Shown here piece after piece: positions 1-64,000 of a stretch of DNA of 64,000 bases (within the stretch, counting starts at the first letter, position 1; each line of letters begins with the position of its first letter). Source of the DNA: Atopobacter sp. AH10 (GTDB lineage: Bacteria > Bacillota > Bacilli > Lactobacillales > Aerococcaceae). The stretch lies in assembly GCF_003664595.1 (NCBI RefSeq), contig NZ_QXPZ01000032.1, forward strand, positions 1 through 64,000, given 5' to 3'. A program made the position numbers and the translations under genes. The notes beneath the pieces are model-generated. The model saw nothing but the letters and a program-made list of their open reading frames with translations, ran no database searches and was not told where the DNA came from.

Positions 1-165
1 CAAACACCATAAAATTAGGATTTGTACGACTTAAGCTCGTTATTGGTTGGGGAATTCAGGATTAGAACAAGAAGGCTACTTAGACTGCTCTATTATCGAT
101 TTAAAAACATCCCAAAATTAAAGCTGACCACAGTAGCAAGTAAAAAAATATCCCCCTAATAGTGA

Positions 166-198
166 ACTACCCCCTATCCGTTCAAGATAGGGGGTAGT
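166..198 (-). terminator. Terminator-like hairpin downstream of tdh
   Basis: A perfect 13-bp stem (ACTACCCCCTATC at 166-178 against GATAGGGGGTAGT at 186-198) lies just beyond the tdh stop codon. On the minus strand it is followed about 20 nt later by a run of T, so it probably ends the kbl-tdh transcript. The T run is not immediately adjacent to the stem, which lowers certainty. Confidence 0.6.
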
Positions 199-239
199 CC
201 ATTTATTAAGGGAAGAACCTTTCAAAGAAGTTATCTCTA

Positions 240-1208
240 TTAAAATTTAGCTTCATCACCTAGTTTAATCCGCAATTTTTCGAGCATGTCAACTGTCATC
301 TTATCGAGATCATACTTAGGAGAGAAGTCCCATTCTTCTTTAGCACAAGATACATCGAGGGAATTTGGCCAAGAGTCTGCAATCCCTTGACGAACAGGGT
401 CTACATCATAATCCATGGTAAAGTTTGGCATCACTTTTTGAATCGATGCTTTGATTTCTTCTGGTTCGAAACTCATAGCAGAGATATTGAAAGCATTCCG
501 ATGTTTCAAGCGAGATGGATCTGCATTCAGCAAATCTACAATAGCATCAATAGCATCCGGCATGTACATCATATCCATTTTCGTTCCTTTACCAATAAAG
601 GAATCGTAATGTCCCTTCTTCAAAGCTTCGTAGTAAATATCTACCGCATAGTCCGTCGTCCCACCACCTGGCAAGGTCTTGTAAGAAATCAAACCTGGGA
701 AGCGAACTCCACGTGTATCTACTCCAAAACGTTTATGGTAGTAATCACAGAGCAATTCGCCAGAAACTTTGGTCACCCCATACATAGTTGTTGGGCGTTG
801 AATGGTGTCCTGTGGCGTGTTATCAGCAGGAGTAGATGGCCCGAAAGCGCCAATTGAACTTGGAGTAAAGAAGAGCAGCTTTAATTCACGAGCAACTTCT
901 AAAGCATTTTCTAGCCCACCCATATTTAAGTCCCAAGCAAATTTAGGTTTAGCTTCAGCTACTGCAGATAGCAAGGCTGCCAAGTGAACCAAGGTATCTA
1001 CATGGTTATCTTCTGCAATCTTCTTGAATTTCTCATAATCTGTTACGTCTAAGATTTCAAAGTGCCCTTCAGTTAAAATAGGGCTCCCAGCTTCTGGTTG
1101 TCGAACATCAGTTGCAATAACATTTTCAGCGCCTAAATCTTTGCGTAAACGTTCAACTAATTCTGAACCTATTTGGCCTAGGCAGCCAGTGATCATTACT
1201 TTTTTCAT
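240..1208 (-). CDS. tdh: L-threonine 3-dehydrogenase, SDR (epimerase-like) type
   Basis: NAD-dependent cytoplasmic enzyme that oxidises L-threonine to 2-amino-3-ketobutyrate. It belongs to the extended short-chain dehydrogenase type, not the zinc-containing type of E. coli. The Rossmann motif GxxGxxG is at residues 8-14, Asp34 sits where the NAD ribose is normally bound, and Tyr143/Lys147 (YGVTK) are the catalytic pair. The length of 322 residues is normal. The start has a GGGAG ribosome binding site. It follows kbl by 18 bp, and Kbl consumes its product, so the pair forms a threonine-to-glycine operon. The family is shared with sugar epimerases, but the kbl neighbour makes the threonine role secure. 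Confidence 0.93.
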
Positions 1209-1226
1209 GAAGAAAGCTCCCTTCTA

Positions 1227-2417
1227 TTAAATGAGCTTCAATTCTTTACCGACTTTTTCATAAATAGCCACTGCCCGATCCAGCATTTCTTTTGTATGAG
1301 CAGCGTTAGGCATATTACGTACACGACCAGTGCCTAATGGTACAGTAGGGTAAACGATTGGTTTAACGTATACGCCTTCTTCAATCAAACGAGCCGCAAA
1401 TTTTTGGGTCGCATTTTCATCTCCCAGAATAACTGGTGTGATAGGGGTTTCAGAATTTCCAATATCATACCCAATCTTCTTCAATTCTGCCTTGAAGTAG
1501 TTAGCATTATCCCATAATTTTTCAACAATAGATGGATTTTCCATCAACATTTCAATGGATTTCTTAGCTGCAGCTGCTGCCCCAGGAGTTAAAGAAGTAG
1601 AGAAGAGGAATGGACGAGCTTGGGACTTCAACCAGTCAATTAATTTTTGAGAACCAGCTACATAGCCACCAACAACCCCAACTGCTTTAGAAAGGGTACC
1701 AATTTGCATATTGATGCGTTTTTCACAGCCAAAGTGTTTAACCGTCCCATGTCCATGACCCATAACGCCTGAACCATGCGCATCATCAACATAGCTAATT
1801 AAGCCGTATTCTTCACAGATATCTGCAATTTCTGGAATCTTAGCCAAGTCCCCATCCATTGAGAATACCCCATCAGTAACATACATAATCTTCTTATATT
1901 CGCCACTTTCAATAGCAGCTTTAGCTTTTTCGCGCAAATCGTCCATATCTTGGTGTTTTACACGAATAATCTTAGCGCCAGATAGACGGCAACCATCTAT
2001 GATAGAAGCGTGATTCAATTCATCAGAAAGGATAGCATCCCCCTTCTTCATCACTGCTGGAATAGCCCCCATGTTGCAGTTGAATCCAGATTGGAAGGCA
2101 ATAGCCGCTTCTGTTCCTTTAAATTCTGCTAATTTCTTTTCTAAATCGATGTGAATTTGCAAGGTCCCGTTAATCGTCCGAACAGCCCCTGCACCGACCC
2201 CATATTCTTCAGTTGCTTTGTTTGCAACTTCAATGAGTTCTTCACGAGTTGCCATGCCAAGGTAATTATTGGAAGCTAAGTTCACCAACTTTTTACCTTC
2301 AATTTCAATTTCAGGTCCGTTAGCGCCACTGAGCACATCAATGGTGTTATAAAGGCCTTTTTCCTTTAAATCAGATAGACTTGTGTCTAAAAATTCTTCC
2401 AAATCCATTGCACGCAT
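1227..2417 (-). CDS. kbl: Glycine C-acetyltransferase (2-amino-3-ketobutyrate CoA ligase)
   Basis: PLP enzyme that cleaves 2-amino-3-ketobutyrate with CoA to glycine and acetyl-CoA, the second step of threonine degradation. With the start chosen here the protein has 396 residues, the usual length. His136, Asp211 and His214 lie in alpha-oxoamine synthase motifs (NHAS, DDAH), and Lys244 in TLSKAVG is the expected PLP Schiff-base lysine. An upstream in-frame ATG would add 13 residues, but the ATG at 2417 is preceded by GGAGG at ideal spacing. It is cotranscribed with tdh and divergent from a threonine exporter. Confidence 0.95.
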
Positions 2418-2495
2418 ATCGATTCCTCCATTACTCATTTTATTAGCCAAGATCACCAGCAGACAGTCACTGTTAACGATCAGCTAACCATGAAT

Positions 2496-2524
2496 AGAAT
2501 ACTCTAACTTGTTACCGTTTTCAA
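2496..2524 (-). promoter_or_regulatory. Sigma-A-like promoter of kbl-tdh
   Basis: TTGAAA (2519-2524) and TATTCT (2496-2501) are separated by 17 bp on the minus strand, about 80 bp upstream of the kbl start. The spacing is ideal and both hexamers are close to consensus. Confidence 0.65.
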
Positions 2525-2554
2525 GCTATCAAATCAAAAACTTCACAATTTAAT

Positions 2555-2568
2555 AAACTTATAAGTTT
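2555..2568. promoter_or_regulatory. Palindromic operator candidate in the tdh-kbl/thrE divergent region
   Basis: AAACTTATAAGTTT is a perfect 14-bp palindrome about 30 bp upstream of the kbl -35 box in the roughly 400-bp divergent region 2418-2817. The position suits a repressor or activator site, but the sequence is AT-rich and could be chance. The rest of the region shows only the two promoters. Confidence 0.35.
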
Positions 2569-2787
2569 TCCGAAAAAAGTCCACTCCCTAATCTTTTATT
2601 ATAGCGCTAGGAATACTAGAATACTCCTATCACATTTATGCTATTTATAGCCTTATCTTTTATGAGAAAATTAATTTTTGCTCATACTCCAATCTTAACT
2701 TTTCAACGCTTATCTTTCCTTATTTACCCTCAACTAGAATTTTTCGATATTTACTTCTATCTTTTCTTATTTTGCCTTCTTCCATGC

Positions 2788-2812
2788 TATAATGACAGTA
2801 TATTTAGGAGGT
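2788..2812 (+). promoter_or_regulatory. -10 element and ribosome binding site of the threonine/serine exporter genes
   Basis: TATAAT at 2788-2793 is a perfect -10 hexamer. No good -35 box is visible 17 bp upstream, which could mean dependence on an activator. AGGAGGT at 2806-2812 is a strong ribosome binding site five bases before the ATG at 2818. Confidence 0.5.
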
Positions 2813-2817
2813 AAATC

Positions 2818-3585
2818 ATGCCGTTCGAAAATCCCAGACGTTTAATGGCCACAGCTATCTTGGCCGGCCGTATTTTGATGGAAAATAACGCCGAAACCTA
2901 TCGTGTAGAAGAGACGATTACTCATATCCTTTCTGTTGGACATTTTGAAAGTGTCGAAGTCCTAGCAATTGGTTCAGGGCTCATTGTGACCATCGATGAC
3001 CCTTCCATCTCTTCTTTAACAAAAGTCAAACGCTTGAGAAAGTTAGAAACCAATCTTTCTAAAATAAACCAAGTGAATCGCATTTCTCGCTTACTTGCAG
3101 AAGGTGAACTGACCGTTAACGAAGCCTATCTTAAACTCCTACAAACCGATATGAAATCCTTATCCGACCGTGTCAAAGACTTTGGCCTCCTTGCCATGAT
3201 TGGCGGTTTCGCTATGTTCTTTAGCGGTCAAATCAACGAAGCCTTAGTCGCCGTCCCTTCTGGTTTATGGCTACTTCTCGTCAACCGCATCTCTAGGCGG
3301 CTTCATATCAATGAGTTTATCTCAAACGTTTTAGCTGTTACCTTAATGTCTACGAGCATCATTCTTCTCCGGTATTTCCTACCCTTCCAGTTCGATGAAG
3401 GATTAGCTATTGTCGGGATCATCATGCCTCTTGTCCCTGGAACAGCTATTACTAATGCTATTCGTGATACGCTAAGGCAAGATTATTTATCCGGTTCTAC
3501 CCGTATGGCAGGAGCTTTTGTCACTGCACTATCTGTGGCTATTGGCGTCGCCTTGGCTTTCTTTTTAACGAAAGGAGTGGTTTAG
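2818..3585 (+). CDS. Threonine/serine exporter ThrE, N-terminal half (YjjP/DUF1212 family)
   Basis: First half of a two-gene threonine/serine exporter in the cytoplasmic membrane. Residues 1 to about 115 are hydrophilic and include the family region beginning MATAILAGRILMENNAETYRVEETI. From about residue 120 there are several hydrophobic segments. The gene abuts the next gene (TAG directly followed by ATG), which supplies the C-terminal membrane half; in Corynebacterium ThrE the two are one polypeptide. Being divergent from threonine degradation genes supports threonine or serine as substrate. The exact substrate is inferred from family and context. Confidence 0.85.
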   Translation: MPFENPRRLMATAILAGRILMENNAETYRVEETITHILSVGHFESVEVLAIGSGLIVTIDDPSISSLTKVKRLRKLETNLSKINQVNRISRLLAEGELTVNEAYLKLLQTDMKSLSDRVKDFGLLAMIGGFAMFFSGQINEALVAVPSGLWLLLVNRISRRLHINEFISNVLAVTLMSTSIILLRYFLPFQFDEGLAIVGIIMPLVPGTAITNAIRDTLRQDYLSGSTRMAGAFVTALSVAIGVALAFFLTKGVV

Positions 3586-4038
3586 ATGACTATCGTTCTT
3601 CAAATTCTTGGCGCTTGTATCGGTTCTTTCTCGGCTTGCCTCGTCTTTGAAGCACCTAGGACTTCATGGACCATCAACGCCCTATTAGGCGGAATTGGTT
3701 GGGCTATTTATTTATACCTAGCTAACAGTTTTTCTGTAGCTGCCGCCACCTATATGGCCAGTCTCATCGTTGCTATTTGGTCCCATCTAAACGCTAGGTG
3801 GTTCAAAGCCCCAGTAACCGTCTTTTTCATCCCTGCCTTCTTTCCTTTTGTACCAGGTGCCGGCATGTACCGTACCGTTTATGCCTTTATCAACTCAACC
3901 GTTTATGCTGGATTACAAGAATTGATCCAAACTTTAGCGATTGCCATTATGATAGCTTTAGCCATCTTTACTTCCGATGCTATGTTCAAAGTTTTGAATC
4001 AATATTTTCCTATTAAATTAAGCAAATCTAAATCCTAA
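3586..4038 (+). CDS. Threonine/serine exporter ThrE, C-terminal half (YjjB/DUF3815 family)
   Basis: A 150-residue membrane protein made almost entirely of hydrophobic segments, matching the C-terminal membrane half of ThrE-type exporters. Conserved-looking features are ARWFKAPVTVFFIPAFFPFVPG around residues 70-90 and a glycine-rich first helix. Its ATG follows the stop of the partner gene with no gap, so translation is probably coupled and gives equal amounts of both halves. A strong terminator follows at 4158. Confidence 0.85.
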   Translation: MTIVLQILGACIGSFSACLVFEAPRTSWTINALLGGIGWAIYLYLANSFSVAAATYMASLIVAIWSHLNARWFKAPVTVFFIPAFFPFVPGAGMYRTVYAFINSTVYAGLQELIQTLAIAIMIALAIFTSDAMFKVLNQYFPIKLSKSKS

Positions 4039-4057
4039 AGTCATTCCCATACAAGCT

Positions 4058-4118
4058 AAATCCCCCCAAAATTTATCCAATGCTCAAAAGGAATGGTGGA
4101 CAAATTTTGGGGGAATTT
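4058..4118. repeat. Imperfect 21-bp inverted repeat without T tract
   Basis: The left arm (4058-4078) and right arm (4098-4118) pair over about 21 bp with one or two mismatches and close a 19-nt loop. Both arms contain a run of Cs or Gs next to AAAATTT. No T run follows, so it is not a typical intrinsic terminator. It sits just before the real terminator at 4158 and could protect the mRNA 3' end. Confidence 0.5.
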
Positions 4119-4157
4119 AGGATACAACTAAGTCTCTACTCTAGCTAATTCAAATAA

Positions 4158-4205
4158 GCGAGTATAAAGGTTGTTCAATCAACCTCTATACTCGCTTTTT
4201 ATTTT
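4158..4205 (+). terminator. Intrinsic terminator after the ThrE genes
   Basis: GCGAGTATA (4158-4166) pairs with TATACTCGC (4187-4195), extended inward by AGGTTG/CAACCT, and is followed by TTTTTATTTT. It ends the plus-strand exporter transcript and may also limit the converging ABC operon. Confidence 0.85.
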
Positions 4206-4246
4206 GTCAGAGCCGAAGAATCCAAGCTCTATCTCTTCTATTTATT

Positions 4247-4963
4247 CTAAAGAATAGATCCAGCTTCTTTTTGGCCGATTCTCTTTTTTTGATAAAGATA
4301 GATACCGTAACTAATCAGAAACCAAGCCAAAAGAACGATCGCATCATGCAAACAGTGCGACTTATCCCCGTAAAAAGCTGCTAACCAACCGCTTAAGGGT
4401 AAAAGTTGAGCCAGTTCTTTTAGGATAGGAGGATACTGGTCTATCGGAATAAGTGCACCACTTAAAACTAAGGCAGATCCTGACAGGAGATTGCTCATAA
4501 AATACGGATTTTCCATTCGCCAAGCTATAACAAAAGCTGCAAAACCTAGAACTAATCCGGATAACAGTAAGAAAGGTAAATACATCACTGCCTGTAGTAA
4601 TAAGTCAATCCCTGCTCCAAAAAGGCCTAAAAGGGCAAGGTTAATCAAGGATAGTGCTAAGGAAACTACTGCAGAAACAAAGATCTGACTAAACCAATAA
4701 TAGGAACTCCCCCCTAAACTAATCACATACCTATCTACCCCTCTAAAACGATTGTCCACCAAGAGGCCAGATAGGCTGGACATAGCCACCATACAGGCCG
4801 AAACAAGCACGGAACTAACAGCAACTTGGTAAGAAAAATCTGACGCATATTGGGCATAAATTAAGGCTAGAAGAAGAACATCTATCATCGGCAGTAGCAC
4901 AAAATGGAGCAGACGACTAGCCCAAGTCTCTAAAATGTCTATAGAAGAAAACACAAGCTTCAT
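4247..4963 (-). CDS. ABC-2 type transporter permease
   Basis: A 238-residue membrane protein with about six hydrophobic segments and no other recognisable domain. It is the last gene of a three-gene unit with another permease and an ATPase, and its ATG overlaps the stop of the upstream permease by four bases (ATGA), so the two are translationally coupled. ABC-2 permeases of this size usually act in efflux of drugs, peptides or lipids. The substrate cannot be read from the sequence. Confidence 0.75.
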   Translation of the reverse strand: MKLVFSSIDILETWASRLLHFVLLPMIDVLLLALIYAQYASDFSYQVAVSSVLVSACMVAMSSLSGLLVDNRFRGVDRYVISLGGSSYYWFSQIFVSAVVSLALSLINLALLGLFGAGIDLLLQAVMYLPFLLLSGLVLGFAAFVIAWRMENPYFMSNLLSGSALVLSGALIPIDQYPPILKELAQLLPLSGWLAAFYGDKSHCLHDAIVLLAWFLISYGIYLYQKKRIGQKEAGSIL

Positions 4964-5712
4964 AAGCCTATCCCTCCCAACTGACCACTTTTACGTGCTT
5001 CACGGAATAAATATCTCGATAAAATAATACTCCCTGCCCCCCATAGAAAAAGACTAAAGAAATAAGCAGCCAAATCAACGAAAGAAAATCTCCCTGAAGA
5101 AGTCAGCCATTGAATTGGTAGCGAAATAGGGATGACAAAGTGCCCAATTTTTTCAACAATCATCCACTTTCCTGGCAAATGGAATAGACCTGAGAAAAAT
5201 AAGATGGGCAAGGTGACGATATCTTCATAGACCAAAGCTCGTGGCGTTAACACAAAAATACCTGCAATAGCTAAATCTAAAATTACCGCTCCTATCCATA
5301 GAGCCAAAACAGCGCCTACGAAAGCTAGAAAAGAAGCAATCGACACATTTAATCCCATTATTGAGCCCAATAGATAGGCCAATGGAAAGGGGAGCAGGCC
5401 GAAACTAGCTGCTGGAATGACTACTGCGGCTAGGGATAATTGATCACTGATCCGATTATTCAATAAATACAATAAGGTGCCTTGAGAGCGTTGAAAACCA
5501 ATACTTCCACAAGCGGTCGTCCCACAAGACCATAAACCAAAAACTGCCGCACGCCTCCATAAATACGGATCATCCAAAGTCCCTCCAGCATAAGCAGCTA
5601 GATATTGGAGCAAGAGCAAGGAAACCGTAGACGTTAACATCAACCACACAAAATAGGAATTTCTAGAAAAAAGTTTTAAATGAAAAGCGACAATTTCAAT
5701 AAAATTTTTCAT
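4960..5712 (-). CDS. ABC-2 type transporter permease
   Basis: A 250-residue membrane protein with about six hydrophobic stretches, the second membrane subunit of this exporter. A charged amphipathic N-terminus (MKNFIEIVAFHLKLFSRNSYF) precedes the first helix, as in many ABC-2 permeases. It starts 10 bp after the ATPase stop and overlaps the next permease. A heterodimeric membrane domain with one ATPase is the likely arrangement. Sequence similarity to the second permease is weak by eye. Function as an exporter is inferred from family only. Confidence 0.75.
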   Translation of the reverse strand: MKNFIEIVAFHLKLFSRNSYFVWLMLTSTVSLLLLQYLAAYAGGTLDDPYLWRRAAVFGLWSCGTTACGSIGFQRSQGTLLYLLNNRISDQLSLAAVVIPAASFGLLPFPLAYLLGSIMGLNVSIASFLAFVGAVLALWIGAVILDLAIAGIFVLTPRALVYEDIVTLPILFFSGLFHLPGKWMIVEKIGHFVIPISLPIQWLTSSGRFSFVDLAAYFFSLFLWGAGSIILSRYLFREARKSGQLGGIGL

Positions 5713-5722
5713 TGGCTCACCT

Positions 5723-6490
5723 CTACTTCCGGCGTAGTTTTGGAGCTAAAGCCAAGTAGGACTCTTCTAAAGTCGCCGGACGATCGATATGACTAACTTG
5801 AGAAAGTCGAACAATGGAGTCAATGTCACCTTCGTGGAAAACCTCTCCCGCACCGATTAAAACAACTCGATCAGCCAAAGCTTCCACTTCTGTCATCGTG
5901 TGGCTAGTCAATAATACAGGTATTTGCTCTTCATCTGTTAAACGCCGAATAATCAGCCGTATATTTCTAGAAATCTCCACATCCAGTCCACTCGTTGGTT
6001 CATCAAGAAGCAGGACGTCAGGACGACCTAGTAGCGCTCTCGCAATATGCAAACGTTGCCTCATCCCTCTTGAAAACTCACGAACCTTCTTTTGACGAAC
6101 ATCTTTTAACTCCACTAATCCCAACACACGGTCTACTTCGCTGATTCGTTCCTGTTTACTTAACTGGTTTAATCTGGCAAAAAAGTGTAAATTTTCCTCT
6201 GCACTCGCATTGCCATAAAAGCCCAATTCTCCCCCTAGAACTAACCCAATTCTATGCTCTTTTCTCGACTGCTCATTCAACTTCTCATCATCAATATAAA
6301 TTTCCCCTGCATCTGGAGTCAATAAGCCCGCAATCATTTGGACTGTCGTCGTTTTACCTGCCCCATTTGGACCAAGCAAAGCCACAATTTCTCCGGAGTG
6401 CACCTTTAACGAAATATCTTTAACAGCTTGGAAAAGTTCTTGCCCTTTCCCAAAACTCTTCTTTAAATGTTCTAAACTAATCCTTGTCAT
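5723..6490 (-). CDS. ABC transporter ATP-binding protein (ABC-2 exporter type)
   Basis: Cytoplasmic ATPase that powers the two following permeases. Walker A GPNGAGKT is at residues 40-47, the signature is the variant SRGMRQ at 140-145 typical of CcmA/NatA-type ATPases rather than LSGGQ, and Walker B LLLDEP is at 160-165. The length of 255 residues is normal. It is first in the operon. No regulator or immunity-like gene is adjacent, so the exported substrate is unknown. Confidence 0.9.
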   Translation of the reverse strand: MTRISLEHLKKSFGKGQELFQAVKDISLKVHSGEIVALLGPNGAGKTTTVQMIAGLLTPDAGEIYIDDEKLNEQSRKEHRIGLVLGGELGFYGNASAEENLHFFARLNQLSKQERISEVDRVLGLVELKDVRQKKVREFSRGMRQRLHIARALLGRPDVLLLDEPTSGLDVEISRNIRLIIRRLTDEEQIPVLLTSHTMTEVEALADRVVLIGAGEVFHEGDIDSIVRLSQVSHIDRPATLEESYLALAPKLRRK

Positions 6491-6694
6491 CTTTATCCTC
6501 TTCTCGCCATCTATAGCGACTCACTTGCTGATTTTTATAGAATCCCTTAACAGGATCTGAATAATCTTCCTCCTCTATTTCCTATAGAGAATATGGCACA
6601 CAAGTTAGCAAACTTTTAACGGCTATTAGCTATTATTTATAAGAAAGACTAGAAAGTTCTTTCTATCTTCTTTTTCCTTAAAACGGCATAAATC

Positions 6695-8638
6695 TTAGTT
6701 AGTATTTTCTTTCATCACACGATCCTTATGTGCTTTTTTGAGCGCTTTATAGGCTTTCTTTGAGCCCCGCAGTAAATCTTTATCTTGCTTATAATCTTTA
6801 TAGGCCATAAACAAGCGTTTCATATCATAATTTTCCGGATACAAGTCTTTTGCCGCAATGCTCAACTTCACCCGCTTCTTTAGGACTTCTTTTTTGTCCC
6901 CATTCACATCAACCCAAATGTAATCCTTTTTATCTGACAAGCGATAAACAAGGCCAAAGTTTTGGCTATCATTCAAATAAACCCGATCACCTGGATGAAA
7001 GTCCTCTAGATTTTCAGTCTTTATTTCTTCATCTTCACTATTGATATAATCAAAATTCTTCACTGGGGCATGATTCTCATAATCCATCAATAAATCACTG
7101 TAAGCAAACTCCTTTGCTCGATCGATAATCTCTTCTTTCAAATGCACTTTATGCGCCAGCCAAAAGGCATTACTTTCCCCTGTTTCCCCCATCATCAACT
7201 GATAACTTGGTTCAAGGGTATCCATATTAAAACCCATGGCAGCCGTTTCAAAAGCTGGATGTTTTTGAGCAAATTCCTTTATTTCCCCATAGTGGGTTGA
7301 TGTTATAGAAAGGCTTCCCTTTAAATAAAAGCTCTCTAACAAGGCATTGGATAAAGCAGCGCCTTCTTTAGGATCAGTTCCGCTCCCAATTTCATCAACC
7401 ACTATTAAGCTATAAGGACCGGCTTCTCTTATATACTCTGCCAACTCAGTCAGATGTGCTGAAAAAGTACTCAGAGAATTGCTAATGCTCTGCTCATCCC
7501 CAATAGAGACAAATATTTGCTGAAATACAGGCAATACCGTTTCAGATCCACATGAAATCAACAATCCAGACTGAGCCATCAGTTGAGCTAAGACTAAAGT
7601 TTTCAACACAATAGTCTTACCACCTGCATTAGGTCCTGTGACCACTAAAGCTCGATTGCTTTTCCCAATATGCAAACTCAAGGGAACTGGATTTTTTAGG
7701 TAAGGGTGACAAACACGATCTAATTGCACATAATCATCTAGGCGTATCTTTGGTTCTTTCCCATCCATCTGCTTAGCTAATTTAGACCTTGCCATAATCG
7801 TTTCAAGAACAACAATTGCTTCTAAACTTTGTTCAATCGGCTGTATATATTGATAAATCTCATCCGACAAGTCTGATAAAATTCGGTAAGTTTCTGCCTG
7901 CTCCTGTCCTCTTAAATCCGTCAACTCTTGGCTTATTTTTGAGATAGAAAGAGGTTCCATATAGACGGTTAAACCCTTATTTGATTCTTCCACTAAATGA
8001 CCTGGGAATTTATTCTTAAAAGAAGCTTTTACTGGTAGGGTATATTGCTCATTTTTCTTGACAACTATAGCTTCCTGTAATAAAGATTGATAGCGAGGAT
8101 CCTTAAGCATTTTCTTTAAGCGATTCTGAACGTCGTCCTCTTTTTGGCGAATAGCCAGGCGTATTTTTTTCAAGGTACGACTAGCCTCATCGTTCAATCT
8201 TCCCCCACGAATTTTGCTATACACAGCTTCTTCTAAGTTAACATATTCGCCAATGACTTGAGCATAGCGCGACAATATAGGCACTAAGGATTGATTTTTT
8301 TCAAAGAAACGTTTCCCCATACGGCAAGATCGTAAAAAATCAGCTAACTGAAGTAATTCCCCGCACTCTAACACATAGCCTTTGATCAACTTATTTAACA
8401 AATGATGGACATCAGCTAAGCTCAAAAAAGGTAAATGTTGCCCACTATTTAATAACTGTAGTCCTTCCGATGTTTCAGCTAATCTTTTTTGGACAATTTT
8501 CGGATCTGTAGATGGCTTGAGATCCTCTAGTTGGCGTTTCCCCTCTTGCGATTGGGCTAAATGAGATAAGTCGGACAAGACTCTATCAAAGTCAACTTTA
8601 TGATATAAATCATTCGTGTTTTTGATATAATAATTCAA
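6695..8638 (-). CDS. MutS-family ATPase related to MutS2 but without Smr domain
   Basis: DNA-binding ATPase of the MutS superfamily. Residues about 1-300 resemble the MutS2 core and lever helices. Walker A GPNAGGKT is at 335-342, Walker B LIVVDEIGSGTD starts at 411, and the STHYGE motif follows. It ends at 647 residues, whereas MutS2 is near 780 and carries a C-terminal Smr nuclease; here the tail is a short beta-rich and then lysine-rich region. The start codon is TTG at 8638, supported by AAGGAG eight bases upstream inside the preceding gene; the two genes overlap by four bases (TTGA). Role uncertain: MutS2-like proteins act in recombination control or stalled-ribosome rescue, not mismatch repair. 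Confidence 0.8.
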   Translation of the reverse strand: MNYYIKNTNDLYHKVDFDRVLSDLSHLAQSQEGKRQLEDLKPSTDPKIVQKRLAETSEGLQLLNSGQHLPFLSLADVHHLLNKLIKGYVLECGELLQLADFLRSCRMGKRFFEKNQSLVPILSRYAQVIGEYVNLEEAVYSKIRGGRLNDEASRTLKKIRLAIRQKEDDVQNRLKKMLKDPRYQSLLQEAIVVKKNEQYTLPVKASFKNKFPGHLVEESNKGLTVYMEPLSISKISQELTDLRGQEQAETYRILSDLSDEIYQYIQPIEQSLEAIVVLETIMARSKLAKQMDGKEPKIRLDDYVQLDRVCHPYLKNPVPLSLHIGKSNRALVVTGPNAGGKTIVLKTLVLAQLMAQSGLLISCGSETVLPVFQQIFVSIGDEQSISNSLSTFSAHLTELAEYIREAGPYSLIVVDEIGSGTDPKEGAALSNALLESFYLKGSLSITSTHYGEIKEFAQKHPAFETAAMGFNMDTLEPSYQLMMGETGESNAFWLAHKVHLKEEIIDRAKEFAYSDLLMDYENHAPVKNFDYINSEDEEIKTENLEDFHPGDRVYLNDSQNFGLVYRLSDKKDYIWVDVNGDKKEVLKKRVKLSIAAKDLYPENYDMKRLFMAYKDYKQDKDLLRGSKKAYKALKKAHKDRVMKENTN

Positions 8639-9828
8639 CTCTTAATCTCCTTATAATATGCCATGTCAAACCCCTTAGATATTCTATCCGAAGTAGACTC
8701 TTGTAGAGATTTGAAAACACCTTGTGCGCTCTTAATATCTCCAAGGGAATAATAGCATGCCATTAATATCTTTTTCGTCTCCATCATTGCAACTAGCTCA
8801 CCAATCACTTCAAATTGCTGTATATCTTTTTTTACATAAGACATCGACTGGTCATAATCTTCGCCCAAATAACATACATAAGCTAAACAAGCCAGTATTT
8901 CTGCCATATAATTAGGGCATAGTCTTTCTGTTTCATCTAAATTATTGATTAACAGTTTCTTGGCGTCGTCTATTTTCTGATCAGCTAGCAATAACTGTGC
9001 CTTATTTATAATAATTTGATTACGATATCTAGCCACCATATCAAATCTATCCGCCGGCACATCTTTATCTTTAAGTATTATATCACATAACAAAAGAGCA
9101 TTGTAATTACTTAACTTTATCCCTAAATTCGTTGCGTGACTATCATCAGCATTATACAAATCATATAACCCATAAAAATTATCCAGCAATAACGCTAGAA
9201 TAGCTCTATCTAGTTGCGTTAACCCATCAGAATTATTAAGTGTATCAGTTAAACTATTCTCTGTTAAATCAATTCTCCCAAATCGTTTCAAAGCTGCAAC
9301 AGCCAGTCTAAAATAAGCCATTTTTTGAAAAAATAGACTCTCATTAGGGCATCTTGTCGCTACCTTAAACAAATCTAAGGCTCTCTTATCCTTCAAAACT
9401 GACAGAACTGTCGCCGAATAAATGTATAGGTCATAATCTCGCGATTGTAAAATATCATTATAACGAAGATTAATCACTTTAAACAAGCATCCATAATCTC
9501 CCAGCAGTAAGAAAGCACCATCCATAGCGTCTGCAAGCTTTTCTAGATCAATAGTCTGCAAATCTTTCTCTACTTTTTCAAGATTAAAGGGTTCAAAATA
9601 TTTTCTCTTGATGATCAATTGATACATTAAACTTGGACTATTCATTTCTCTTACCCCCAAATCATTCAAATAAAAGGGGCAATCAACATCTCTCTCGATA
9701 GCACAATTTCCATTTAACAGTGCTTCAAATGTAGCTAATCTTTTCCTATATGTTATTGGTATTTTGCCTATGTCTTGACTATCTATTATTTTCTTTACAC
9801 GATCAAGTAGATACATCTCTATCACCAT
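8635..9828 (-). CDS. Unrecognised helical-repeat protein coupled to the MutS-like gene
   Basis: I do not recognise this 397-residue protein. It is hydrophilic, predicted cytoplasmic, and its second half has TPR-like helix pairs (for example around NKAQLLLADQKIDDAKKLL and ILACLAYVCYLGEDYDQSM). No N-terminal helix-turn-helix is visible, which argues against a plain Rgg/PlcR-type regulator although the tail recalls their TPR domains. ATGs at 9828 and 9816 are both possible starts. It overlaps the MutS-like gene by four bases and follows a 42-codon gene by about 50 bp, so all three are probably one operon. A partner or regulator of the MutS-like ATPase is an inference. Confidence 0.7.
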   Translation of the reverse strand: MVIEMYLLDRVKKIIDSQDIGKIPITYRKRLATFEALLNGNCAIERDVDCPFYLNDLGVREMNSPSLMYQLIIKRKYFEPFNLEKVEKDLQTIDLEKLADAMDGAFLLLGDYGCLFKVINLRYNDILQSRDYDLYIYSATVLSVLKDKRALDLFKVATRCPNESLFFQKMAYFRLAVAALKRFGRIDLTENSLTDTLNNSDGLTQLDRAILALLLDNFYGLYDLYNADDSHATNLGIKLSNYNALLLCDIILKDKDVPADRFDMVARYRNQIIINKAQLLLADQKIDDAKKLLINNLDETERLCPNYMAEILACLAYVCYLGEDYDQSMSYVKKDIQQFEVIGELVAMMETKKILMACYYSLGDIKSAQGVFKSLQESTSDRISKGFDMAYYKEIKS

Positions 9829-9877
9829 TTAATCCAAACTATGCTATTTTTGTTTCCCTTAAAACGTTGGGGGCTTA

Positions 9878-10006
9878 TTATTTCCCCTTTGTTTTATCTT
9901 TCCCATGATTCCATGCCATAAGCATGTGTTTAATGGTTCCTTTAACATCTTTTTGCACGGATTCAATCATTTGTTTCATTTTAGCATTTTCTTTTTCTTT
10001 CATCAT
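9878..10006 (-). CDS. 42-residue lysine-rich micropeptide
   Basis: A short gene starting ATG ATG at 10006 with a strong GAGGAG ribosome binding site six bases upstream and ending TAA TAA at 9880. The product is basic, rich in Lys and Met, begins MMKEKENAKMKQM, has one Trp, and has no signal peptide or membrane segment. It could form one long helix. A near-consensus promoter lies directly upstream and the helical-repeat and MutS-like genes follow. No known family is recognised. Promoter, ribosome binding site and double stop make a real gene likely despite its size. Confidence 0.65.
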   Translation of the reverse strand: MMKEKENAKMKQMIESVQKDVKGTIKHMLMAWNHGKDKTKGK

Positions 10007-10034
10007 AATTCACTCCTCAATTTATAATGATTAC

Positions 10035-10063
10035 ATTCTAATCCCTTCTTAAAATTATGTCAA
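10035..10063 (-). promoter_or_regulatory. Near-consensus promoter of the micropeptide/MutS-like unit
   Basis: TTGACA (10058-10063) and TAGAAT (10035-10040) are separated by exactly 17 bp on the minus strand, about 30 bp upstream of the micropeptide ATG. This is one of the strongest promoters in the window. Between 10064 and 10207 only AT-rich sequence is seen. Confidence 0.8.
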
Positions 10064-10207
10064 TCATTTTATCTTATCTTTCTTTTTATTCTATTAGTTT
10101 ATATTAATCCATATATTATTCTTTATTGCTATAGCTAGGCTAGGGAAAAACTATTCTAGCCAAGGCGAACAATACTTTTGAATATAAACATACGTTTCGA
10201 TTCCAAT

Positions 10208-10257
10208 AAAAAAAGGGCGCCCAAACAATCAAAAGATCGTTTGACGCTCTTTTTTGT
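10208..10257. terminator. Bidirectional terminator downstream of the fused permease gene
   Basis: A stem of roughly 14 bp with minor mismatches (GGGCGCCCAAACAATC against GATCGTTTGACGCTC, loop AAAA) is flanked by seven As on the left and six Ts on the right, so it can work in both directions. It probably ends the minus-strand ABC importer transcript before the MutS-like unit. Confidence 0.8.
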
Positions 10258-10354
10258 TAAGAGAGGACTATGTTAGTCTTTCCTCTCATCTTTTTCTAAG
10301 CTCTAGTCCAGTCAGCCTCTAGACTAGAGATAGACCTTTCATCTATCGAGATTA

Positions 10355-12019
10355 CTATAGAGTCATTTGCTCATTCTTTGAAATCTTCATAAACAAGAGC
10401 AACGAAGCTACCGTCATTGCTGTGAGCGTTGTCGATAGAGCAGCCGCTATCCCATAATTCCCTCTTATAACTTCTGTATAAATCGCTACTGTCATTGTCT
10501 TTGTATGAATGTTATACAAAAGAATTGAAGTTGATAATTCTGAAATCATCGTCACCCATGAAAGAATAGCACCTGAAATGATCCCTGAAAGCATCATCGG
10601 CACCGTAATTTTCAAAAATGTATTGACCCGGCTAGAGCCTAAACTTTCAGCGGCTTCTTCAATACTTGGTGAAACTTGCCCTAAAGCAGCTACTGATGAG
10701 CGAATGGTGTATGGCAAACGACGAATAGCTAAGGAAATAACCATGATAGTTGCCGTCCCAGTGATCATCATAAAGCCTGATCCTAAGATGCCGGTATTAA
10801 AGGAAGAAATAAAGGCAATCCCTAAGACCGTCCCAGGGACAATATAAGGTACCATGCTCAAACTATCGATAGCTGTTGTTAAAGGGTTTCTCCGTCTTAC
10901 TGCTAAATAAGCAATTAAAGTCGCCAAAACGACTACAACAGCTAAAGCCATTAATGGAATCCTGATGGTGTTAAAGATAGCCGAGCCCATCCGACGATAA
11001 GCTTCTTCATACGAATGAAGGGAGTAACCTGGCACAAATACCATCCCTGATGTTTTAAGGAAAGAGGTATAGATAAGATAAATTTGTGGCAGGATAGACA
11101 GGAAGACTATCCCATAAACATAAGAACAAATAGCTATTCTTTTCCCTTTTGTAACTTGTTTAGCTTGTATAGGATGCAAGGCATTCATGCTAAAACTAAA
11201 ACGACGAGCGAGATAGCCTTGTAGGAAAAAAATAGTCAAGGCAATGAGAATTGAAATGATGGCTAAAGCTGAAGCAAAAGCTGCATTACCCCCTACTTCA
11301 CTAACAAATTCCGTATAAACTAAAACAGGAAAAGTTCGATAACCTTCACCAATCAGCATGGGTGTCCCGAAATCAGCAAAAGCTCTCATAAAGACAAGCA
11401 AAGCGGCAGCTAACAAGGTCGGCATCAACAATGGTAACAGAACCTTAAATACACGTTTTAACCCTGTTGCTCCCATGCTTTCTGCGGCTTCTAAAATAGA
11501 ATGGTCGATACTTTTAAATGCCCCCGAAACGTATAAAAATACCAAGGGAAAGAGTTGCAAAGAAAAGACCAAAACGATTCCCCAGAAGCCATAAATATTA
11601 ATTTGAGGAAAGTGGAGGCTATTCATTAAAAACTTTGTTATAACGCCACTTCTCCCTAACAACAGAATCCAAGAATAAGCTCCAACAAAAGGAGCTGACA
11701 TTGAAGCGATAATAATCGCTATTTGTAGCCATTTTTTCCCTTTAAATTGATACATCGCAAAAAAGTAGGCTAAGCTTGTCCCAATCACTAAAGAAAAGAG
11801 TGTAGCCGTGAGAGACACTTTAAAGGAATTCACTAGAGTGGAGAAATAATAAGGTTTTGAAAAAAATAGGGCAAAATGATGTAAGGAAAAGGAACCTTTC
11901 AGGAAAAGTGCCTGCCCTAAAATAGTCACGATAGGGTAGATCAAGAATATAGCATAAAGCAAGAAGATTATTCCAGAAGCCCCTGTCCATATAGTCAAAC
12001 GTTGGCGATCAGACTTCAT
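10355..12019 (-). CDS. Fused double-domain ABC permease (AfuB/FbpB-like)
   Basis: A 554-residue membrane protein made of two binding-protein-dependent permease domains in tandem, about residues 60-270 and 340-545. Each half carries an EAA-like loop (around EAAESMGATGLKRVFKVLLP and EAAESLGSSRVNTFLKITVP). This fusion is typical of the ferric iron/AfuB class. Its start overlaps the end of the ATPase gene by 11 bp. It should form the membrane channel for the adjacent binding protein. Substrate is either ferric iron or hexose phosphate by family; the neighbouring two-component system favours a sugar phosphate. Confidence 0.88.
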   Translation of the reverse strand: MKSDRQRLTIWTGASGIIFLLYAIFLIYPIVTILGQALFLKGSFSLHHFALFFSKPYYFSTLVNSFKVSLTATLFSLVIGTSLAYFFAMYQFKGKKWLQIAIIIASMSAPFVGAYSWILLLGRSGVITKFLMNSLHFPQINIYGFWGIVLVFSLQLFPLVFLYVSGAFKSIDHSILEAAESMGATGLKRVFKVLLPLLMPTLLAAALLVFMRAFADFGTPMLIGEGYRTFPVLVYTEFVSEVGGNAAFASALAIISILIALTIFFLQGYLARRFSFSMNALHPIQAKQVTKGKRIAICSYVYGIVFLSILPQIYLIYTSFLKTSGMVFVPGYSLHSYEEAYRRMGSAIFNTIRIPLMALAVVVVLATLIAYLAVRRRNPLTTAIDSLSMVPYIVPGTVLGIAFISSFNTGILGSGFMMITGTATIMVISLAIRRLPYTIRSSVAALGQVSPSIEEAAESLGSSRVNTFLKITVPMMLSGIISGAILSWVTMISELSTSILLYNIHTKTMTVAIYTEVIRGNYGIAAALSTTLTAMTVASLLLFMKISKNEQMTL

Positions 12020-13100
12020 GAACCTCGCCTCCTAATAGATTTCTTGTCCCATCTAGTGTAAAGACATTAATCTTATCCGCATTAATACTTAAGCGGACAT
12101 GATCTCCAGGTTTAAAATCTTCTTTAAAGGAGGATTCTTCACAAACTTGAACCTTCTTAGCAAAAGGAATATCCATATAATATTCTGTGTTCAAACCTAG
12201 ATAGAGACTATCAATAATTTCTGCTTCAATTGGCCCATCAGGAGACCGAACAAATTCTTCTGGTCGAATGCTTACACACACTTTTTGATCTATCTCGTGA
12301 TCTAAATCTGGGAAAGCTAATAAATAGCTATCAGAGAATTTCAAATAAGCCTTTCCTCCCTTATGAACTAATTCAGCACTTAAAATATTCGTCCTCCCAA
12401 TAAAGGTTGCCACAAAAACATTGCTAGGCCGGTGATAGAGTTCTTTCGGCCGTCCGACTTGCTGGATTTTCCCATGATTCATGACAGCAATTTGGTCAGA
12501 TATCGCCATAGCTTCCTCTTGATCGTGAGTCACATAGATCGTCGTAATTCCCACTTCATGTTGAATTTCACGAATGGCTTGTCGCATATCCACCCGCAAT
12601 TTAGCATCCAAATTAGACAAGGGTTCATCCATTAATAAGACATCTGGATGAACGGCTAAAGCCCTTGCTAAAGCGACCCGTTGTTGCTGTCCACCGCTCA
12701 ATTGATCGGGTTTACGGTCACGATAACTATCAATTTGCATTAATTTAAGGTACTTATTCGTTTCTTGCTCTAGTTCTGTTTTAGAAACCTTTTTTTGCTT
12801 TAAACCAAAAGCCACATTGTCCCTAACAGTTAAATGAGGGAAAATCGCATAGTTTTGAAAAACCATGCCAATATTTCTTTTCGACGGTTCCATTTCATTG
12901 ATCCTTTTCCCTGCAAAGTAAAAATCCCCAGCTTCGATCGAGTTAAAACCTGCAATCATCCGAAGCAAGGTCGTTTTACCACAACCAGAGGGGCCCAGTA
13001 AAGTAAAGAGGGCCCCATCAGCTACATGCAGGTTGAGATCTTCAATGACCGTTTGCCCATTATAAATTTTCTTGGCATGGTCTATCTTGATATCACTCAT
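12009..13100 (-). CDS. ABC importer ATPase (AfuC/FbpC/PotA-like)
   Basis: Cytoplasmic ATPase of a binding-protein-dependent importer. Walker A GPSGCGKT at residues 36-43, signature LSGGQQQR from 134, Walker B VLLMDEP at 154-160, followed by the H-loop region (TIYVTHDQEEAM) and a C-terminal TOBE-like domain from about 240 to 360 that often senses regulators. The length of 363 residues is standard. It lies between the binding-protein gene (12 bp gap) and the permease gene (overlap). Confidence 0.9.
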   Translation of the reverse strand: MSDIKIDHAKKIYNGQTVIEDLNLHVADGALFTLLGPSGCGKTTLLRMIAGFNSIEAGDFYFAGKRINEMEPSKRNIGMVFQNYAIFPHLTVRDNVAFGLKQKKVSKTELEQETNKYLKLMQIDSYRDRKPDQLSGGQQQRVALARALAVHPDVLLMDEPLSNLDAKLRVDMRQAIREIQHEVGITTIYVTHDQEEAMAISDQIAVMNHGKIQQVGRPKELYHRPSNVFVATFIGRTNILSAELVHKGGKAYLKFSDSYLLAFPDLDHEIDQKVCVSIRPEEFVRSPDGPIEAEIIDSLYLGLNTEYYMDIPFAKKVQVCEESSFKEDFKPGDHVRLSINADKINVFTLDGTRNLLGGEVHEV

Positions 13101-13112
13101 TTTACCTGCCTC

Positions 13113-14159
13113 CTATTTGTTGGATATAGATGTAAAGATATCATTATAGTGAGATAAGATTTCTTCCTTGTGTTGGATCACATAGTCATAATCTTCATTA
13201 ATTGTATTGATCTTATCCATCGGCTTCATGTTCTTAGATGTCTTGGCATCCTTTCTAACTGGACGGTTAGTCGTTGATGTCCCTAATGTGTCTTGGATTT
13301 GCTTAGACACAATAAAGTCGATAAACTTCTTAGCATTTTCTTTGTGTTTGCAATCTTTAATGATAGCTGCACTTGCTGGTAGGAAAACCGCTCCTTCTTT
13401 AGGGTAGATAATTTTAACATTAGCCCCATCATTGAGCAATTTTACACTCGGATCTTCATAAGATAGACCAACAGCCATTTCTCCATCAGCTACTGTCTTA
13501 TACACATTAGAAGAACTAGAAGAAATCTTCCCATCGATTAAAGTAAAGAGATCTTTGACATACTTCCAAGCCTCATCCTTGTCATATCCACCTTTAGCCG
13601 CAAGAATATTGGTGAGTTGGGCAAAAGCACTAGAAGAATTGGCTGGGTCAGCTGTAGCAATCTTTCCTTTCAAATCTTTGTTTAAAAGATCTTCATAAGA
13701 GTTAATCTTCATCCCCTTGGTCAAGTCAGGATTAACAATTAAAACAGACCCATCTAGGCAGTAAGGCGTCGAATACCCTGATTTATTTTGGAAATCTGGC
13801 AAAATATTCTTATCTTCTTTAGAAACATACTTTTCAAACAAATCTTTACTTTGGGCATATTGCGTATAAGAGCCACCGAAAATAACATCCGCGACAGGTT
13901 TCCCTTTTTCACTTTCAATTTTCTTAAAGAGTTCCCCTGTACCTGCTTGAATTAACTCTACCTTAATCCCATATTTTTCTTCAAAAGCTGGAATAGTTGC
14001 ATTAATTAGCCCTTCCGAATTTGGCGAATAAACCACTAAAGTATCTTCACCTTTTTTCGCTTCAGGAGTTTTTGCTTCTTTAGTTGATTGACCAGAGCAA
14101 GCTGTTAAACCAAGTAAAGCTACACTCGCTAGTAACATATGACGCCATTTGAATGACAT
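13113..14159 (-). CDS. AfuA/FbpA-like extracellular substrate-binding lipoprotein
   Basis: Lipid-anchored binding protein that delivers substrate to the fused permease. The signal peptide ends in a lipobox LTAC followed by SGQS, so the mature protein begins at that Cys. The start at 14159 is chosen because AAGGAGGGG lies six bases upstream; longer in-frame starts lack a site. The mature part begins DTLVVYSPNSEGLINATIPAFEEKYG, typical of the family. I do not see the adjacent Tyr-Tyr pair used by FbpA to bind ferric iron, whereas Ser/Asn-rich loops (DPANSSSAFA, SSSSNVYK) could bind a phosphate. A hexose-phosphate role as in AfuA is therefore plausible but not proven. Confidence 0.85.
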   Translation of the reverse strand: MSFKWRHMLLASVALLGLTACSGQSTKEAKTPEAKKGEDTLVVYSPNSEGLINATIPAFEEKYGIKVELIQAGTGELFKKIESEKGKPVADVIFGGSYTQYAQSKDLFEKYVSKEDKNILPDFQNKSGYSTPYCLDGSVLIVNPDLTKGMKINSYEDLLNKDLKGKIATADPANSSSAFAQLTNILAAKGGYDKDEAWKYVKDLFTLIDGKISSSSSNVYKTVADGEMAVGLSYEDPSVKLLNDGANVKIIYPKEGAVFLPASAAIIKDCKHKENAKKFIDFIVSKQIQDTLGTSTTNRPVRKDAKTSKNMKPMDKINTINEDYDYVIQHKEEILSHYNDIFTSISNK

Positions 14160-14189
14160 AAATTTCCCCTCCTTCATCATTGTGCCTTT

Positions 14190-14254
14190 ATCATACGACA
14201 ATAAAAGCGTTTCCATAATAGATTATTCTCTACTAAATAGGTAATATTCTCTAC
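14190..14254 (-). promoter_or_regulatory. Importer promoter with paired direct repeats (response-regulator sites)
   Basis: A -10 hexamer TATGAT lies at 14190-14195 with only a poor -35 (TTATGG, near 14213-14218). Directly upstream are two direct repeats, ATTATTCTCTAC (14222-14233) and AATATTCTCTAC (14243-14254, plus-strand spelling), with a pitch of exactly 21 bp or two helical turns. This is the expected layout for an AraC-type activator on an activator-dependent promoter, and an AraC-type response regulator is encoded next door. Confidence 0.6.
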
Positions 14255-14331
14255 AAAAAAAGAACTTGCTCTTAGCTAGCCTAACTAGGCCTAAATCTCT
14301 TTCCTAGTAGGCCTATTCTAACTAACAAGTC
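14255..14331 (-). terminator. Terminator between the response-regulator gene and the importer genes
   Basis: CAAGT/ACTTG arms close a long imperfect stem that includes AGGCCTA pairs, followed on the minus strand by TCTTTTTTTG. It separates the sensor/regulator transcript from the importer transcript, which then needs its own promoter at 14190. Confidence 0.7.
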
Positions 14332-14383
14332 CCTTTTCCCATCTGTTTATAGTCAGATCATTAATTCCTCTTACAAACGCTCA

Positions 14384-15163
14384 CTAACAAGTAGTATTTT
14401 TCTTAAAACTAGAGACCGATACATGCGTGTAGCGTTTAAAGACTTTATTGAAATAATTTTCGTCGCTAAATCCGACCGCCTCTGCTAACTCGTAAACCAA
14501 AAGATCAGGATTTTTCCACAACAAATCTATCGCTTTGCAAATTCTATACCGATTCAAATAGTCATTGACGGTAAGCTTTAAATCCTCTTTAAAGCATTTA
14601 TAGATATAGCTTTCTGAATAACCTAATTCCTCTGCCATATGTGCTATTGATGCCCGTCGACCATAATTGGATTGGATCCAGTCCAATACCAAACGACTAA
14701 TTTCTCTCTCTTGATTCAATGACTCGACTGTGGGCAAAATTTCCGATAAAAGATCATCTCCTATCCGTCCATTTTCTGTAGATTCTTCTTCCCCCTTAAA
14801 TTGAGCCACTAGATCTAGTAAACTAGCCACTACTTCCTCCATTTGGATCGGTTTGCTAATAAACTCTCTCACCCCATAATGCATCGCTTTTTTAGCATGC
14901 TCAAAATCACTAAAACCAGATAAAATAATCTTTTCATAAGAGCAATCCTTGGTAGCTTCAAACATGGCAAAAGCATCCATTCTCGGCATACAAATATCCG
15001 TTAAGACAACATCTGGTTCTACTTTCCGAATTGCCCGTGCCCCATCCTCACCATCCTCGGCAAGATAGACCAGTTCAAATCCTAAATGTTGATAATCGAT
15101 CGCCCGACTGAGCCATAAACGAATTAAGTGTTCATCTTCAACGATGATCAATTTTTTCATCAT
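14384..15163 (-). CDS. AraC-type response regulator (YesN/HptR-like)
   Basis: Two-component response regulator. The receiver domain occupies residues 1 to about 120 with acidic pocket EDE at 9-11, phosphoacceptor Asp56 (LTDICMP) and a conserved Ser-Lys in EFISKPIQM. The C-terminal AraC-type DNA-binding domain with two helix-turn-helix units spans about 155-258 and ends with the typical GFSDENYFNKVFKRY signature. Its start overlaps the sensor kinase gene by 26 bp. The likely target is the adjacent ABC importer promoter with 21-bp-pitch repeats. Similar systems (HptRSA, YesMN) control sugar or sugar-phosphate uptake. Confidence 0.92.
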   Translation of the reverse strand: MMKKLIIVEDEHLIRLWLSRAIDYQHLGFELVYLAEDGEDGARAIRKVEPDVVLTDICMPRMDAFAMFEATKDCSYEKIILSGFSDFEHAKKAMHYGVREFISKPIQMEEVVASLLDLVAQFKGEEESTENGRIGDDLLSEILPTVESLNQEREISRLVLDWIQSNYGRRASIAHMAEELGYSESYIYKCFKEDLKLTVNDYLNRYRICKAIDLLWKNPDLLVYELAEAVGFSDENYFNKVFKRYTHVSVSSFKKNTTC

Positions 15164-16832
15164 AAGTCAATCCTCTTTTCACCTTACTCCGCTTAGGCAG
15201 ACTTGCACTAAGCCTCACCATCGTCCACTCATTCTCTTTTTTAATCTGCCACTCGGCTCCCTCAAAAGCGAGTTGGAATCGTTTAATCGTATTCACTAAA
15301 CCATGGTGTGTTTCTTTTTCGTATAAATGCTCTTTAAGTTTCTCCACCGCTTGTTTAGAGAAGCCGGGTCCATTGTCTAGGACTTCAACATATAAACGAT
15401 TCTCTCTTTGATAAATATTTATATCAATCTCTAAATCATTTCGACTAGCCAGCCCATATTTTAGGGCATTTTCAATAAGTGGTAATAAGAAGAGTCTAGG
15501 GACAAGTAAACTATTCAACTCCTCTTCCAGCGACAAACGACTCTTTAAATGGTCAAAACGTACGTGATAGATCGATAAATAATCCTCTATGATTTCTAAA
15601 TCTTCACTCAAAGGCGTATCTGTTCCTTCAGCACTGACACTGTAACGCATTATTCTATTTAAGGCAAAAATCAGCTTTTCTGCAATTTCCGGAGCAAAAG
15701 TCATCGTAACCCGAATAGTTTCTAAAGTGTTATATAAAAAATGAGGATTAAATTGCGCCTCTAGCATTTTCTTTTCAAACAAGAGGGATTGCCTCTCAAC
15801 TGCCAGTAAGCCCTTATATAATTTATTGATCGCCTCTATCATCTTATTCAGTTGATCCGCCAAATATTCAAATTCATCCCCACTTGTCATCTGAATACTA
15901 TTTTTACGTCCTGATGTTACCAATTGGGCTTCTTCTACCAAAGCTGCCATTGAAGTAGACTGCCTGAGAGCTAATCTTTTCGATAGACTTGCTGATTTAA
16001 TCTTCATAATTCCAAAAGTCAACAAGGTCAGTAAACTCATCCAGAAGAGGAGTAAGGGTAAATCATAACACCGCCAATAGGTATAAGCCAGCAACCCCTC
16101 TTTCAGAGCGGTCACTTGACTCAGCATTAAAGGCTCTCTCAAGTTTATTTTGATGGAACTCGAAAAAGCATCCGCTTTCACTTTTCCAAGTGGTTCCTTG
16201 ATAAATTCATCCGAACTTTTGCTATAGACATGATCTAATTGATCCGCGATGATAAATTGGCTCACCTCAGTTGGTCTATGGGACAAAAAATCGTTTCCAT
16301 TTAAAAAAAGGAATGTATAACCCAAAAGTTTACTCTTATATTGCACGGGGCTCGCTAAGACTAAGTAAGGGCGATCCTTTCCTAAATGCGTCACTCGCAT
16401 CAATCTACCCTTCCCACTAGCTTGTTCTACCAAGGCATTCAGATAGCTAGAAGGAACCACCGCATCGGCCCAGCTATTATTGCTCGACCACTTTCGTTCG
16501 CCTTTCTCATCCACTAATATCAGCTCACCACGCTGATCCTGCCGCATCAACTCTTCGTAAAACCTAGAAAATAATTCTCTTTCAGCCCTTTTACCCAAGA
16601 GAAATTGTGGCATAATTTTCTCATTCAAATCGTCCACTAAACGCCAAGATTGTTCCTCTACTCTATTGAAGGTTTGGATTAAGTGGTCTGTTTCTTTGCT
16701 TAGTTGATAGTTTTGAATAGCAAAAACAAAAACGGCCAGTGCCAACAAAATGCCACTGGTAAACCACAAGGTCAGCCTACTTAAAACAGCAGTTAAATCT
16801 TCTTGAAGTTCTTGTCGAAATGTCCGTCGCAT
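15138..16832 (-). CDS. Sensor histidine kinase (YesM/HptS-like)
   Basis: Membrane sensor kinase of 564 residues. Transmembrane helix 1 is at about 20-40 and helix 2 at about 257-277, enclosing an extracellular sensor domain of about 215 residues. A HAMP-like linker follows, then the His_kinase motif with phosphoacceptor His364 in FNPHFLYN, N-box Asn455 and G-box DNGPGF at 486-491. These are features of the YesM class. It overlaps the response-regulator gene and is separated from the importer by a terminator. The sensed signal is probably the importer's substrate, perhaps through the binding protein. Confidence 0.92.
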   Translation of the reverse strand: MRRTFRQELQEDLTAVLSRLTLWFTSGILLALAVFVFAIQNYQLSKETDHLIQTFNRVEEQSWRLVDDLNEKIMPQFLLGKRAERELFSRFYEELMRQDQRGELILVDEKGERKWSSNNSWADAVVPSSYLNALVEQASGKGRLMRVTHLGKDRPYLVLASPVQYKSKLLGYTFLFLNGNDFLSHRPTEVSQFIIADQLDHVYSKSSDEFIKEPLGKVKADAFSSSIKINLREPLMLSQVTALKEGLLAYTYWRCYDLPLLLFWMSLLTLLTFGIMKIKSASLSKRLALRQSTSMAALVEEAQLVTSGRKNSIQMTSGDEFEYLADQLNKMIEAINKLYKGLLAVERQSLLFEKKMLEAQFNPHFLYNTLETIRVTMTFAPEIAEKLIFALNRIMRYSVSAEGTDTPLSEDLEIIEDYLSIYHVRFDHLKSRLSLEEELNSLLVPRLFLLPLIENALKYGLASRNDLEIDINIYQRENRLYVEVLDNGPGFSKQAVEKLKEHLYEKETHHGLVNTIKRFQLAFEGAEWQIKKENEWTMVRLSASLPKRSKVKRGLTYDEKIDHR

Positions 16833-17075
16833 ATGATCACCTTTCTAAAGAGATGTTATGCCTATTTACCCAATTGTCGCTTCATCCACCATCTGTATAC
16901 CTTTCATCTAAAACTCTCCAGCAACTCTAGTTTGATCCTTTTTTTATGGCCTAGTTTCCTTTTGGACGATGAGATAAAACATACTAGACATTGGATCCCG
17001 TCAAAATCATGCACTAGATTCCCTTAAATTAGACTAGTTCGCTTGCTCTGCACTCAGTTTTTCAACCCTTTCCAT
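16833..17075. other. Intergenic region upstream of the sensor kinase, nothing distinct
   Basis: Together with the terminator at 17076 this is a 326-bp stretch between the kinase and tRNA-Arg. I see no convincing gene or near-consensus promoter in it; the kinase promoter should lie here. Confidence 0.4.
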
Positions 17076-17108
17076 AAAAAAAATTCCCCTTTACAGGAGA
17101 ATTTTTTT
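17076..17108. terminator. Terminator of tRNA-Arg, A/T tracts on both sides
   Basis: A stem with AATTC(C)CCCT/AGGAGAATT arms is flanked by A8 on the left and T7 on the right. It lies about 50 bp past the tRNA 3' end on the minus strand and can act in both directions. Confidence 0.75.
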
Positions 17109-17158
17109 AGCAGTTATCCGCTAGTTTTAGCTAGGCGCATCAAAGCGATGTGCTTCAA

Positions 17159-17231
17159 CGGCCCCAGCAGGAATTGAACCTGCGACACCACGTTTAGGAA
17201 ACGTGTGCTCTATCCGCTGAGCTATGGGGTC
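17159..17231 (-). tRNA. tRNA-Arg (anticodon CCU)
   Basis: A 73-nt cloverleaf with T8-A9, D arm GCTC/GAGC, anticodon stem CACGT/ACGTG with loop TTCCTAA giving anticodon CCT, and T arm GCAGG/CCTGC with TTCAATT loop. The discriminator is G73 and CCA is not encoded. The acceptor stem GACCCCA/TGGGGCC has an A2-C71 mismatch, which is unusual. Confidence 0.93.
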
Positions 17232-17260
17232 ATTTCTTTTGAGAAGATAACTACTGTCTT

Positions 17261-17290
17261 ATCTTACCACATTTCCCCCAAGCTTGTCAC
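17261..17290 (-). promoter_or_regulatory. Promoter of tRNA-Arg
   Basis: GTGACA (17285-17290) and TAAGAT (17261-17266) with an 18-bp spacer lie about 30 bp upstream of the tRNA 5' end on the minus strand. Confidence 0.5.
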
Positions 17291-17303
17291 CTAAGCTTAT
17301 AAC

Positions 17304-18059
17304 TTAGTTGAGCACATCCAATTCCAAATGGTCTTTATGCGTCTCCAAATCCAGCAAAATAACCTCTATACGATGGCGCAATGAAAATAGTTTATCTAAG
17401 ACACTATCTGTTGGCTGATTATTCTTCAAATCTAGCTCCATAGCATAAAATAAAGGCCAAAACTCATCTCGATGGTGGATGTCTGTGATGAGATTGATTC
17501 CCAAATCAGCAATATCCTCCACTTCAACACTAAAAATTCTTAAGTGTAACTTCAACAGCTCAAATGGATGATCTTCATCAAAAACTTCTTGACTAGGTAG
17601 ATCATTTAGATGACGATGTCTTCCAAAAAAACGCTCTGGTTTACTTGGCAAAGCCTTAGCCAAAAGATTTTCTATTTCATCTAGTGCGTCTTCTCCCTTA
17701 CGTAAAGCTTCGTAAAAATTTTTAAGCAATAGGAGTTCCTCTGACCGTCCATCCCCTTCTTCAATCGCTGGATTGATATCTCTGGCAATAAGCTTTTCTT
17801 TTTCGGCTTGTTGCAAATTTTCCAATTCTTCCCGATCATCTACTAACATCTTATAATGACCAGCTAAACGATTCAGCTTTAATCGAATTTCATTGACTCG
17901 TTCCTTCTGACTTTTAGAATTTTCCCTTTTCGCCTTCGCTCGAGCCACACGATAGTGTTGTTCTTCTTCGCTCAATTTCGCCCTATAGTGAGCCAGCCTG
18001 CGATTGAGCTTTTGAATGGAGTAAACTATCTCTTGATATTTTGCAAGTAGTTCGTCCAT
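17304..18059 (-). CDS. Unrecognised coiled-coil protein downstream of flavodoxin
   Basis: I do not recognise this 251-residue soluble protein. Residues 1 to about 95 are a long charged coiled coil (MDELLAKYQEIVYSIQKLNR onward) and the rest is a mixed alpha-helical domain containing GRHRHLNDLPSQEVFDEDHPF and LGINLITDIHHRDEFWPLF. It starts 4 bp after the flavodoxin stop codon, so it is cotranscribed. No catalytic motif is evident. Genome neighbourhood is the only clue to function. Confidence 0.7.
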   Translation of the reverse strand: MDELLAKYQEIVYSIQKLNRRLAHYRAKLSEEEQHYRVARAKAKRENSKSQKERVNEIRLKLNRLAGHYKMLVDDREELENLQQAEKEKLIARDINPAIEEGDGRSEELLLLKNFYEALRKGEDALDEIENLLAKALPSKPERFFGRHRHLNDLPSQEVFDEDHPFELLKLHLRIFSVEVEDIADLGINLITDIHHRDEFWPLFYAMELDLKNNQPTDSVLDKLFSLRHRIEVILLDLETHKDHLELDVLN

Positions 18060-18063
18060 TAGC

Positions 18064-18510
18064 CTAGGCTTTGAGCGCTGTGGCTAATTCTTGCGCTAAG
18101 TTTTCGAGTTCTTGGCGGGCTATATCATCGGGGTTCAAGTTTACTTTCACAACATTTCCCCCACGTTGTGCTCCTGTTTGCGCCAAACGTTCATCGAAAT
18201 CTTCCACAGCTTTGCAGAAATGGTCATAGAAAGTATCTCCAGAGCCAACCACTCCATAAATTTTCCCAGAAAGGTCTGCTTCTTCCAAATCTTCATATAA
18301 ATCCAGCATTTCATCCGGAATTTCCCCATCACCATATGTATAAGTTCCCACAATACAAATATCTGCATCATTGAAATCTTCTACATCTGCCTGAGTAGAA
18401 TTCTTCATCTCCACCTCAATACCTTGTTCTTCTAAGGCATCGGATAGAATGTCGCAAATTTCCTCTGTATTTCCTGTCAAACTAGTATAAATAATCAAAG
18501 CTTTGGCCAT
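18064..18510 (-). CDS. Flavodoxin
   Basis: FMN-binding single-electron carrier of 148 residues, the short-chain flavodoxin length. The phosphate-binding loop TSLTGNT is at residues 9-15, and the second FMN loops are seen as GTYTYGDGEIPDEM and GSGDTFYDHFCKA. Cytoplasmic; in lactic acid bacteria it can replace ferredoxin as donor for radical-SAM and reductive enzymes. It lies between a small membrane protein gene (2-bp gap) and a coiled-coil gene. The partner enzyme is not apparent from the operon. Confidence 0.93.
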   Translation of the reverse strand: MAKALIIYTSLTGNTEEICDILSDALEEQGIEVEMKNSTQADVEDFNDADICIVGTYTYGDGEIPDEMLDLYEDLEEADLSGKIYGVVGSGDTFYDHFCKAVEDFDERLAQTGAQRGGNVVKVNLNPDDIARQELENLAQELATALKA

Positions 18511-18512
18511 TG

Positions 18513-18815
18513 TTAGTTCTCCTTTTCCTTTAATACTTGAATTTCTTTTTCAAGTTCTCTCATTTTTATCTCTTGTTCCTTCGTTTTCTCTTCCAAATTT
18601 TTGAGTCGGCGATACATTTTGGGGTAGCCCGCTAAGTCTGAAGTAGGCTTATCCTTATTTAAGCCATTCATCGCCCCCATTAAACAATAAAGGAGCAACA
18701 CAATGACTAAAATGGTTAACCAAGTGTTCCCTCTCAGTTGTTTTGCCAAGCGTTCTTTTAGTTCTTTAATTTCTTCCTGGCTTAACAAAGGCGTTTGAGG
18801 CGACTTATCTTGCAT
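18513..18815 (-). CDS. Small membrane-anchored coiled-coil protein
   Basis: A 100-residue protein with a soluble N-terminus, one transmembrane helix at about residues 31-50 (WLTILVIVLLLYCLMGAM), and a C-terminal heptad-rich region from about 66 to 98. No known domain is recognised. It has a good GAAGGAGG ribosome binding site and is the first gene of the flavodoxin operon. It may tether or scaffold a partner at the membrane; this is inference. Confidence 0.7.
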   Translation of the reverse strand: MQDKSPQTPLLSQEEIKELKERLAKQLRGNTWLTILVIVLLLYCLMGAMNGLNKDKPTSDLAGYPKMYRRLKNLEEKTKEQEIKMRELEKEIQVLKEKEN

Positions 18816-18954
18816 TGCCTAACCTCCTTCATACAAAGTTTCTACAACTATTCTATCATATTATAGAGTAACTAGAACTAGTCGATCCATCTTCTCCTAA
18901 AAACTTCTTTCTCGCTCTCTTTCCCAGAAATTACGCTTTAACTCCCCTTAACAC

Positions 18955-19050
18955 CTTTAGACATCTAGTCTTTTTATAAAAAATCACTCTAATTTGGAAG
19001 GGGAAATTGCAGCTGGATCTTTAGGCAACTAGTCTTTTTATAAAAAATCA
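18955..19050. repeat. Two 32-bp direct repeats separated by 32 bp
   Basis: Copy 1 (18955-18986) and copy 2 (19019-19050) share 30 of 32 bases and are separated by a unique 32-bp stretch. The shared part ends in TTTTTATAAAAAATCA and contains the self-complementary TTTTTATAAAAA. They lie 140-235 bp upstream of the flavodoxin operon start, in a 419-bp gap that otherwise contains the terminator at 19063. Confidence 0.8.
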
Positions 19051-19062
19051 GTCGTTAGGCAA

Positions 19063-19132
19063 GAAAAAAGAAGCCTAATATTCCCCAACAAGCTCCTATG
19101 AAAATAGTGGAAACTACTGGGGATAGACTTCT
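19063..19132 (-). terminator. Terminator of the Trp/Tyr-type ABC operon
   Basis: AGAAG and TCCCCA arms (19118-19132) pair with TGGGGA and CTTCT (19069-19087) in an imperfect long stem, followed on the minus strand by TTTTTTC. It lies about 100 bp past the ATPase stop codon. Confidence 0.7.
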
Positions 19133-19234
19133 CTTCGTCCTTATTAAGATCCTTTTCTACAGGACATTGACTCCTCTATTGGCATGCATTTTACTTCTTC
19201 AATCCACTCATCTCTAAAACTAATTCCAAAAGAC

Positions 19235-20011
19235 TTACTCTCCGTCTCCCTTTTCTAGAATGTGGAAGAGATCGTCAACTGTCAACTTTGCCTTCTCTTC
19301 TTCAGAGAAATGACGGATCAATTTTCCTTGACTCAAGACGAATAATCGGTTGCCATAACTCACCGCATCTGACAAGCTATGGGTGATCATTAAAGTTGTT
19401 AATTGGTGACGTTTCACCAAACGATCTGTCAAAGTCATTACCAAACGCTGGGTTGGCGGATCCAAAGCTGCCGTATGCTCATCTAGAAGTAGTAAATCAC
19501 TTTTAGCTAGAGTCGCCATCACTAAAGCCACCGCCTGACGTTGCCCACCAGATAGATGCTCCATTGGGACGCTCAACCGTTCCTCAAGCCCTAAGCCCAA
19601 TTCTTTCAAGCGTTCTTTATAAATAGGGAGATCTTCTTCTTTGACCGAAGCCCTTAAACCACGTTCTTGCCCTCTCTTATGAGCGATTGCCATATTTTGA
19701 GCCATCGTCATCCTTGGTGCCGTTCCTAAAGCAGGATCTTGGTGCACACGACTCATCAATTTAGCCCGTTCAAATTCTTTAAGACGGGAAACATCTTTGC
19801 CAGCCACTTTAATTTTCCCTTGATCTGCTTGCAATTTACCTGCTATGACATTCATTAAAGTAGACTTCCCAGCCCCGTTCCCTCCAACGATGACAGCAAA
19901 ATCGCCTTTGTTAAGCGTCAAATTCACATCGATCAGGCTTTTACGCTCTTGAGGTGTATTCGGGAAAAAAGTTTTTGAAATGTGTTCGAGTTGCAATAGA
20001 ACTTCGCCCAA
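19235..20011 (-). CDS. ABC transporter ATPase (TrpZ-like, PF04392-associated)
   Basis: Cytoplasmic ATPase of an amino-acid importer. Walker A GGNGAGKS at residues 43-50, signature LSGGQRQ from 153, and Walker B LLLLDEH at 173-179. The final residue of Walker B region is His rather than Pro after Glu, as in this subfamily. It starts 2 bp after the permease stop, so the two are coupled. Together with the binding protein and permease it matches the streptococcal TrpXYZ/TyrXYZ type. Substrate is supported by the Tyr-Trp leader peptide upstream of the operon. Confidence 0.88.
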   Translation of the reverse strand: MGEVLLQLEHISKTFFPNTPQERKSLIDVNLTLNKGDFAVIVGGNGAGKSTLMNVIAGKLQADQGKIKVAGKDVSRLKEFERAKLMSRVHQDPALGTAPRMTMAQNMAIAHKRGQERGLRASVKEEDLPIYKERLKELGLGLEERLSVPMEHLSGGQRQAVALVMATLAKSDLLLLDEHTAALDPPTQRLVMTLTDRLVKRHQLTTLMITHSLSDAVSYGNRLFVLSQGKLIRHFSEEEKAKLTVDDLFHILEKGDGE

Positions 20012-20013
20012 TT

Positions 20014-20895
20014 TTAATGCCCCCCTTTCTTTTCAAATTCTTTTCGAATAACTGGTAAGGCTAAACATAAGGCAATTATCGCTGCAGAAAAAAGCTTGAA
20101 ATCATTCGCATCGATGACCTGTAAAGCAATAATCAAAGCTAGAAGGAAGCGATAGACAATAGATCCAATAACAATACAGACTAGGCGAACACCAAAAGTG
20201 ACATAAGGGAATAATACATCCCCAATAATAATCGAAGCTAATGCCACAACGATCACACCAATACCCATATTTACGTCAGCAAAACTACTCTTTTGCGCCA
20301 TCAAGCCTCCGCCAAGAGCAATAATCCCATTAGCTAACATCACGCCAAATATCTTCATTCGATCGACAGGAATCCCCTGTGATAGCGCCATTTGAGGGTT
20401 ATCCCCCGCCGCAATCAAGCCTTGTCCTAACTCGGTTTGGAAGAAGAAATACAGAGCCAACAAAATCAACGCTACCGTCACAAAACCTAACCACAAAGTA
20501 GCATACGGCAACAAGGATTGATGCTGGGTCAAATATTGAATCAATGTCTTTTTGCCCAAAACATTCACATTCGGCCTTTGCATCACTTTCAAATTGATCG
20601 AATACAAAGCGCTCATGGTCAAAATTCCCGCTAAGAGACTAGGGATTTTCAGACGAGTCATTAAAATACCCGTTACTCCCCCAGCTAAGAGGCCAAAAAA
20701 GAAACTAGCCAGGAGAGCCAGCAAAGGATGGATATTGTTCACAATACAAACCACCGAAATAGCTGCTCCAAGTGGAAAGCTCCCCTCTGTTGTCATATCT
20801 GCCATATTTAAGATTCTAAAACTAATATAGAGGCCGATCGCAATAACACTCCAAAAGATTCCTTCCGTCAGAGCAGATAAGATGATCTGTTCCAT
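20014..20895 (-). CDS. ABC transporter permease (TrpY-like)
   Basis: A 293-residue membrane protein with about eight hydrophobic segments, related to the LivH/branched-chain permease fold. The motifs NMADMTTEGSFPLGAA near the N-terminus and ALSQGIPVDRMKIFGVMLANG are typical of permeases paired with PF04392 binding proteins. It forms the membrane channel between the binding protein and ATPase genes. It follows the binding-protein gene by 23 bp. Confidence 0.88.
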   Translation of the reverse strand: MEQIILSALTEGIFWSVIAIGLYISFRILNMADMTTEGSFPLGAAISVVCIVNNIHPLLALLASFFFGLLAGGVTGILMTRLKIPSLLAGILTMSALYSINLKVMQRPNVNVLGKKTLIQYLTQHQSLLPYATLWLGFVTVALILLALYFFFQTELGQGLIAAGDNPQMALSQGIPVDRMKIFGVMLANGIIALGGGLMAQKSSFADVNMGIGVIVVALASIIIGDVLFPYVTFGVRLVCIVIGSIVYRFLLALIIALQVIDANDFKLFSAAIIALCLALPVIRKEFEKKGGH

Positions 20896-20918
20896 AATGA
20901 ACTCCTTCCTTACTTGAC

Positions 20919-21947
20919 TTATTCGTTCACCATTACCGCATCCTTAGCGATGGATTCTGGAATTTCAATGCCAAGTTCCTTAACTTTCTTTTTGTTGATA
21001 TAAGTTGTACCCTTGTCCGCAACTTGAATAGGGTAATCCGCAACATTCTTTCCTTTTAAAACATCTACTACTACTTTAGCAGTTAAACGACCAATTTGGT
21101 ATTGGTCTACACCCATCCCCATTAAACCACCATCTTTAACCATGGTATCCGCAGAAGGGAAAACTGGTATTTTCGCTTGGTCTGTTACTTGAACCAAAGT
21201 AGCCATGGCAGAAGCAATCCCATTATCAATTGGCACGTAGATTGCATCAACTTCAGAGGCCAATTGAGTAGCTACTTGATGAATATCTGTCGTATTCGTC
21301 ACAGATTTAACGACTGGCAACAAACCCAATGCTTTCACTTCTTTTTCTGCTGTTTTAGCTTGTGCCACAGCATTGTCTTCAGAGGATGTGTATAAAATCC
21401 CAATTTTCTTAGCTTTCGGAAGGACTTCGTGGATTTGACTGATTTGTGCTTTAATATTCACCCGATCGCTAACCCCTGTCACGTTTTTCCCTGGATGGTC
21501 TTCAGACTCAACCAATCCAGCTTGCTCTGGGTAAGTTACCCCTGATAGAATAATTGGTCTTTCTGTTTCTTTACCTGCTAATTGTTGAGCAGCTGGTGTA
21601 GTAATCCCCACCACCAATTTTTTATCCTTAGTTAACAATTGTTGAGCCATGGTTGACAAGTTTCCTTGATCTCCTTGGGCATTTTGAAAGTCAATCTTGA
21701 TCGTCTTCCCTTCTTTATAACCCGCATCAGCCAATCCATCAACAATACCTTTCTTTATAGCATCCAAAGCTGGGTGAGAAACTAATTGCAAAATCCCAAT
21801 AGTTGGGATATTCTCTTTCTTTGCCGTCTCCTCTTGTTTTGCGTTTGTCTTTGTCATGGATCGATCCGCTAATTTAAGGCCAAAAAGCGAAACAAGTAAA
21901 ATAAGAACGACAACAATAATTCCTAATACATTAGATCTTTTCTTCAT
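20919..21947 (-). CDS. Trp/Tyr-type ABC transporter substrate-binding protein (PF04392)
   Basis: Extracellular binding protein of 342 residues. An N-terminal hydrophobic helix at about residues 7-27 has no lipobox Cys, so it is probably anchored by an uncleaved helix, as in streptococcal TrpX. The periplasmic-binding fold begins IPTIGILQLVSHPALDAIKKG and includes VVGITTPAAQQL and VGVDQYQIGRLTAKV-type motifs. The start at 21947 has GGAGG nine bases upstream; a longer in-frame start at 21992 lacks one. It is the first structural gene after an attenuator whose leader peptide contains Tyr-Trp, pointing to aromatic amino acids. Confidence 0.88.
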   Translation of the reverse strand: MKKRSNVLGIIVVVLILLVSLFGLKLADRSMTKTNAKQEETAKKENIPTIGILQLVSHPALDAIKKGIVDGLADAGYKEGKTIKIDFQNAQGDQGNLSTMAQQLLTKDKKLVVGITTPAAQQLAGKETERPIILSGVTYPEQAGLVESEDHPGKNVTGVSDRVNIKAQISQIHEVLPKAKKIGILYTSSEDNAVAQAKTAEKEVKALGLLPVVKSVTNTTDIHQVATQLASEVDAIYVPIDNGIASAMATLVQVTDQAKIPVFPSADTMVKDGGLMGMGVDQYQIGRLTAKVVVDVLKGKNVADYPIQVADKGTTYINKKKVKELGIEIPESIAKDAVMVNE

Positions 21948-22017
21948 TTGATTTTCCTCCATTATTACGCTTAAACTCAGCAACTTTTTCATTCATTTAG
22001 CCTTTGAGGGGCGATAC

Positions 22018-22140
22018 AAAAAAAGACCGCTTGTGCGGCCTAAGAAAAAAGACCGCCATCTATGCGGCCTTACAACTTGTCGCATAGAAACCACCCTCAA
22101 ATAGGTTGTTTCTATGCCATATATCATGGTGAAACAACCC
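22018..22140 (-). promoter_or_regulatory. Leader-peptide attenuator with two tandem terminators
   Basis: On the minus-strand RNA four pairing segments follow the leader peptide. Segment 1 (22128-22140) pairs with segment 2 (22104-22118) through GGTTGTTTC/GAAACAACC. Segment 2 can instead pair with segment 3 (22081-22095) over about 12 bp. Segment 3 can also pair, TCTATGCG/CGCATAGA, with the 5' arm of terminator 1 (22045-22069). Terminator 2 (22018-22040) has the same arms, GGCCGC and GCGGTC, each with a T6-T7 tail. Ribosome stalling at Tyr-Trp codons would leave segment 1 free, freeing segment 3 to break terminator 1. Pairings are seen; the mechanism is inferred. Confidence 0.8.
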
Positions 22141-22144
22141 GGTT

Positions 22145-22192
22145 CTATGCGCTTTGCCAGTATTGAGATGTCATTGCTTGCAATTGTGGCAT
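22145..22192 (-). CDS. Leader peptide with adjacent Tyr-Trp codons
   Basis: A 15-residue ORF, MPQLQAMTSQYWQSA, with GAGGAG ribosome binding site nine bases before ATG and a TAG stop five bases before the first attenuator segment. The TAC TGG codons lie 12-17 bases upstream of the stop, so a ribosome stalled there would not cover segment 1, while one at the stop codon would. It precedes a Trp/Tyr-type ABC importer. The peptide itself probably has no function beyond regulation. Confidence 0.75.
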   Translation of the reverse strand: MPQLQAMTSQYWQSA

Positions 22193-22225
22193 TGTGGGTT
22201 GCTCCTCTCCTTAAAAGTTATTTAC

Positions 22226-22254
22226 ATGATATACCTTTGATCCCTTAAAAGCAA
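22226..22254 (-). promoter_or_regulatory. Promoter of the attenuated ABC operon
   Basis: TTGCTT (22249-22254) and TATCAT (22226-22231) with a 17-bp spacer put the transcript start near 22219, about 27 nt before the leader peptide ATG. Confidence 0.6.
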
Positions 22255-22311
22255 GAGGCTTTTTTATTTTTGTAAAAAAGATCGTTTTTTCTGCAAATAC
22301 CTATTCTTTCT

Positions 22312-22381
22312 ATCAAGGGATTTCCCATCCGTCACTTCTTCCTTTTATCCATCAAAAGCTTTCCCATCCGTCACTTCTTCC
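22312..22381. repeat. Two-copy 39-bp tandem duplication
   Basis: A 22-bp core (22321-22342) is repeated identically at 22360-22381, a pitch of 39 bp, with the flanking ATCAA-type bases also mostly conserved. It lies just past the stop codon of the DUF1361 gene. No function is apparent. Confidence 0.75.
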
Positions 22382-22399
22382 CTAACTGCTCACTTAGCT

Positions 22400-23071
22400 T
22401 TATTTAGCCACTTTATCTGGGACTAATTCTTTATCCATTAACCATATAAAAAAGATCACAAAAAAGTGGACGCAGGCAAACATGAGACTTAACTGAAAGT
22501 ATGGCGCTAGAAAAATCTTTTGGATCATCGCTAAGAAACGATGAGGCTCTAAAAGAAGATCCCAAGAATTAAAACGGAAAAATCTTCCTAAGGTGACTGC
22601 CCAACCTGTTAACATACTTACCGCTGTTAGGAAGGTCAGGGAAGCCAATAGGGATTTGACTCGCTTAAAGAACCACTCATGAACAGTGTTAAGCGAATAG
22701 TAACTCAACATCATCCCAATAAAAACAGCTGAAACAAGTACTAATAACCTACTCCAAATCAAAGGACTAGTGACATACACAATCTTGCCAGCTTGATCAG
22801 TGTAGTAAAAGACATCATTTTGCAAATGAATCAAATCGGTTACCAGATAGAAGGCATTAGGATAAAAAGCTAACCAAGCAAAAAAGAAGGCTCCTTTATG
22901 CCAGCCACTAAAGCGATCAGATGTCGCTAACCTTGCCAGTAGGTAAGGCATAAACGCTAAGAAGAGATTCCAAATCAAATAGCGTTGACTCACTCCAGTC
23001 GAATAACCTATCCACAAAATCCCCACTGTCAAAAGCAGCATATAGGCCATCAATATCCGTCTTCCTATCAT
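22400..23071 (-). CDS. DUF1361 family membrane protein
   Basis: A 223-residue integral membrane protein with about six hydrophobic helices. The segment LIWNLFLAFMPYLLARL followed by WLAFYPNAFYLVTDLIHLQ is the family hallmark. Function of the family is unknown. It is apparently monocistronic, with a tRNA gene divergent upstream and the attenuated ABC operon downstream. No catalytic motif is visible. Confidence 0.8.
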   Translation of the reverse strand: MIGRRILMAYMLLLTVGILWIGYSTGVSQRYLIWNLFLAFMPYLLARLATSDRFSGWHKGAFFFAWLAFYPNAFYLVTDLIHLQNDVFYYTDQAGKIVYVTSPLIWSRLLVLVSAVFIGMMLSYYSLNTVHEWFFKRVKSLLASLTFLTAVSMLTGWAVTLGRFFRFNSWDLLLEPHRFLAMIQKIFLAPYFQLSLMFACVHFFVIFFIWLMDKELVPDKVAK

Positions 23072-23345
23072 TTTCCGTACTTCCCTTCAACCCCCACAAA
23101 ATACTTTATCTATTCTTAGGTCTAACGAGATTATAGGGTTACTTATCCCGTATACACTTTTCTCATTCACTCTAGTTTTATATGAAGTATTCTGCACGCT
23201 TTTCAACTATCTATTTATTTTATCAAAAGATCCTTCATTTTCCTCCCTTTCCCTTTTAAAAATCCAAAGTTTTTTTCTCAAGCTTCTCTTCCACTAAAAA
23301 AAAGAACCCGCTATCATTTCCTAGACTTTATCCTCTGTCAGAAAC

Positions 23346-23373
23346 TTGATTTTCCCCTTATTTTCGCTATAAT
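23346..23373 (+). promoter_or_regulatory. Promoter of tRNA-Ser
   Basis: TTGATT (23346-23351) and TATAAT (23368-23373) with a 16-bp spacer lie 11 bp before the tRNA. The gap 23072-23384 shows nothing else distinct. Confidence 0.75.
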
Positions 23374-23384
23374 TATTCTTATGT

Positions 23385-23475
23385 GGAGAATTACCCAAGT
23401 CCGGCTGAAGGGGACGCACTCGAAATGCGTTAGGCGTTGAATAAACGTGCAGGGGTTCAAATCCCCTATTCTCCT
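23385..23475 (+). tRNA. tRNA-Ser (anticodon CGA)
   Basis: A class II tRNA with acceptor GGAGAAT/ATTCTCC, anticodon stem ACGCA/TGCGT and loop CTCGAAA giving CGA, a long variable arm (TAGGCGTTGAATAAACGTGC region), and T arm AGGGG/CCCCT with TTCAAAT loop. CCA is not encoded. The discriminator base reads T73, whereas bacterial serine tRNAs usually have G73. Confidence 0.93.
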
Positions 23476-23491
23476 TATACTATCTCACTTA

Positions 23492-23518
23492 CGGTCAGAT
23501 CTTTCTGATCGTTTTTTT
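23492..23518 (+). terminator. Terminator of tRNA-Ser
   Basis: CGGTCAGA (23492-23499) pairs with TCTGATCG (23504-23511) with one G-T pair and is followed by seven Ts. Confidence 0.85.
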
Positions 23519-23528
23519 GTAAACTCAA

Positions 23529-23592
23529 AAACACCCCTAAAATCTCCCTAAGCTCACTAAAGAGTGCTTCCAGATTTTGGAGGTGTTTTTTC
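23529..23592 (+). terminator. Second terminator after tRNA-Ser
   Basis: AACACCcCTAAAATCT pairs with AGATTTTGGAGGTGTT across a 27-nt loop and is followed by a T run. Tandem terminators isolate the strong tRNA promoter from the converging HesB-like gene. Confidence 0.75.
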
Positions 23593-23736
23593 TACCTTGA
23601 TTCCCTAAACTTCACATATAGGCATACTTTTCAAAAATTCCATACAGTAGCCCAACATGATAAGTGTTCAGTAATCAAGCTTCTTCTCGTCATACGATAT
23701 GGTGGACTTGCCATGAGATAACCCTTAAGCAATCCC

Positions 23737-24048
23737 TTACTTACCTTGAATCTCTCCATCTTTCAAAAAATGGTAAATAGGTTCCTTACATTCTTTATCA
23801 AATTCCACAGACAGATCGTAATCCTCAAAAAACCACTCGTCCCCACTTTCGATGAAGAAGGGAATGCCATCACGTTCAATCAAAGCGACTGGATCCTTAG
23901 CTTGATCAACTACCACTGCTAAAGAAAATCCTTCATGTACCGGACTAGTCCCATACACTTTTCCTAAAAAGCGGACACCATATCCTTCTACTAAACCCAT
24001 TTCTTCCTTATAAAATTCAACCGCTTCCTGTGCAATACTCAATTTCAT
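23737..24048 (-). CDS. HesB-like (YneR/YadR family) protein
   Basis: A 103-residue protein with the HesB/IscA fold pattern: N-terminal MKLSIAQEAVEFYKEEMG, then GYGVRFLGKVYG and a C-terminal beta region. The three cysteines that bind Fe-S clusters in true A-type carriers are absent; the only Cys is near the C-terminus (KECKEP). Such cysteine-poor members are common in Firmicutes and have no clear role. Monocistronic with its own AT-rich upstream region. Confidence 0.75.
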   Translation of the reverse strand: MKLSIAQEAVEFYKEEMGLVEGYGVRFLGKVYGTSPVHEGFSLAVVVDQAKDPVALIERDGIPFFIESGDEWFFEDYDLSVEFDKECKEPIYHFLKDGEIQGK

Positions 24049-24307
24049 CTATTCACTTCCTTTTTGACTCTTCTTCATTTTAATCATAGAGGATAAAGAG
24101 ATACTTTACCACTTGTTCGCTCATTCTTATGTGAATGAGCTGACTCTTAACTTCTGGCTCATTGATCAGCAAATGATCCCGCTTCACTCATCCATCCTTT
24201 TTTCGGAACAACTTGTCGCTTTAGCTTTTCCATTTCCCAATCTCCTACTCACACTTTCCCTCTCAGCCCCTCTTAAAAAGGATAAAAGTTTTTCACTTAT
24301 TTTAATT

Positions 24308-24525
24308 GAGAACCGTTCTCTTTTCGTTTTGCTTAAGCTTTATTCATTTCTCTTACAAACGTAAATTATATTCTTTATCTCATCTCTTTTTTATGTATAA
24401 AACTCCTATTTTTTTAAATGAATACTCATTCATTAACCCTGCTTAATTTCTTTATTTAGAAAAAAGTCTTGATTCTATGCGGTTTTTCTTGCTTATTTAA
24501 CATGTTCTATTGAGAATCGTTATTA
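24308..24525. promoter_or_regulatory. Two Fur-family-like boxes upstream of the manganese transporter
   Basis: GAGAACCGTTCTC (24308-24320) is a perfect odd palindrome, and TGAGAATCGTTATTA (24511-24525) matches the 7-1-7 TGATAATNATTATCA pattern at 12 of 14 positions. Both share TGAGAA-C-GTT. They lie in the 573-bp gap 24049-24621, which otherwise holds an 8-bp hairpin (24119-24140) and the operator at 24536. Binding by a Fur, PerR or Zur protein is inferred. Confidence 0.45.
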
Positions 24526-24535
24526 TTCTTTTTAG

Positions 24536-24571
24536 AATTAAGTTGACTTAATTAAAAAGTTTAGTTATGCT
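24536..24571 (+). promoter_or_regulatory. Manganese-repressor operator overlapping the promoter
   Basis: AATTAAGTTGACTTAATT (24536-24553) is a perfect 18-bp palindrome that covers the -35 box TTGACT (24543-24548); TATGCT follows at 24566-24571 after 17 bp. The palindrome closely resembles operators of the DtxR-family manganese repressors ScaR, SloR, MtsR and MntR, so the operon is probably repressed when manganese is plentiful. Confidence 0.8.
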
Positions 24572-24621
24572 AATCAAGGAAATTCTCCTAATTCAGGTTT
24601 TACGACAAAGGAAGTGAAAAA

Positions 24622-25356
24622 ATGATTGAGTGTCAAAATGTCTCCGTTCGTTACGGTAACGACGTCAAGGCATTGGACAGTGTGTCCTTTAAATTAGAAG
24701 GTCCTAGCATTACCGGTATTATAGGGCCAAATGGTGCGGGTAAATCTACCCTCTTGAAAGCCATTTTACACATCATCCCGTCAACTGGCAGTAGCCAAAT
24801 CGACGGTCAGCCATCTAACAGTCAGTTAAAAAACGTTGCCTATGTTGAGCAAAAAAGTGCTATTGACTACACTTTCCCCATTACAGTGGAAGAATGTGTT
24901 TCTCTAGGAACCTACCCACAAGTAGGCTTGTTCAAAAGGTTAAGCCGGAACGAATGGCATGAAGTTCACGACGCCTTAGAAGCAGTCGGTCTAGAAAAAA
25001 TGGCTAGTCGTCAAATCAGCGAATTATCAGGCGGACAATTTCAACGGGTATTGATCGCTCGTTGCTTGGTTCAAGATGCCTCTCTGATTTTTCTTGATGA
25101 ACCTTTTGTTGGTATCGATTCAGTCAGCGAAGGAATTATCATGGACATTTTGCGCAAACTGAGAGATGCTGGCAAAACGATTTTAATTGTTCACCACGAT
25201 TTAAATAAAGTACCTGATTATTTCGACCAAGTATTGATCCTAAATCGCGAATTGATCGCTATTGGTTCGACAGAAGAAACCTTCACCAAGGAAAATCTTC
25301 GTGCGGCTTATGGTAATCAATTATTATCCATTGGAGGTGAAGCTAGTGATCGCTAA
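24622..25356 (+). CDS. Manganese ABC transporter ATPase (PsaB/MtsB/MntB-like)
   Basis: Cytoplasmic ATPase of 244 residues for a cluster A-I metal importer. Walker A GPNGAGKS at residues 35-42, signature LSGGQFQR from 135, and Walker B LIFLDEPF. The distinctive [20 protein letters not shown] around 74-93 is typical of Mn/Zn ATPases. Ribosome binding site AAAGGAAG. First of three genes behind a manganese-type operator; its end overlaps the permease start. Confidence 0.92.
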
Positions 25357-26188
25357 TTTTATCCAAGGCTTACACGACTTCCATTTCTTACAAAATGCAT
25401 TGATCACCGCCTTAGTGATCGGAGTGGTTTCAGGTGTCGTCGGATGTTTTATCATTTTAAGAGGTATGTCCTTAATGGGAGATGCAATTTCCCATGCCGT
25501 CTTACCAGGTGTAGCTATTTCCTACATTTTAGGGATCAACTTCTTTATCGGAGCTATCGCTTTTGGTTTATTAGCTTCTATATTGATTACCTTTATTAAA
25601 GGGAACTCCACCATAAAAGGCGATACGGCTATCGGGATAACATTCTCGTCATTCTTGGCACTTGGTGTTATTCTGATCGGGATAGCTAATAGTTCAACCG
25701 ACCTTTTCCACATTTTGTTTGGGAATATCTTAGCCGTTCAAGACCAAGATAAATGGATTACTATCGGCGTATCCATCGTCGTTATCCTCGTTATTGTTCT
25801 TTTCTTTAAAGAACTCTTGTTGACAAGTTTCGACCCTTTAATGGCCAAAGCTCTAGGGATGCGCGTAAATTTCTATCACTACTTGTTGATGATTCTTTTA
25901 ACATTAGTTTCTGTGACAGCAATGCAAAGTGTAGGGACTATCTTGATTGTGGCTATGCTCATTACACCAGCTGCAACAGCGTTTCTCTATTGCAATAGCT
26001 TAAAGAGCATGATGATCTTATCAGCTTGCTTAGGAGCCTTTAGCTCATTTGTTGGTTTATTCCTAGGCTACAGCTATAATATCGCCGCTGGATCAAGTAT
26101 TGTCTTAACTTCTGCTGTACTTTTCTTAATCAGTTTCTTTATTTCACCAAAACAAGGCTTCTTAACAAAATGGAAAGGTAGAGAATAA
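25346..26188 (+). CDS. Manganese ABC transporter permease (PsaC/MtsC-like)
   Basis: Integral membrane permease of the ABC-3 family with about eight helices and 280 residues, the usual length. The start is the GTG at 25346: GGAGG lies eight bases before it inside the end of the ATPase gene, and the two genes overlap by 11 bp. A longer in-frame ATG start would add a 28-residue hydrophilic leader with no ribosome binding site. The motif [19 protein letters not shown] around residue 35 is conserved in metal permeases. Partner of the flanking ATPase and binding protein. Confidence 0.92.
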
Positions 26189-26189
26189 T

Positions 26190-27164
26190 ATGTCAAAAAA
26201 TAGTTTCAAGAAAACATTGTTGAGTATCTTATCTGTCTTTGCTTTAGTCTTCTTCTTGGGCGCTTGCGGTAAATCAACCGCCACAAGCACTGATAGTAAA
26301 GATGCTAAAACGGAAGAACAAGGGAAAAAGCTAAAAGTTGTAACCACTAACTCCATCCTAGCTGACATCACTAAAAATATTGCTGGGGACAAAATTGATC
26401 TTCATAGTATCGTACCAGTTGGGAAAGACCCACATGAATACGAACCTCTCCCAGAGGACGTGAAGAAAACTTCCCAAGCTGATGCCATCTTCTATAACGG
26501 GATCAACTTGGAAACAGGTGGTAATGCTTGGTTTAATAAACTCGTAAAGAACGCTAACAAGGAAGCTAACAAAGACTATTTCGCTGTTTCTGACGGTGTT
26601 GAAGTTCTTCACTTAGAAGGGAAAGAAGAAGCTGGTAAAGAAGACCCACACGCTTGGTTAAACCTTGAAAATGGGATCATCTATGCTAAAAACATTTGCA
26701 AACAATTAATCGCTAAAGATCCAGAAAATAAAGACTTCTACCAAAAGAACTTAGACGCTTATGTCAATAAATTGTCTGAATTGGATAAAACAGCCAAAGA
26801 AAAATTCAATAATATTCCAGCAGAAAAGAAATTGATCGTCACTTCAGAAGGTTGCTTCAAGTACTTCTCTAAGGCTTATGGTGTGCCAAGTGCCTATATC
26901 TGGGAAATTAACACTGAAGAAGAAGGGACACCTGATCAAATTAAAAACTTAGTAGAAAAACTACGCAAGTCTAAATGCCCATCCCTCTTCGTGGAATCTT
27001 CTGTTGACGACCGTCCAATGAAGACCGTTTCTAAAGACGCCAATATCCCAATCTATGCCAAAATCTTTACAGACTCTGTTGCAGAACCTGGTAAAGACGG
27101 TGACAGCTACTACGCTATGATGAAGTGGAACTTAGATAAGATCGCTGAAGGTCTTGCTAAATAA
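26190..27164 (+). CDS. Manganese-binding lipoprotein (PsaA/MtsA-like)
   Basis: Surface lipoprotein that captures Mn(II), possibly also Zn(II) or Fe(II). The signal peptide ends with lipobox LGAC-GKS. The four metal ligands of the family are visible: His in DPHEYEP, His in [11 protein letters not shown], Glu in TSEGCFKYF, and Asp in [10 protein letters not shown]. The last motif is the manganese-type PsaA version. 324 residues. Last gene of the operon, one base after the permease stop, followed by a terminator at 27277. The operator type supports manganese. Confidence 0.93.
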
Positions 27165-27276
27165 TTGGCACTATTCCGTTAGTTTCCTCATAAGTTCAGA
27201 GCTTCTGTACCTTACTCCTTTTAAAGCTATAACTCCACAAAATGCCCAAATCTAATGCAGGAGCTCTAACCGACTT

Positions 27277-27312
27277 ACCCCCTCTATCCCACAATAGAGG
27301 GGGGTTTCATTT
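27277..27312 (+). terminator. Terminator of the manganese transporter operon
   Basis: ACCCCCTCTAT (27277-27287) pairs with ATAGAGGGGGGT (27294-27305) and is followed by TTCATTTT. Confidence 0.75.
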
Positions 27313-27463
27313 TGCTTCGGCTAAGTAGGAAGACCATCAGGCACTTTGTATAAACAATCCTTCTAAAGAAGAGGAGCGACTTTTTCGTAAGCAATCGATA
27401 ACCAGCTACATTTAATCTGTAATATAAAAAAACACTCCCCGGAAGGAGAGCGATTTTTTCTTC

Positions 27464-27565
27464 AAATTTTACCCACAACAACATTTGACGAAGTACTAAA
27501 TTTTACCAACAACAAAATTGGACAAAGTGCCCAAATTTACCCACAACAGCATTTGATAAATTGCC
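27464..27565. repeat. Three imperfect tandem repeats of 34-35 bp
   Basis: Copies at 27464-27497, 27498-27532 and 27533-27565 each begin AAATTT(T)ACC and contain ACAACA followed by ATTTG or ATTGG and a purine-rich stretch. They fill the space between the manganese operon terminator and the fru terminator in the 484-bp gap 27165-27648. No coding potential is convincing. Confidence 0.7.
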
Positions 27566-27613
27566 AAAAAAAGACCCCCTAAGTTGGATATTCTATTCCA
27601 AGATTAGGGGGTC
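27566..27613 (-). terminator. Terminator of the fru operon
   Basis: GACCCCCTAA and TTGGA arms pair with TCCAA and TTAGGGGGTC in a long stem, followed on the minus strand by seven Ts. Confidence 0.85.
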
Positions 27614-27648
27614 AACTCATCTCTAGAGAGCTATAGATAAGTGTTTAC

Positions 27649-29598
27649 TTATTTATTCTTTTTAGGAAGTAGGACGTTCAACATTAATGCCCCAACAACA
27701 CCGCCGACTAACCAAGCAATGATGTATTGCAATGGATTAGTTACACCACCAACGGCAACAGCGAACAAACCACCGTGAGGAACTTTAGAGACACAGTTAA
27801 ACATCATGCTCAATGCCCCAGCTACACCAGCACCAAGAGCTAAAGATGGAATAACTCGTACTGGGTTAGAAGCAGCGAATGGAATAGCCCCTTCTGTGAT
27901 AAAGGCAGCGCCCATTACATAGTTCACAAAAGCTGAAGAACGTTGTTGTTCATCCCATAAGTTCTTATTGAAAGTAGCTGCTAAAGCAATAGCTAGAGGT
28001 GGTACCATCCCACCGACCATAACAGCTGCCATCACATTACTACCAGCACCATTAGCTGCAGTAACTAAAGCTGTACCAGTAACATAAGCGGCTTTGTTAA
28101 TAGGACCACCCATATCGATAGACATCATCCCACCAACAACAAAACCAAGCAAGAAGGTATATTCTTGTGGAATAGCAGAGATAGCACCTGTCAAACCGTT
28201 CATAACGGCACCCATTGGCCCATTCACAACAAAGAGCATCAAAGCCCCCATGATAGCCACACCAAGAACTGGGTAAATAAAGATTGGTTTCAACCCTTCA
28301 AGAGATTTTGGCAACCAGCTAAAAGCTTTTTGCAAGAATTTAACAATAGCCCCAGCTAAGAAACCTGCAACCAAAGCGCCAAGGAAGCCAGAAGAAACAG
28401 CATCTTTAAAGACACCTGTCCCGCCTGCATAAGCAGCCATTACACCTGGGTTAGCAAACACACCACCCATGAAACCAATAACCAAACCTGGACGGTCAGC
28501 AATAGATTGTCCGATAAACCCAGCTAAGATTGGTAGCATCATCGCAAAGGACAAACCACCCATCAAATTAATGGTTTGAGCAATTGGGTTGTAACTTGCA
28601 TGATCAGGGTTTGCTGAGTTAATCCCCCAGATGAAGGAAACAGCGATTAAAATCCCACCAGCTACAACAAATGGTAACATGTGAGAAACACCATTCATCA
28701 AGTGTTTGTAGAATTGGCGTCCTAGAGATTCGTTCGCTTCATCAGATTCTTCAACACTTTCGCTCGCACCTTGATGGTGGTAAATATGAGCATCTGCTTT
28801 TGCTGCACGTTCCACTAATTCATCAGCCTTGTTGATCCCATCAGCAACTTTGGTGATGATAGTTGGACGTCCATCAAAGCGAGCCATTTCAACTTGTTTG
28901 TCAGCAGCAACGATAATAGCAGTAGCTTCTTCGATATCTTTCTTGGTCAATTTGTTGTTAATACCGCCTTGACCATTTGTTTCAACTTTAATTTTGTAAC
29001 CCGCTTTAGCTGCGGCTTGTTTCAATTTTTCTTCTGCCATAAAAGTATGAGCAATACCAGTTGGGCAAGCAGTTACAGCCAAGATATATACATCATCTTT
29101 AGTATCAGCAGTTTCTTCTACAGTAGCTTTAGTTTCTTCTTTTTCTTCTTCATAAGAAGCGAAGATAGCTACCACTTCTTCAGGCGTTGTAGCCTTCAGT
29201 AAAGCAGCCTTTGCTTCAGGCTTCATCAATATGCTAGATAAACCTGCTAGAGCTTGTAAATGTTCATTACCACCACCAGTTGGTGCTGCAATCATAAAGA
29301 TTAATTTAGCATCTTGTCCATCAAAAGAAGCCCAATCAATCCCTGCTTCACTTTTACCAAAAATAATGGCTGCTTTTTCAATCGATTCATGTTGTGCGTG
29401 AGGAATGGCAATTTCATCCCCAACACCAGTTGTAGATTGAGCTTCACGTGCTTGCAAAGCTTTCACATAAGCTTCTGTATCGCTAACGCCTCCTGTTTGA
29501 TGGAAGCTATTAGCCAAGGCTTGCAAAGTTTCATCTTTGCTAGTGGTCGTCAAATTCATGATCATAGCATCTTTGACGAATAATTCAGATAATTTCAT
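27649..29598 (-). CDS. fruA: Fructose PTS enzyme IIABC
   Basis: Membrane permease that takes up fructose and phosphorylates it to fructose 1-phosphate. Domain order is A-B-C: IIA residues 1-150 with phospho-His67 in IPHAQH, IIB about 170-270 with phospho-Cys178 in TACPTGIAHT, and IIC about 300-645 with several membrane helices. The 649-residue length matches FruA. It follows fruK and fruR, so substrate and product fit the pathway to fructose 1,6-bisphosphate. Ends before a strong terminator. Confidence 0.95.
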   Translation of the reverse strand: MKLSELFVKDAMIMNLTTTSKDETLQALANSFHQTGGVSDTEAYVKALQAREAQSTTGVGDEIAIPHAQHESIEKAAIIFGKSEAGIDWASFDGQDAKLIFMIAAPTGGGNEHLQALAGLSSILMKPEAKAALLKATTPEEVVAIFASYEEEKEETKATVEETADTKDDVYILAVTACPTGIAHTFMAEEKLKQAAAKAGYKIKVETNGQGGINNKLTKKDIEEATAIIVAADKQVEMARFDGRPTIITKVADGINKADELVERAAKADAHIYHHQGASESVEESDEANESLGRQFYKHLMNGVSHMLPFVVAGGILIAVSFIWGINSANPDHASYNPIAQTINLMGGLSFAMMLPILAGFIGQSIADRPGLVIGFMGGVFANPGVMAAYAGGTGVFKDAVSSGFLGALVAGFLAGAIVKFLQKAFSWLPKSLEGLKPIFIYPVLGVAIMGALMLFVVNGPMGAVMNGLTGAISAIPQEYTFLLGFVVGGMMSIDMGGPINKAAYVTGTALVTAANGAGSNVMAAVMVGGMVPPLAIALAATFNKNLWDEQQRSSAFVNYVMGAAFITEGAIPFAASNPVRVIPSLALGAGVAGALSMMFNCVSKVPHGGLFAVAVGGVTNPLQYIIAWLVGGVVGALMLNVLLPKKNK

Positions 29599-29634
29599 TT
29601 TTCTCTTCCTTTCGGATTGTTTCTGTTCTCCACT

Positions 29635-30555
29635 TTATTTTACTCGTTGAACAATGATTTCTTCTTTTAGTTGATCAATCAAGCTCCTTTCTGCGATACC
29701 TACCGAAAAGGCTGTCGCTGAGCCACTAGCTGTACCCATCCGCAAACTTTCAGCAAAATCTTTGCTCTTTTGATAAGTAGCCATGAAGCCAGCCAGCATA
29801 GAATCCCCTGCCCCTGCTGAGTTGATGACCTTCCCTTTCGGAACATTGGAGGTATAGACCTCACCATCTTCTGTCAAGAGGAGGGCTCCATCACCCCCAC
29901 GAGAAACAAGAACATGGCGTGCACCCTTGTCTTGTAACTTCTTTGCATATGTCACGATGTCATCTTCAGTATCCACCGGAGCTTGGAAGATTTCTGCTAG
30001 CTCGTGATGGTTTGGTTTTATCAAAAATGGACGAACCGCTAAACATGTAGTCAGTAGATCCTTGTTCGTATCTAATACGAAGCGAGCGCCTTTTTCTTGG
30101 CAAAGACGACCTATAGCCAAATAAGCTTCTTCATCTAGACCTGGTGCGGAATTTCCTGCCAAAAAGACCACATCTTCATCAGTCAATCGTTCTTCAAAGT
30201 AACGATACAAATCTTGAAAATTTTCTTTGGAAACAAGTGGCCCTGCCCCATTAATTTCTGTTTCTTCATCAGATTTTAACTTGATATTGATCCGTGTGGT
30301 TCCATCGACTTCTACAAAGTGTGGGGTTACCCCTTCTTTTAAAACTTTTTGTTGGATGAAAACTCCACTAAAGCCACCTAGAAAACCAGTAGCCGTATTT
30401 TCAATACCTAATCGGTTGAGAATAAAGGATACGTTAATCCCCTTCCCACCTGCAACATATTCTTCACCGCTAGAACGGTTCAAATCACCTAACTGACAGT
30501 TTTCGACTTGAATAACCATGTCCACCGCTGGATTAAATGTGATGGTATAATACAT
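29635..30555 (-). CDS. fruK: 1-phosphofructokinase
   Basis: PfkB-family kinase that phosphorylates fructose 1-phosphate at C6 in the cytoplasm. N-terminal MYYTITFNPAVDMV and GGKGINVS mark the substrate side, and the C-terminal NSAGAGDSMLAGF motif holds the catalytic Asp. 306 residues, the normal length. It lies 3 bp after fruR and 36 bp before fruA. The related LacC (tagatose 6-phosphate kinase) is an alternative by sequence, but the fru context settles it. Confidence 0.95.
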   Translation of the reverse strand: MYYTITFNPAVDMVIQVENCQLGDLNRSSGEEYVAGGKGINVSFILNRLGIENTATGFLGGFSGVFIQQKVLKEGVTPHFVEVDGTTRINIKLKSDEETEINGAGPLVSKENFQDLYRYFEERLTDEDVVFLAGNSAPGLDEEAYLAIGRLCQEKGARFVLDTNKDLLTTCLAVRPFLIKPNHHELAEIFQAPVDTEDDIVTYAKKLQDKGARHVLVSRGGDGALLLTEDGEVYTSNVPKGKVINSAGAGDSMLAGFMATYQKSKDFAESLRMGTASGSATAFSVGIAERSLIDQLKEEIIVQRVK

Positions 30556-30558
30556 GGA

Positions 30559-31302
30559 TTAAACCTCCTTAATAGTTGTTCGTTTAGCTAAGGCGCGTAA
30601 AGATTCATCTGCTCTTAGGTCTGTAATGATCGTGACGTCTTCAACATCTGCGACATGGCAAAAACTTACACAATCAAACTTACTCTTGTCCGCTAACACA
30701 TAGCTTCTTGCTGCTTGACGAATCGCTAACTTTTTAATGCTGGCTTCCTCAACATCTGGTGTCGTCAGACCATAATTTTCATCGACTCCATTCATCCCCA
30801 TAAAGGCTTTATCAAAACGGTAGTCCGATAATTGCCTAATTGCCTGAGAGCCTATAATCGCCTGAGTGCCCTTTTTAATCCATCCTCCAATTAGAACAGT
30901 TTCGAAGCCACGCCGACTCAGCTCATCTGCTTGGGCTAATCCATTGGTGACGACCTTTAAATTTTCTGGAAGATAAGGAATCATTTCTAAAGTCGTTGTC
31001 CCAGCATCGAGATAGATCACATCATTATCCTGGACCAATTGCGCTGCAGCCTGGGCGATACGTTGCTTTTCTTGACGATAGTGACTTGCTTTTTCCCCCA
31101 TCGTCGGTTCGTCGGTTAAGCCAAACAGTCGCTTGGCTCCACCGTGAACACGTATCAACTGCCCCTTACTTTCTAAGATGGACAGATCACGACGAATAGT
31201 GGATTCCGAAACACGCAAACGATCTACTAGCTCTTGAACTTGTACTGTGGGAAAATGTTTCAATTCTTCAAGAATTTGCTGGTGCCTTTCTTCTGTAAGC
31301 AC
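30559..31302 (-). CDS. fruR: DeoR-family repressor of the fru operon
   Basis: Transcription repressor of 247-250 residues. An N-terminal DeoR helix-turn-helix (about residues 1-55, RLRVSESTIRRDLSILESKGQLIRVHGGA) is followed by the sugar-phosphate sensor domain with YLDAGTTTLEMIPYL and the C-terminal ADKSKFDCVSF motif. The start chosen is GTG (31302, VLTEER), with AAAGGG eight to nine bases upstream; ATG at 31308 is an alternative. It probably binds the repeats at 31364 and is released by fructose 1-phosphate. Confidence 0.9.
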   Translation of the reverse strand: MLTEERHQQILEELKHFPTVQVQELVDRLRVSESTIRRDLSILESKGQLIRVHGGAKRLFGLTDEPTMGEKASHYRQEKQRIAQAAAQLVQDNDVIYLDAGTTTLEMIPYLPENLKVVTNGLAQADELSRRGFETVLIGGWIKKGTQAIIGSQAIRQLSDYRFDKAFMGMNGVDENYGLTTPDVEEASIKKLAIRQAARSYVLADKSKFDCVSFCHVADVEDVTIITDLRADESLRALAKRTTIKEV

Positions 31303-31324
31303 TCCCATCACCCTTTCTATGGAC

Positions 31325-31353
31325 AGTTTACACGATCCTATTGACCATTTCAA
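31325..31353 (-). promoter_or_regulatory. Promoter of fruRKA
   Basis: TTGAAA (31348-31353) and TAAACT (31325-31330) with a 17-bp spacer lie directly upstream of fruR on the minus strand. Confidence 0.7.
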
Positions 31354-31363
31354 TCACATACGC

Positions 31364-31407
31364 TCATTTTCAGTCATTTTCATTCATTTTCAGTCATTTT
31401 CATTCAT
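31364..31407. repeat. Tandem 10/20-bp repeats upstream of the fru promoter (FruR operators)
   Basis: A 20-bp unit containing two TCATTTTCA(G/T) half-repeats occurs twice in perfect tandem (31364-31383 and 31384-31403) plus TCAT. Read on the minus strand these are four TGAAAATGA-like boxes at 10-bp pitch, ending 10 bp before the -35 box. DeoR-type repressors bind such repeated boxes. The remaining gap to 31528 shows nothing distinct. Confidence 0.65.
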
Positions 31408-31527
31408 AGGGCTTTTATTTTTCACCTATCTTCATTCGTTTTAGGCCCTGATAAATTAGCATTTTCGAGCTATGCAATCCTTTTCCCTTCGCCGAGAGTG
31501 ATTTGCTTGTTATCTTCTTTTTCAATC

Positions 31528-31582
31528 AAAAAAAGCATCCTAAGCCCTCACCATCCAGTTGGTCAGATCCCGCTTACGATGC
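31528..31582 (-). terminator. Terminator of the methyltransferase gene
   Basis: GCATC-G-TAAGC and GCTTA-G-GATGC arms close a stem with one G-G mismatch, followed on the minus strand by seven Ts. Confidence 0.8.
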
Positions 31583-31622
31583 CTTTAAAGGCTAATATTC
31601 CCTTTTCATTTCTATCAACTAT

Positions 31623-32288
31623 CTAATTTACTCTCTTTTTAGTGACTACAGCCAAGCCATCTCCTAAAGGAAGTAAACTCACATTCAACTCTTTATTACT
31701 GGTTAATTCATCCAAGAGGAGATTGAGTTTTCGATGGATTGTTTTTACCCGATGTGGAATAGTCGTGATCGGATCAACCACTGTTCCACCTTGGAATATA
31801 TCATCGATCAAAAGAATGCCATCCTCAGATAAAAGGCGTAAACAATCTGGCAAAAAACTAATATATTTTGCTTTAGCTGAGTCCATAAAAATCAAGTCAT
31901 ATGGGCCTTCTAGCTTAGGAAGGATTTCTTCTGCTTGGCCTTCCAGCAATTCAATTGGATACTTATCTCCGCCGATGTTTTTCCGGGCTTCTTCACTCAT
32001 CATAGGATTACGTTCAATAGTAGTTACTGGCGCATACTGAGCCATTAGCTTGGCTGAAAAAGCTATCGCTGTCCCCACTTCTAAAATATTTTTTGGTTGT
32101 TCGTGCTCTACCAATTGATTGAGATAGGCTACAGTTTCATGTGGAATAATCGGCACTCGTCTTTCATTGGCATTCCTTTCCATTCGATCCAAATCTGGCG
32201 CCAAACGAGCTAACTTATCTCGCATATAATGGACGACCTTTTCCATCACGATTGGTCTATCTAACATTTCGTTTAATTTTCTTACCAA
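31623..32288 (-). CDS. SAM-dependent O-methyltransferase (TrmR/YrrM-like)
   Basis: Class I methyltransferase of 221 residues in the O-methyltransferase 3 family. The SAM motif I is ILEVGTAIAFSA near residues 69-80, followed by the acidic ERNP and the post-motif IFMDSAKAKY. Close relatives in Bacillus (TrmR) methylate 5-hydroxyuridine of tRNA wobble bases, which is the most likely role. The start is TTG at 32288 with AAAGGAAG six bases upstream. Single gene between the fru operon and a CorC-like gene, 67 bp after the latter. Confidence 0.8.
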   Translation of the reverse strand: MVRKLNEMLDRPIVMEKVVHYMRDKLARLAPDLDRMERNANERRVPIIPHETVAYLNQLVEHEQPKNILEVGTAIAFSAKLMAQYAPVTTIERNPMMSEEARKNIGGDKYPIELLEGQAEEILPKLEGPYDLIFMDSAKAKYISFLPDCLRLLSEDGILLIDDIFQGGTVVDPITTIPHRVKTIHRKLNLLLDELTSNKELNVSLLPLGDGLAVVTKKRVN

Positions 32289-32310
32289 ACAAGTCTTCCT
32301 TTCTTCTATG

Positions 32311-32350
32311 AAAAAACTGCCAGGGAGGACAGACCTCTAAACTGACAGTT
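32311..32350 (-). terminator. Terminator of the CorC-like gene
   Basis: AACTGTCAG pairs with CTGGCAGTT around a 22-nt interior, followed on the minus strand by TTTTTT. Confidence 0.75.
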
Positions 32351-32355
32351 CTCTA

Positions 32356-33711
32356 TTATTCGTCGGCTTTTGTAGAGGATGGGCTTTCTTCCCCATTTAT
32401 CCCTACTTCCATTTTGGCCACAGATATTTTTTTAATCCGACCATTTTCCATCACCATTGGCGTCAAACTATAATCCCCAACCTGAACTTCTGCCGGTTCA
32501 TCTTCATCAGGAAAATAGCCTAATCCTTCCAACATATAACCTGCCATAGTATCCACTTCATCACTATCAATCTTCACTTCAAAGTAGCGTGCAAAGTCTT
32601 CAATGGTCATGCGCCCATCAATAACATAGTGATTCTCATCAATTTCACGGCATTCGTCCGATTCTTGGTCATACTCATCTTCAATATCCCCGACAATTTC
32701 TTCGAGAAGATCTTCTAAAGTCACCAAGCCCTCTACTCCACCATATTCATCACGAAGGATAGCCATGTGTTGGTGTTCTTTTCGAAACTCAATCATCAAG
32801 TCATCGATGTAAATCATCGATGGGACAAACAATGGCTCATTCATAATCTCTTTGATATTAATCGCATCAAAGCCTTTTTCTCGTCCTGCTTTAAGAATAT
32901 CTTTTGTATGAATAACCCCGATCACATTATCTTTATCCTCTTCAAACACTGGCAAGCGAGAGTAAGGACAATTCAAAATAATTTCCATATTTTCCTGAAT
33001 GCTGTCTTCACAATCAAGCATCAAGGCATCTGTCCTTGGCACCATAACTTCCCGTGCTAGTTTCGCATCTAAAGATAATACCCCTTGCATCATGGTAAAT
33101 TCTTCAAGGTCAATAGCTCCATCATTTCGACTATTCGCCAATAGAGCTTTCATTTCATTTCGCGTTAATTTTTCTTCCTTCTGGCTAAACTCAATTGGCG
33201 TAATTTTCTTTAAAAGTCCTGTCGATACCGATAGTAACCAAACAAAAGGCCGGAATAGCTTTTGAACCACAAGGATTACCCCAGAAGCCGATAAGGCAAT
33301 CTTTTCTGGCATCTGTAAAGCTAACTGCTTCGGATACAATTCTCCAAACACCAAAGATACATAGGATAATACCATGGTGACAATCACAGTAGCTACTTGC
33401 GAAGCAGCCGGAATATCCTTTAAGAGTGGTGTTAATCGGTGGACAAAGGTCGTCGCTGCGGCAGCACTAGAGAAGAATCCTGCAAAAGTAATGGCCACTT
33501 GAATGGTGGCTAAAAAGTCATCCGCTGCCCCTAGTAATTTCATCACACGTTTAGCCTTCTTATCCCCCTCTTGGGCTAATCGACTCATGCGAGGTTGATT
33601 CAAGGATACAAAGGCTATTTCACTCGCCGCGAAAAAAGCATTTAACAAAGTCAAAATAGCAATAATTAGCAATTGCATACTCAGGGAACTGGCCCCAGGA
33701 TCATGCTCCAT
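32356..33711 (-). CDS. HlyC/CorC family transporter (DUF21-CBS-CorC)
   Basis: Membrane protein of 451 residues with a DUF21 (CNNM) domain of about four helices at 10-195, two CBS domains at about 215-335 ([13 protein letters not shown] and [25 protein letters not shown]), and a C-terminal CorC_HlyC domain at about 345-425. Relatives act in Mg2+ or Co2+ efflux and are sometimes named hemolysin for historical reasons. Ribosome binding site AAAGGAG. Monocistronic with its own terminator. Confidence 0.9.
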
Positions 33712-33928
33712 ATAAAGTACTCTCCTTTAGAATAAAACCGATCCCTATCAACAAATGTAAAACAGGGATCCTATTTCCATATTATCGAAAAATAGGAAAA
33801 AAGCAAGCTAAACCCCCGAAAGATTTTAACCTTTTTAATAGCTTTTCTCCTTTTTTAATGTTAATATAATTTATGAAAGATTATTAAGAGAACTATCTCG
33901 TACTTATCATTAAAGGGGTGGATAAAAT

Positions 33929-34567
33929 ATGTTAATTCGCGCTTTAGCCGTTCCAAAGTCTCAATTGACTACTGTTTCTGAAAATTGTACGCTCGAAGAA
34001 GCTTTGCACATTTTAGAAGAATCAGGATACCGCTGCGTGCCAATTCTGGATGAAACTGGGTCTATTTTCCGAGGTAACATCTATAAAATGCATATCTACC
34101 GCCATAAAGCAAATGGCTTAGACATGAAACTACCCGTTACCTATTTGCTAAAAAATGCTACCAAGTTTATCCGGACAGACTCTTCCTTCTTCAAAGTTTT
34201 CTTCACCATTAAAGAACTTCCTTATATCGCTGTCCTCGATGCCAGCAATAAATTTTATGGCATACTTACTCACAGCCGTATGCTCAGCATGCTTCAATCC
34301 TCTTGGAACGTCGATAACGCTAGCTTTGTCCTAAGCATTCTTTCTTCTGGTGACAAGGGAGAATTGGTCAACATCTGTAAAATCGTCAATAAATACTCTA
34401 ACATCGCTAGCTGTATTACTTTAGACTCTGCAGAAAACTCTAGAACTATTCGCCGTGCTATCATCACCTTGCCACCTGATGTAGACGAAGAATTGCTGGA
34501 TAATATTGTTAAAGCTCTTGAAAAGAAAGAGTACTCTGTATCCGAAATAGAAGACTTGCGGAATTAA
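33929..34567 (+). CDS. CBS-pair protein with C-terminal ACT-like domain
   Basis: A 212-residue cytoplasmic protein. Two CBS motifs occupy residues 1 to about 130 (TVSENCTLEEALHILEESGYRCVPILDETG and ELPYIAVLDASNKFYGILTHSRML). The rest, from about 135, resembles an ACT domain. Similar stand-alone CBS proteins in Listeria and streptococci bind c-di-AMP or adenine nucleotides. The c-di-AMP synthase genes cdaA-cdaR are in the same window, but a c-di-AMP role is only an inference. Transcribed alone with its own terminator. Confidence 0.75.
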   Translation: MLIRALAVPKSQLTTVSENCTLEEALHILEESGYRCVPILDETGSIFRGNIYKMHIYRHKANGLDMKLPVTYLLKNATKFIRTDSSFFKVFFTIKELPYIAVLDASNKFYGILTHSRMLSMLQSSWNVDNASFVLSILSSGDKGELVNICKIVNKYSNIASCITLDSAENSRTIRRAIITLPPDVDEELLDNIVKALEKKEYSVSEIEDLRN

Positions 34568-34586
34568 TTGAATCTTTCAAGAAAGA

Positions 34587-34616
34587 AAAGCTCAGGAGAA
34601 AATTTCCTGGGCTTTT
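34587..34616 (+). terminator. Terminator of the CBS protein gene
   Basis: AAGCTCAGGA pairs with TCCTGGGCTT and is followed by TTT-rich sequence. Confidence 0.8.
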
Positions 34617-34677
34617 TCCTTTAGCTATAAAATCCAATCGTCATACTATTCGCCTAACGACCCCTTTTACATTCCAT

Positions 34678-35349
34678 CTAGAATTCTTGGTGTTTAAACC
34701 AATCCTTGTCTGGATGTTCGACCCAAACAAATTTACCATGCTTAAATTGAATATGTCCATTTAAGAAGGAATTTTCTTTCTTCTCTTCTCCAATAGTGGT
34801 CAACTCAGCATGTCCTGGCATCAAAATAAAGTCATCAGGGAGCGGTGAAAGATAGCGCTCAATTCCTCGCATTAAAGTTTCAAAATCTCCATCTTCAAAA
34901 TCGGTACGTCCAACAGATCCCTTAAAAATAACATCCCCACAAATAGCAAAGTTTTCATCGTCAAAGAAATAAATGACCGACCCTGCTGAATGCCCAGGTA
35001 CATGTTCCATCCTGACTTTAAATCCATCAATAGCGTACACTTTCCCCGTTTCTTCTATCAAGATATCCGGTTCCCTTTGACCAGCTAGAGCTAACTTTGG
35101 AACATCTAAAGGATGCATATAGACTGGTACTCGATAATAGTCTCTCACTTCCTCTAGGCCTGAGATATGATCATGATGACCGTGAGTAATTAAAATAGCT
35201 ACTGGTTTCAAGCCATTATTGTCAATATAATCAATGATTTCATCCGGATGACCTCCTGGATCAAAAATCAAGGCACGTCCTTTTTCCTCTTCTGACACGA
35301 TATAGCAATATTCTCCGTAGTCTCCGACTTTTAAACGCATCATTTCCAT
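34678..35349 (-). CDS. Metallo-beta-lactamase fold hydrolase (glyoxalase II-like, YqgX type)
   Basis: Cytoplasmic hydrolase of 223 residues. The metal-binding motif HGHHDH is at about residues 56-61, further ligands are His in MEHVPGHSAGS, Asp in FAICGDVIF, and His in MPGHAELTTIG. This pattern matches short glyoxalase II-like or bacillithiol-dependent hydrolases; the true substrate is not known. It stands alone. Confidence 0.85.
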   Translation of the reverse strand: MEMMRLKVGDYGEYCYIVSEEEKGRALIFDPGGHPDEIIDYIDNNGLKPVAILITHGHHDHISGLEEVRDYYRVPVYMHPLDVPKLALAGQREPDILIEETGKVYAIDGFKVRMEHVPGHSAGSVIYFFDDENFAICGDVIFKGSVGRTDFEDGDFETLMRGIERYLSPLPDDFILMPGHAELTTIGEEKKENSFLNGHIQFKHGKFVWVEHPDKDWFKHQEF

Positions 35350-35645
35350 CGAAAAGCCCCCTTTATCCGACTATTTTTTTTAAGTCTAGTCTTTTCTTCT
35401 AGCAAGAAATTTGAAGCTATTGACCAGACGCTAAACCTAGTCTTCTTCATCTCTCTATCTATCCATTTCATTCACTAATCAAGATGACATTTTTTAGTTC
35501 TATCTTTCTAGCTTTAGTCTATACCCAAAAAAGTCTGACTTCAATCCTCTAAAGCAGCTAGTCGCTGGGCAAAAAATTTGCCTCAATAGTTTGGCTAACA
35601 AAGGCTCCTCCTTTCTTTAGCTGTTCCCTATTAAAAAAGTCCAAC

Positions 35646-35750
35646 AAAAAAAGCGTACCCCTCCCCTCATCTTTAGACCTGCTTTCAAGTTTGACATTTT
35701 AGTCTTAAGTACTTGACCATCAGTCCTAAAGGTAAGCTAGCGATACGCTT
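35646..35750 (-). other. Nested structured RNA ending in a terminator after queT
   Basis: Three nested inverted repeats share one centre: AAGCGTA/TACGCTT (35651-35657 and 35744-35750), CTTTAG(G)AC-type arms (35671-35678 and 35723-35731), and TCAAGT/ACTTGA (35685-35690 and 35711-35716). On the minus strand the outer stem is followed by seven Ts. This is the end of the queT transcript or a separate small RNA. The rest of the 451-bp gap 35350-35800 shows no gene. Confidence 0.5.
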
Positions 35751-35800
35751 ATTTTATTATTCACTTTTCCAAAAGCTAAGGATTTCCTCCTAAATATGCC

Positions 35801-36304
35801 TTAGTTTAAAAGACGGGCAAAAGAAATTTTACGATCCAAGATTGGCATAATAAAGGCTCCGACACCCATCGTCACTACTTCCCCTACTGCTACAAAGAAA
35901 TAGCTTTCCCAGAAAGGTAAATGCAGAGCTAAATGCAATTCTAAGCCGATCATAAAGCTACAAAGCCCAAAACTTAGTGCATTCAATAATAATTGGTCTC
36001 TTGTCTTATCTCTCAGTTTTATCAAGACGGTCGTTAAAGCTAAAGATAAAGCAGAATGGCCTACCCCGAAAATGAGATCATACCAACCAAGTCCACTTGA
36101 AAACATAAATAAGGCATTTGAAAGGAAAACTCCCCCTAAAATTCCATAAGCATATTTACGATCCCAGATGATCAAATGATTTAAAATTTCTGCTAAGCGA
36201 AATTGTACAGGCCCAAATGACATAAAGCTGAACACTGAAGTCATAACGACATATAAAGTTGCCACAAGGGCATTGATAGTTAATTGTTTAGTTGATTTTG
36301 ACAT
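35801..36304 (-). CDS. queT: Queuosine precursor transporter QueT (ECF S component)
   Basis: A 167-residue membrane protein with about five or six helices, of the QueT family, the substrate-binding component of an energy-coupling-factor importer for queuosine precursors such as preQ1. The conserved motif FGPVQFRLAEILNHL is at about residues 30-44. A preQ1-I riboswitch directly overlaps its ribosome binding site, confirming the substrate. The shared ECF ATPases are not in this window. Confidence 0.93.
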   Translation of the reverse strand: MSKSTKQLTINALVATLYVVMTSVFSFMSFGPVQFRLAEILNHLIIWDRKYAYGILGGVFLSNALFMFSSGLGWYDLIFGVGHSALSLALTTVLIKLRDKTRDQLLLNALSFGLCSFMIGLELHLALHLPFWESYFFVAVGEVVTMGVGAFIMPILDRKISFARLLN

Positions 36305-36310
36305 ATAATC

Positions 36311-36350
36311 CTCCTAGTTTTTTTACGTGGGATGGTTGATGAACCACGGT
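36311..36350 (-). promoter_or_regulatory. preQ1-I riboswitch upstream of queT
   Basis: On the minus-strand RNA a CGTGG/CCACG stem with GGTTC at its base and a short loop is followed by the A-rich tail AAAAAAACTAGGAGG, whose end is the queT Shine-Dalgarno. This is the class I preQ1 aptamer. Sequestration of the ribosome binding site by the pseudoknot implies translational repression by preQ1. Confidence 0.85.
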
Positions 36351-36476
36351 CTTTCGACAGATTTTAGATCTATCCCTATGTATTCTTAAGGAAACCATTC
36401 TTAATTTTTTTGGAAAAGTAGTCGCTACTTCTCTCCTAACTACACTAGTTAGAAAAGAAGTTGCTATTCCAGCCGA

Positions 36477-37598
36477 TTAGATATAGCGGTGTGGCAATCG
36501 TGGGCCAAAGAGGGTCAGTACTTCATAAGAAATCGTTCCAGATGCCTTTGCTAAATCTTCTGCTGTTACCTCTTCTTGCCCGTTTCGTCCCATCAAAGTA
36601 ACTTTTGTGCCAACAGGGTAATAGTCTGGCAAGCGAACCATCATTTGATCCATGCATATACGTCCTGCCACCGGACATTTCTTCCCATCAATGATAACTG
36701 GGACATTCTTATAAGCACGCTGCCATCCATCTGCATAACCAATAGGTAGGGTTGCTAACCATTCATCTTCTTCAGCTACATATTCTGCTCCATAGCCGAC
36801 AGATTCACCTTGATGCAGTTTTTTCACCATGACAATTTCTGTCGCTAAAGACATCACAGGAGAAATTCCCTCTAAGGCATTTATATCCTCTCCTGCTGGG
36901 CTATAGCCATACATGGCAATACCCAAACGAACAGCATCTGTTTCAAATTCAGGGTACCACATCCCTGCTGCAGAATTATCAATATGAATGCGTTCTACCC
37001 TTTCACGATAAGGGGCTACCAAATCACAAAAACGCCTATATTGTTTTTCTGTAAAGGAGCGATCCTTGGTATCTGCCTTGGCTAAATGAGTAAACAAGCC
37101 TTCCCATTTCACATATGTTTGCTCTTTTAGTAAATCGCTAATTTCTGCTAATTCTGTTTGAGTGCGCACACCGATTCGCCCCATACCAGTGTCTAAAGCT
37201 ACATGCACTAAAAGTTTATGCCTAGCATCTTTATCGACCTCTTTGATGGCCTTTTTCAGCCATTCAACATCTGGAACAGTTAAACGAATTCCCCATTTTT
37301 GGGCTAAAGGAATGGCAGACGTATCTGTCACACCAAGAACAAGAACCGGCAGATCGATCCCAGCCTTATGCAGCTGAACGCCTTCATCCAAGGTGGCCAC
37401 ACAGAACAAAGTCACCCCCGCTTCTTGCGCAGCTTTTGCGATCTGTACAGCTCCGTGTCCATAAGCATTCGCCTTAACAACTGCATAAATTTCCCTTTTA
37501 GGATCTACAGTTTCTTGCAATGCTTTGACCACTTGGATGTTTTGTCGCACTTTACCGAGATCTACCGTTAACTCAGCCGGGCGGTGTTTTGATTCCAT
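36477..37598 (-). CDS. alr: Alanine racemase
   Basis: PLP enzyme that makes D-alanine for peptidoglycan. The PLP lysine is Lys42 in VVKANAYGHG and the second catalytic residue is Tyr269 in VGYGAEY. 373 residues, the normal length. It follows cshA by 34 bp, and its product feeds the D-Ala-D-Ala ligase and MurF encoded just upstream. The acpS gene often found before alr in relatives is absent here. Confidence 0.96.
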   Translation of the reverse strand: MESKHRPAELTVDLGKVRQNIQVVKALQETVDPKREIYAVVKANAYGHGAVQIAKAAQEAGVTLFCVATLDEGVQLHKAGIDLPVLVLGVTDTSAIPLAQKWGIRLTVPDVEWLKKAIKEVDKDARHKLLVHVALDTGMGRIGVRTQTELAEISDLLKEQTYVKWEGLFTHLAKADTKDRSFTEKQYRRFCDLVAPYRERVERIHIDNSAAGMWYPEFETDAVRLGIAMYGYSPAGEDINALEGISPVMSLATEIVMVKKLHQGESVGYGAEYVAEEDEWLATLPIGYADGWQRAYKNVPVIIDGKKCPVAGRICMDQMMVRLPDYYPVGTKVTLMGRNGQEEVTAEDLAKASGTISYEVLTLFGPRLPHRYI

Positions 37599-37632
37599 TT
37601 TGTCACTCCTTATCCTTTTTCAGAAGCTATCC

Positions 37633-39162
37633 CTACTTGCGTTTTTGGATCGTAAAACCTAGGCCTTTTCGTTTTGGAGATTGATTTTTTCCCTTAGTCG
37701 AACGTTGGCTTCTTCCTTCATTCAACCTAGCCTTAGTATCTTTCTGACCTTTTTCATGATATTGGCGCCGATTCTTTTGGCGTCTTGATCGTTCCCGATC
37801 TCCCTTTTGGGCAAAATTTCTAGGACCTTTTTTCCCGTGTCTTCTAGGCAATGGCTTTTCAGGCGTAATCGTCACCTTCACAGCTGTCTTATCTTTTGCC
37901 ATAGTTCGTAATAAGGCAGAAGCCAATTCTTCTTGTGTATATTGCTCGCAAAGGGCTCTTATTTCTTCTTGGTAATAATGTGGCACTTGGTCGTCCATCA
38001 ATTGACTAATTTCTTCACGTGCACTTGCTAATTGTCCCTTAAAGGCATCCTTATCCGTTGGTGGTCGCATTGGCGTCATACGTGTTTTAGTTAGGTCTTC
38101 AATGACTCTCAAGTATTCCATTTCATTAGGATTAACAAAAGTAATGGACATACCTTCTTGTCCTGCTCTACCCGTTCGGCCAATCCGATGAACATAACTT
38201 TCTGGATCTTGAGGGATATCGTAATTATAGACATGCGTCACCCCAGATATATCCAAGCCACGAGCCGCTACATCAGTAGCTACTAAAATATCTATAGCCC
38301 CTTCTTTAAAATCTTTTAGGACTTCTAAGCGACGATTTTGTGGCAGATCTCCATGGATTCCCTTGGATTGGTAGCCTCTCATCGCTAAGCCTCTCGCTAA
38401 TTCGTCAACCCGGCGTTTCGTCCGGCCAAAAACAATGGTCAAGTCTGGTGTTTGGGCATCCAGCAAGCGAGTCATTATATCAAACTTTTCGTATTCTTTA
38501 GCCTTAATGAAGTATTGGTCAATCAAGTTAGCCGTTAATTGTTTCGTTTTGATCGCCACATGTGTTGGATCCTTCATGAAATGAGTCCCAATCCTTTTGA
38601 TTTCATCTGGCATGGTGGCAGAGAACATTAAGGTTTGGCGTTCGCTAGGGAGGGCTTTGATAATGGCTTCAATATCTTCTAAAAAGCCCATGTTCAACAT
38701 TTCATCTGCTTCATCTAATACCAAGGTATGCAAATGATCCAGTTTGATGGTTCCTCTACGGATATGATCCAATAAACGGCCTGGCGTTCCCACTATAACT
38801 TGTGGGCCTTTTTTCAAGAGTCGAATTTGCCGTTGAATATCTGCCCCACCATAAACGACTTGAACTTCCACCTTAGCTTCTTGACCTAAACGATAGAGTT
38901 CTTCTTGGGTTTGGACAGCCAATTCGCGTGTTGGCGAAATCACTAAGCCTTGCACTTGCCTTTGCCCACTAACGATGTGTTCTAATAATGGTAGTCCAAA
39001 AGCTGCAGTTTTACCTGTCCCCGTTTGAGCTTGACCGATAACATCTTTGCCCTCTAAGGCTAAGGGAATTGTTTTTTCTTGAATCGGTGTAGCTTCTTCA
39101 AAACCCATCTCCTGTACAGCCTTTAACAAGGCCTCTTTTAAATGTAAGTCTTCAAATTTCAA
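37633..39162 (-). CDS. cshA: DEAD-box RNA helicase CshA
   Basis: ATP-dependent RNA helicase of the degradosome and ribosome assembly. Q-motif and Walker A AQTGTGKT at residues 45-52, DEAD at 150-153, SAT at about 182, and HRIGRTGRAG in the second RecA domain. The tail from about residue 430 is strongly basic (RRHGKKGPRN, RSRRQKNRRQ), typical for RNA tethering. 509 residues. Separated from murF by a terminator, so it has its own promoter, and is followed closely by alr. Confidence 0.95.
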   Translation of the reverse strand: MKFEDLHLKEALLKAVQEMGFEEATPIQEKTIPLALEGKDVIGQAQTGTGKTAAFGLPLLEHIVSGQRQVQGLVISPTRELAVQTQEELYRLGQEAKVEVQVVYGGADIQRQIRLLKKGPQVIVGTPGRLLDHIRRGTIKLDHLHTLVLDEADEMLNMGFLEDIEAIIKALPSERQTLMFSATMPDEIKRIGTHFMKDPTHVAIKTKQLTANLIDQYFIKAKEYEKFDIMTRLLDAQTPDLTIVFGRTKRRVDELARGLAMRGYQSKGIHGDLPQNRRLEVLKDFKEGAIDILVATDVAARGLDISGVTHVYNYDIPQDPESYVHRIGRTGRAGQEGMSITFVNPNEMEYLRVIEDLTKTRMTPMRPPTDKDAFKGQLASAREEISQLMDDQVPHYYQEEIRALCEQYTQEELASALLRTMAKDKTAVKVTITPEKPLPRRHGKKGPRNFAQKGDRERSRRQKNRRQYHEKGQKDTKARLNEGRSQRSTKGKNQSPKRKGLGFTIQKRK

Positions 39163-39295
39163 TCAATTTACTCCTTTATCTATACTGTCTTTCTTTAAGA
39201 GAGTGAAAAAGTATCCCCTAGCCTTTACAAAAAGAGCTAGTGATCTGTCACATCTCCTTCGACCCTTCCTATTAAAAGGGCTTCATTAGTGATAA

Positions 39296-39325
39296 AAGAG
39301 GCCACCCAATCGTGGCCTCGAAAAA
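39296..39325 (-). terminator. Terminator between murF and cshA
   Basis: A perfect GAGGCCAC/GTGGCCTC stem (39298-39305 and 39312-39319) with a six-base loop, followed on the minus strand by TTTTATC. Confidence 0.85.
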
Positions 39326-39338
39326 TCTTACCTTGATC

Positions 39339-40730
39339 TTATTCATCTATTGCTCTTAAGGATTCCACAACAGGTAACAAGCCTGTTCCAAAACTTGCTT
39401 TAAAAAGAATATCGTCTCCAGCTTGTAGATCTTCTTTTAATAAGCGGATCAATGCAGAATGGTCATTTTCTATATAGCTGATCCGATTCTCTGGCCATGT
39501 TTCCACTAAAGCCTGACGGAGGTTATCCATTAATGGGCCAAAAAGGTAAACATGGTCAATTAATTCAGGATCCAATACTTTAGCCATATCCCGATGATAT
39601 TGTGCCGCGCCTTCACCGAGTTCTCTCATATCTCCTAAGACAACCATCCGACGCCCTTTATGGTCATTTGCCTCAGTTTCTTGGAAGCCTTTTAAAATAG
39701 CAGTCATAGAGGTTGGACTAGCATTATAAGCATCGTTCAACAAATTAGCGCCATTAACTCCCTTGAGCCATTCATTTCTATTTTTGGTCAAATCAAAACC
39801 GGCCAATCCTTTACGAATCGCTTCAGTAGATAAATTCAAACACTTCCCTAGCAAAATAACGGCAGAGGCATTTGACACATTATGGCGTCCAAGGACCGGC
39901 AAGCTGAATTCTTCTCCATCCACGGTAAAACGCGTTTCATGCTTCTTCAATTGTATATTTTCTGCCCAAAGGCTTGCTTTTTCAACACTTGCCCCTTCTA
40001 AAGCGAAGGTGAGTTGCTTCAAACGGGATGGAATAAAAGGAGGAATTAAGGGCTCATTTGCAGGATAAATGATCGTCCCCTCTTCCATCGAATCGGTAAT
40101 GCTCGCCTTTTCTTTAGCAATTCCTTCTCTAGTTTTCAGCTGCTCTATATGACTTTCCCCAATCAGGGTAATCACGGCAAAGTTGGGTTGAGCTATTTCT
40201 GTCAGAACGTGCATTTCGCCTGCTTCACTAGTGCCCATTTCAATCACTAAGACTTCTGTGTCTTCAGGCATATCTAAAATGGTTTGTGGCAAGCCGATTT
40301 CATTGTTGTAGTTTCCTTGTGTCTTATGAACTTTATAGCTGGTTCCTAGAACACTTGCGATCATATCTTTCGTCGTTGTTTTACCATTGCTGCCCGTAAT
40401 ACCGACTACGAGTGGATGAATTAATTGACGGTAATACCGCGCTAGATCTTGCATGGCCAATAATGTGTCATCCACAATTATCGAGCAAGCCCCTTCAGGA
40501 GCATCAGCTACTTTACGACTCCAGAAATAGGCACTCGCCCCATTCTTAATCGCTTCTTCAACATAATCATGCCCATCAGTCCGTCCCCCAATTAAAGGGA
40601 CAAACAAACTTCCCGGACGGCATAAACGAGAATCAAAAGTAACATGATTAATCCAGTCAAAGCAATGGGCAGATTGATAATCAATCGCTTTAACTGCTTT
40701 CACAATTTGGTTGATCTGTAAAGCTTTCAC
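39339..40730 (-). CDS. murF: UDP-MurNAc-tripeptide:D-Ala-D-Ala ligase MurF
   Basis: Cytoplasmic ATP-dependent ligase that adds D-Ala-D-Ala to the peptidoglycan precursor. The ATP loop GITGSNGKTTTKDM is at about residues 110-123, with EMGTSEAGE and NDAYNASPTSM further on, all typical of MurF. 463 residues. Starts 3 bp after ddl, whose product is its substrate, so the two form an operon. Confidence 0.95.
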   Translation of the reverse strand: MKALQINQIVKAVKAIDYQSAHCFDWINHVTFDSRLCRPGSLFVPLIGGRTDGHDYVEEAIKNGASAYFWSRKVADAPEGACSIIVDDTLLAMQDLARYYRQLIHPLVVGITGSNGKTTTKDMIASVLGTSYKVHKTQGNYNNEIGLPQTILDMPEDTEVLVIEMGTSEAGEMHVLTEIAQPNFAVITLIGESHIEQLKTREGIAKEKASITDSMEEGTIIYPANEPLIPPFIPSRLKQLTFALEGASVEKASLWAENIQLKKHETRFTVDGEEFSLPVLGRHNVSNASAVILLGKCLNLSTEAIRKGLAGFDLTKNRNEWLKGVNGANLLNDAYNASPTSMTAILKGFQETEANDHKGRRMVVLGDMRELGEGAAQYHRDMAKVLDPELIDHVYLFGPLMDNLRQALVETWPENRISYIENDHSALIRLLKEDLQAGDDILFKASFGTGLLPVVESLRAIDE

Positions 40731-40733
40731 TCT

Positions 40734-41804
40734 TTATTCACCTTCACTCACATCTGAACGTGTTTGGTGCAAGGCATTCTTTTGTTTGAAACGTTTGATC
40801 GCTAATTCAATCAAGTTTTCGATCAAGTCATGGTATTGCAAACCTGTCACTTCCCAAAGTTTTGGATACATTGAAAATTTCGTGAAACCAGGGAATGTGT
40901 TCACTTCATTGATATATATTTCATCATTAGCTGTTAGGAAGAAGTCGCAACGTGCTAAGCCTGATCCATCAATCACCTCAAAAGCTTCTTTGGCGTATTG
41001 GCGGATCTTTTGACTGATTTCTTCAGAAATAGGAGCAGGGATGATCAATTTAACATCGTTGTTAATATATTTTTCATCATAGTCATAGAAGCCTTTTTCT
41101 TTACCTAATTCCCCCACAACGGAAGTATGGATATCTTCATGACCTAAAACAGCACACTCTACTTCCCGAGCTTCGATCCCTAATTCAATGACAATACGGC
41201 TATCAAATTGGAAGGCCAAGTTAATGGCTGCCGTTAGTTCGTCACGATCATTTGCTTTAGAAATCCCCACTGAAGAACCTAAGTTAGCTGGTTTAACAAA
41301 CATAGGGTAGACCAAACTACCTTCACACTTCCCATAAACAGAAGTTGGGTAATTATCCCATTCCCACTTAGTAATTGGCACAAAAGGCAATTGAGGTAAG
41401 CCAACTTGTTGGAAAAGGTACTTCGTCACAATCTTGTCCATCCCACAAGCACTAGCCAATACCCCACAGCCAACATAAGGAATACCTAAGACTTCAAGCA
41501 AGCCTTGAATAGTCCCATCTTCCCCATAAGGGCCATGTAAGCATGGAATAGCCACTGCATCCTCTTCTTGTAGAACAGCTGGAGAAACGACTTGGCCACG
41601 ACCTTCTTTACTCAAAACCATTTCTTCTGAACTAGCAAATGGAGCCGTCCGTTCTTCCCCTTTAAACCAGGTTCCAGCTTGGTCAATAAAAATAGGAACC
41701 ATCACGTGCCGTTCATAGTACAACTCGTTTTGAATAGAAAATGCAGAAAGGACAGAGATGTCTCGTTCTGCGCTTCGTCCACCGTAAATTAAGAAAATTT
41801 TCAT
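40734..41804 (-). CDS. ddl: D-alanine--D-alanine ligase
   Basis: ATP-grasp ligase joining two D-alanines. Start MKIFLIYGGRSAERDISVLSA, the CLHGPYGEDG motif, ATP-binding VKPANLGSSVGI, and C-terminal NEVNTFPGFT with metal ligands. A Tyr or Phe near the active site decides vancomycin type; the loop reads MYPKLW here and I do not assign it. 356 residues. Coupled to murF and preceded by an unknown gene with 35 bp between. Confidence 0.95.
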   Translation of the reverse strand: MKIFLIYGGRSAERDISVLSAFSIQNELYYERHVMVPIFIDQAGTWFKGEERTAPFASSEEMVLSKEGRGQVVSPAVLQEEDAVAIPCLHGPYGEDGTIQGLLEVLGIPYVGCGVLASACGMDKIVTKYLFQQVGLPQLPFVPITKWEWDNYPTSVYGKCEGSLVYPMFVKPANLGSSVGISKANDRDELTAAINLAFQFDSRIVIELGIEAREVECAVLGHEDIHTSVVGELGKEKGFYDYDEKYINNDVKLIIPAPISEEISQKIRQYAKEAFEVIDGSGLARCDFFLTANDEIYINEVNTFPGFTKFSMYPKLWEVTGLQYHDLIENLIELAIKRFKQKNALHQTRSDVSEGE

Positions 41805-41839
41805 ACTTACTTCCCTCCAACTTATCTCCTACATCATCA

Positions 41840-42580
41840 TTAATAAGGCGAGCGTATTTCTTCTACCGTCCAAGTTAGTCTTTGCCGATCATATTGCAAG
41901 AAGAACTCGGGGTCTCGGTCATGTGACAACTGTTGAAAATCTTCGGTAAAGAAAATTGGAACAGTCACTTTGCTCTTATCAGCTGTTAACTTGTTAAAGT
42001 CTAATAAGACACCTTCACGAAAAAGATCCGCAAATTGAGAAAAAACCTCTCTAGACATTAATGGAATCTCTTCTTCAGAAAAAGTAAATGGCCAAGGTCG
42101 TCGCACTAAACGACGAACTTCTGACACGACATACTCATTAACCAAGCTATTGAACTCTTCTGGTTGCCGTTGATAGATTTTGTAACAATCATCCGCTAAA
42201 ACCAATAAAGTCCAATTATTCTGTAATTTGTAAAAAAATGGTGAGCGATACGGTTGCCCCACATGATTCATGTACAATATTTCAGAAATTTCCAAAGGGG
42301 TCAATTGTTCCAATAACTCTCGAGATTGGTAATCAATCCAACTAACCGGATGAATCTTTTTGCTCGCCACATCTTGAAGGAAGCTTTTCGTCGCTTCTAC
42401 TGAGTCCAATATCGTAAACTTAGTGTAAGGGTCTATCACCCCTATGTTGCGAACTTTTTCCAGCAACATTATCTTTTGAGGAAGTAAGACTTCATGCTCT
42501 AACAATACATTGTGTAAAGGCAACCCTTTTACCAAAGTTTGGTGGCTTACCATATCATAATGTACGTATAGCGTTAACAT
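41840..42580 (-). CDS. Unrecognised protein upstream of ddl-murF
   Basis: A 246-residue soluble protein I do not recognise. No signal peptide, membrane helix or catalytic motif is obvious; the composition is ordinary. It has a GGAGG ribosome binding site and runs in the same direction as ddl with a gap of 35 bp, so it is probably in that operon. Any role in cell-wall synthesis would be guesswork. Confidence 0.7.
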   Translation of the reverse strand: MLTLYVHYDMVSHQTLVKGLPLHNVLLEHEVLLPQKIMLLEKVRNIGVIDPYTKFTILDSVEATKSFLQDVASKKIHPVSWIDYQSRELLEQLTPLEISEILYMNHVGQPYRSPFFYKLQNNWTLLVLADDCYKIYQRQPEEFNSLVNEYVVSEVRRLVRRPWPFTFSEEEIPLMSREVFSQFADLFREGVLLDFNKLTADKSKVTVPIFFTEDFQQLSHDRDPEFFLQYDRQRLTWTVEEIRSPY

Positions 42581-42715
42581 TCGTCTCCCTCCTTTTAATT
42601 AATTTTACACCTATACCCTACAAGGAAGTCCTTCTTCCATGTAGATGAACTCTTCATATCAAGATGTCAACTCATATATTGTACCAAAAACTTATTGCTA
42701 TCTAAAGATTTTTAA

Positions 42716-42742
42716 GAAAAAAGAGACAGGTCACTGTCTCTT
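42716..42742 (-). terminator. Terminator of lemA-htpX
   Basis: AAGAGACAG pairs with CTGTCTCTT around GTCA, followed on the minus strand by six Ts. Confidence 0.85.
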
Positions 42743-42839
42743 CGCTACTAACAAAGGAAGCTCACCCACGAAGACTAGAGTCAACTTCTTTCACTGATTC
42801 CTTAGAATAAAAAAGTATATCCATCTAGGATTTTCTATC

Positions 42840-43742
42840 TTACATTTGTTCTAAACGCTTAATTCGGTTGGCTGTTGATGGGTGAGTGGAAAAGAGATGA
42901 TCTCTTTCCTCTCCGCGCCCTTTCGCTCCAGGAAACATAATATACATCCCTTCAGAACCCGCTGGCACTTGTTGCATCGGTTCCGATTGAGAAATTTTCT
43001 TCAGAGCCGAAATCAACCCTTGAGGATTTCTTGTCAACTCCACAGCACTTGCATCCGCTAGATACTCACGGTTTCTAGAAATAGCCATTTGCATAATCGC
43101 TGTCATTAACGGAGTCAGTATGAGCAAGAGGATGGATAGGATTAAGACAATAGCTCCACCCCCATCTTCCCGATCATCTGATCTTCGTGACCGTCCTCCA
43201 CCAAAATAAGCCATTCTTAAACTGAACTGACTGAGGAATCCAAGGACTGCCCCCAAAGCAACTGCCACTGTTTGTAACCTGATATCATAGTTTTTAATAT
43301 GAGAAAATTCATGAGCGATAACCCCTTCTAATTCCTCACGATTCAAACGTTCGAGCAAGCCTGTTGTGACAGCAACAGCTGATTTTTCTGGAGACATACC
43401 AGTCGCAAAAGCATTTGGAGAAGGATCATTAATCACAAACATCCTTGGCATCGGTAGATGTGAAACAATGGCCATATCCGAGACGATATTATAGTACATA
43501 GGGAAATCGTCCTTTTCTTTTACTTCTCTTGCCCCATTCATCGCCATAACAATAGCTGTTGAGTTGGCCACCATTACTAGTGTATAGGCCAAGCCAGCAA
43601 TGACCGCTAGAGCAATACCTGAAAGAGCGTTATCCATATACAGACGCCCTACTGCTCCACCTACTAATACAAAAAAGACCAAATACATGGCAACGACAGC
43701 AAATGTCTTCCGCTTATTCATAGCAATTTGTTGCCTAAACAT
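42840..43742 (-). CDS. htpX: Membrane zinc metalloprotease HtpX
   Basis: Integral membrane protease for quality control. Helices at about 12-36 and 44-68, zinc motif HEFSH at residues 144-148, two further helices near 155-175 and 193-215, and the downstream Glu ligand in NREYLADASAVEL. 300 residues, normal. It follows lemA by 158 bp, the same order as in many Firmicutes. Confidence 0.95.
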   Translation of the reverse strand: MFRQQIAMNKRKTFAVVAMYLVFFVLVGGAVGRLYMDNALSGIALAVIAGLAYTLVMVANSTAIVMAMNGAREVKEKDDFPMYYNIVSDMAIVSHLPMPRMFVINDPSPNAFATGMSPEKSAVAVTTGLLERLNREELEGVIAHEFSHIKNYDIRLQTVAVALGAVLGFLSQFSLRMAYFGGGRSRRSDDREDGGGAIVLILSILLLILTPLMTAIMQMAISRNREYLADASAVELTRNPQGLISALKKISQSEPMQQVPAGSEGMYIMFPGAKGRGEERDHLFSTHPSTANRIKRLEQM

Positions 43743-43900
43743 GGTCTTCCCTCCTTCTCTCTTGACAACTTATTCCACTTCCTATTTTTACTAGACACAA
43801 AAATTCCTAAGCTAGAGAGGATAGCCTTTATATAACTATCCGAGTATACGCCTATAAAAGCCTATCGTCTCAAAGGATAAAGCTACTTGTGACTTAAAAC

Positions 43901-44482
43901 TTAAAATTGTACTTTTGGCACTTGCCGTTCTGCTTCTTGTGCTTCCAATTGTTTTTCTTCTTTAAAATTAAATAGACTAGCAATCAGATTAGATGGCACT
44001 GTTTCCCGTTTAATATTGTATTCTGCTACGCTTGAATTGTACAATTGGCGAGAATAGGCAATCTTATTTTCTGTATTGGCTAATTCTTCTTGCAGACGTA
44101 AATAATTGGCATTTGCCTTCAAATCTGGATAGGATTCAGCCACAGCAAATAAACTCTTCAAACTGCTTGATAGTTGATTGGCTGCTGCCATAATTTGACT
44201 AGGATCAGCATCCCCTACACGTAACTCTTGAATTTGTTGACGTTGTGCAATCACCTTTTCAAGAGTTTCCGATTCATGCTTCGTATAGCCTTTTACAGTT
44301 TCGACTAGGTTAGGTATTAGATCATTACGTCTGATCAATTGCACATCAATTTGACTCCAGGCTTCCTTCACCCATTGCCGTAATTTAATCAAACGGTTGT
44401 ATGCAGAAATCCCCCAAACAAGGGCCAAAAGAATAACGACTAGGATGACTAATTTAGTCGAAAAAAAGTTTGTCGCAACCAT
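43901..44482 (-). CDS. lemA: LemA family protein
   Basis: A 193-residue membrane protein with a short N-terminus, one helix at about residues 9-26, and a long helical external domain including RNDLIPNLVETVKGYTKHE, the family signature. Function is unknown, but it is repeatedly next to HtpX and may be its partner or substrate. Own ribosome binding site GGAGGAAT-type. Confidence 0.92.
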   Translation of the reverse strand: MVATNFFSTKLVILVVILLALVWGISAYNRLIKLRQWVKEAWSQIDVQLIRRNDLIPNLVETVKGYTKHESETLEKVIAQRQQIQELRVGDADPSQIMAAANQLSSSLKSLFAVAESYPDLKANANYLRLQEELANTENKIAYSRQLYNSSVAEYNIKRETVPSNLIASLFNFKEEKQLEAQEAERQVPKVQF

Positions 44483-44611
44483 AGTGATTCCTCCTTTTTC
44501 ATCTCTATGTTAAGATTAGTGTACCATAAGTAAGGAAAAATCTACTACTACTTAAGACCTACTTTACTTTTTCCTCTCACTTTTTTAACTTTTCAGCTGA
44601 AAGGAGTAGCC

Positions 44612-45217
44612 ATGTTAGAATTTATCGATTTATCCAGCCTCTATTCTCACAATTGGCTTGTCACAAACGAGCCCACACGAGATGGATTAGATGGAGTAGA
44701 ATGGGCCCATCTTCTACCAACATCCAAGGCTAAACTGGCTCTAAAAGAGCTACAAAAGCTTCACCCAAATGTTCCAAATAACTATACTGTTCTCGGATGC
44801 GATCAACCAAAATATTTCCTTGCTGATCCAAAAGGAGCTATCCTTTATATTGATGCCGAAACTGAACAATGGTTAAAATTATCCGATTCTCTACAAGATC
44901 TAAATGAGAAGCGACAAGTCCTTTTAGATCCTCCAAACGACAGTCTAGACTATTCCTTCAGTCAACTCCATCATCGCTTAGCTTTTTGCCCAGAAAATCA
45001 AATAGAAGCTTGGTTAGATCATTTACGTGAAAAAGAGCTCCCTGATACTAGCTTGCTTTTATTTACAGATCTCTTACGACGCAAGACAACTAGCCCTTCC
45101 CGTGCTCAAGCCCTATATGCCGAATATGAATTCTTAAACGATTTTTTCTCTAAGCAAATAACCTCAGTCAACAGGCAAAAGTTCCTTTCTGCTTGGTCTA
45201 CAAGGTCAAGCCATTAA
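44612..45217 (+). CDS. Unrecognised protein, divergent from lemA
   Basis: A 201-residue soluble protein of unknown family. Residues 40-85 contain NVPNNYTVLGCDQPKYFLADPKGAILYIDAET, a beta-rich part that vaguely recalls SMI1/KNR4 (SUKH) proteins, but the similarity is too weak to use. GAAAGGAG ribosome binding site 7-8 bases before ATG. Transcribed alone, ending in a terminator shared with the converging sortase gene. Confidence 0.65.
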   Translation: MLEFIDLSSLYSHNWLVTNEPTRDGLDGVEWAHLLPTSKAKLALKELQKLHPNVPNNYTVLGCDQPKYFLADPKGAILYIDAETEQWLKLSDSLQDLNEKRQVLLDPPNDSLDYSFSQLHHRLAFCPENQIEAWLDHLREKELPDTSLLLFTDLLRRKTTSPSRAQALYAEYEFLNDFFSKQITSVNRQKFLSAWSTRSSH

Positions 45218-45243
45218 TCGCAGTAAACTTGCCCATTCAGCTC

Positions 45244-45302
45244 AAAAGTCCAACTTAAAGCGATATTCTAAAATAGATCTATCGCCTATAAGTTGGACTT
45301 TC
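45244..45302. terminator. Bidirectional terminator between convergent genes
   Basis: AAAGTCCAACTTA plus GCGATA pair with TATCGC plus TAAGTTGGACTTT in one long stem. A and T runs flank both sides, so it can end both the plus-strand gene and the sortase gene. Confidence 0.8.
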
Positions 45303-45318
45303 CCATTTATTCTCTTTT

Positions 45319-46080
45319 TTATTTCACCGTGTTATTAGCTATTTCAAAAGCTTTTTTCATTTCTGGGCTTGCCTTAGTCATTGACACTTTCTTGACATAT
45401 GTTCCTTGAGCGATTTCCCGCTTAGACCCGTCAATATTACATGTAATCAAGGTCACTTGTTTAGCTCCATTAGGATCGTCTTCAATCAAATCCGTCCGAG
45501 TCGGTTCTACTTCCATTAAGTTTTCCGTTTTGTAGACATAAATATACTGCAAATCCGTTAGATAAATCAAATCACCCTTCTGTAAGTGTATCAGAGGAGT
45601 AAATAATAAAGACTCATCTTTCATCCGATGACTGGCTAAGGGATAATTGCCCTTCCCCATTTCTTGTTCTGGACGAAGGGTTCCAGCTCCTGATATCAAC
45701 TGAGCATTTTCAACCCCTTTATAGATTGGAAGATTTAGCTTCACAGCTGGTATAGCTATCCCTCCAATAACTGGTAGAGGCTTTCCCTTCAACGAATTCT
45801 TTATCACTCCAGTAGCATCTACATTTTCGACAGTAGAAAAGTCAAAGTTTGCCACCTTATTTTTGTTTTCTTTCAGGTCTTTGGCTGTTAGGTGACTAAG
45901 CGCGTATTTATTTTGGTTTCTACCAATTAAATAATACTTAATCGGTTGTGCGGCTAACATAGCCAACCCGGCCACTATTAACAAGAAACTGATCACATTA
46001 ATGCATTTATTCCACGTATTATTTTTCCCTCTTCTGCGTCGAGCGCTTCTAGATGGAAGTCGATTATTTCTACTGGTCAT
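45319..46080 (-). CDS. srtA: Class A sortase
   Basis: Membrane-anchored transpeptidase that attaches LPXTG proteins to peptidoglycan. One N-terminal helix at about residues 27-44 after a very basic stretch (RSARRRRGK), catalytic His151 in ASHRM, Cys214 in TLITCNIDG and Arg221. 253 residues with the start at 46080, chosen for the GGGGTG site upstream; a start at 46110 would add 10 residues. No LPXTG substrate gene lies nearby. Confidence 0.92.
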   Translation of the reverse strand: MTSRNNRLPSRSARRRRGKNNTWNKCINVISFLLIVAGLAMLAAQPIKYYLIGRNQNKYALSHLTAKDLKENKNKVANFDFSTVENVDATGVIKNSLKGKPLPVIGGIAIPAVKLNLPIYKGVENAQLISGAGTLRPEQEMGKGNYPLASHRMKDESLLFTPLIHLQKGDLIYLTDLQYIYVYKTENLMEVEPTRTDLIEDDPNGAKQVTLITCNIDGSKREIAQGTYVKKVSMTKASPEMKKAFEIANNTVK

Positions 46081-46231
46081 TTGGTCACCCCATCTCTGAA
46101 GTAAAAGCATTCACTCTATCAGTATAGGCAATCAAATACAGAATGTAAAGGACTCCACAGTGAACGAGCTGTTCAAGATTTTCTTTCCTTTACCCTTTTT
46201 CTATCAAAAAAATTTGCTTAAGTCAGCGTAT

Positions 46232-46256
46232 AAAAAAAGGACATCTACTGATGCCC
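46232..46256 (-). terminator. Terminator of rpmE2
   Basis: GGGCATC pairs with GATGTCC (one G-T pair) around AGTA, followed on the minus strand by seven Ts. Confidence 0.8.
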
Positions 46257-46289
46257 CTTGGTCTGTGGTTATCCCCACTAATCGCCCAA

Positions 46290-46547
46290 TTATTTGTTGG
46301 AATCGGTAAAACCGTACTTCTTGTTGAAGCGGTCCACACGTCCATCTGCTTGAGTGAATTTTTGACGTCCCGTATAGAATGGATGGGAGTCTGACGAAAT
46401 TTCAACACGAATCAATGGATAAGTGTTGCCGTCTTCCCATTCAACTGTTTCGCTAGACCCTTTAGTAGAACCAGACAAGAATTTATATCCGGTTGATGAG
46501 TCCATGAAGACAACGGGATGGTAATCTGGATGGATGTCTTTTTTCAT
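46290..46547 (-). CDS. rpmE2: 50S ribosomal protein L31, type B (zinc-free)
   Basis: Ribosomal protein of 85 residues at the intersubunit bridge. It is the C-minus type B version: no cysteine at all, so it needs no zinc. Signature [29 protein letters not shown] at about residues 53-81. Own ribosome binding site GGAGAGAAG and own terminator. Confidence 0.96.
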
Positions 46548-46700
46548 GTGTCTTCTCTCCTTTGCCCTAGTCTATTTGCTAAACTAGAGTTGATCTCTCT
46601 AGCGTAATCAACAATGTTGATGATACCATGTGTTTCCTAGAATAGCAAGACTTGTCATCACTTTTTATCGACTTCTTTTTCAATCAAAGAAGGAGAACGC

Positions 46701-47969
46701 TTATTCTTCCTCTACATCGATCATTTCAATATCCGCTCCAATACCGCGAAGTTTTTCCACGATATGCGAATAACCCCTCAAAATATGGTCAATATTGGAA
46801 ATATAGGTAGTTCCTTCTGCCATCAACCCAGCAATAATTAAGCAAGCTCCCGCCCGCAAATCACTGGCAGCTACTTCTGCGCCAGAAAGTTTAATCGGGC
46901 CATCGACAAGAATCATATCGTCCTCTACACGCATTTTTGCCCCCATTCGAACTAATTCTGGGACATGGTTCACCCGTTTAGGATAGATCGTATCGACAAT
47001 AGTACCCGATCCCTTCGCTTTCAACAATAGCGGTGTTAGAGGTTGTTGCAAGTCCGTAGCAAAGCCTGGATAAGGTAAGGTTTTAATATTCACCATTTTC
47101 AAATCATGACTTGGTCCCACATAGATAGCATCTTCAGAAATATCCATATGAACGCCCATTTCGTTCATCTTAGCTATTAAGCCATCTAAATGTTCAAAAA
47201 TGACATTTCTGACCGTTACGCCTTCTCCCATTGCTGCTGCAAGAGAAAGAAATGTTCCAGCCTCTATCCTGTCTGGAATAATCATGTGATTACAGCCGTG
47301 AAGCTCCTCCACCCCATCAATTCGAATCACAGAAGTCCCAGCCCCTCTAATTTGCGCCCCCATTTTATTGAGCAAAGTCACCAAATCAATAATTTCAGGT
47401 TCACGAGCAGCATTTTCAATTACAGTTCGCCCTTTTGCTTTAACACTCGCTAGAATAGCATTAACAGTAGCCCCTATAGAGACGATATCCATATAGATTT
47501 TGGTTCCAGTCAATCCTTCTTTAGGAGCCTTCAGAGCAATCGCTCCATTATCATTATCTACTTTTGCTCCCAAGGCTTCAAAGGCTTTGATGTGTTGATC
47601 AATTGGACGTGGCCCTAAAAAGCAACCTCCAGGCATACCAATAACGCCTTCCCCAAATTTACTTAAGGTCGCCCCCATAAAGTAATAAGAGGCTCGCATA
47701 CTTTTAATTTTCCCCTCTGGCATTGGAATAGACTGCATGAGACGAGGATCAATGGTCAATCGACCCTCTTTAAATTCAGTTGCCACATGAAAGTCCGCCA
47801 AAATATCCAAGAGTGTGTGGACATCTTCAATATCCGGTACACCTTCTAAAACAACTGGACTATCCGCTAAAATAGCCGCTGGAATAAGGGCAACGGTCGA
47901 ATTTTTCGCTCCACTTACCACAATTTCTCCAGAAAGTGGCTTCCCGCCTCGAATAACAAATTTTTGCAT
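46701..47969 (-). CDS. murA: UDP-N-acetylglucosamine 1-carboxyvinyltransferase MurA
   Basis: First committed enzyme of peptidoglycan synthesis, target of fosfomycin. Lys22 and Asn23 in SGAKNST and the catalytic Cys116 in [12 protein letters not shown] are present. 422 residues from MQKFVIRGG, the universal MurA start, with AAGGAG six bases upstream. Two further in-frame ATGs lie upstream, one at MNKVKSS 13 codons before with a GGAG; a longer N-terminus is possible but less likely. Confidence 0.95.
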
Positions 47970-48098
47970 AAATATCTCCTTCATCGAGCTCTTTACTTTA
48001 TTCATTAAGGGTCTCCAATCATTATAAAAGACCGTTTCAAAAGTCTGCACGTCGCACAAAAAAAAGAAAGGCAGACGGCAATATCTTGCCCTTATTTT
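47970..48098 (-). promoter_or_regulatory. Upstream region of murA with hairpin and -10 box
   Basis: TATAAT (plus-strand ATTATA at 48021-48026) lies about 50 bp before murA. Upstream is a GGCAA/TTGCC hairpin (48077-48090) followed by a pyrimidine run and eight Ts (48057-48065), which resembles a leader terminator or the end of an unknown transcript. A clear -35 box is not visible. The remainder of the gap to 48316 holds nothing distinct. Confidence 0.35.
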
Positions 48099-48316
48099 AC
48101 CATATTCTTCGAATAGATAAAGACTAAGTGCTTCCTTGTAAAAATGAAAGCACAGCAGAAAACACGATCTATACTGGACTGTATCTCTAAATTCATCCAA
48201 AACTTTCATATATTATTTTAAAAGATAGCCACGTTCAATCCAGTCATTTCCTTATTGAATCGCTAGCGATGAGTCCACCTAGCCACATGTTCGTCTTTCA
48301 AGCTCATAACTTCAAC

Positions 48317-48346
48317 TAAAAAAAGCAGGCCGAAGCCTGCTTTTGG
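48317..48346 (-). terminator. Terminator of fba
   Basis: AAAAGCAGGC/GCCTGCTTTT around CGAA (48321-48344), followed on the minus strand by seven Ts. Confidence 0.9.
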
Positions 48347-48354
48347 TCGTTTCT

Positions 48355-49212
48355 TTACGCTTTGTCTTTGCAGCCAAACAATTCGATGATTTCTTTTGTC
48401 TTAGCTACCATTGCATCTTTACCTGGTTTGATGACTTTACGTGGATCATAAACTTCAGCGTCAGATGATAATTTTTCGCGAACAGCTTTAGTCCAAACTT
48501 GTTGCAATTCTGTGTTCACATTGATCTTCGCATGACCACATTCAATAGCTTTCTTGATTTGGTAATCAGGAATACCAGAACCCCCGTGAAGAACTAATGG
48601 AGAATGAGTTGCATTTGAAATAGCTACCATTTCGTCAAAACCTAAAACTGGTTCACCAATGTAAGTTCCGTGAACAGAACCTAGAGCAGCAGCTAAGGCG
48701 TCGATACCTGCTTCAGATACCATGCGTTTGCATTCTTCAAGATCAGCGTATTGAACCCCACCAGTTACGCCATCTTCAGTACCACCAACAGTACCAACTT
48801 CAGCTTCTACAGAGCAACCACGAGCGTGAGCGTACTCTACAACTTCCTTAGTCTTAGCGATGTTTTCATCGATTGGGAAATGTGAATGGTCGTACATTAC
48901 AGATGTGAAACCAGCATCGATATATTCTTTACAACCTTCTACGCTTGAACCATGATCTAAATGCAAAGCAACTGGAACAGTGATATCCATTGATTCCACC
49001 AAAGCATCTACCATATCGTGAACCACTTTAGGGCCACCCATGTATTTACCAGCGCCTTCAGAAACCCCTAAAATTACTGGAGCGTTGCTTTCTTGAGCAG
49101 CTTGTAAAATAGCTTGAGTCCATTCCAAGTTGTTAATGTTAAAATGGCCTACTGCATATTTCCCTTCTCTAGCTTTTGTTAACATGTCAGTCATAGAAAC
49201 TAAGCGTGTCAT
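48355..49212 (-). CDS. fba: Class II fructose-bisphosphate aldolase
   Basis: Zinc-dependent glycolytic enzyme that splits fructose 1,6-bisphosphate. Zinc ligands are in HLDHGSS and YDHSHFP, with LHGGSGIPD and [10 protein letters not shown]-terminal motifs. 285 residues, normal for class IIB. Ribosome binding site AGGAGG. Monocistronic. Confidence 0.96.
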
Positions 49213-49255
49213 TCAATTTCCTCCTAAAAAGTATGTTGTGCAATTTTGCGCCCTT

Positions 49256-49261
49256 ATTATA
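49256..49261 (-). promoter_or_regulatory. -10 element of the fba promoter
   Basis: TATAAT on the minus strand about 44 bp before the fba start. The -35 box is not clear. The rest of the 305-bp gap up to 49517 shows no gene. Confidence 0.55.
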
Positions 49262-49517
49262 ACAGAAGTCATCCATTTATTAAAGCACGAAGCCAGTAAA
49301 ATCCTTGAGATACCGCTTACTTTCTAAATTTTGTCCCCTTCACTTATCCCTAACTACTTGTAGATCAATACTTGCCTATCTGACCTTGCCAATCTTCCTA
49401 TAATAAATGTTCTAAGCTAGTCTAGCTAAGCTTTCTTCCTTAAGCATCTACTAATGGTCTTCTTTAAACGGCCTGATCAAGTTTTTCACCCGTAAGCTAG
49501 CCCACTTCTCCTCTAGC

Positions 49518-52112
49518 CTACTCTTTAGAATTTCCCTCGTCATCTTCTGAAGACGAGATAATTTCATAAATCACATAAATCTCCCAATCAGATATTTTAA
49601 TTCGATAAAACTGTTCTAATTCAAATAAAATACTTTTTATGTTCGGATAAAACATCTTGTCATTGATGTAGACTTGATCCAATGGAAGGGGTACCTCATA
49701 ATCCTCAGCCCCCAAAATGGTCCGTTCAACCAAAACGGCAGTATGCATAATGAGGACATATTTAATTTGACTGTTGAGTGTATAGTTAAAACGCATCTCA
49801 AATTTATTAATCACATTCTCAACTTGGGTAATAATGATATCTGGATTCAAGAATTCCAAGCGATCGCTGAGGCCTTCTTTAGAGAAAAAGTAGATTAACT
49901 CATTTAATAAGTCTAATCTCGAATGGATTGGCACCAAGGATTTAAATTGCTCTAGATACGAAAAGTCTTGTCGATGTTGCATTATTTCCGTCAGATTAAT
50001 CACTTTGATATTCCCTGGAACATTCATAGGTGTAGTGGTAATAATTGCCACCGTAGAAGAAAAATAATTTTGGTTTTCATGATGTCGGTTGAGGATATCC
50101 ACTAATTCTGTATAATCCATTTCAATGAGTTTGATATCCGTCTGAATATATTTCTTCAATAACTGACTGATACTGGCATTAATTTCAGGCCCGGATATGC
50201 TGGTAATAATCACATTAGGCTGATTATCAAAACCTTCAAAATATTGAATATCTGTGGATGAATTCTTCTTAAAATGCTCAATCAAGTTATTAAAAGGTTC
50301 CTTATTCAAAATCAACTGCCCTATTTCTAAAGCATAGGCTGTCGTTAAATTATTAACAACTAATAGTTCACCATTAATTTGTGGTTTCAAAGCCTTATAG
50401 ATTTGAGTCAAGGAACCCATATCTACAATCATGATGACACCTTTTTCCGTATCTCGTTCAATCAACCACTCTTTTACTTCTTCTATAATATCTTCTGGAG
50501 AAGAATCTAGTGGGACATTGATGGCATCAAAAATGTACTGATGTAACATACGGTTGGCAACACTCTGAATACTGGTAGCCGTAGATTCCCCATGAGCAAC
50601 CAAAAGAGCATTATATTCTATACGTTCATCTACCTCTCCCGCGAGCACCAGCATCAAACAAGTTAGCTGATAGGGGGAGGGTTTACCTGGCAATAATTGA
50701 TAAGCTAAGGACTCTGCACGTGGGAAATATTCTCTGATTTCTCCTAAAAGGTAGTCATATAAGCCAGCTGTTTCTGGGTGAACATACCACAAGAGCATTA
50801 ATTCATAAAAAAGCAAATCATCTTTGGGATAAGCGCCCAGCATCCGGCAAAAGCGTTCTTTGATCGCTTTTATTTCCTTCCGATATAAGACTGCCAAATA
50901 CTCTCCTGAAAAAAGCTCCCGAAAACGATGAGCAAAGCTATGAATAGCTACTCGCATATCTGTCATCGCTGTACTTGTCAAAATCCTCTCCAGATCTTCT
51001 TTAGCCACTTGAATATGCTGAGTCGATTGAACAAGCGTCTGGTTTACATCCACCCATTTCACCTGATCACTGCGCTCAGCTAAGGTAATTTTCAACAAAG
51101 AGTCATTGGGGTCTGCCTGCCGCAAAGCTTGAGCACAAACAATTTTTATTTCATTACTGAGTGTCCCAATATTCCCTGTATACTGTTGGTTGACCAATTT
51201 ATCTAAAAGACTTTCATCAATCATTATGGCCTTTTGAATACGTTCCGCTTCTTTTTTAAATAAAGCAGATACCAAAGTAATTCGCTCATATCGTGGCCGA
51301 TCATGAAAATCCTTCAAGTCAACCACTAGGGGAATCCGCCGATAAAAAGTTGGTAAAAGGACTTTTTTTGGATCCTCAGTCGTAGCTAAAATAAGTCTCG
51401 CCCTTGAATGCGTCAGATGATTTTCTTCTCCTAACCGTCTAAAATAACCCTTGTCTAAAAACTGAAAGAGTTTTTCTTGATTTTCCATTGATAGGCGATG
51501 CACTTCATCCAAAAAAAGAATGCCATTATTCGCCTTTTCAATAAGACCTGCTTTGTCCATGTTAGCTCCAGTAAAAGCTCCCTTGACATAGCCAAACAAG
51601 ACAGAAGATAGGAGTTCAGGATTATTCGCATAATCCGCGCAATTAAAGACAATCAAATTCTCTGAACAAGCTAGGCCTTCTTCCTTTAAATAAGTTGCAA
51701 TGACATGCGCTAGGTAACTTTTCCCCACCCCGCTATTTCCATGCAGTAAAAGAGGTAAGCCAATTGGAGGATAAGACAAGACTGCCTTAATTTCTTCAAT
51801 TTGATCAGAAAAACTTGCTTCCGCTCCAATAAATTGATCGAAAGCCTGACTAGTTTCTTTGCTTTTACCTTGTAAGCCCAACTCTTTATCCGCCTCTTTC
51901 TCTAAAGGCGCTATCCCTTTATCCTGATGCATCAGCCAATACACCGGACGGGTATTCGTTTTTTCAATTAAACCGTCTCTTTCCAATTCATTGAGGTATA
52001 AGCTTGTAACAGAACGACTTCTATCGATAGCCTGACTCAAGTCGGAGGTAGTCAGAGATTTATCTGCACTCTCTATCAAATCGACCAAGATCTTTTTCAA
52101 ATCTTTACTCAC
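49518..52112 (-). CDS. Sigma-54-dependent activator of the mannose PTS (LevR/ManR type)
   Basis: Transcription activator of 864 residues. N-terminal helix-turn-helix at about 1-60, AAA+ domain with Walker A GNSGVGKS at 125-132, sigma-54 contact loop GAFTGA at 178-183 and Walker B ILFLDEVH, a PRD at about 385-480, an EIIA-like domain with His508 in VAHGESTATS, an EIIB-like part, and a second PRD with His in IMHTAVLVER near the C-terminus. The start is GTG at 52112 with GGAGG. PTS phosphorylation of PRD and EIIA sites should set its activity. It follows the PTS genes after a terminator; its target is the promoter at 54816. Confidence 0.93.
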   Translation of the reverse strand: MSKDLKKILVDLIESADKSLTTSDLSQAIDRSRSVTSLYLNELERDGLIEKTNTRPVYWLMHQDKGIAPLEKEADKELGLQGKSKETSQAFDQFIGAEASFSDQIEEIKAVLSYPPIGLPLLLHGNSGVGKSYLAHVIATYLKEEGLACSENLIVFNCADYANNPELLSSVLFGYVKGAFTGANMDKAGLIEKANNGILFLDEVHRLSMENQEKLFQFLDKGYFRRLGEENHLTHSRARLILATTEDPKKVLLPTFYRRIPLVVDLKDFHDRPRYERITLVSALFKKEAERIQKAIMIDESLLDKLVNQQYTGNIGTLSNEIKIVCAQALRQADPNDSLLKITLAERSDQVKWVDVNQTLVQSTQHIQVAKEDLERILTSTAMTDMRVAIHSFAHRFRELFSGEYLAVLYRKEIKAIKERFCRMLGAYPKDDLLFYELMLLWYVHPETAGLYDYLLGEIREYFPRAESLAYQLLPGKPSPYQLTCLMLVLAGEVDERIEYNALLVAHGESTATSIQSVANRMLHQYIFDAINVPLDSSPEDIIEEVKEWLIERDTEKGVIMIVDMGSLTQIYKALKPQINGELLVVNNLTTAYALEIGQLILNKEPFNNLIEHFKKNSSTDIQYFEGFDNQPNVIITSISGPEINASISQLLKKYIQTDIKLIEMDYTELVDILNRHHENQNYFSSTVAIITTTPMNVPGNIKVINLTEIMQHRQDFSYLEQFKSLVPIHSRLDLLNELIYFFSKEGLSDRLEFLNPDIIITQVENVINKFEMRFNYTLNSQIKYVLIMHTAVLVERTILGAEDYEVPLPLDQVYINDKMFYPNIKSILFELEQFYRIKISDWEIYVIYEIISSSEDDEGNSKE

Positions 52113-52130
52113 AACGCTTCCTCCTCATCC

Positions 52131-52160
52131 AAAAAGGCCCACATTAAGAAATGTGGGTCT
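52131..52160 (-). terminator. Terminator between the mannose PTS genes and the activator
   Basis: GACCCACAT pairs with ATGTGGGCC around TTCTTA, followed on the minus strand by TTTTT. Some read-through could feed the activator gene. Confidence 0.8.
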
Positions 52161-52166
52161 CCCATC

Positions 52167-52997
52167 TTATACCACACCAAGCAAGCCTAGAACAACACCT
52201 AAGCCAATGATTCCTACCATGATCCAGTTGATGCTAACGTTCTTATATTTTACCAAATAAAAAGTTAAAAGGGTAACACTAAGAGGTACCAAGCCAATCA
52301 AGAGTTGATCCAAATAAGTTTGAATCATAATTGGATCCTTGCTCCCTTTTACAGCGACTTGTAGGGCTGTTTTAAACTTGACATTAGAAGCCGTCATCGA
52401 TCCAACCATCAACAAACCGAGCATACTAGAAACCTTGGTCACAATATTCATCATACCACTTTCATAAATTTGACGAATAAAGTTATCCCCCAAGGAATAG
52501 CCTGCAACTAAGGCATAGTAATGCACAATCATAGCCGGAATGTTATAGAGAAGCAAGAAAACCAAGGCCCCTAATGGAGAACCAGAACTTGCTAAGGAGA
52601 TCCCTATCCCTGCAGCAATAACCCGAAGAATCCCCCAGAAGAAAGAATCTCCAATACCTGAAATAGGTCCCATCATAGAGGCTTTCACAGCGGTAATGGT
52701 GTTCGCATCAAAAGTCTCATCTTCACTATTTGAGCGTTCCATAGCCGCAACAATCCCCATGATCAAATTATTCAAGTGCAAGGTAGCATTAAACCATGTG
52801 GTATGACGAACCAAAGCTTCTCTTTTTTCTTCATCTGTTTTGTAAAAACGATTGATGACGGGTAAAAGAGTGTACATTACCCCTAAGGCATGGTATTGAG
52901 TCGCACCTGTCCTAGAAATATTCATCGTATAGGATCTCCAGAACATGGAACGCAACATTTTTTTATCATCTTTTGTTAAATCAGCTGTCATCTTCAT
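52167..52997 (-). CDS. Mannose-family PTS enzyme IID
   Basis: Membrane component of a mannose/fructose/sorbose PTS; with IIC it forms the sugar channel and also the receptor of class IIa bacteriocins. 276 residues, long N-terminal cytosolic helix part beginning LTKDDKKMLRSMFWRSYTMN, and motif MMGPISGIGDSFFWG around residues 107-121, typical of IID. The start overlaps the IIC stop codon (ATGA). Last gene before the terminator. Confidence 0.93.
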   Translation of the reverse strand: MKMTADLTKDDKKMLRSMFWRSYTMNISRTGATQYHALGVMYTLLPVINRFYKTDEEKREALVRHTTWFNATLHLNNLIMGIVAAMERSNSEDETFDANTITAVKASMMGPISGIGDSFFWGILRVIAAGIGISLASSGSPLGALVFLLLYNIPAMIVHYYALVAGYSLGDNFIRQIYESGMMNIVTKVSSMLGLLMVGSMTASNVKFKTALQVAVKGSKDPIMIQTYLDQLLIGLVPLSVTLLTFYLVKYKNVSINWIMVGIIGLGVVLGLLGVV

Positions 52998-53800
52998 GCG
53001 AAAAAGTCCTCCTCTTCATCCGTTTGACTGTCATGACCAGCACTAACTGGACCAGCTTTCATCAATTCAACGAGTTCAGCATCACGCATACCTACTGCAA
53101 CACACAAGACGATCCCCAAGCAAGCAACAGCTACAGCCGGCAGATTGAGATAAGCAGTTAAGATAAAACCGAGTAGATAGTAAATAGCTAAACGGTTATC
53201 CCACAATAATTTCATCAACATAGCAAAACCAACAGCAGGTAGTAAGCCCCCTGCACAATTCAAGCCATTCATTAATACTTTTGGAATATTGTTCACTAAA
53301 GTATTAACAGGTCCTGACCCAGCTAGAACCCCAATAAAGGAGATAGCCGCAATAATAGCGTAATAAATAATCCATGAGCCATAGTGCAAGGCAACAATTT
53401 TCTTTTCTGATCCTTCTCTGGCGTACTTATCCAAAACAGGTGCGAAAATATTCATAAAGACGTTCTTCATAAACATAACGACAATAGCGGATAACATCCC
53501 AATTGGAATGGCCAAAGTTATCGCAGCTTGTTGATCCACATGGGAAATAATGACAAAAGTCGTTGCCAGTACAGTAGCAGTGACTGGTTCCGCTGCAATT
53601 ACCCCACCAATATTGACATTTCCAAGGAAAACAGCTTCTAAAGCTGCCCCCATCAAAATTCCTGATTTCATGTCCCCCATCAAGAGACCAGTGACTAATC
53701 CGACAACTAAAGGGCGCTCCATCATGCTTTGCCCTGTTAAATAATTCCCAGCAAAGCAGAAAAATACGGAAATGAAGGCCATTGTTGCATAAAACAGCAT
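52994..53800 (-). CDS. Mannose-family PTS enzyme IIC
   Basis: Integral membrane sugar channel of 268 residues with about eight helices. The conserved region ALEAVFLGNVNIGGVIAAEPV near residue 55 is typical. Start at 53800 has GGAGG six bases upstream; the in-frame codon at 53818 lacks one. It starts about 20 bp after IIB and overlaps IID. Confidence 0.93.
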   Translation of the reverse strand: MLFYATMAFISVFFCFAGNYLTGQSMMERPLVVGLVTGLLMGDMKSGILMGAALEAVFLGNVNIGGVIAAEPVTATVLATTFVIISHVDQQAAITLAIPIGMLSAIVVMFMKNVFMNIFAPVLDKYAREGSEKKIVALHYGSWIIYYAIIAAISFIGVLAGSGPVNTLVNNIPKVLMNGLNCAGGLLPAVGFAMLMKLLWDNRLAIYYLLGFILTAYLNLPAVAVACLGIVLCVAVGMRDAELVELMKAGPVSAGHDSQTDEEEDFFA

Positions 53801-53822
53801 AAATCTTCCTCCAATCAACTGA

Positions 53823-54323
53823 TTAATTAATAGCGTCTAAAGCTTCTTTCAAATCTTTGCGACCATTACTTGGTAAAACTTGGTTATAGGCATTGATATG
53901 TTCGAGATTGGCCAATTCTTTGGCTGCTTGAAGTTCAACTGGATTCAATTGAACACTAGAGAATAACTTCAATTTTTCTTTTGGATCTGAGTTGTCAAAA
54001 CGTCCAGCATTAGCGACATTGACCGTCTCTAAAGATGGGACAGCCTTAGCGATTTTCAAAGCATCCGACACACTGTTCACAATAACAAAAATCCGTTTGT
54101 CTTTTCCTCGTGGGTCATTAAATACTTTAATGGCATCCTCAACATTTCTAATCAAGAGTTTGCAACCAGATGGGACAGCCATCTTTAAAGTCATTTGTGT
54201 CACTTCGTTATTAGCGGCATCATCATTAGCTACAACTAATAAGGGAGAGTTCAACTCCTTTGTCCATACAACAGCAACCTGACCATGAATCAAACGGTCG
54301 TCTACACGAATTTGCGTAATCAT
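53823..54323 (-). CDS. Mannose-family PTS enzyme IIB
   Basis: Cytoplasmic phosphocarrier of 166 residues. The phospho-His is in VDDRLIHGQVAVVW near residue 15. As a stand-alone IIB it differs from Listeria MptA where IIAB is fused. It lies 46 bp after IIA. Sugar specificity (mannose, glucose, fructose or sorbose) cannot be told from the sequence. Confidence 0.93.
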   Translation of the reverse strand: MITQIRVDDRLIHGQVAVVWTKELNSPLLVVANDDAANNEVTQMTLKMAVPSGCKLLIRNVEDAIKVFNDPRGKDKRIFVIVNSVSDALKIAKAVPSLETVNVANAGRFDNSDPKEKLKLFSSVQLNPVELQAAKELANLEHINAYNQVLPSNGRKDLKEALDAIN

Positions 54324-54369
54324 TAGAAAACATCCTTTCTCCTATTGGCTTCTTTATTCCTTTACTTTC

Positions 54370-54789
54370 CTAATCAAAGAAATCGTCTGTCGTTTCTTCT
54401 TTTGCCTCGAGTTCCACTAAACAAACTTGAGATTCCTCTAGCAAGCCTTGTATCGCTTCTTTTGTCAGATTACCCGTCATCACTATAGAAAGAATAACGG
54501 CTAAATTAGCATTTGAAACAACGCTTACCTGTTCTTGTTTGCCCGCATCAAGCACTTGGCGAACAACTCTTTGATTCACACTCCCTCCATAAAGGTCCGT
54601 AAAAATAACCGCTCGATCATCCGCTTGTAGACTTTTCAGAAAATCCTGAATAATTGCGGTATAATCAGAATCATCTACATAAGCATCAATGGTCTTAATT
54701 TCGTCACCTTTATTTGCTAAAGTATGAATAGAACTTTTAATGCCACTTGCCATCTTTCCGTGCGAAGCGACTAAGAACTTATTTGCCAT
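54370..54789 (-). CDS. Mannose-family PTS enzyme IIA
   Basis: Cytoplasmic phosphocarrier of 139 residues with phospho-His10 in VASHGKMASG and FTDLYGGSVNQ further on. The start at 54789 has AAGGGGG seven bases upstream; upstream in-frame starts would read through the sigma-54 promoter. First gene of the PTS operon, 27 bp after the -12 element. Confidence 0.92.
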   Translation of the reverse strand: MANKFLVASHGKMASGIKSSIHTLANKGDEIKTIDAYVDDSDYTAIIQDFLKSLQADDRAVIFTDLYGGSVNQRVVRQVLDAGKQEQVSVVSNANLAVILSIVMTGNLTKEAIQGLLEESQVCLVELEAKEETTDDFFD

Positions 54790-54815
54790 CTTTTTTCCCC
54801 CTTCAGCTATATACA

Positions 54816-54831
54816 TGCAAGTCGCGTGCCA
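54816..54831 (-). promoter_or_regulatory. Sigma-54 (-24/-12) promoter of the mannose PTS operon
   Basis: TGGCAC (54826-54831), five bases, then TTGCA (54816-54820) on the minus strand is a perfect match to the sigma-54 consensus TGGCAC-N5-TTGCW. Both a sigma-54 gene and its AAA+ activator are adjacent. Confidence 0.95.
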
Positions 54832-54864
54832 ACTTAAGCCTATCAACTTAACGATTTTTTCCAG

Positions 54865-54900
54865 CTAGTGTTTAAACACTAGTTGTAGGCTAAACACTAG
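54865..54900. promoter_or_regulatory. Upstream activator sites for the PTS promoter
   Basis: CTAGTGTTTAAACACTAG (54865-54882) is a perfect 18-bp palindrome, and a second half-site AAACACTAG lies at 54892-54900. They are 34 bp upstream of the -24 box, closer than usual for LevR, and only about 20-50 bp before rpoN, so one site set may control both directions. Confidence 0.75.
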
Positions 54901-54917
54901 AGAAAGGATGTTCCCAT

Positions 54918-56222
54918 GTGCCCTTAAAAACTAAGCAAAAACTTCAACAAAAGCAGCAATTAAAATTATCAGCAGATCTCACTCAAGCCATTGAATTGCT
55001 TCAATACAACGTGATGGATCTCAAAGATTTCTTAACAGATAAATCCTTGGACAACCCCTTCCTTCAAGTAGAAAATACCCACTTTTTAGAGAGTTCTTAC
55101 GATTCTTCTTATTTAAGCGACCAGCATCAGGCAATGATTCAAAATATTCCTGACAAGGGCTTTACCACTTTAAAAAGCTATTTAACTCAGCAAGCAAAAC
55201 TGAATTATAGAGACACTCCTATCCGTGACAAAGTTTTTTTCCTCATCGATCAATTAGATGATTCAGGTCGCCTTCACTTCGATATTAAAGCTTACTGCTC
55301 ACAAGAAAGGGAAGACCCCACGCTTTACCAAGATGCCCTAGCTCTCCTACAAGAATTGGATCCAGCTGGAGTAGGCGCAAAAGATTTAAAAGAATGCCTT
55401 GAACTTCAAATAAATCGAGACCCTTACGCCCCCAAAAGCGCACTTACCCTCTTATCCCTTCCCAGCGAGCAATTACAAAAAGACCATCTGATAAAGATTA
55501 CCGAAAACACTGGCTTAGAGTTAGAAGAAGTTCAAAGCGCCCTTTCCTATCTTCAACAACTAGATCCCTATCCCGGTCATCAAATACAAAAAGAGGCCAC
55601 CCAATTCACCTACCCTGATCTGACTATTCACGTTCAGGGTAATACATTAGAATGGCAAATCAACCAAGATATTCTACCTAAAATAAAATTTGATCTCACT
55701 AGTTTCAATCAGATCAAGCAGGCTTGCGATCAAGATACTCTCGTCTATTTAAACAAACAGGCTAAAGATTTCGATTGGCTCATACAAGCTCTCTCTAAAA
55801 GAGAAGCTACCCTAGGCCGTTTAGCCCAAGCCTTAATCCATTTCCAAGCCCCCTTCTTTCTCAAGCAGCAAAGTTATCCCTTGGGCCTTAATATGAAAGA
55901 TTTAGCTAACTATATAGACGTTCATGAATCGACCGTTTCTCGTATTGTTCAAGGTAAATATTTGCAATTTAACGGTCGCAATTTCCCCTTAAAATATTTC
56001 TTCCCTCAAAAGTTGGCTCATACAGAAGGCGTCTCTATTGACGAGGTAAAAGCAATGATTAAAGATCTCATTACAAAAGAAAACCCTCATTTCCCCCTAT
56101 CTGACCAAGCTATTTCAGATATCTTAAAAGATGAAGGACTCCCTGTCGCAAGAAGAACGGTCGCTAAATACCGTAAATCTTTGAACTATCCGTCTGCTAG
56201 CCACCGCAAAGCTCTTGACTAA
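54918..56222 (+). CDS. rpoN: RNA polymerase sigma-54 factor
   Basis: Sigma factor for -24/-12 promoters, 434 residues. N-terminal activator-contact region KQKLQQKQQLKLSADLTQAIELLQ, core-binding middle, a helix-turn-helix (LANYIDVHESTVSRIVQGKYLQ) near 330-350, and the RpoN box ARRTVAKYRK at 411-420. The start is GTG at 54918 with AAAGGA nine bases upstream. It is divergent from the only sigma-54 promoter I see in the window. Confidence 0.95.
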   Translation: MPLKTKQKLQQKQQLKLSADLTQAIELLQYNVMDLKDFLTDKSLDNPFLQVENTHFLESSYDSSYLSDQHQAMIQNIPDKGFTTLKSYLTQQAKLNYRDTPIRDKVFFLIDQLDDSGRLHFDIKAYCSQEREDPTLYQDALALLQELDPAGVGAKDLKECLELQINRDPYAPKSALTLLSLPSEQLQKDHLIKITENTGLELEEVQSALSYLQQLDPYPGHQIQKEATQFTYPDLTIHVQGNTLEWQINQDILPKIKFDLTSFNQIKQACDQDTLVYLNKQAKDFDWLIQALSKREATLGRLAQALIHFQAPFFLKQQSYPLGLNMKDLANYIDVHESTVSRIVQGKYLQFNGRNFPLKYFFPQKLAHTEGVSIDEVKAMIKDLITKENPHFPLSDQAISDILKDEGLPVARRTVAKYRKSLNYPSASHRKALD

Positions 56223-56251
56223 AGATCTACTTTCATCTGCCTCCAACCCAG

Positions 56252-56286
56252 CAAAGCCCCATCCTTTATAAGACGGGGCTTTTTAG
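56252..56286 (+). terminator. Terminator of rpoN
   Basis: AAAGCCCCATC pairs with GACGGGGCTTT and is followed by TTTT. Confidence 0.85.
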
Positions 56287-56367
56287 ACTTTTTTTCTTCG
56301 CTCAAAAGAATCTTCCTCAATGCTTTCTTCTCATCTCTTTTAGTCTACTAGATGCAAGGAGCATATT

Positions 56368-56402
56368 AAAAACCTCGTCCATCATTATGGACGAGGTTTT
56401 TA
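56368..56402. terminator. Terminator of pyrG, bidirectional
   Basis: AAAAACCTCGTCCAT pairs with ATGGACGAGGTTTTT in a perfect stem; A and T runs are part of the stem, so both directions are served. Confidence 0.85.
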
Positions 56403-56412
56403 AATATTTTGC

Positions 56413-58185
<1,773 letters not shown>

Positions 58186-58187
58186 TT

Positions 58188-58216
58188 ATATTACCGTCTC
58201 ACTCCCGTTAGGTCAA
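58188..58216 (-). promoter_or_regulatory. pyrG promoter
   Basis: TTGACC (58211-58216) and TAATAT (58188-58193) with a 17-bp spacer; the GGGC start lies 7 bp past the -10 box. Confidence 0.85.
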
Positions 58217-58232
58217 GTACGAAAACTTGGAA

Positions 58233-58850
58233 TTATTCCTCTTCTTCGTCTTCGTCTTCTAATTGGTCGTCTTCAATAATTGTTAGATGGCCATCTATTT
58301 CTTCATCTTCTACTTCAGAATCATCAAATTCACTAAGATCTGACTTGTAGGCCTTTAATTCATCTGCTTCTTCTTCACTGTCCTCGTCATCAGATGAATC
58401 GATTGGCCCTTGATCGTCATCGTCCAAATCTTCTTCATCATCGTCATCGTAGTCAAGATCTTCATCATCGTCATCGCTATAGTCAATCGCATCATCATCG
58501 TCATTAAAGGCATTGAATTTCTTCTTGTTCTTCTTCCGACGTTTCTTCTTCAATTCATCATCATCTATCGAAGAGACGATTTCTTCATCAATCGCATCAA
58601 TCGCATACCAAGAACGCAAACCCCAGCGATTTTCCCCTAAAGAAATAAAGGCACCATCAGTATTCAAAGTCGTATAGAAACGAGCCATTTCCTTTTCTAA
58701 TTGTTCATCGGATAAATGAAGATAATCGCCTACAATAGCTAGCAAATCATTAAAGTCTACTACAGCATTTTTCTCTTTTAAATAGGCGTGTGCGACTTCG
58801 ATCATGGACATTTCTGACCGTTCTTCAATAGATAGTTCGTCTAATTTCAT
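58233..58850 (-). CDS. rpoE: DNA-directed RNA polymerase delta subunit
   Basis: Gram-positive accessory subunit that increases polymerase recycling and NTP-sensing. The N-terminal winged-helix HARE-HTH domain spans about 1-85 (MIEVAHAYLKEKNAVVDFNDLLAIV, ENRWGLRSWYAID) and the C-terminal 110 residues are a disordered Asp/Glu tail. 205 residues from 58850, preceded by AAAGGA. The gene is next to pyrG, as in Bacillus. Confidence 0.95.
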   Translation of the reverse strand: MKLDELSIEERSEMSMIEVAHAYLKEKNAVVDFNDLLAIVGDYLHLSDEQLEKEMARFYTTLNTDGAFISLGENRWGLRSWYAIDAIDEEIVSSIDDDELKKKRRKKNKKKFNAFNDDDDAIDYSDDDDEDLDYDDDDEEDLDDDDQGPIDSSDDEDSEEEADELKAYKSDLSEFDDSEVEDEEIDGHLTIIEDDQLEDEDEEEE

Positions 58851-58951
58851 TCCCTGCACGTCCTTTCCCATTAGCTCTAAGTGTAACTATTATAGCAAGC
58901 AAATGCAAGCAAGTGAACAGGCTTCACTCGCTTATCTTTCTTGCCTTTCCC

Positions 58952-58991
58952 CAAAAATAAGGAGGCACTCTTTAAGCGCCCCCTATTTTAT
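58952..58991 (-). terminator. Terminator of glmS
   Basis: AAAATAGGGGGC pairs with GCCTCCTTATTTT, with the U-rich end of the stem on the minus strand. The gap 58851-59170 is otherwise empty. Confidence 0.7.
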
Positions 58992-59170
58992 CAAAACTTT
59001 TCCTACTTGAGTAGTCTAAAGAATGGAATTTCTCATCGCTCTAGCTCTTAAACACAGAAAGTACTGATCATCTACCTGATCATTCAACGACTTATCCTTC
59101 ATTCTACCATCACTCTATCGCCTAAAAGCAACAAGCTTATTCCATATTCATTCACTTTATAGGCTCACCA

Positions 59171-60955
59171 TTACTCTACTGTAACACTCTTGGCTAGATT
59201 ACGTGGTTGATCCACATTATAGCCTTTTTCAAGAGCTGTATAATAAGCAATCAATTGGCCTACCACAACACTTAAGAAAGGTCTCAAACGCATTGGAACT
59301 GCATCCACAACAACTGTATCGCCCTCTAAAGCTAAATCACTAGAGCTAATGGTCAAGCTTCTGCCACCTCTTGCTCGAACTTCCTCCAAGTTCGACCGCG
59401 TTTGTTTGGCTAAATGAGCTTGTGTCACTATAGCAATGACCGGTGTTCCATCTTCTATTAAGGCAATCGTCCCATGTTTCAGTTCACCTGCTGCAAAACT
59501 TTCCACTTGCAGGTAAGAAATCTCTTTCAACTTCAACGCATTTTCCATCGCTGTTAAGTAGTCCAAGCCACGTCCGATATAAAAGGCATTCCGTGTATCA
59601 AGTAAGTTTTCTTTCACCACATCTCGAATGGCTTCTTTTTGACTTAGGAGCCGTTCCATCGCTACTTCAACTTGTTTCAACCCTTTTAATAAGTCGGGGA
59701 GCTCCCCTTTCAATGCATAAACGAGATAAGCCATCACAGCCAATTGAGCAATATAGGCCTTAGTAGAGGCTACCGCCACTTCACGACCTGCTAATAATGG
59801 TAAACTATAACTTGCTTCACGAGCCAGGGTAGATCCCTTCACATTAGTGATCGTTAAGGACGGATAGCCCGCAGCCTTCACCTTCACCAAGGCATGTCGA
59901 CTATCTGCTGTTTCCCCACTTTGGGACAAGAAGATAAAGAACGGCTTTTGACTAATTACCGGCATTTCATAAGTGAATTCACTAGCAATATGAGCTTCTA
60001 CCCGCTTATTTAAAATTTGTTCGAACCATCTCTTAGCCAAACAGGAAGCATGGTAACTCGTCCCACTAGCAACCATGTAGATAGTCTCTGCCTTTTCTAA
60101 TTCTTTCAAAACTTGAGGCAAGTCCTCCAAACCTTCTTGGTAAAGAGAAGTAATATGTCTCAAAACACTTGGTTGTTCTTCAATTTCTTTTAACATGTAG
60201 TAAGGGTACAGCCCCTTGTCCAAATCAGAATCTTCCTCATCAAAGCGTTGCATTTCACGTTCAACTACTTCACCTGATAAATTCTCAATTCGCACATCAT
60301 CAGCGGTCAAAATAGCTAAATCCCCGTCTTGGATCAAGAGATAGGCTTTAGTCACAGAAATTCCAGCCATAGCATCGGAACAAATAATATGTCCCTCATC
60401 AGCCACACCTACTAAAAGGGGACTCTTTTCTTTAGCTGCATACAAGCGTTCTGGGTGTTTTCGGTCTATAATCCCCAAGGCGTAGGACCCTTCTAGAAGT
60501 CTTAAGGCTTTTCTTAAACCCTCTAACTCATCTTCTTTATTGTCACTTACAAAACGGTCAATTAAATTCGCCACAACTTCTGTATCTGTATCAGAAAGAA
60601 ACTCTACATCTGATAGATAACGTTCCTTCAACTCTTTGTAGTTATCAATCACTCCATTGTGGACAATAGCAAATCTTCCTGAAGCAGACAAATGAGGATG
60701 AGCATTCTCCGTATTTGCTGGTCCGTGCGTTGCCCAACGTGTATGGCCAATCCCACTAACTGCTTCCACACTTTGGTCCACTAAAGGAATTAAGTTAGCA
60801 ATTTTCCCTGCTACCTTAGTGACATGGATATCCCCTAGCTTGTCCATTAAGGCAATACCAGCAGAGTCATATCCCCTGTATTCCAAGCGTTGCAATCCCT
60901 TCAACAAATACTTTGCAATAGCTATATTTCCAATAGCTCCGACAATTCCACACAT
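59171..60955 (-). CDS. glmS: Glucosamine-6-phosphate synthase
   Basis: Makes glucosamine 6-phosphate from fructose 6-phosphate and glutamine, the entry to cell-wall amino sugars. N-terminal nucleophile Cys2 (MCGIVGAIGN), GHTRWATHG, then two SIS isomerase domains at about 280-590 (SGTSYHASC, SQSGETADS) and the C-terminal KSVTVE. 594 residues from 60955 with AAAGGAG upstream; a longer in-frame reading would pass through the ribozyme and is rejected. Confidence 0.97.
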   Translation of the reverse strand: MCGIVGAIGNIAIAKYLLKGLQRLEYRGYDSAGIALMDKLGDIHVTKVAGKIANLIPLVDQSVEAVSGIGHTRWATHGPANTENAHPHLSASGRFAIVHNGVIDNYKELKERYLSDVEFLSDTDTEVVANLIDRFVSDNKEDELEGLRKALRLLEGSYALGIIDRKHPERLYAAKEKSPLLVGVADEGHIICSDAMAGISVTKAYLLIQDGDLAILTADDVRIENLSGEVVEREMQRFDEEDSDLDKGLYPYYMLKEIEEQPSVLRHITSLYQEGLEDLPQVLKELEKAETIYMVASGTSYHASCLAKRWFEQILNKRVEAHIASEFTYEMPVISQKPFFIFLSQSGETADSRHALVKVKAAGYPSLTITNVKGSTLAREASYSLPLLAGREVAVASTKAYIAQLAVMAYLVYALKGELPDLLKGLKQVEVAMERLLSQKEAIRDVVKENLLDTRNAFYIGRGLDYLTAMENALKLKEISYLQVESFAAGELKHGTIALIEDGTPVIAIVTQAHLAKQTRSNLEEVRARGGRSLTISSSDLALEGDTVVVDAVPMRLRPFLSVVVGQLIAYYTALEKGYNVDQPRNLAKSVTVE

Positions 60956-60984
60956 GCGAATCGCTCCTTTATTCAATTTTTCGA

Positions 60985-61131
60985 TTCGCTTCTGGTGCCA
61001 AAACGGCCTCTGTTGCCTTCTTACAAAGGTTTTTCTTCCGTTTCTGTAGAGTGCACACCCTGGAGTCATCCGCCGAATTTTCGATAAACTCCATCCTCGT
61101 CCCCCAGGCTATCTATCCTGGGTCTGGCGCT
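60985..61131 (-). ncRNA. glmS ribozyme riboswitch
   Basis: The minus-strand RNA starts AGCGCCAG at 61131/61130, where cleavage occurs between A-1 and G+1. It contains the conserved GGATGGAGTTTATCGA, TTCGGCGGATGACTCC and GTGTGCACTCTACA elements in order, and ends about 30-100 nt before glmS. Glucosamine 6-phosphate acts as cofactor for self-cleavage, which lowers glmS mRNA. 3' boundary is approximate. Confidence 0.93.
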
Positions 61132-61239
61132 ATTCCTTAAAAAATTATCCTCCCTATTTACAGTTTTTCAGAAGCTATTTTACTATACAACAGGATGGAA
61201 AGGCTGTCAAATTTCTCCTATTAGACCTTCTGTCTCAAG

Positions 61240-61270
61240 AAAAAAAGAGCCCCCATTAGGAGCTCTTTCC
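61240..61270 (-). terminator. Terminator of the cdaA-cdaR-glmM operon
   Basis: AAAGAGC pairs with GCTCTTT around a 12-nt interior, followed on the minus strand by T-rich sequence. Confidence 0.8.
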
Positions 61271-61293
61271 CATCCTTATGCTTCTTTTAAAAA

Positions 61294-62637
61294 TTAGGCT
61301 TTTTCTCGAACAACAGCTGCAATAGCCTCTGCATATCGATCGCAGTCCTCGTGAGTTTTGGCTTCTACCATCACACGAACCAATGATTCCGTCCCACTAG
61401 GGCGAACCAAGACTCTTCCTTCCCCATTCATCGCTTCTTCTGTTTGCTTTATAATGTCAGCAACTTCAGGAATATCCATCACATGATTTTTATCCTTAAC
61501 TGGGATATTCACCAAGGTTTGTGGGAAAACTTCCATAACCTCAGCAAGTTCAGATAATTTCTTACCAGTCTTCTTCATCACATTCAAGAGTTGAATCCCT
61601 GTCAACAAGCCATCTCCTGTTGTATTCAAATCCATAAAGATAATATGACCAGACTGTTCACCACCGAGATTATAACCAAATTCTCTCATTTTTTCAGACA
61701 CATAGCGATCCCCTACTTGAGTCTTTTCAAGCCGGAGTCCTAGCTTATCTGCTGCTTTGAACATTCCTAGGTTACTCATAACAGTCGTTACAATCGTATC
61801 TTCTTTCAAACGACCATATTCTTTGAGATAACGCCCACAAATGAGCATCATTTTGTCCCCATCAATAATGTTCCCTTTTTCGTCTACAGCAATACACCGA
61901 TCTCCATCACCATCAAAAGCCAAGCCAACATCTGCCCCAGACTCTACAACAAACTCGGCTAATTTTTCAGGGTGAGTTGACCCTACACCATCGTTAATAT
62001 TGATCCCATTTGGCTTATCCCCTAAAAGATCAAAATCCGTATTCAAATCAGCGAATATTCTTGTCAAAATAGCCGTTGTCGCACCATTCGCACCGTCTAG
62101 GCACACATGTAATCCGGAAAGATCATCCGCAATAGACGAACGTAAGAATTGAGAGTACTTTAACGCCCCCTCTAAATATTCGTCCACTGTCCCTAAACCT
62201 TCAGCGGAAGGTCGAGGTAAATCGTCCACTTCTTGATCTAAGAGAGCTTCAATTTCAGCTTCTGTTTCATCTGAAAGTTTGAAGCCATTAGCTGCAAAAA
62301 ATTTAATTCCATTGTCTTGAGCCGGGTTGTGGGATGCAGAAATCATTACCCCTGCTACTGCACCTTGAGCCCGTGTGAGGTATGCCACACCTGGAGTTGG
62401 TAAAACGCCCAATTGCATGACTTCAATCCCAACAGACATCAAGCCAGCCACTAGAGCATATTCTAATAATTGCCCTGATATACGTGTATCTCTAGCCACC
62501 AAAACTTGTGGCTTTTCTTCCGTTGAATGTTTTGAAAGAACATAACCTCCACAACGACCTAACTTGAAAGCAAGTTCTGGCGTTAACTCTTTATTAGCTA
62601 CACCGCGAACTCCATCCGTTCCAAAATACTTACCCAT
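61294..62637 (-). CDS. glmM: Phosphoglucosamine mutase
   Basis: Converts glucosamine 6-phosphate to the 1-phosphate for UDP-GlcNAc. Phosphoserine Ser102 in [12 protein letters not shown], Mg-binding DGDGDR near 239-244, and C-terminal [12 protein letters not shown]. 447 residues. It follows cdaR by 44 bp in the cdaA-cdaR-glmM operon; in other Firmicutes GlmM binds CdaA and inhibits c-di-AMP synthesis. Confidence 0.96.
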
Positions 62638-62681
62638 AATAGTCTCCTTTATTCTTTTTTGTCTTAATAGACGTTCAGGCC

Positions 62682-63713
62682 TTAATGCCTTGAAGGGTTT
62701 TTATTCTCTTTATCCACATTTTTACTAGTTGTCCCACCTGTTGTAGATGAGTCATCTTCCGTTTTATCTACACTTTGATCTTGTCCATTTCGTTCACGTA
62801 TCTTAACGGTTACTTCAACTTGTTCCACTGAAGCAGCAATAATCCGTTTCGGAAGCGTGAGCAAGGCATGCACTTTCATCCCATCTTCAAGATTTGCCAC
62901 ATCAATTGGGACTGAAATTTCTGAAATTGTTTTTAAAACATCTTTTTCCCCTGTAATAGTTACCATGTCAGGTTTCACTTCATAGCTGTAGTCCATATCT
63001 CTTTGTTCATTAGAGGCAGCTACCACTATCGGTACTTGCTTCTTTGTGATATCAGCATCTTCGTTCAATTTCCCTGTCACAGATTTTGGTTCCACGGTCA
63101 CAGCAACCGTCTCACCATTCTTGTCAAAAGCTAATAGATCAATTTCACTGGCTTGACCTTTATGACGATTCACATCATAGAAGCCCCGCACTTCTTGAAT
63201 AGATTCTACAGCAGACTTTCCTCCTATTACCCGAACTGTTTCTTTCGATAGTTTCATATCGTCAGTAATCGCTCTTCCATCTGGCGTGTAGATCACTACT
63301 TTAAACGTTTTTTCTTCCAGTGGTTCAATATGAATTGTCACCTGTTTAGGGGATACACGACTTTGAACATCGGCAGGCAAGCCTTGCGTTTTCAAATCAA
63401 TCGTATGATCTCCTTCGCCCAGCCGATCCAAATTAGGCGTAACTACCTTAAAATTACGATTCGTTGTCGCTAATTTCACCGAGGAAGTGGGGCCTTCAAG
63501 CAAAACACTTGTTTCACTAGGCAGTCCTGTCACCACAAAACGTTTCGCGCTTAAATTTGCTTCTACTGGAACATGTTCGACTACCTGTTGAGATTGTACA
63601 TTAATAGATTGTTGGTGTCTATTGCCAATAGAATCCACATAACTGAACAAAAGCAAGGTCATGGCAAAAGAAATAACGACAAGAAAAGCTCGATTATTGA
63701 ACCATTTATTCAT
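62682..63713 (-). CDS. cdaR: CdaA regulatory protein CdaR (YbbR)
   Basis: Membrane-anchored regulator of the c-di-AMP cyclase. One N-terminal helix at about residues 10-28, then three YbbR repeats outside the cell to about residue 310, and a disordered polar tail rich in Asp, Ser, Thr and Lys. 343 residues. The start overlaps the cdaA stop region by 8 bp, so the proteins are made together. Confidence 0.93.
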
Positions 63714-64000
63714 CGTTTTTCCCTCCTAAGCGATAATTATCGAGAAGATCCCAGATGTTCCAACTATCCGTCTCTTTATCATCTGAGGACAAAAAGCCTT
63801 CTAACATGCGTTTACATTCGCTTTCGTCTAAATCTCGAAAAATACGCCCATTATGTGTGATAGATACTGAGCCCGTTTCCTCGGATGCCACAATAGTCAC
63901 CGCATCTGTAACCTCACTCAATCCGATCGCCGCCCGATGTCTGGTTCCTAATTCTTTTGGGATCAAAGAACTTTCTGACAAGGGTAAGTAACTCGCCGCC
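63706..64000 (-). CDS. cdaA: Diadenylate cyclase CdaA, C-terminal part (cut by window edge)
   Basis: C-terminal fragment of the membrane c-di-AMP synthase. Visible are AASYLPLSESSLIPKELGTRHRAAIG, which contains the RHR motif that binds ATP phosphates, and LSEVTDAVTIVASEETGSVSI, both typical of the DAC domain. The DGA motif, membrane helices and the start lie beyond base 64000. First of the cdaA-cdaR-glmM operon. Confidence 0.94.
   Translation of the reverse strand, partial: AASYLPLSESSLIPKELGTRHRAAIGLSEVTDAVTIVASEETGSVSITHNGRIFRDLDESECKRMLEGFLSSDDKETDSWNIWDLLDNYRLGGKNDE

Follow-up and report, generated by a model that had tools for sequence, protein, structure and literature searches.

Introduction

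The trp attenuator of Escherichia coli comprises a leader ORF with Trp codons, alternative hairpins between which the position of the ribosome chooses, and an intrinsic terminator. The transporter operon trpXYZ of Streptococcus suis is controlled by a Trp T-box and is induced by Trp limitation (PMC9382623). A third system, the "trpB motif" of Rfam (RF04312), was published in 2024 as SRC-39-1 and described as a strong but untested riboswitch candidate with an unknown ligand and over 900 members, although its authors left a classic attenuator possible (PMC11109978). A literature search of open-access papers, which did not cover subscription papers, found no other paper on this motif.

This study examined a 64,000 nt stretch of DNA from Atopobacter sp. 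AH10 (contig NZ_QXPZ01000032.1; hereafter the window), and specifically the minus-strand leader of an ABC transporter operon. This leader very probably controls transcription of a tryptophan importer as an attenuator read by the ribosome, and consists of eight RNA segments, designated A to H, linked in a chain of mutually exclusive pairings. Two points are most likely new: the reading of RF04312 as a leader-peptide attenuator programmed by its codons, and a conserved coupling of tandem terminators, regulation itself not having been measured.

Results

Organization of the window leader and operon

A likely promoter (TTGCTT-17 nt-TATCAT, 22226..22254, minus strand, as are all features of this leader and operon) was inferred without transcript data. 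The Shine-Dalgarno (SD) sequence GGAGAGG (22204..22210) precedes a 15-codon ORF, MPQLQAMTSQYWQSA* (22145..22192, ATG at 22192), confirming the original prediction of such an ORF with TAC TGG near its end; these are codons 11 and 12, and the single Trp codon TGG lies at 22159-22157. Homologous ORFs are present in 78/81 RF04312 loci. A leader-peptide attenuator should have an SD-led short ORF before a terminator, and the window has one, its translation being inferred. The ORF is followed by trpX (20919..21947), specifying a tryptophan ABC transporter substrate-binding protein (PF04392; NF041285 at 414 bits, cut-off 390), and, by domain match, by genes for an ABC permease (PF02653, 20014..20895) and an ABC ATPase (PF00005, 19235..20011). 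The operon had been expected to be of a Trp/Tyr-type; an ABC operon it is, but the type is corrected to a TrpX-type importer (NF041285). No T-box was found at the gathering score in the window, or at E<=1 in nine relatives. Elsewhere on the minus strand of the window, a glmS ribozyme (60990-61142) and a PreQ1 riboswitch (36308-36353) scored above their Rfam cut-offs.

Segment A (22141..22152, GCGCATAGAACC) is the 3' end of the leader ORF and can pair with D, an option absent from the original prediction. Segment B (22131..22140, GGGTTGTTTC) is a partner of C (22104..22118, containing GAAACAACC), which may alternatively pair with D. Segment D (22081..22095) is the antiterminator strand, with A, C or E as partner, and its sequence TCTATGCG is complementary to CGCATAGA in the 5' arm of terminator T1 (22051..22069). 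T1 consists of E (GGCCGC, 22069-22064, with CGCATAGA to 22059) and F (GCGGTC, 22056-22051), followed by a U-run at 22050-22045 (T6), while T2 (22025..22040) consists of G (GGCCGC, 22040-22035) and H (GCGGTC, 22030-22025), followed by a U-run at 22024-22018 (T7). The arms of the two terminators are therefore identical, as had been noticed. Hairpin energies in the window (kcal/mol) were -12.7 for B:C, -19.5 for C:D, -9.8 for D:E, -8.5 for E:F, and -10.6 for both F:G and G:H; the fold in which B:C is nested within A:D reached -27.0. The predicted complementarity between the C:D loop (TTTGAGGG) and CCCTCAAA beyond T2 (22002..22009) is also present, but is not conserved in relatives (z about -1.4).

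Relationship to RF04312 and conservation of the pairing chain

TrpX-like proteins were found in 89/100 related genomes, and many of their genes follow a leader of the same layout, whose peptide ends in WQSH, WQSQ, WQNWRR or similar. These relatives match RF04312, the best in that set at 66 bits (L020, 66.3). The window leader scored only 25.5 bits, under the curated cut-off of 59, and so does not meet the score required for membership; the weak match begins at segment C. Judged from its sequence, it is a divergent leader, architecturally related to RF04312 without being a scored member. The family is present in 237/395 sampled genomes of the order (Lactobacillales) and is rare across the phylum (4/398 sampled genomes). 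Three matches (L039, L040, L119) were unrelated terminators and were rejected. In one copy (L041), T1 is followed by a sequence that by eye looks like the beginning of a group II intron, with a distant gene after it.

Conservation of the chain was assessed by comparing duplex energies of matched segments with those obtained when segments were permuted among 33 genera, each represented by one locus. The pairings C:D (z=-9.7), B:C (-7.5), the AB region with D (-5.7) and D:E (-3.9) were all stronger than permuted pairs, while the control combinations A:C (+0.9), C:E (0.0) and B:E (-0.7) were near zero. These z values are only descriptive, since genera are not fully independent. The predicted classical series of three options, 1:2, 2:3 and 3:T1, corresponds to B:C, C:D and D:E, and the permutation tests thus support the mutually exclusive helices that must link the ORF of an attenuator to its intrinsic terminator. 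A comparison of leaders upstream of PF04392 operons in relatives had been proposed as a check: leader ORF and arms proved to be conserved, and the pairings covary. Pairing of B with the SD region of the leader itself was striking in a few loci but not significant (z about -1.8) and was set aside. In several loci (L071, L073 and L074, which are Granulicatella-like, and L056 and L057), the D-E linker is complementary to sequence beyond T2 over about 13-16 bp, so that both terminators are enclosed, as in GAATGAACTCGA/TCGAGTTCATTC; such stretches are genus-specific and show no overall conservation (z about -1.4).

Leader codons and the nature of the signal

Leader ORFs were sought at 81 RF04312 loci across the order, requiring an SD and ATG, a length of 8-40 codons and an end <=40 nt from the motif. 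They were detected at 79 loci, and 78 had Trp within the last 12 codons, against 0.9% of shuffled upstream sequences and 0/240 positions further upstream. The three loci without a Trp leader were the false match L119, L127, which is cut by a contig start, and L125, with Phe/Tyr codons. Tyr immediately precedes Trp in only 1/64 distinct leaders, although several nearer relatives of the window (L003, L027, L079, L087) have YW. The joint Tyr-Trp signal that had been read from TAC/TGG therefore stands for its Trp half alone: Trp is the likely signal, Tyr as a second signal was rejected, and the Tyr of the window is probably incidental. A leader of the same kind (MKLYCTKLNLTKYWQSH) precedes trpX of Fusobacterium gastrosuis.

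The codons are not the same everywhere. In the genus of L125, leaders of the type HFYFSYFRYSL (FYFSYFR) precede TrpX paralogs that score 314-320 bits, under the TrpX cut-off of 390, while the tested trpX genes with Trp leaders score 399-407, above it. A genus in another class carries the same RNA with Phe leaders (FFNNHFR) before one type of Na+ symporter and Leu leaders (NNLLLLANLR) before a different type. An attenuator should have regulatory codons cognate to the amino acid of its operon, and this was observed: Trp codons before trpX and trpB, and Phe/Tyr, Phe or Leu codons before other transporters. Leu, Trp and Phe had already been connected with the same transporter family in an earlier survey of T-boxes (PMC2494555). 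Segment A pairs with D across the regulatory codons in other loci, and a change of codons is accompanied by a matching change in the 3' extension of D, so that A:D pairing is retained.

These observations bear on two other readings of the leader. The riboswitch reading put forward for the trpB motif, in which the RNA would bind a metabolite, is scarcely credible, even though the account of the motif in that paper presents it as a strong candidate, with a conserved hairpin followed by a terminator (PMC11109978). A leader ORF with cognate codons occurs at nearly every locus, it is the codons and not an aptamer that vary with the transported amino acid, and the alternative pairings explain the conserved nucleotides; the same account did not itself exclude a classic attenuator. 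No ORF-independent aptamer was found, the conserved bases being accounted for by pairings, although binding cannot be assessed from sequence. Codons and transporter switch together while the RNA architecture stays constant, most likely indicating an attenuator read by ribosomes, and the concerted change of codons and D extension does not readily fit an aptamer that binds a ligand. A TnaC-like arrest peptide that senses Trp, in which a nascent W-Q-[NS] chain stalls the ribosome, is very improbable, though less remote than the riboswitch. The W-Q-[NS] sequence is strongly conserved, 56 of the 64 distinct peptides having the Q and 52 having S or N, frequently with only one Trp, but its codons pair with D, which accounts for the conservation. 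It is gone from the Phe and Leu versions (FNNHFR, LANLR) of the same RNA, so that the conserved residues on which a TnaC-type arrest would depend are lacking there, and importers are expected to respond to scarcity rather than to free Trp.

Proposed coupling of the two terminators

The original prediction went beyond a classical attenuator in inferring a cascade by which both terminators are disarmed, the released 3' arm of T1 (F) pairing with the 5' arm of T2 (G). T2 was sought at every locus, and F:G was tested at 80 non-redundant loci from 30 genera. For the T1 3' arm, pairing with the 5' arm and loop of the T2 at the same locus gave -9.2 kcal/mol, and pairing with T2s taken from other genera gave -6.2 (z=-7.4, range -6.0 to -8.6), while F against the T2 loop and 3' arm (+0.5) and E against the T2 5' arm and loop (-0.6) gave values near zero. 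Compared with a null of 64 unrelated terminators from the window and the loci of relatives, the own T2 was in the best 5% at 49/80 loci. Within one genus the two strands covary (GCGGGU/GACCUGC, GCGGGAU/GAUCCUGC, GUGGGAC/GUCCUAC), and where leaders with Leu or Phe codons in the other class have a T2, F:G is at -8 to -20 kcal/mol. The inference of a cascade is thus supported, by comparison only and without laboratory data. F:G is weak in some loci (e.g., L115, L120, L061), and the only congener of the window examined (L019/L070) has no T2. An apical position of the F:G duplex within T2 was dropped as a feature (0.67 against a permuted null of 0.66). Several Trp leader copies (L044, L047, L054, L058, L076) have T1 without T2; the gene that follows is trpB by HMM at L047 and L076 and, by eye, encodes a trpB-like protein at L054/L058.

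A simpler account, that of an ordinary leader-peptide attenuator in which T2 is merely a back-up that polymerase passes after T1 has been overcome, and in which duplication of T1 produced the identical arms and these serve no domino function, appears unlikely but deserves more weight than the riboswitch or the arrest peptide. T1 does resemble T2, and part of the F:G signal could come from such a duplication; the mirror pairing E:H is also matched (z=-3.2), some loci lack T2, and the T2 bases complementary to F show no preference for unpaired positions (0.23, with a background of 0.32). Equilibrium usually favors G:H. However, F:G is far stronger than E:H, and a strong, armed T2 would keep the operon silent when it should be ON. 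In six loci (L139-L142, L087, L088), moreover, T1 has no U-run, T2 is the sole terminator, relievable only via F:G, which has 8-12 pairs, and T1 can act there only as a relay to T2.

Limits set by folding

Folding of the window with the leader segment masked, another suggested check, failed to reproduce the ON state: with a static ribosome at either of two mask positions, equilibrium C:D remained at about 0.8 and D:E did not form. Since C:D wins at equilibrium despite the modeled stall, either switching must rely on kinetics or the model lacks something. When E was masked, the equilibrium in most loci went to G:H at the expense of F:G, P(F:G) exceeding 0.5 in only 14/80 though reaching 0.67 in the window, so that disarming of T2 must also be kinetic. 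When E was masked and H not yet made, F:G formed first in 80/80 loci, a count without a null; the F-linker-G hairpin averaged -12.2 with the own T2 and -8.2 with swapped T2s. In the window F:G and G:H have the same energy, which is a favorable case for a kinetic trap. Its identical arms also allow E:H with F:G nested inside, a fold that would be OFF, as it ends at the T2 U-run.

Discussion

The attenuator reading rests on comparison, namely the leader ORF in 78/81 loci and the permutation z values of B:C, C:D and D:E, without expression data. The mechanism proposed here is drawn by analogy with classical attenuation and is unproven; regulation in vivo and its kinetics are inferred, as are the order of the steps, the site at which the ribosome stalls and the kinetic disarming of T2. 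When Trp is plentiful, the ribosome would reach the stop codon and cover A and B, C:D would form, and both T1 (E:F) and T2 (G:H) would fold and end transcription, T2 catching polymerase that escapes T1. When Trp is scarce, a ribosome stalled at the Trp codon would mask part or all of A and leave B free to capture C; D, now free, would capture E and block T1, and the released F would capture G once made, disarming T2 and allowing trpX to be transcribed. If the leader is not translated, A:D with nested B:C would occupy D and transcription would end, so that A:D should hold the leader OFF also in the absence of translation.

The wider proposal, probable but held with less assurance than the attenuator itself, is of a modular domino attenuator, in which the decision of the ribosome is passed along an extendable chain of alternating hairpins and the released 3' arm of one terminator disarms the next. 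Loss of its U-run may turn an inner terminator into a mere relay, and the same chassis is recoded for Trp, Phe/Tyr, Phe or Leu. If this is correct, an orphan riboswitch candidate, of over 900 members by the count in its description, is resolved as a leader-peptide attenuator that is common in Lactobacillales and present in other groups, leader codons predict what each linked transporter carries, and a way is provided for two terminators to work as one switch.

Two further arrangements were seen among the relatives. Several loci (L130-L135, L137, L010, L018, L026, L093) have a second SD-led short ORF with Trp codons (peptides such as SDWEW, SDWDW and RQWTSQRWQSK) 21-47 nt before trpX, past both terminators, possibly an extra, translational layer of Trp control. 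At L074, an RF04312 copy with a Trp leader precedes a partial gene for an oligopeptide-binding protein (Opp4A-like), and the regulon may therefore extend to the uptake of peptides.

The trpB motif has the C:D hairpin, the antiterminator strand and terminator T1 in common with the window leader, and sits before amino-acid ABC transporters and trpB. Its published model starts at C and regards the RNA as a candidate riboswitch, and the passage on the motif does not include the leader ORF, segments A and B, T2, the domino pairing or the Phe and Leu versions (PMC11109978). The bmrB-bmrCD attenuator of Bacillus subtilis, unlike the window, senses ribosome-targeting antibiotics, and has one terminator and no codon-specified amino acid (PMC4191407). 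The trpXYZ operon of S. suis is of the same transporter type as that of the window, but its T-box binds uncharged tRNA directly (PMC9382623); none was found in the window.

On the reading proposed here, a Trp leader ORF, hairpins decided by the ribosome and an intrinsic terminator are all shared by the window leader and the E. coli trp attenuator. The window differs in having one extra alternation before the terminator, which means that a stall must permit B:C, and in adding a second terminator, tied to the first by F:G, in control of an importer in the Bacillota.
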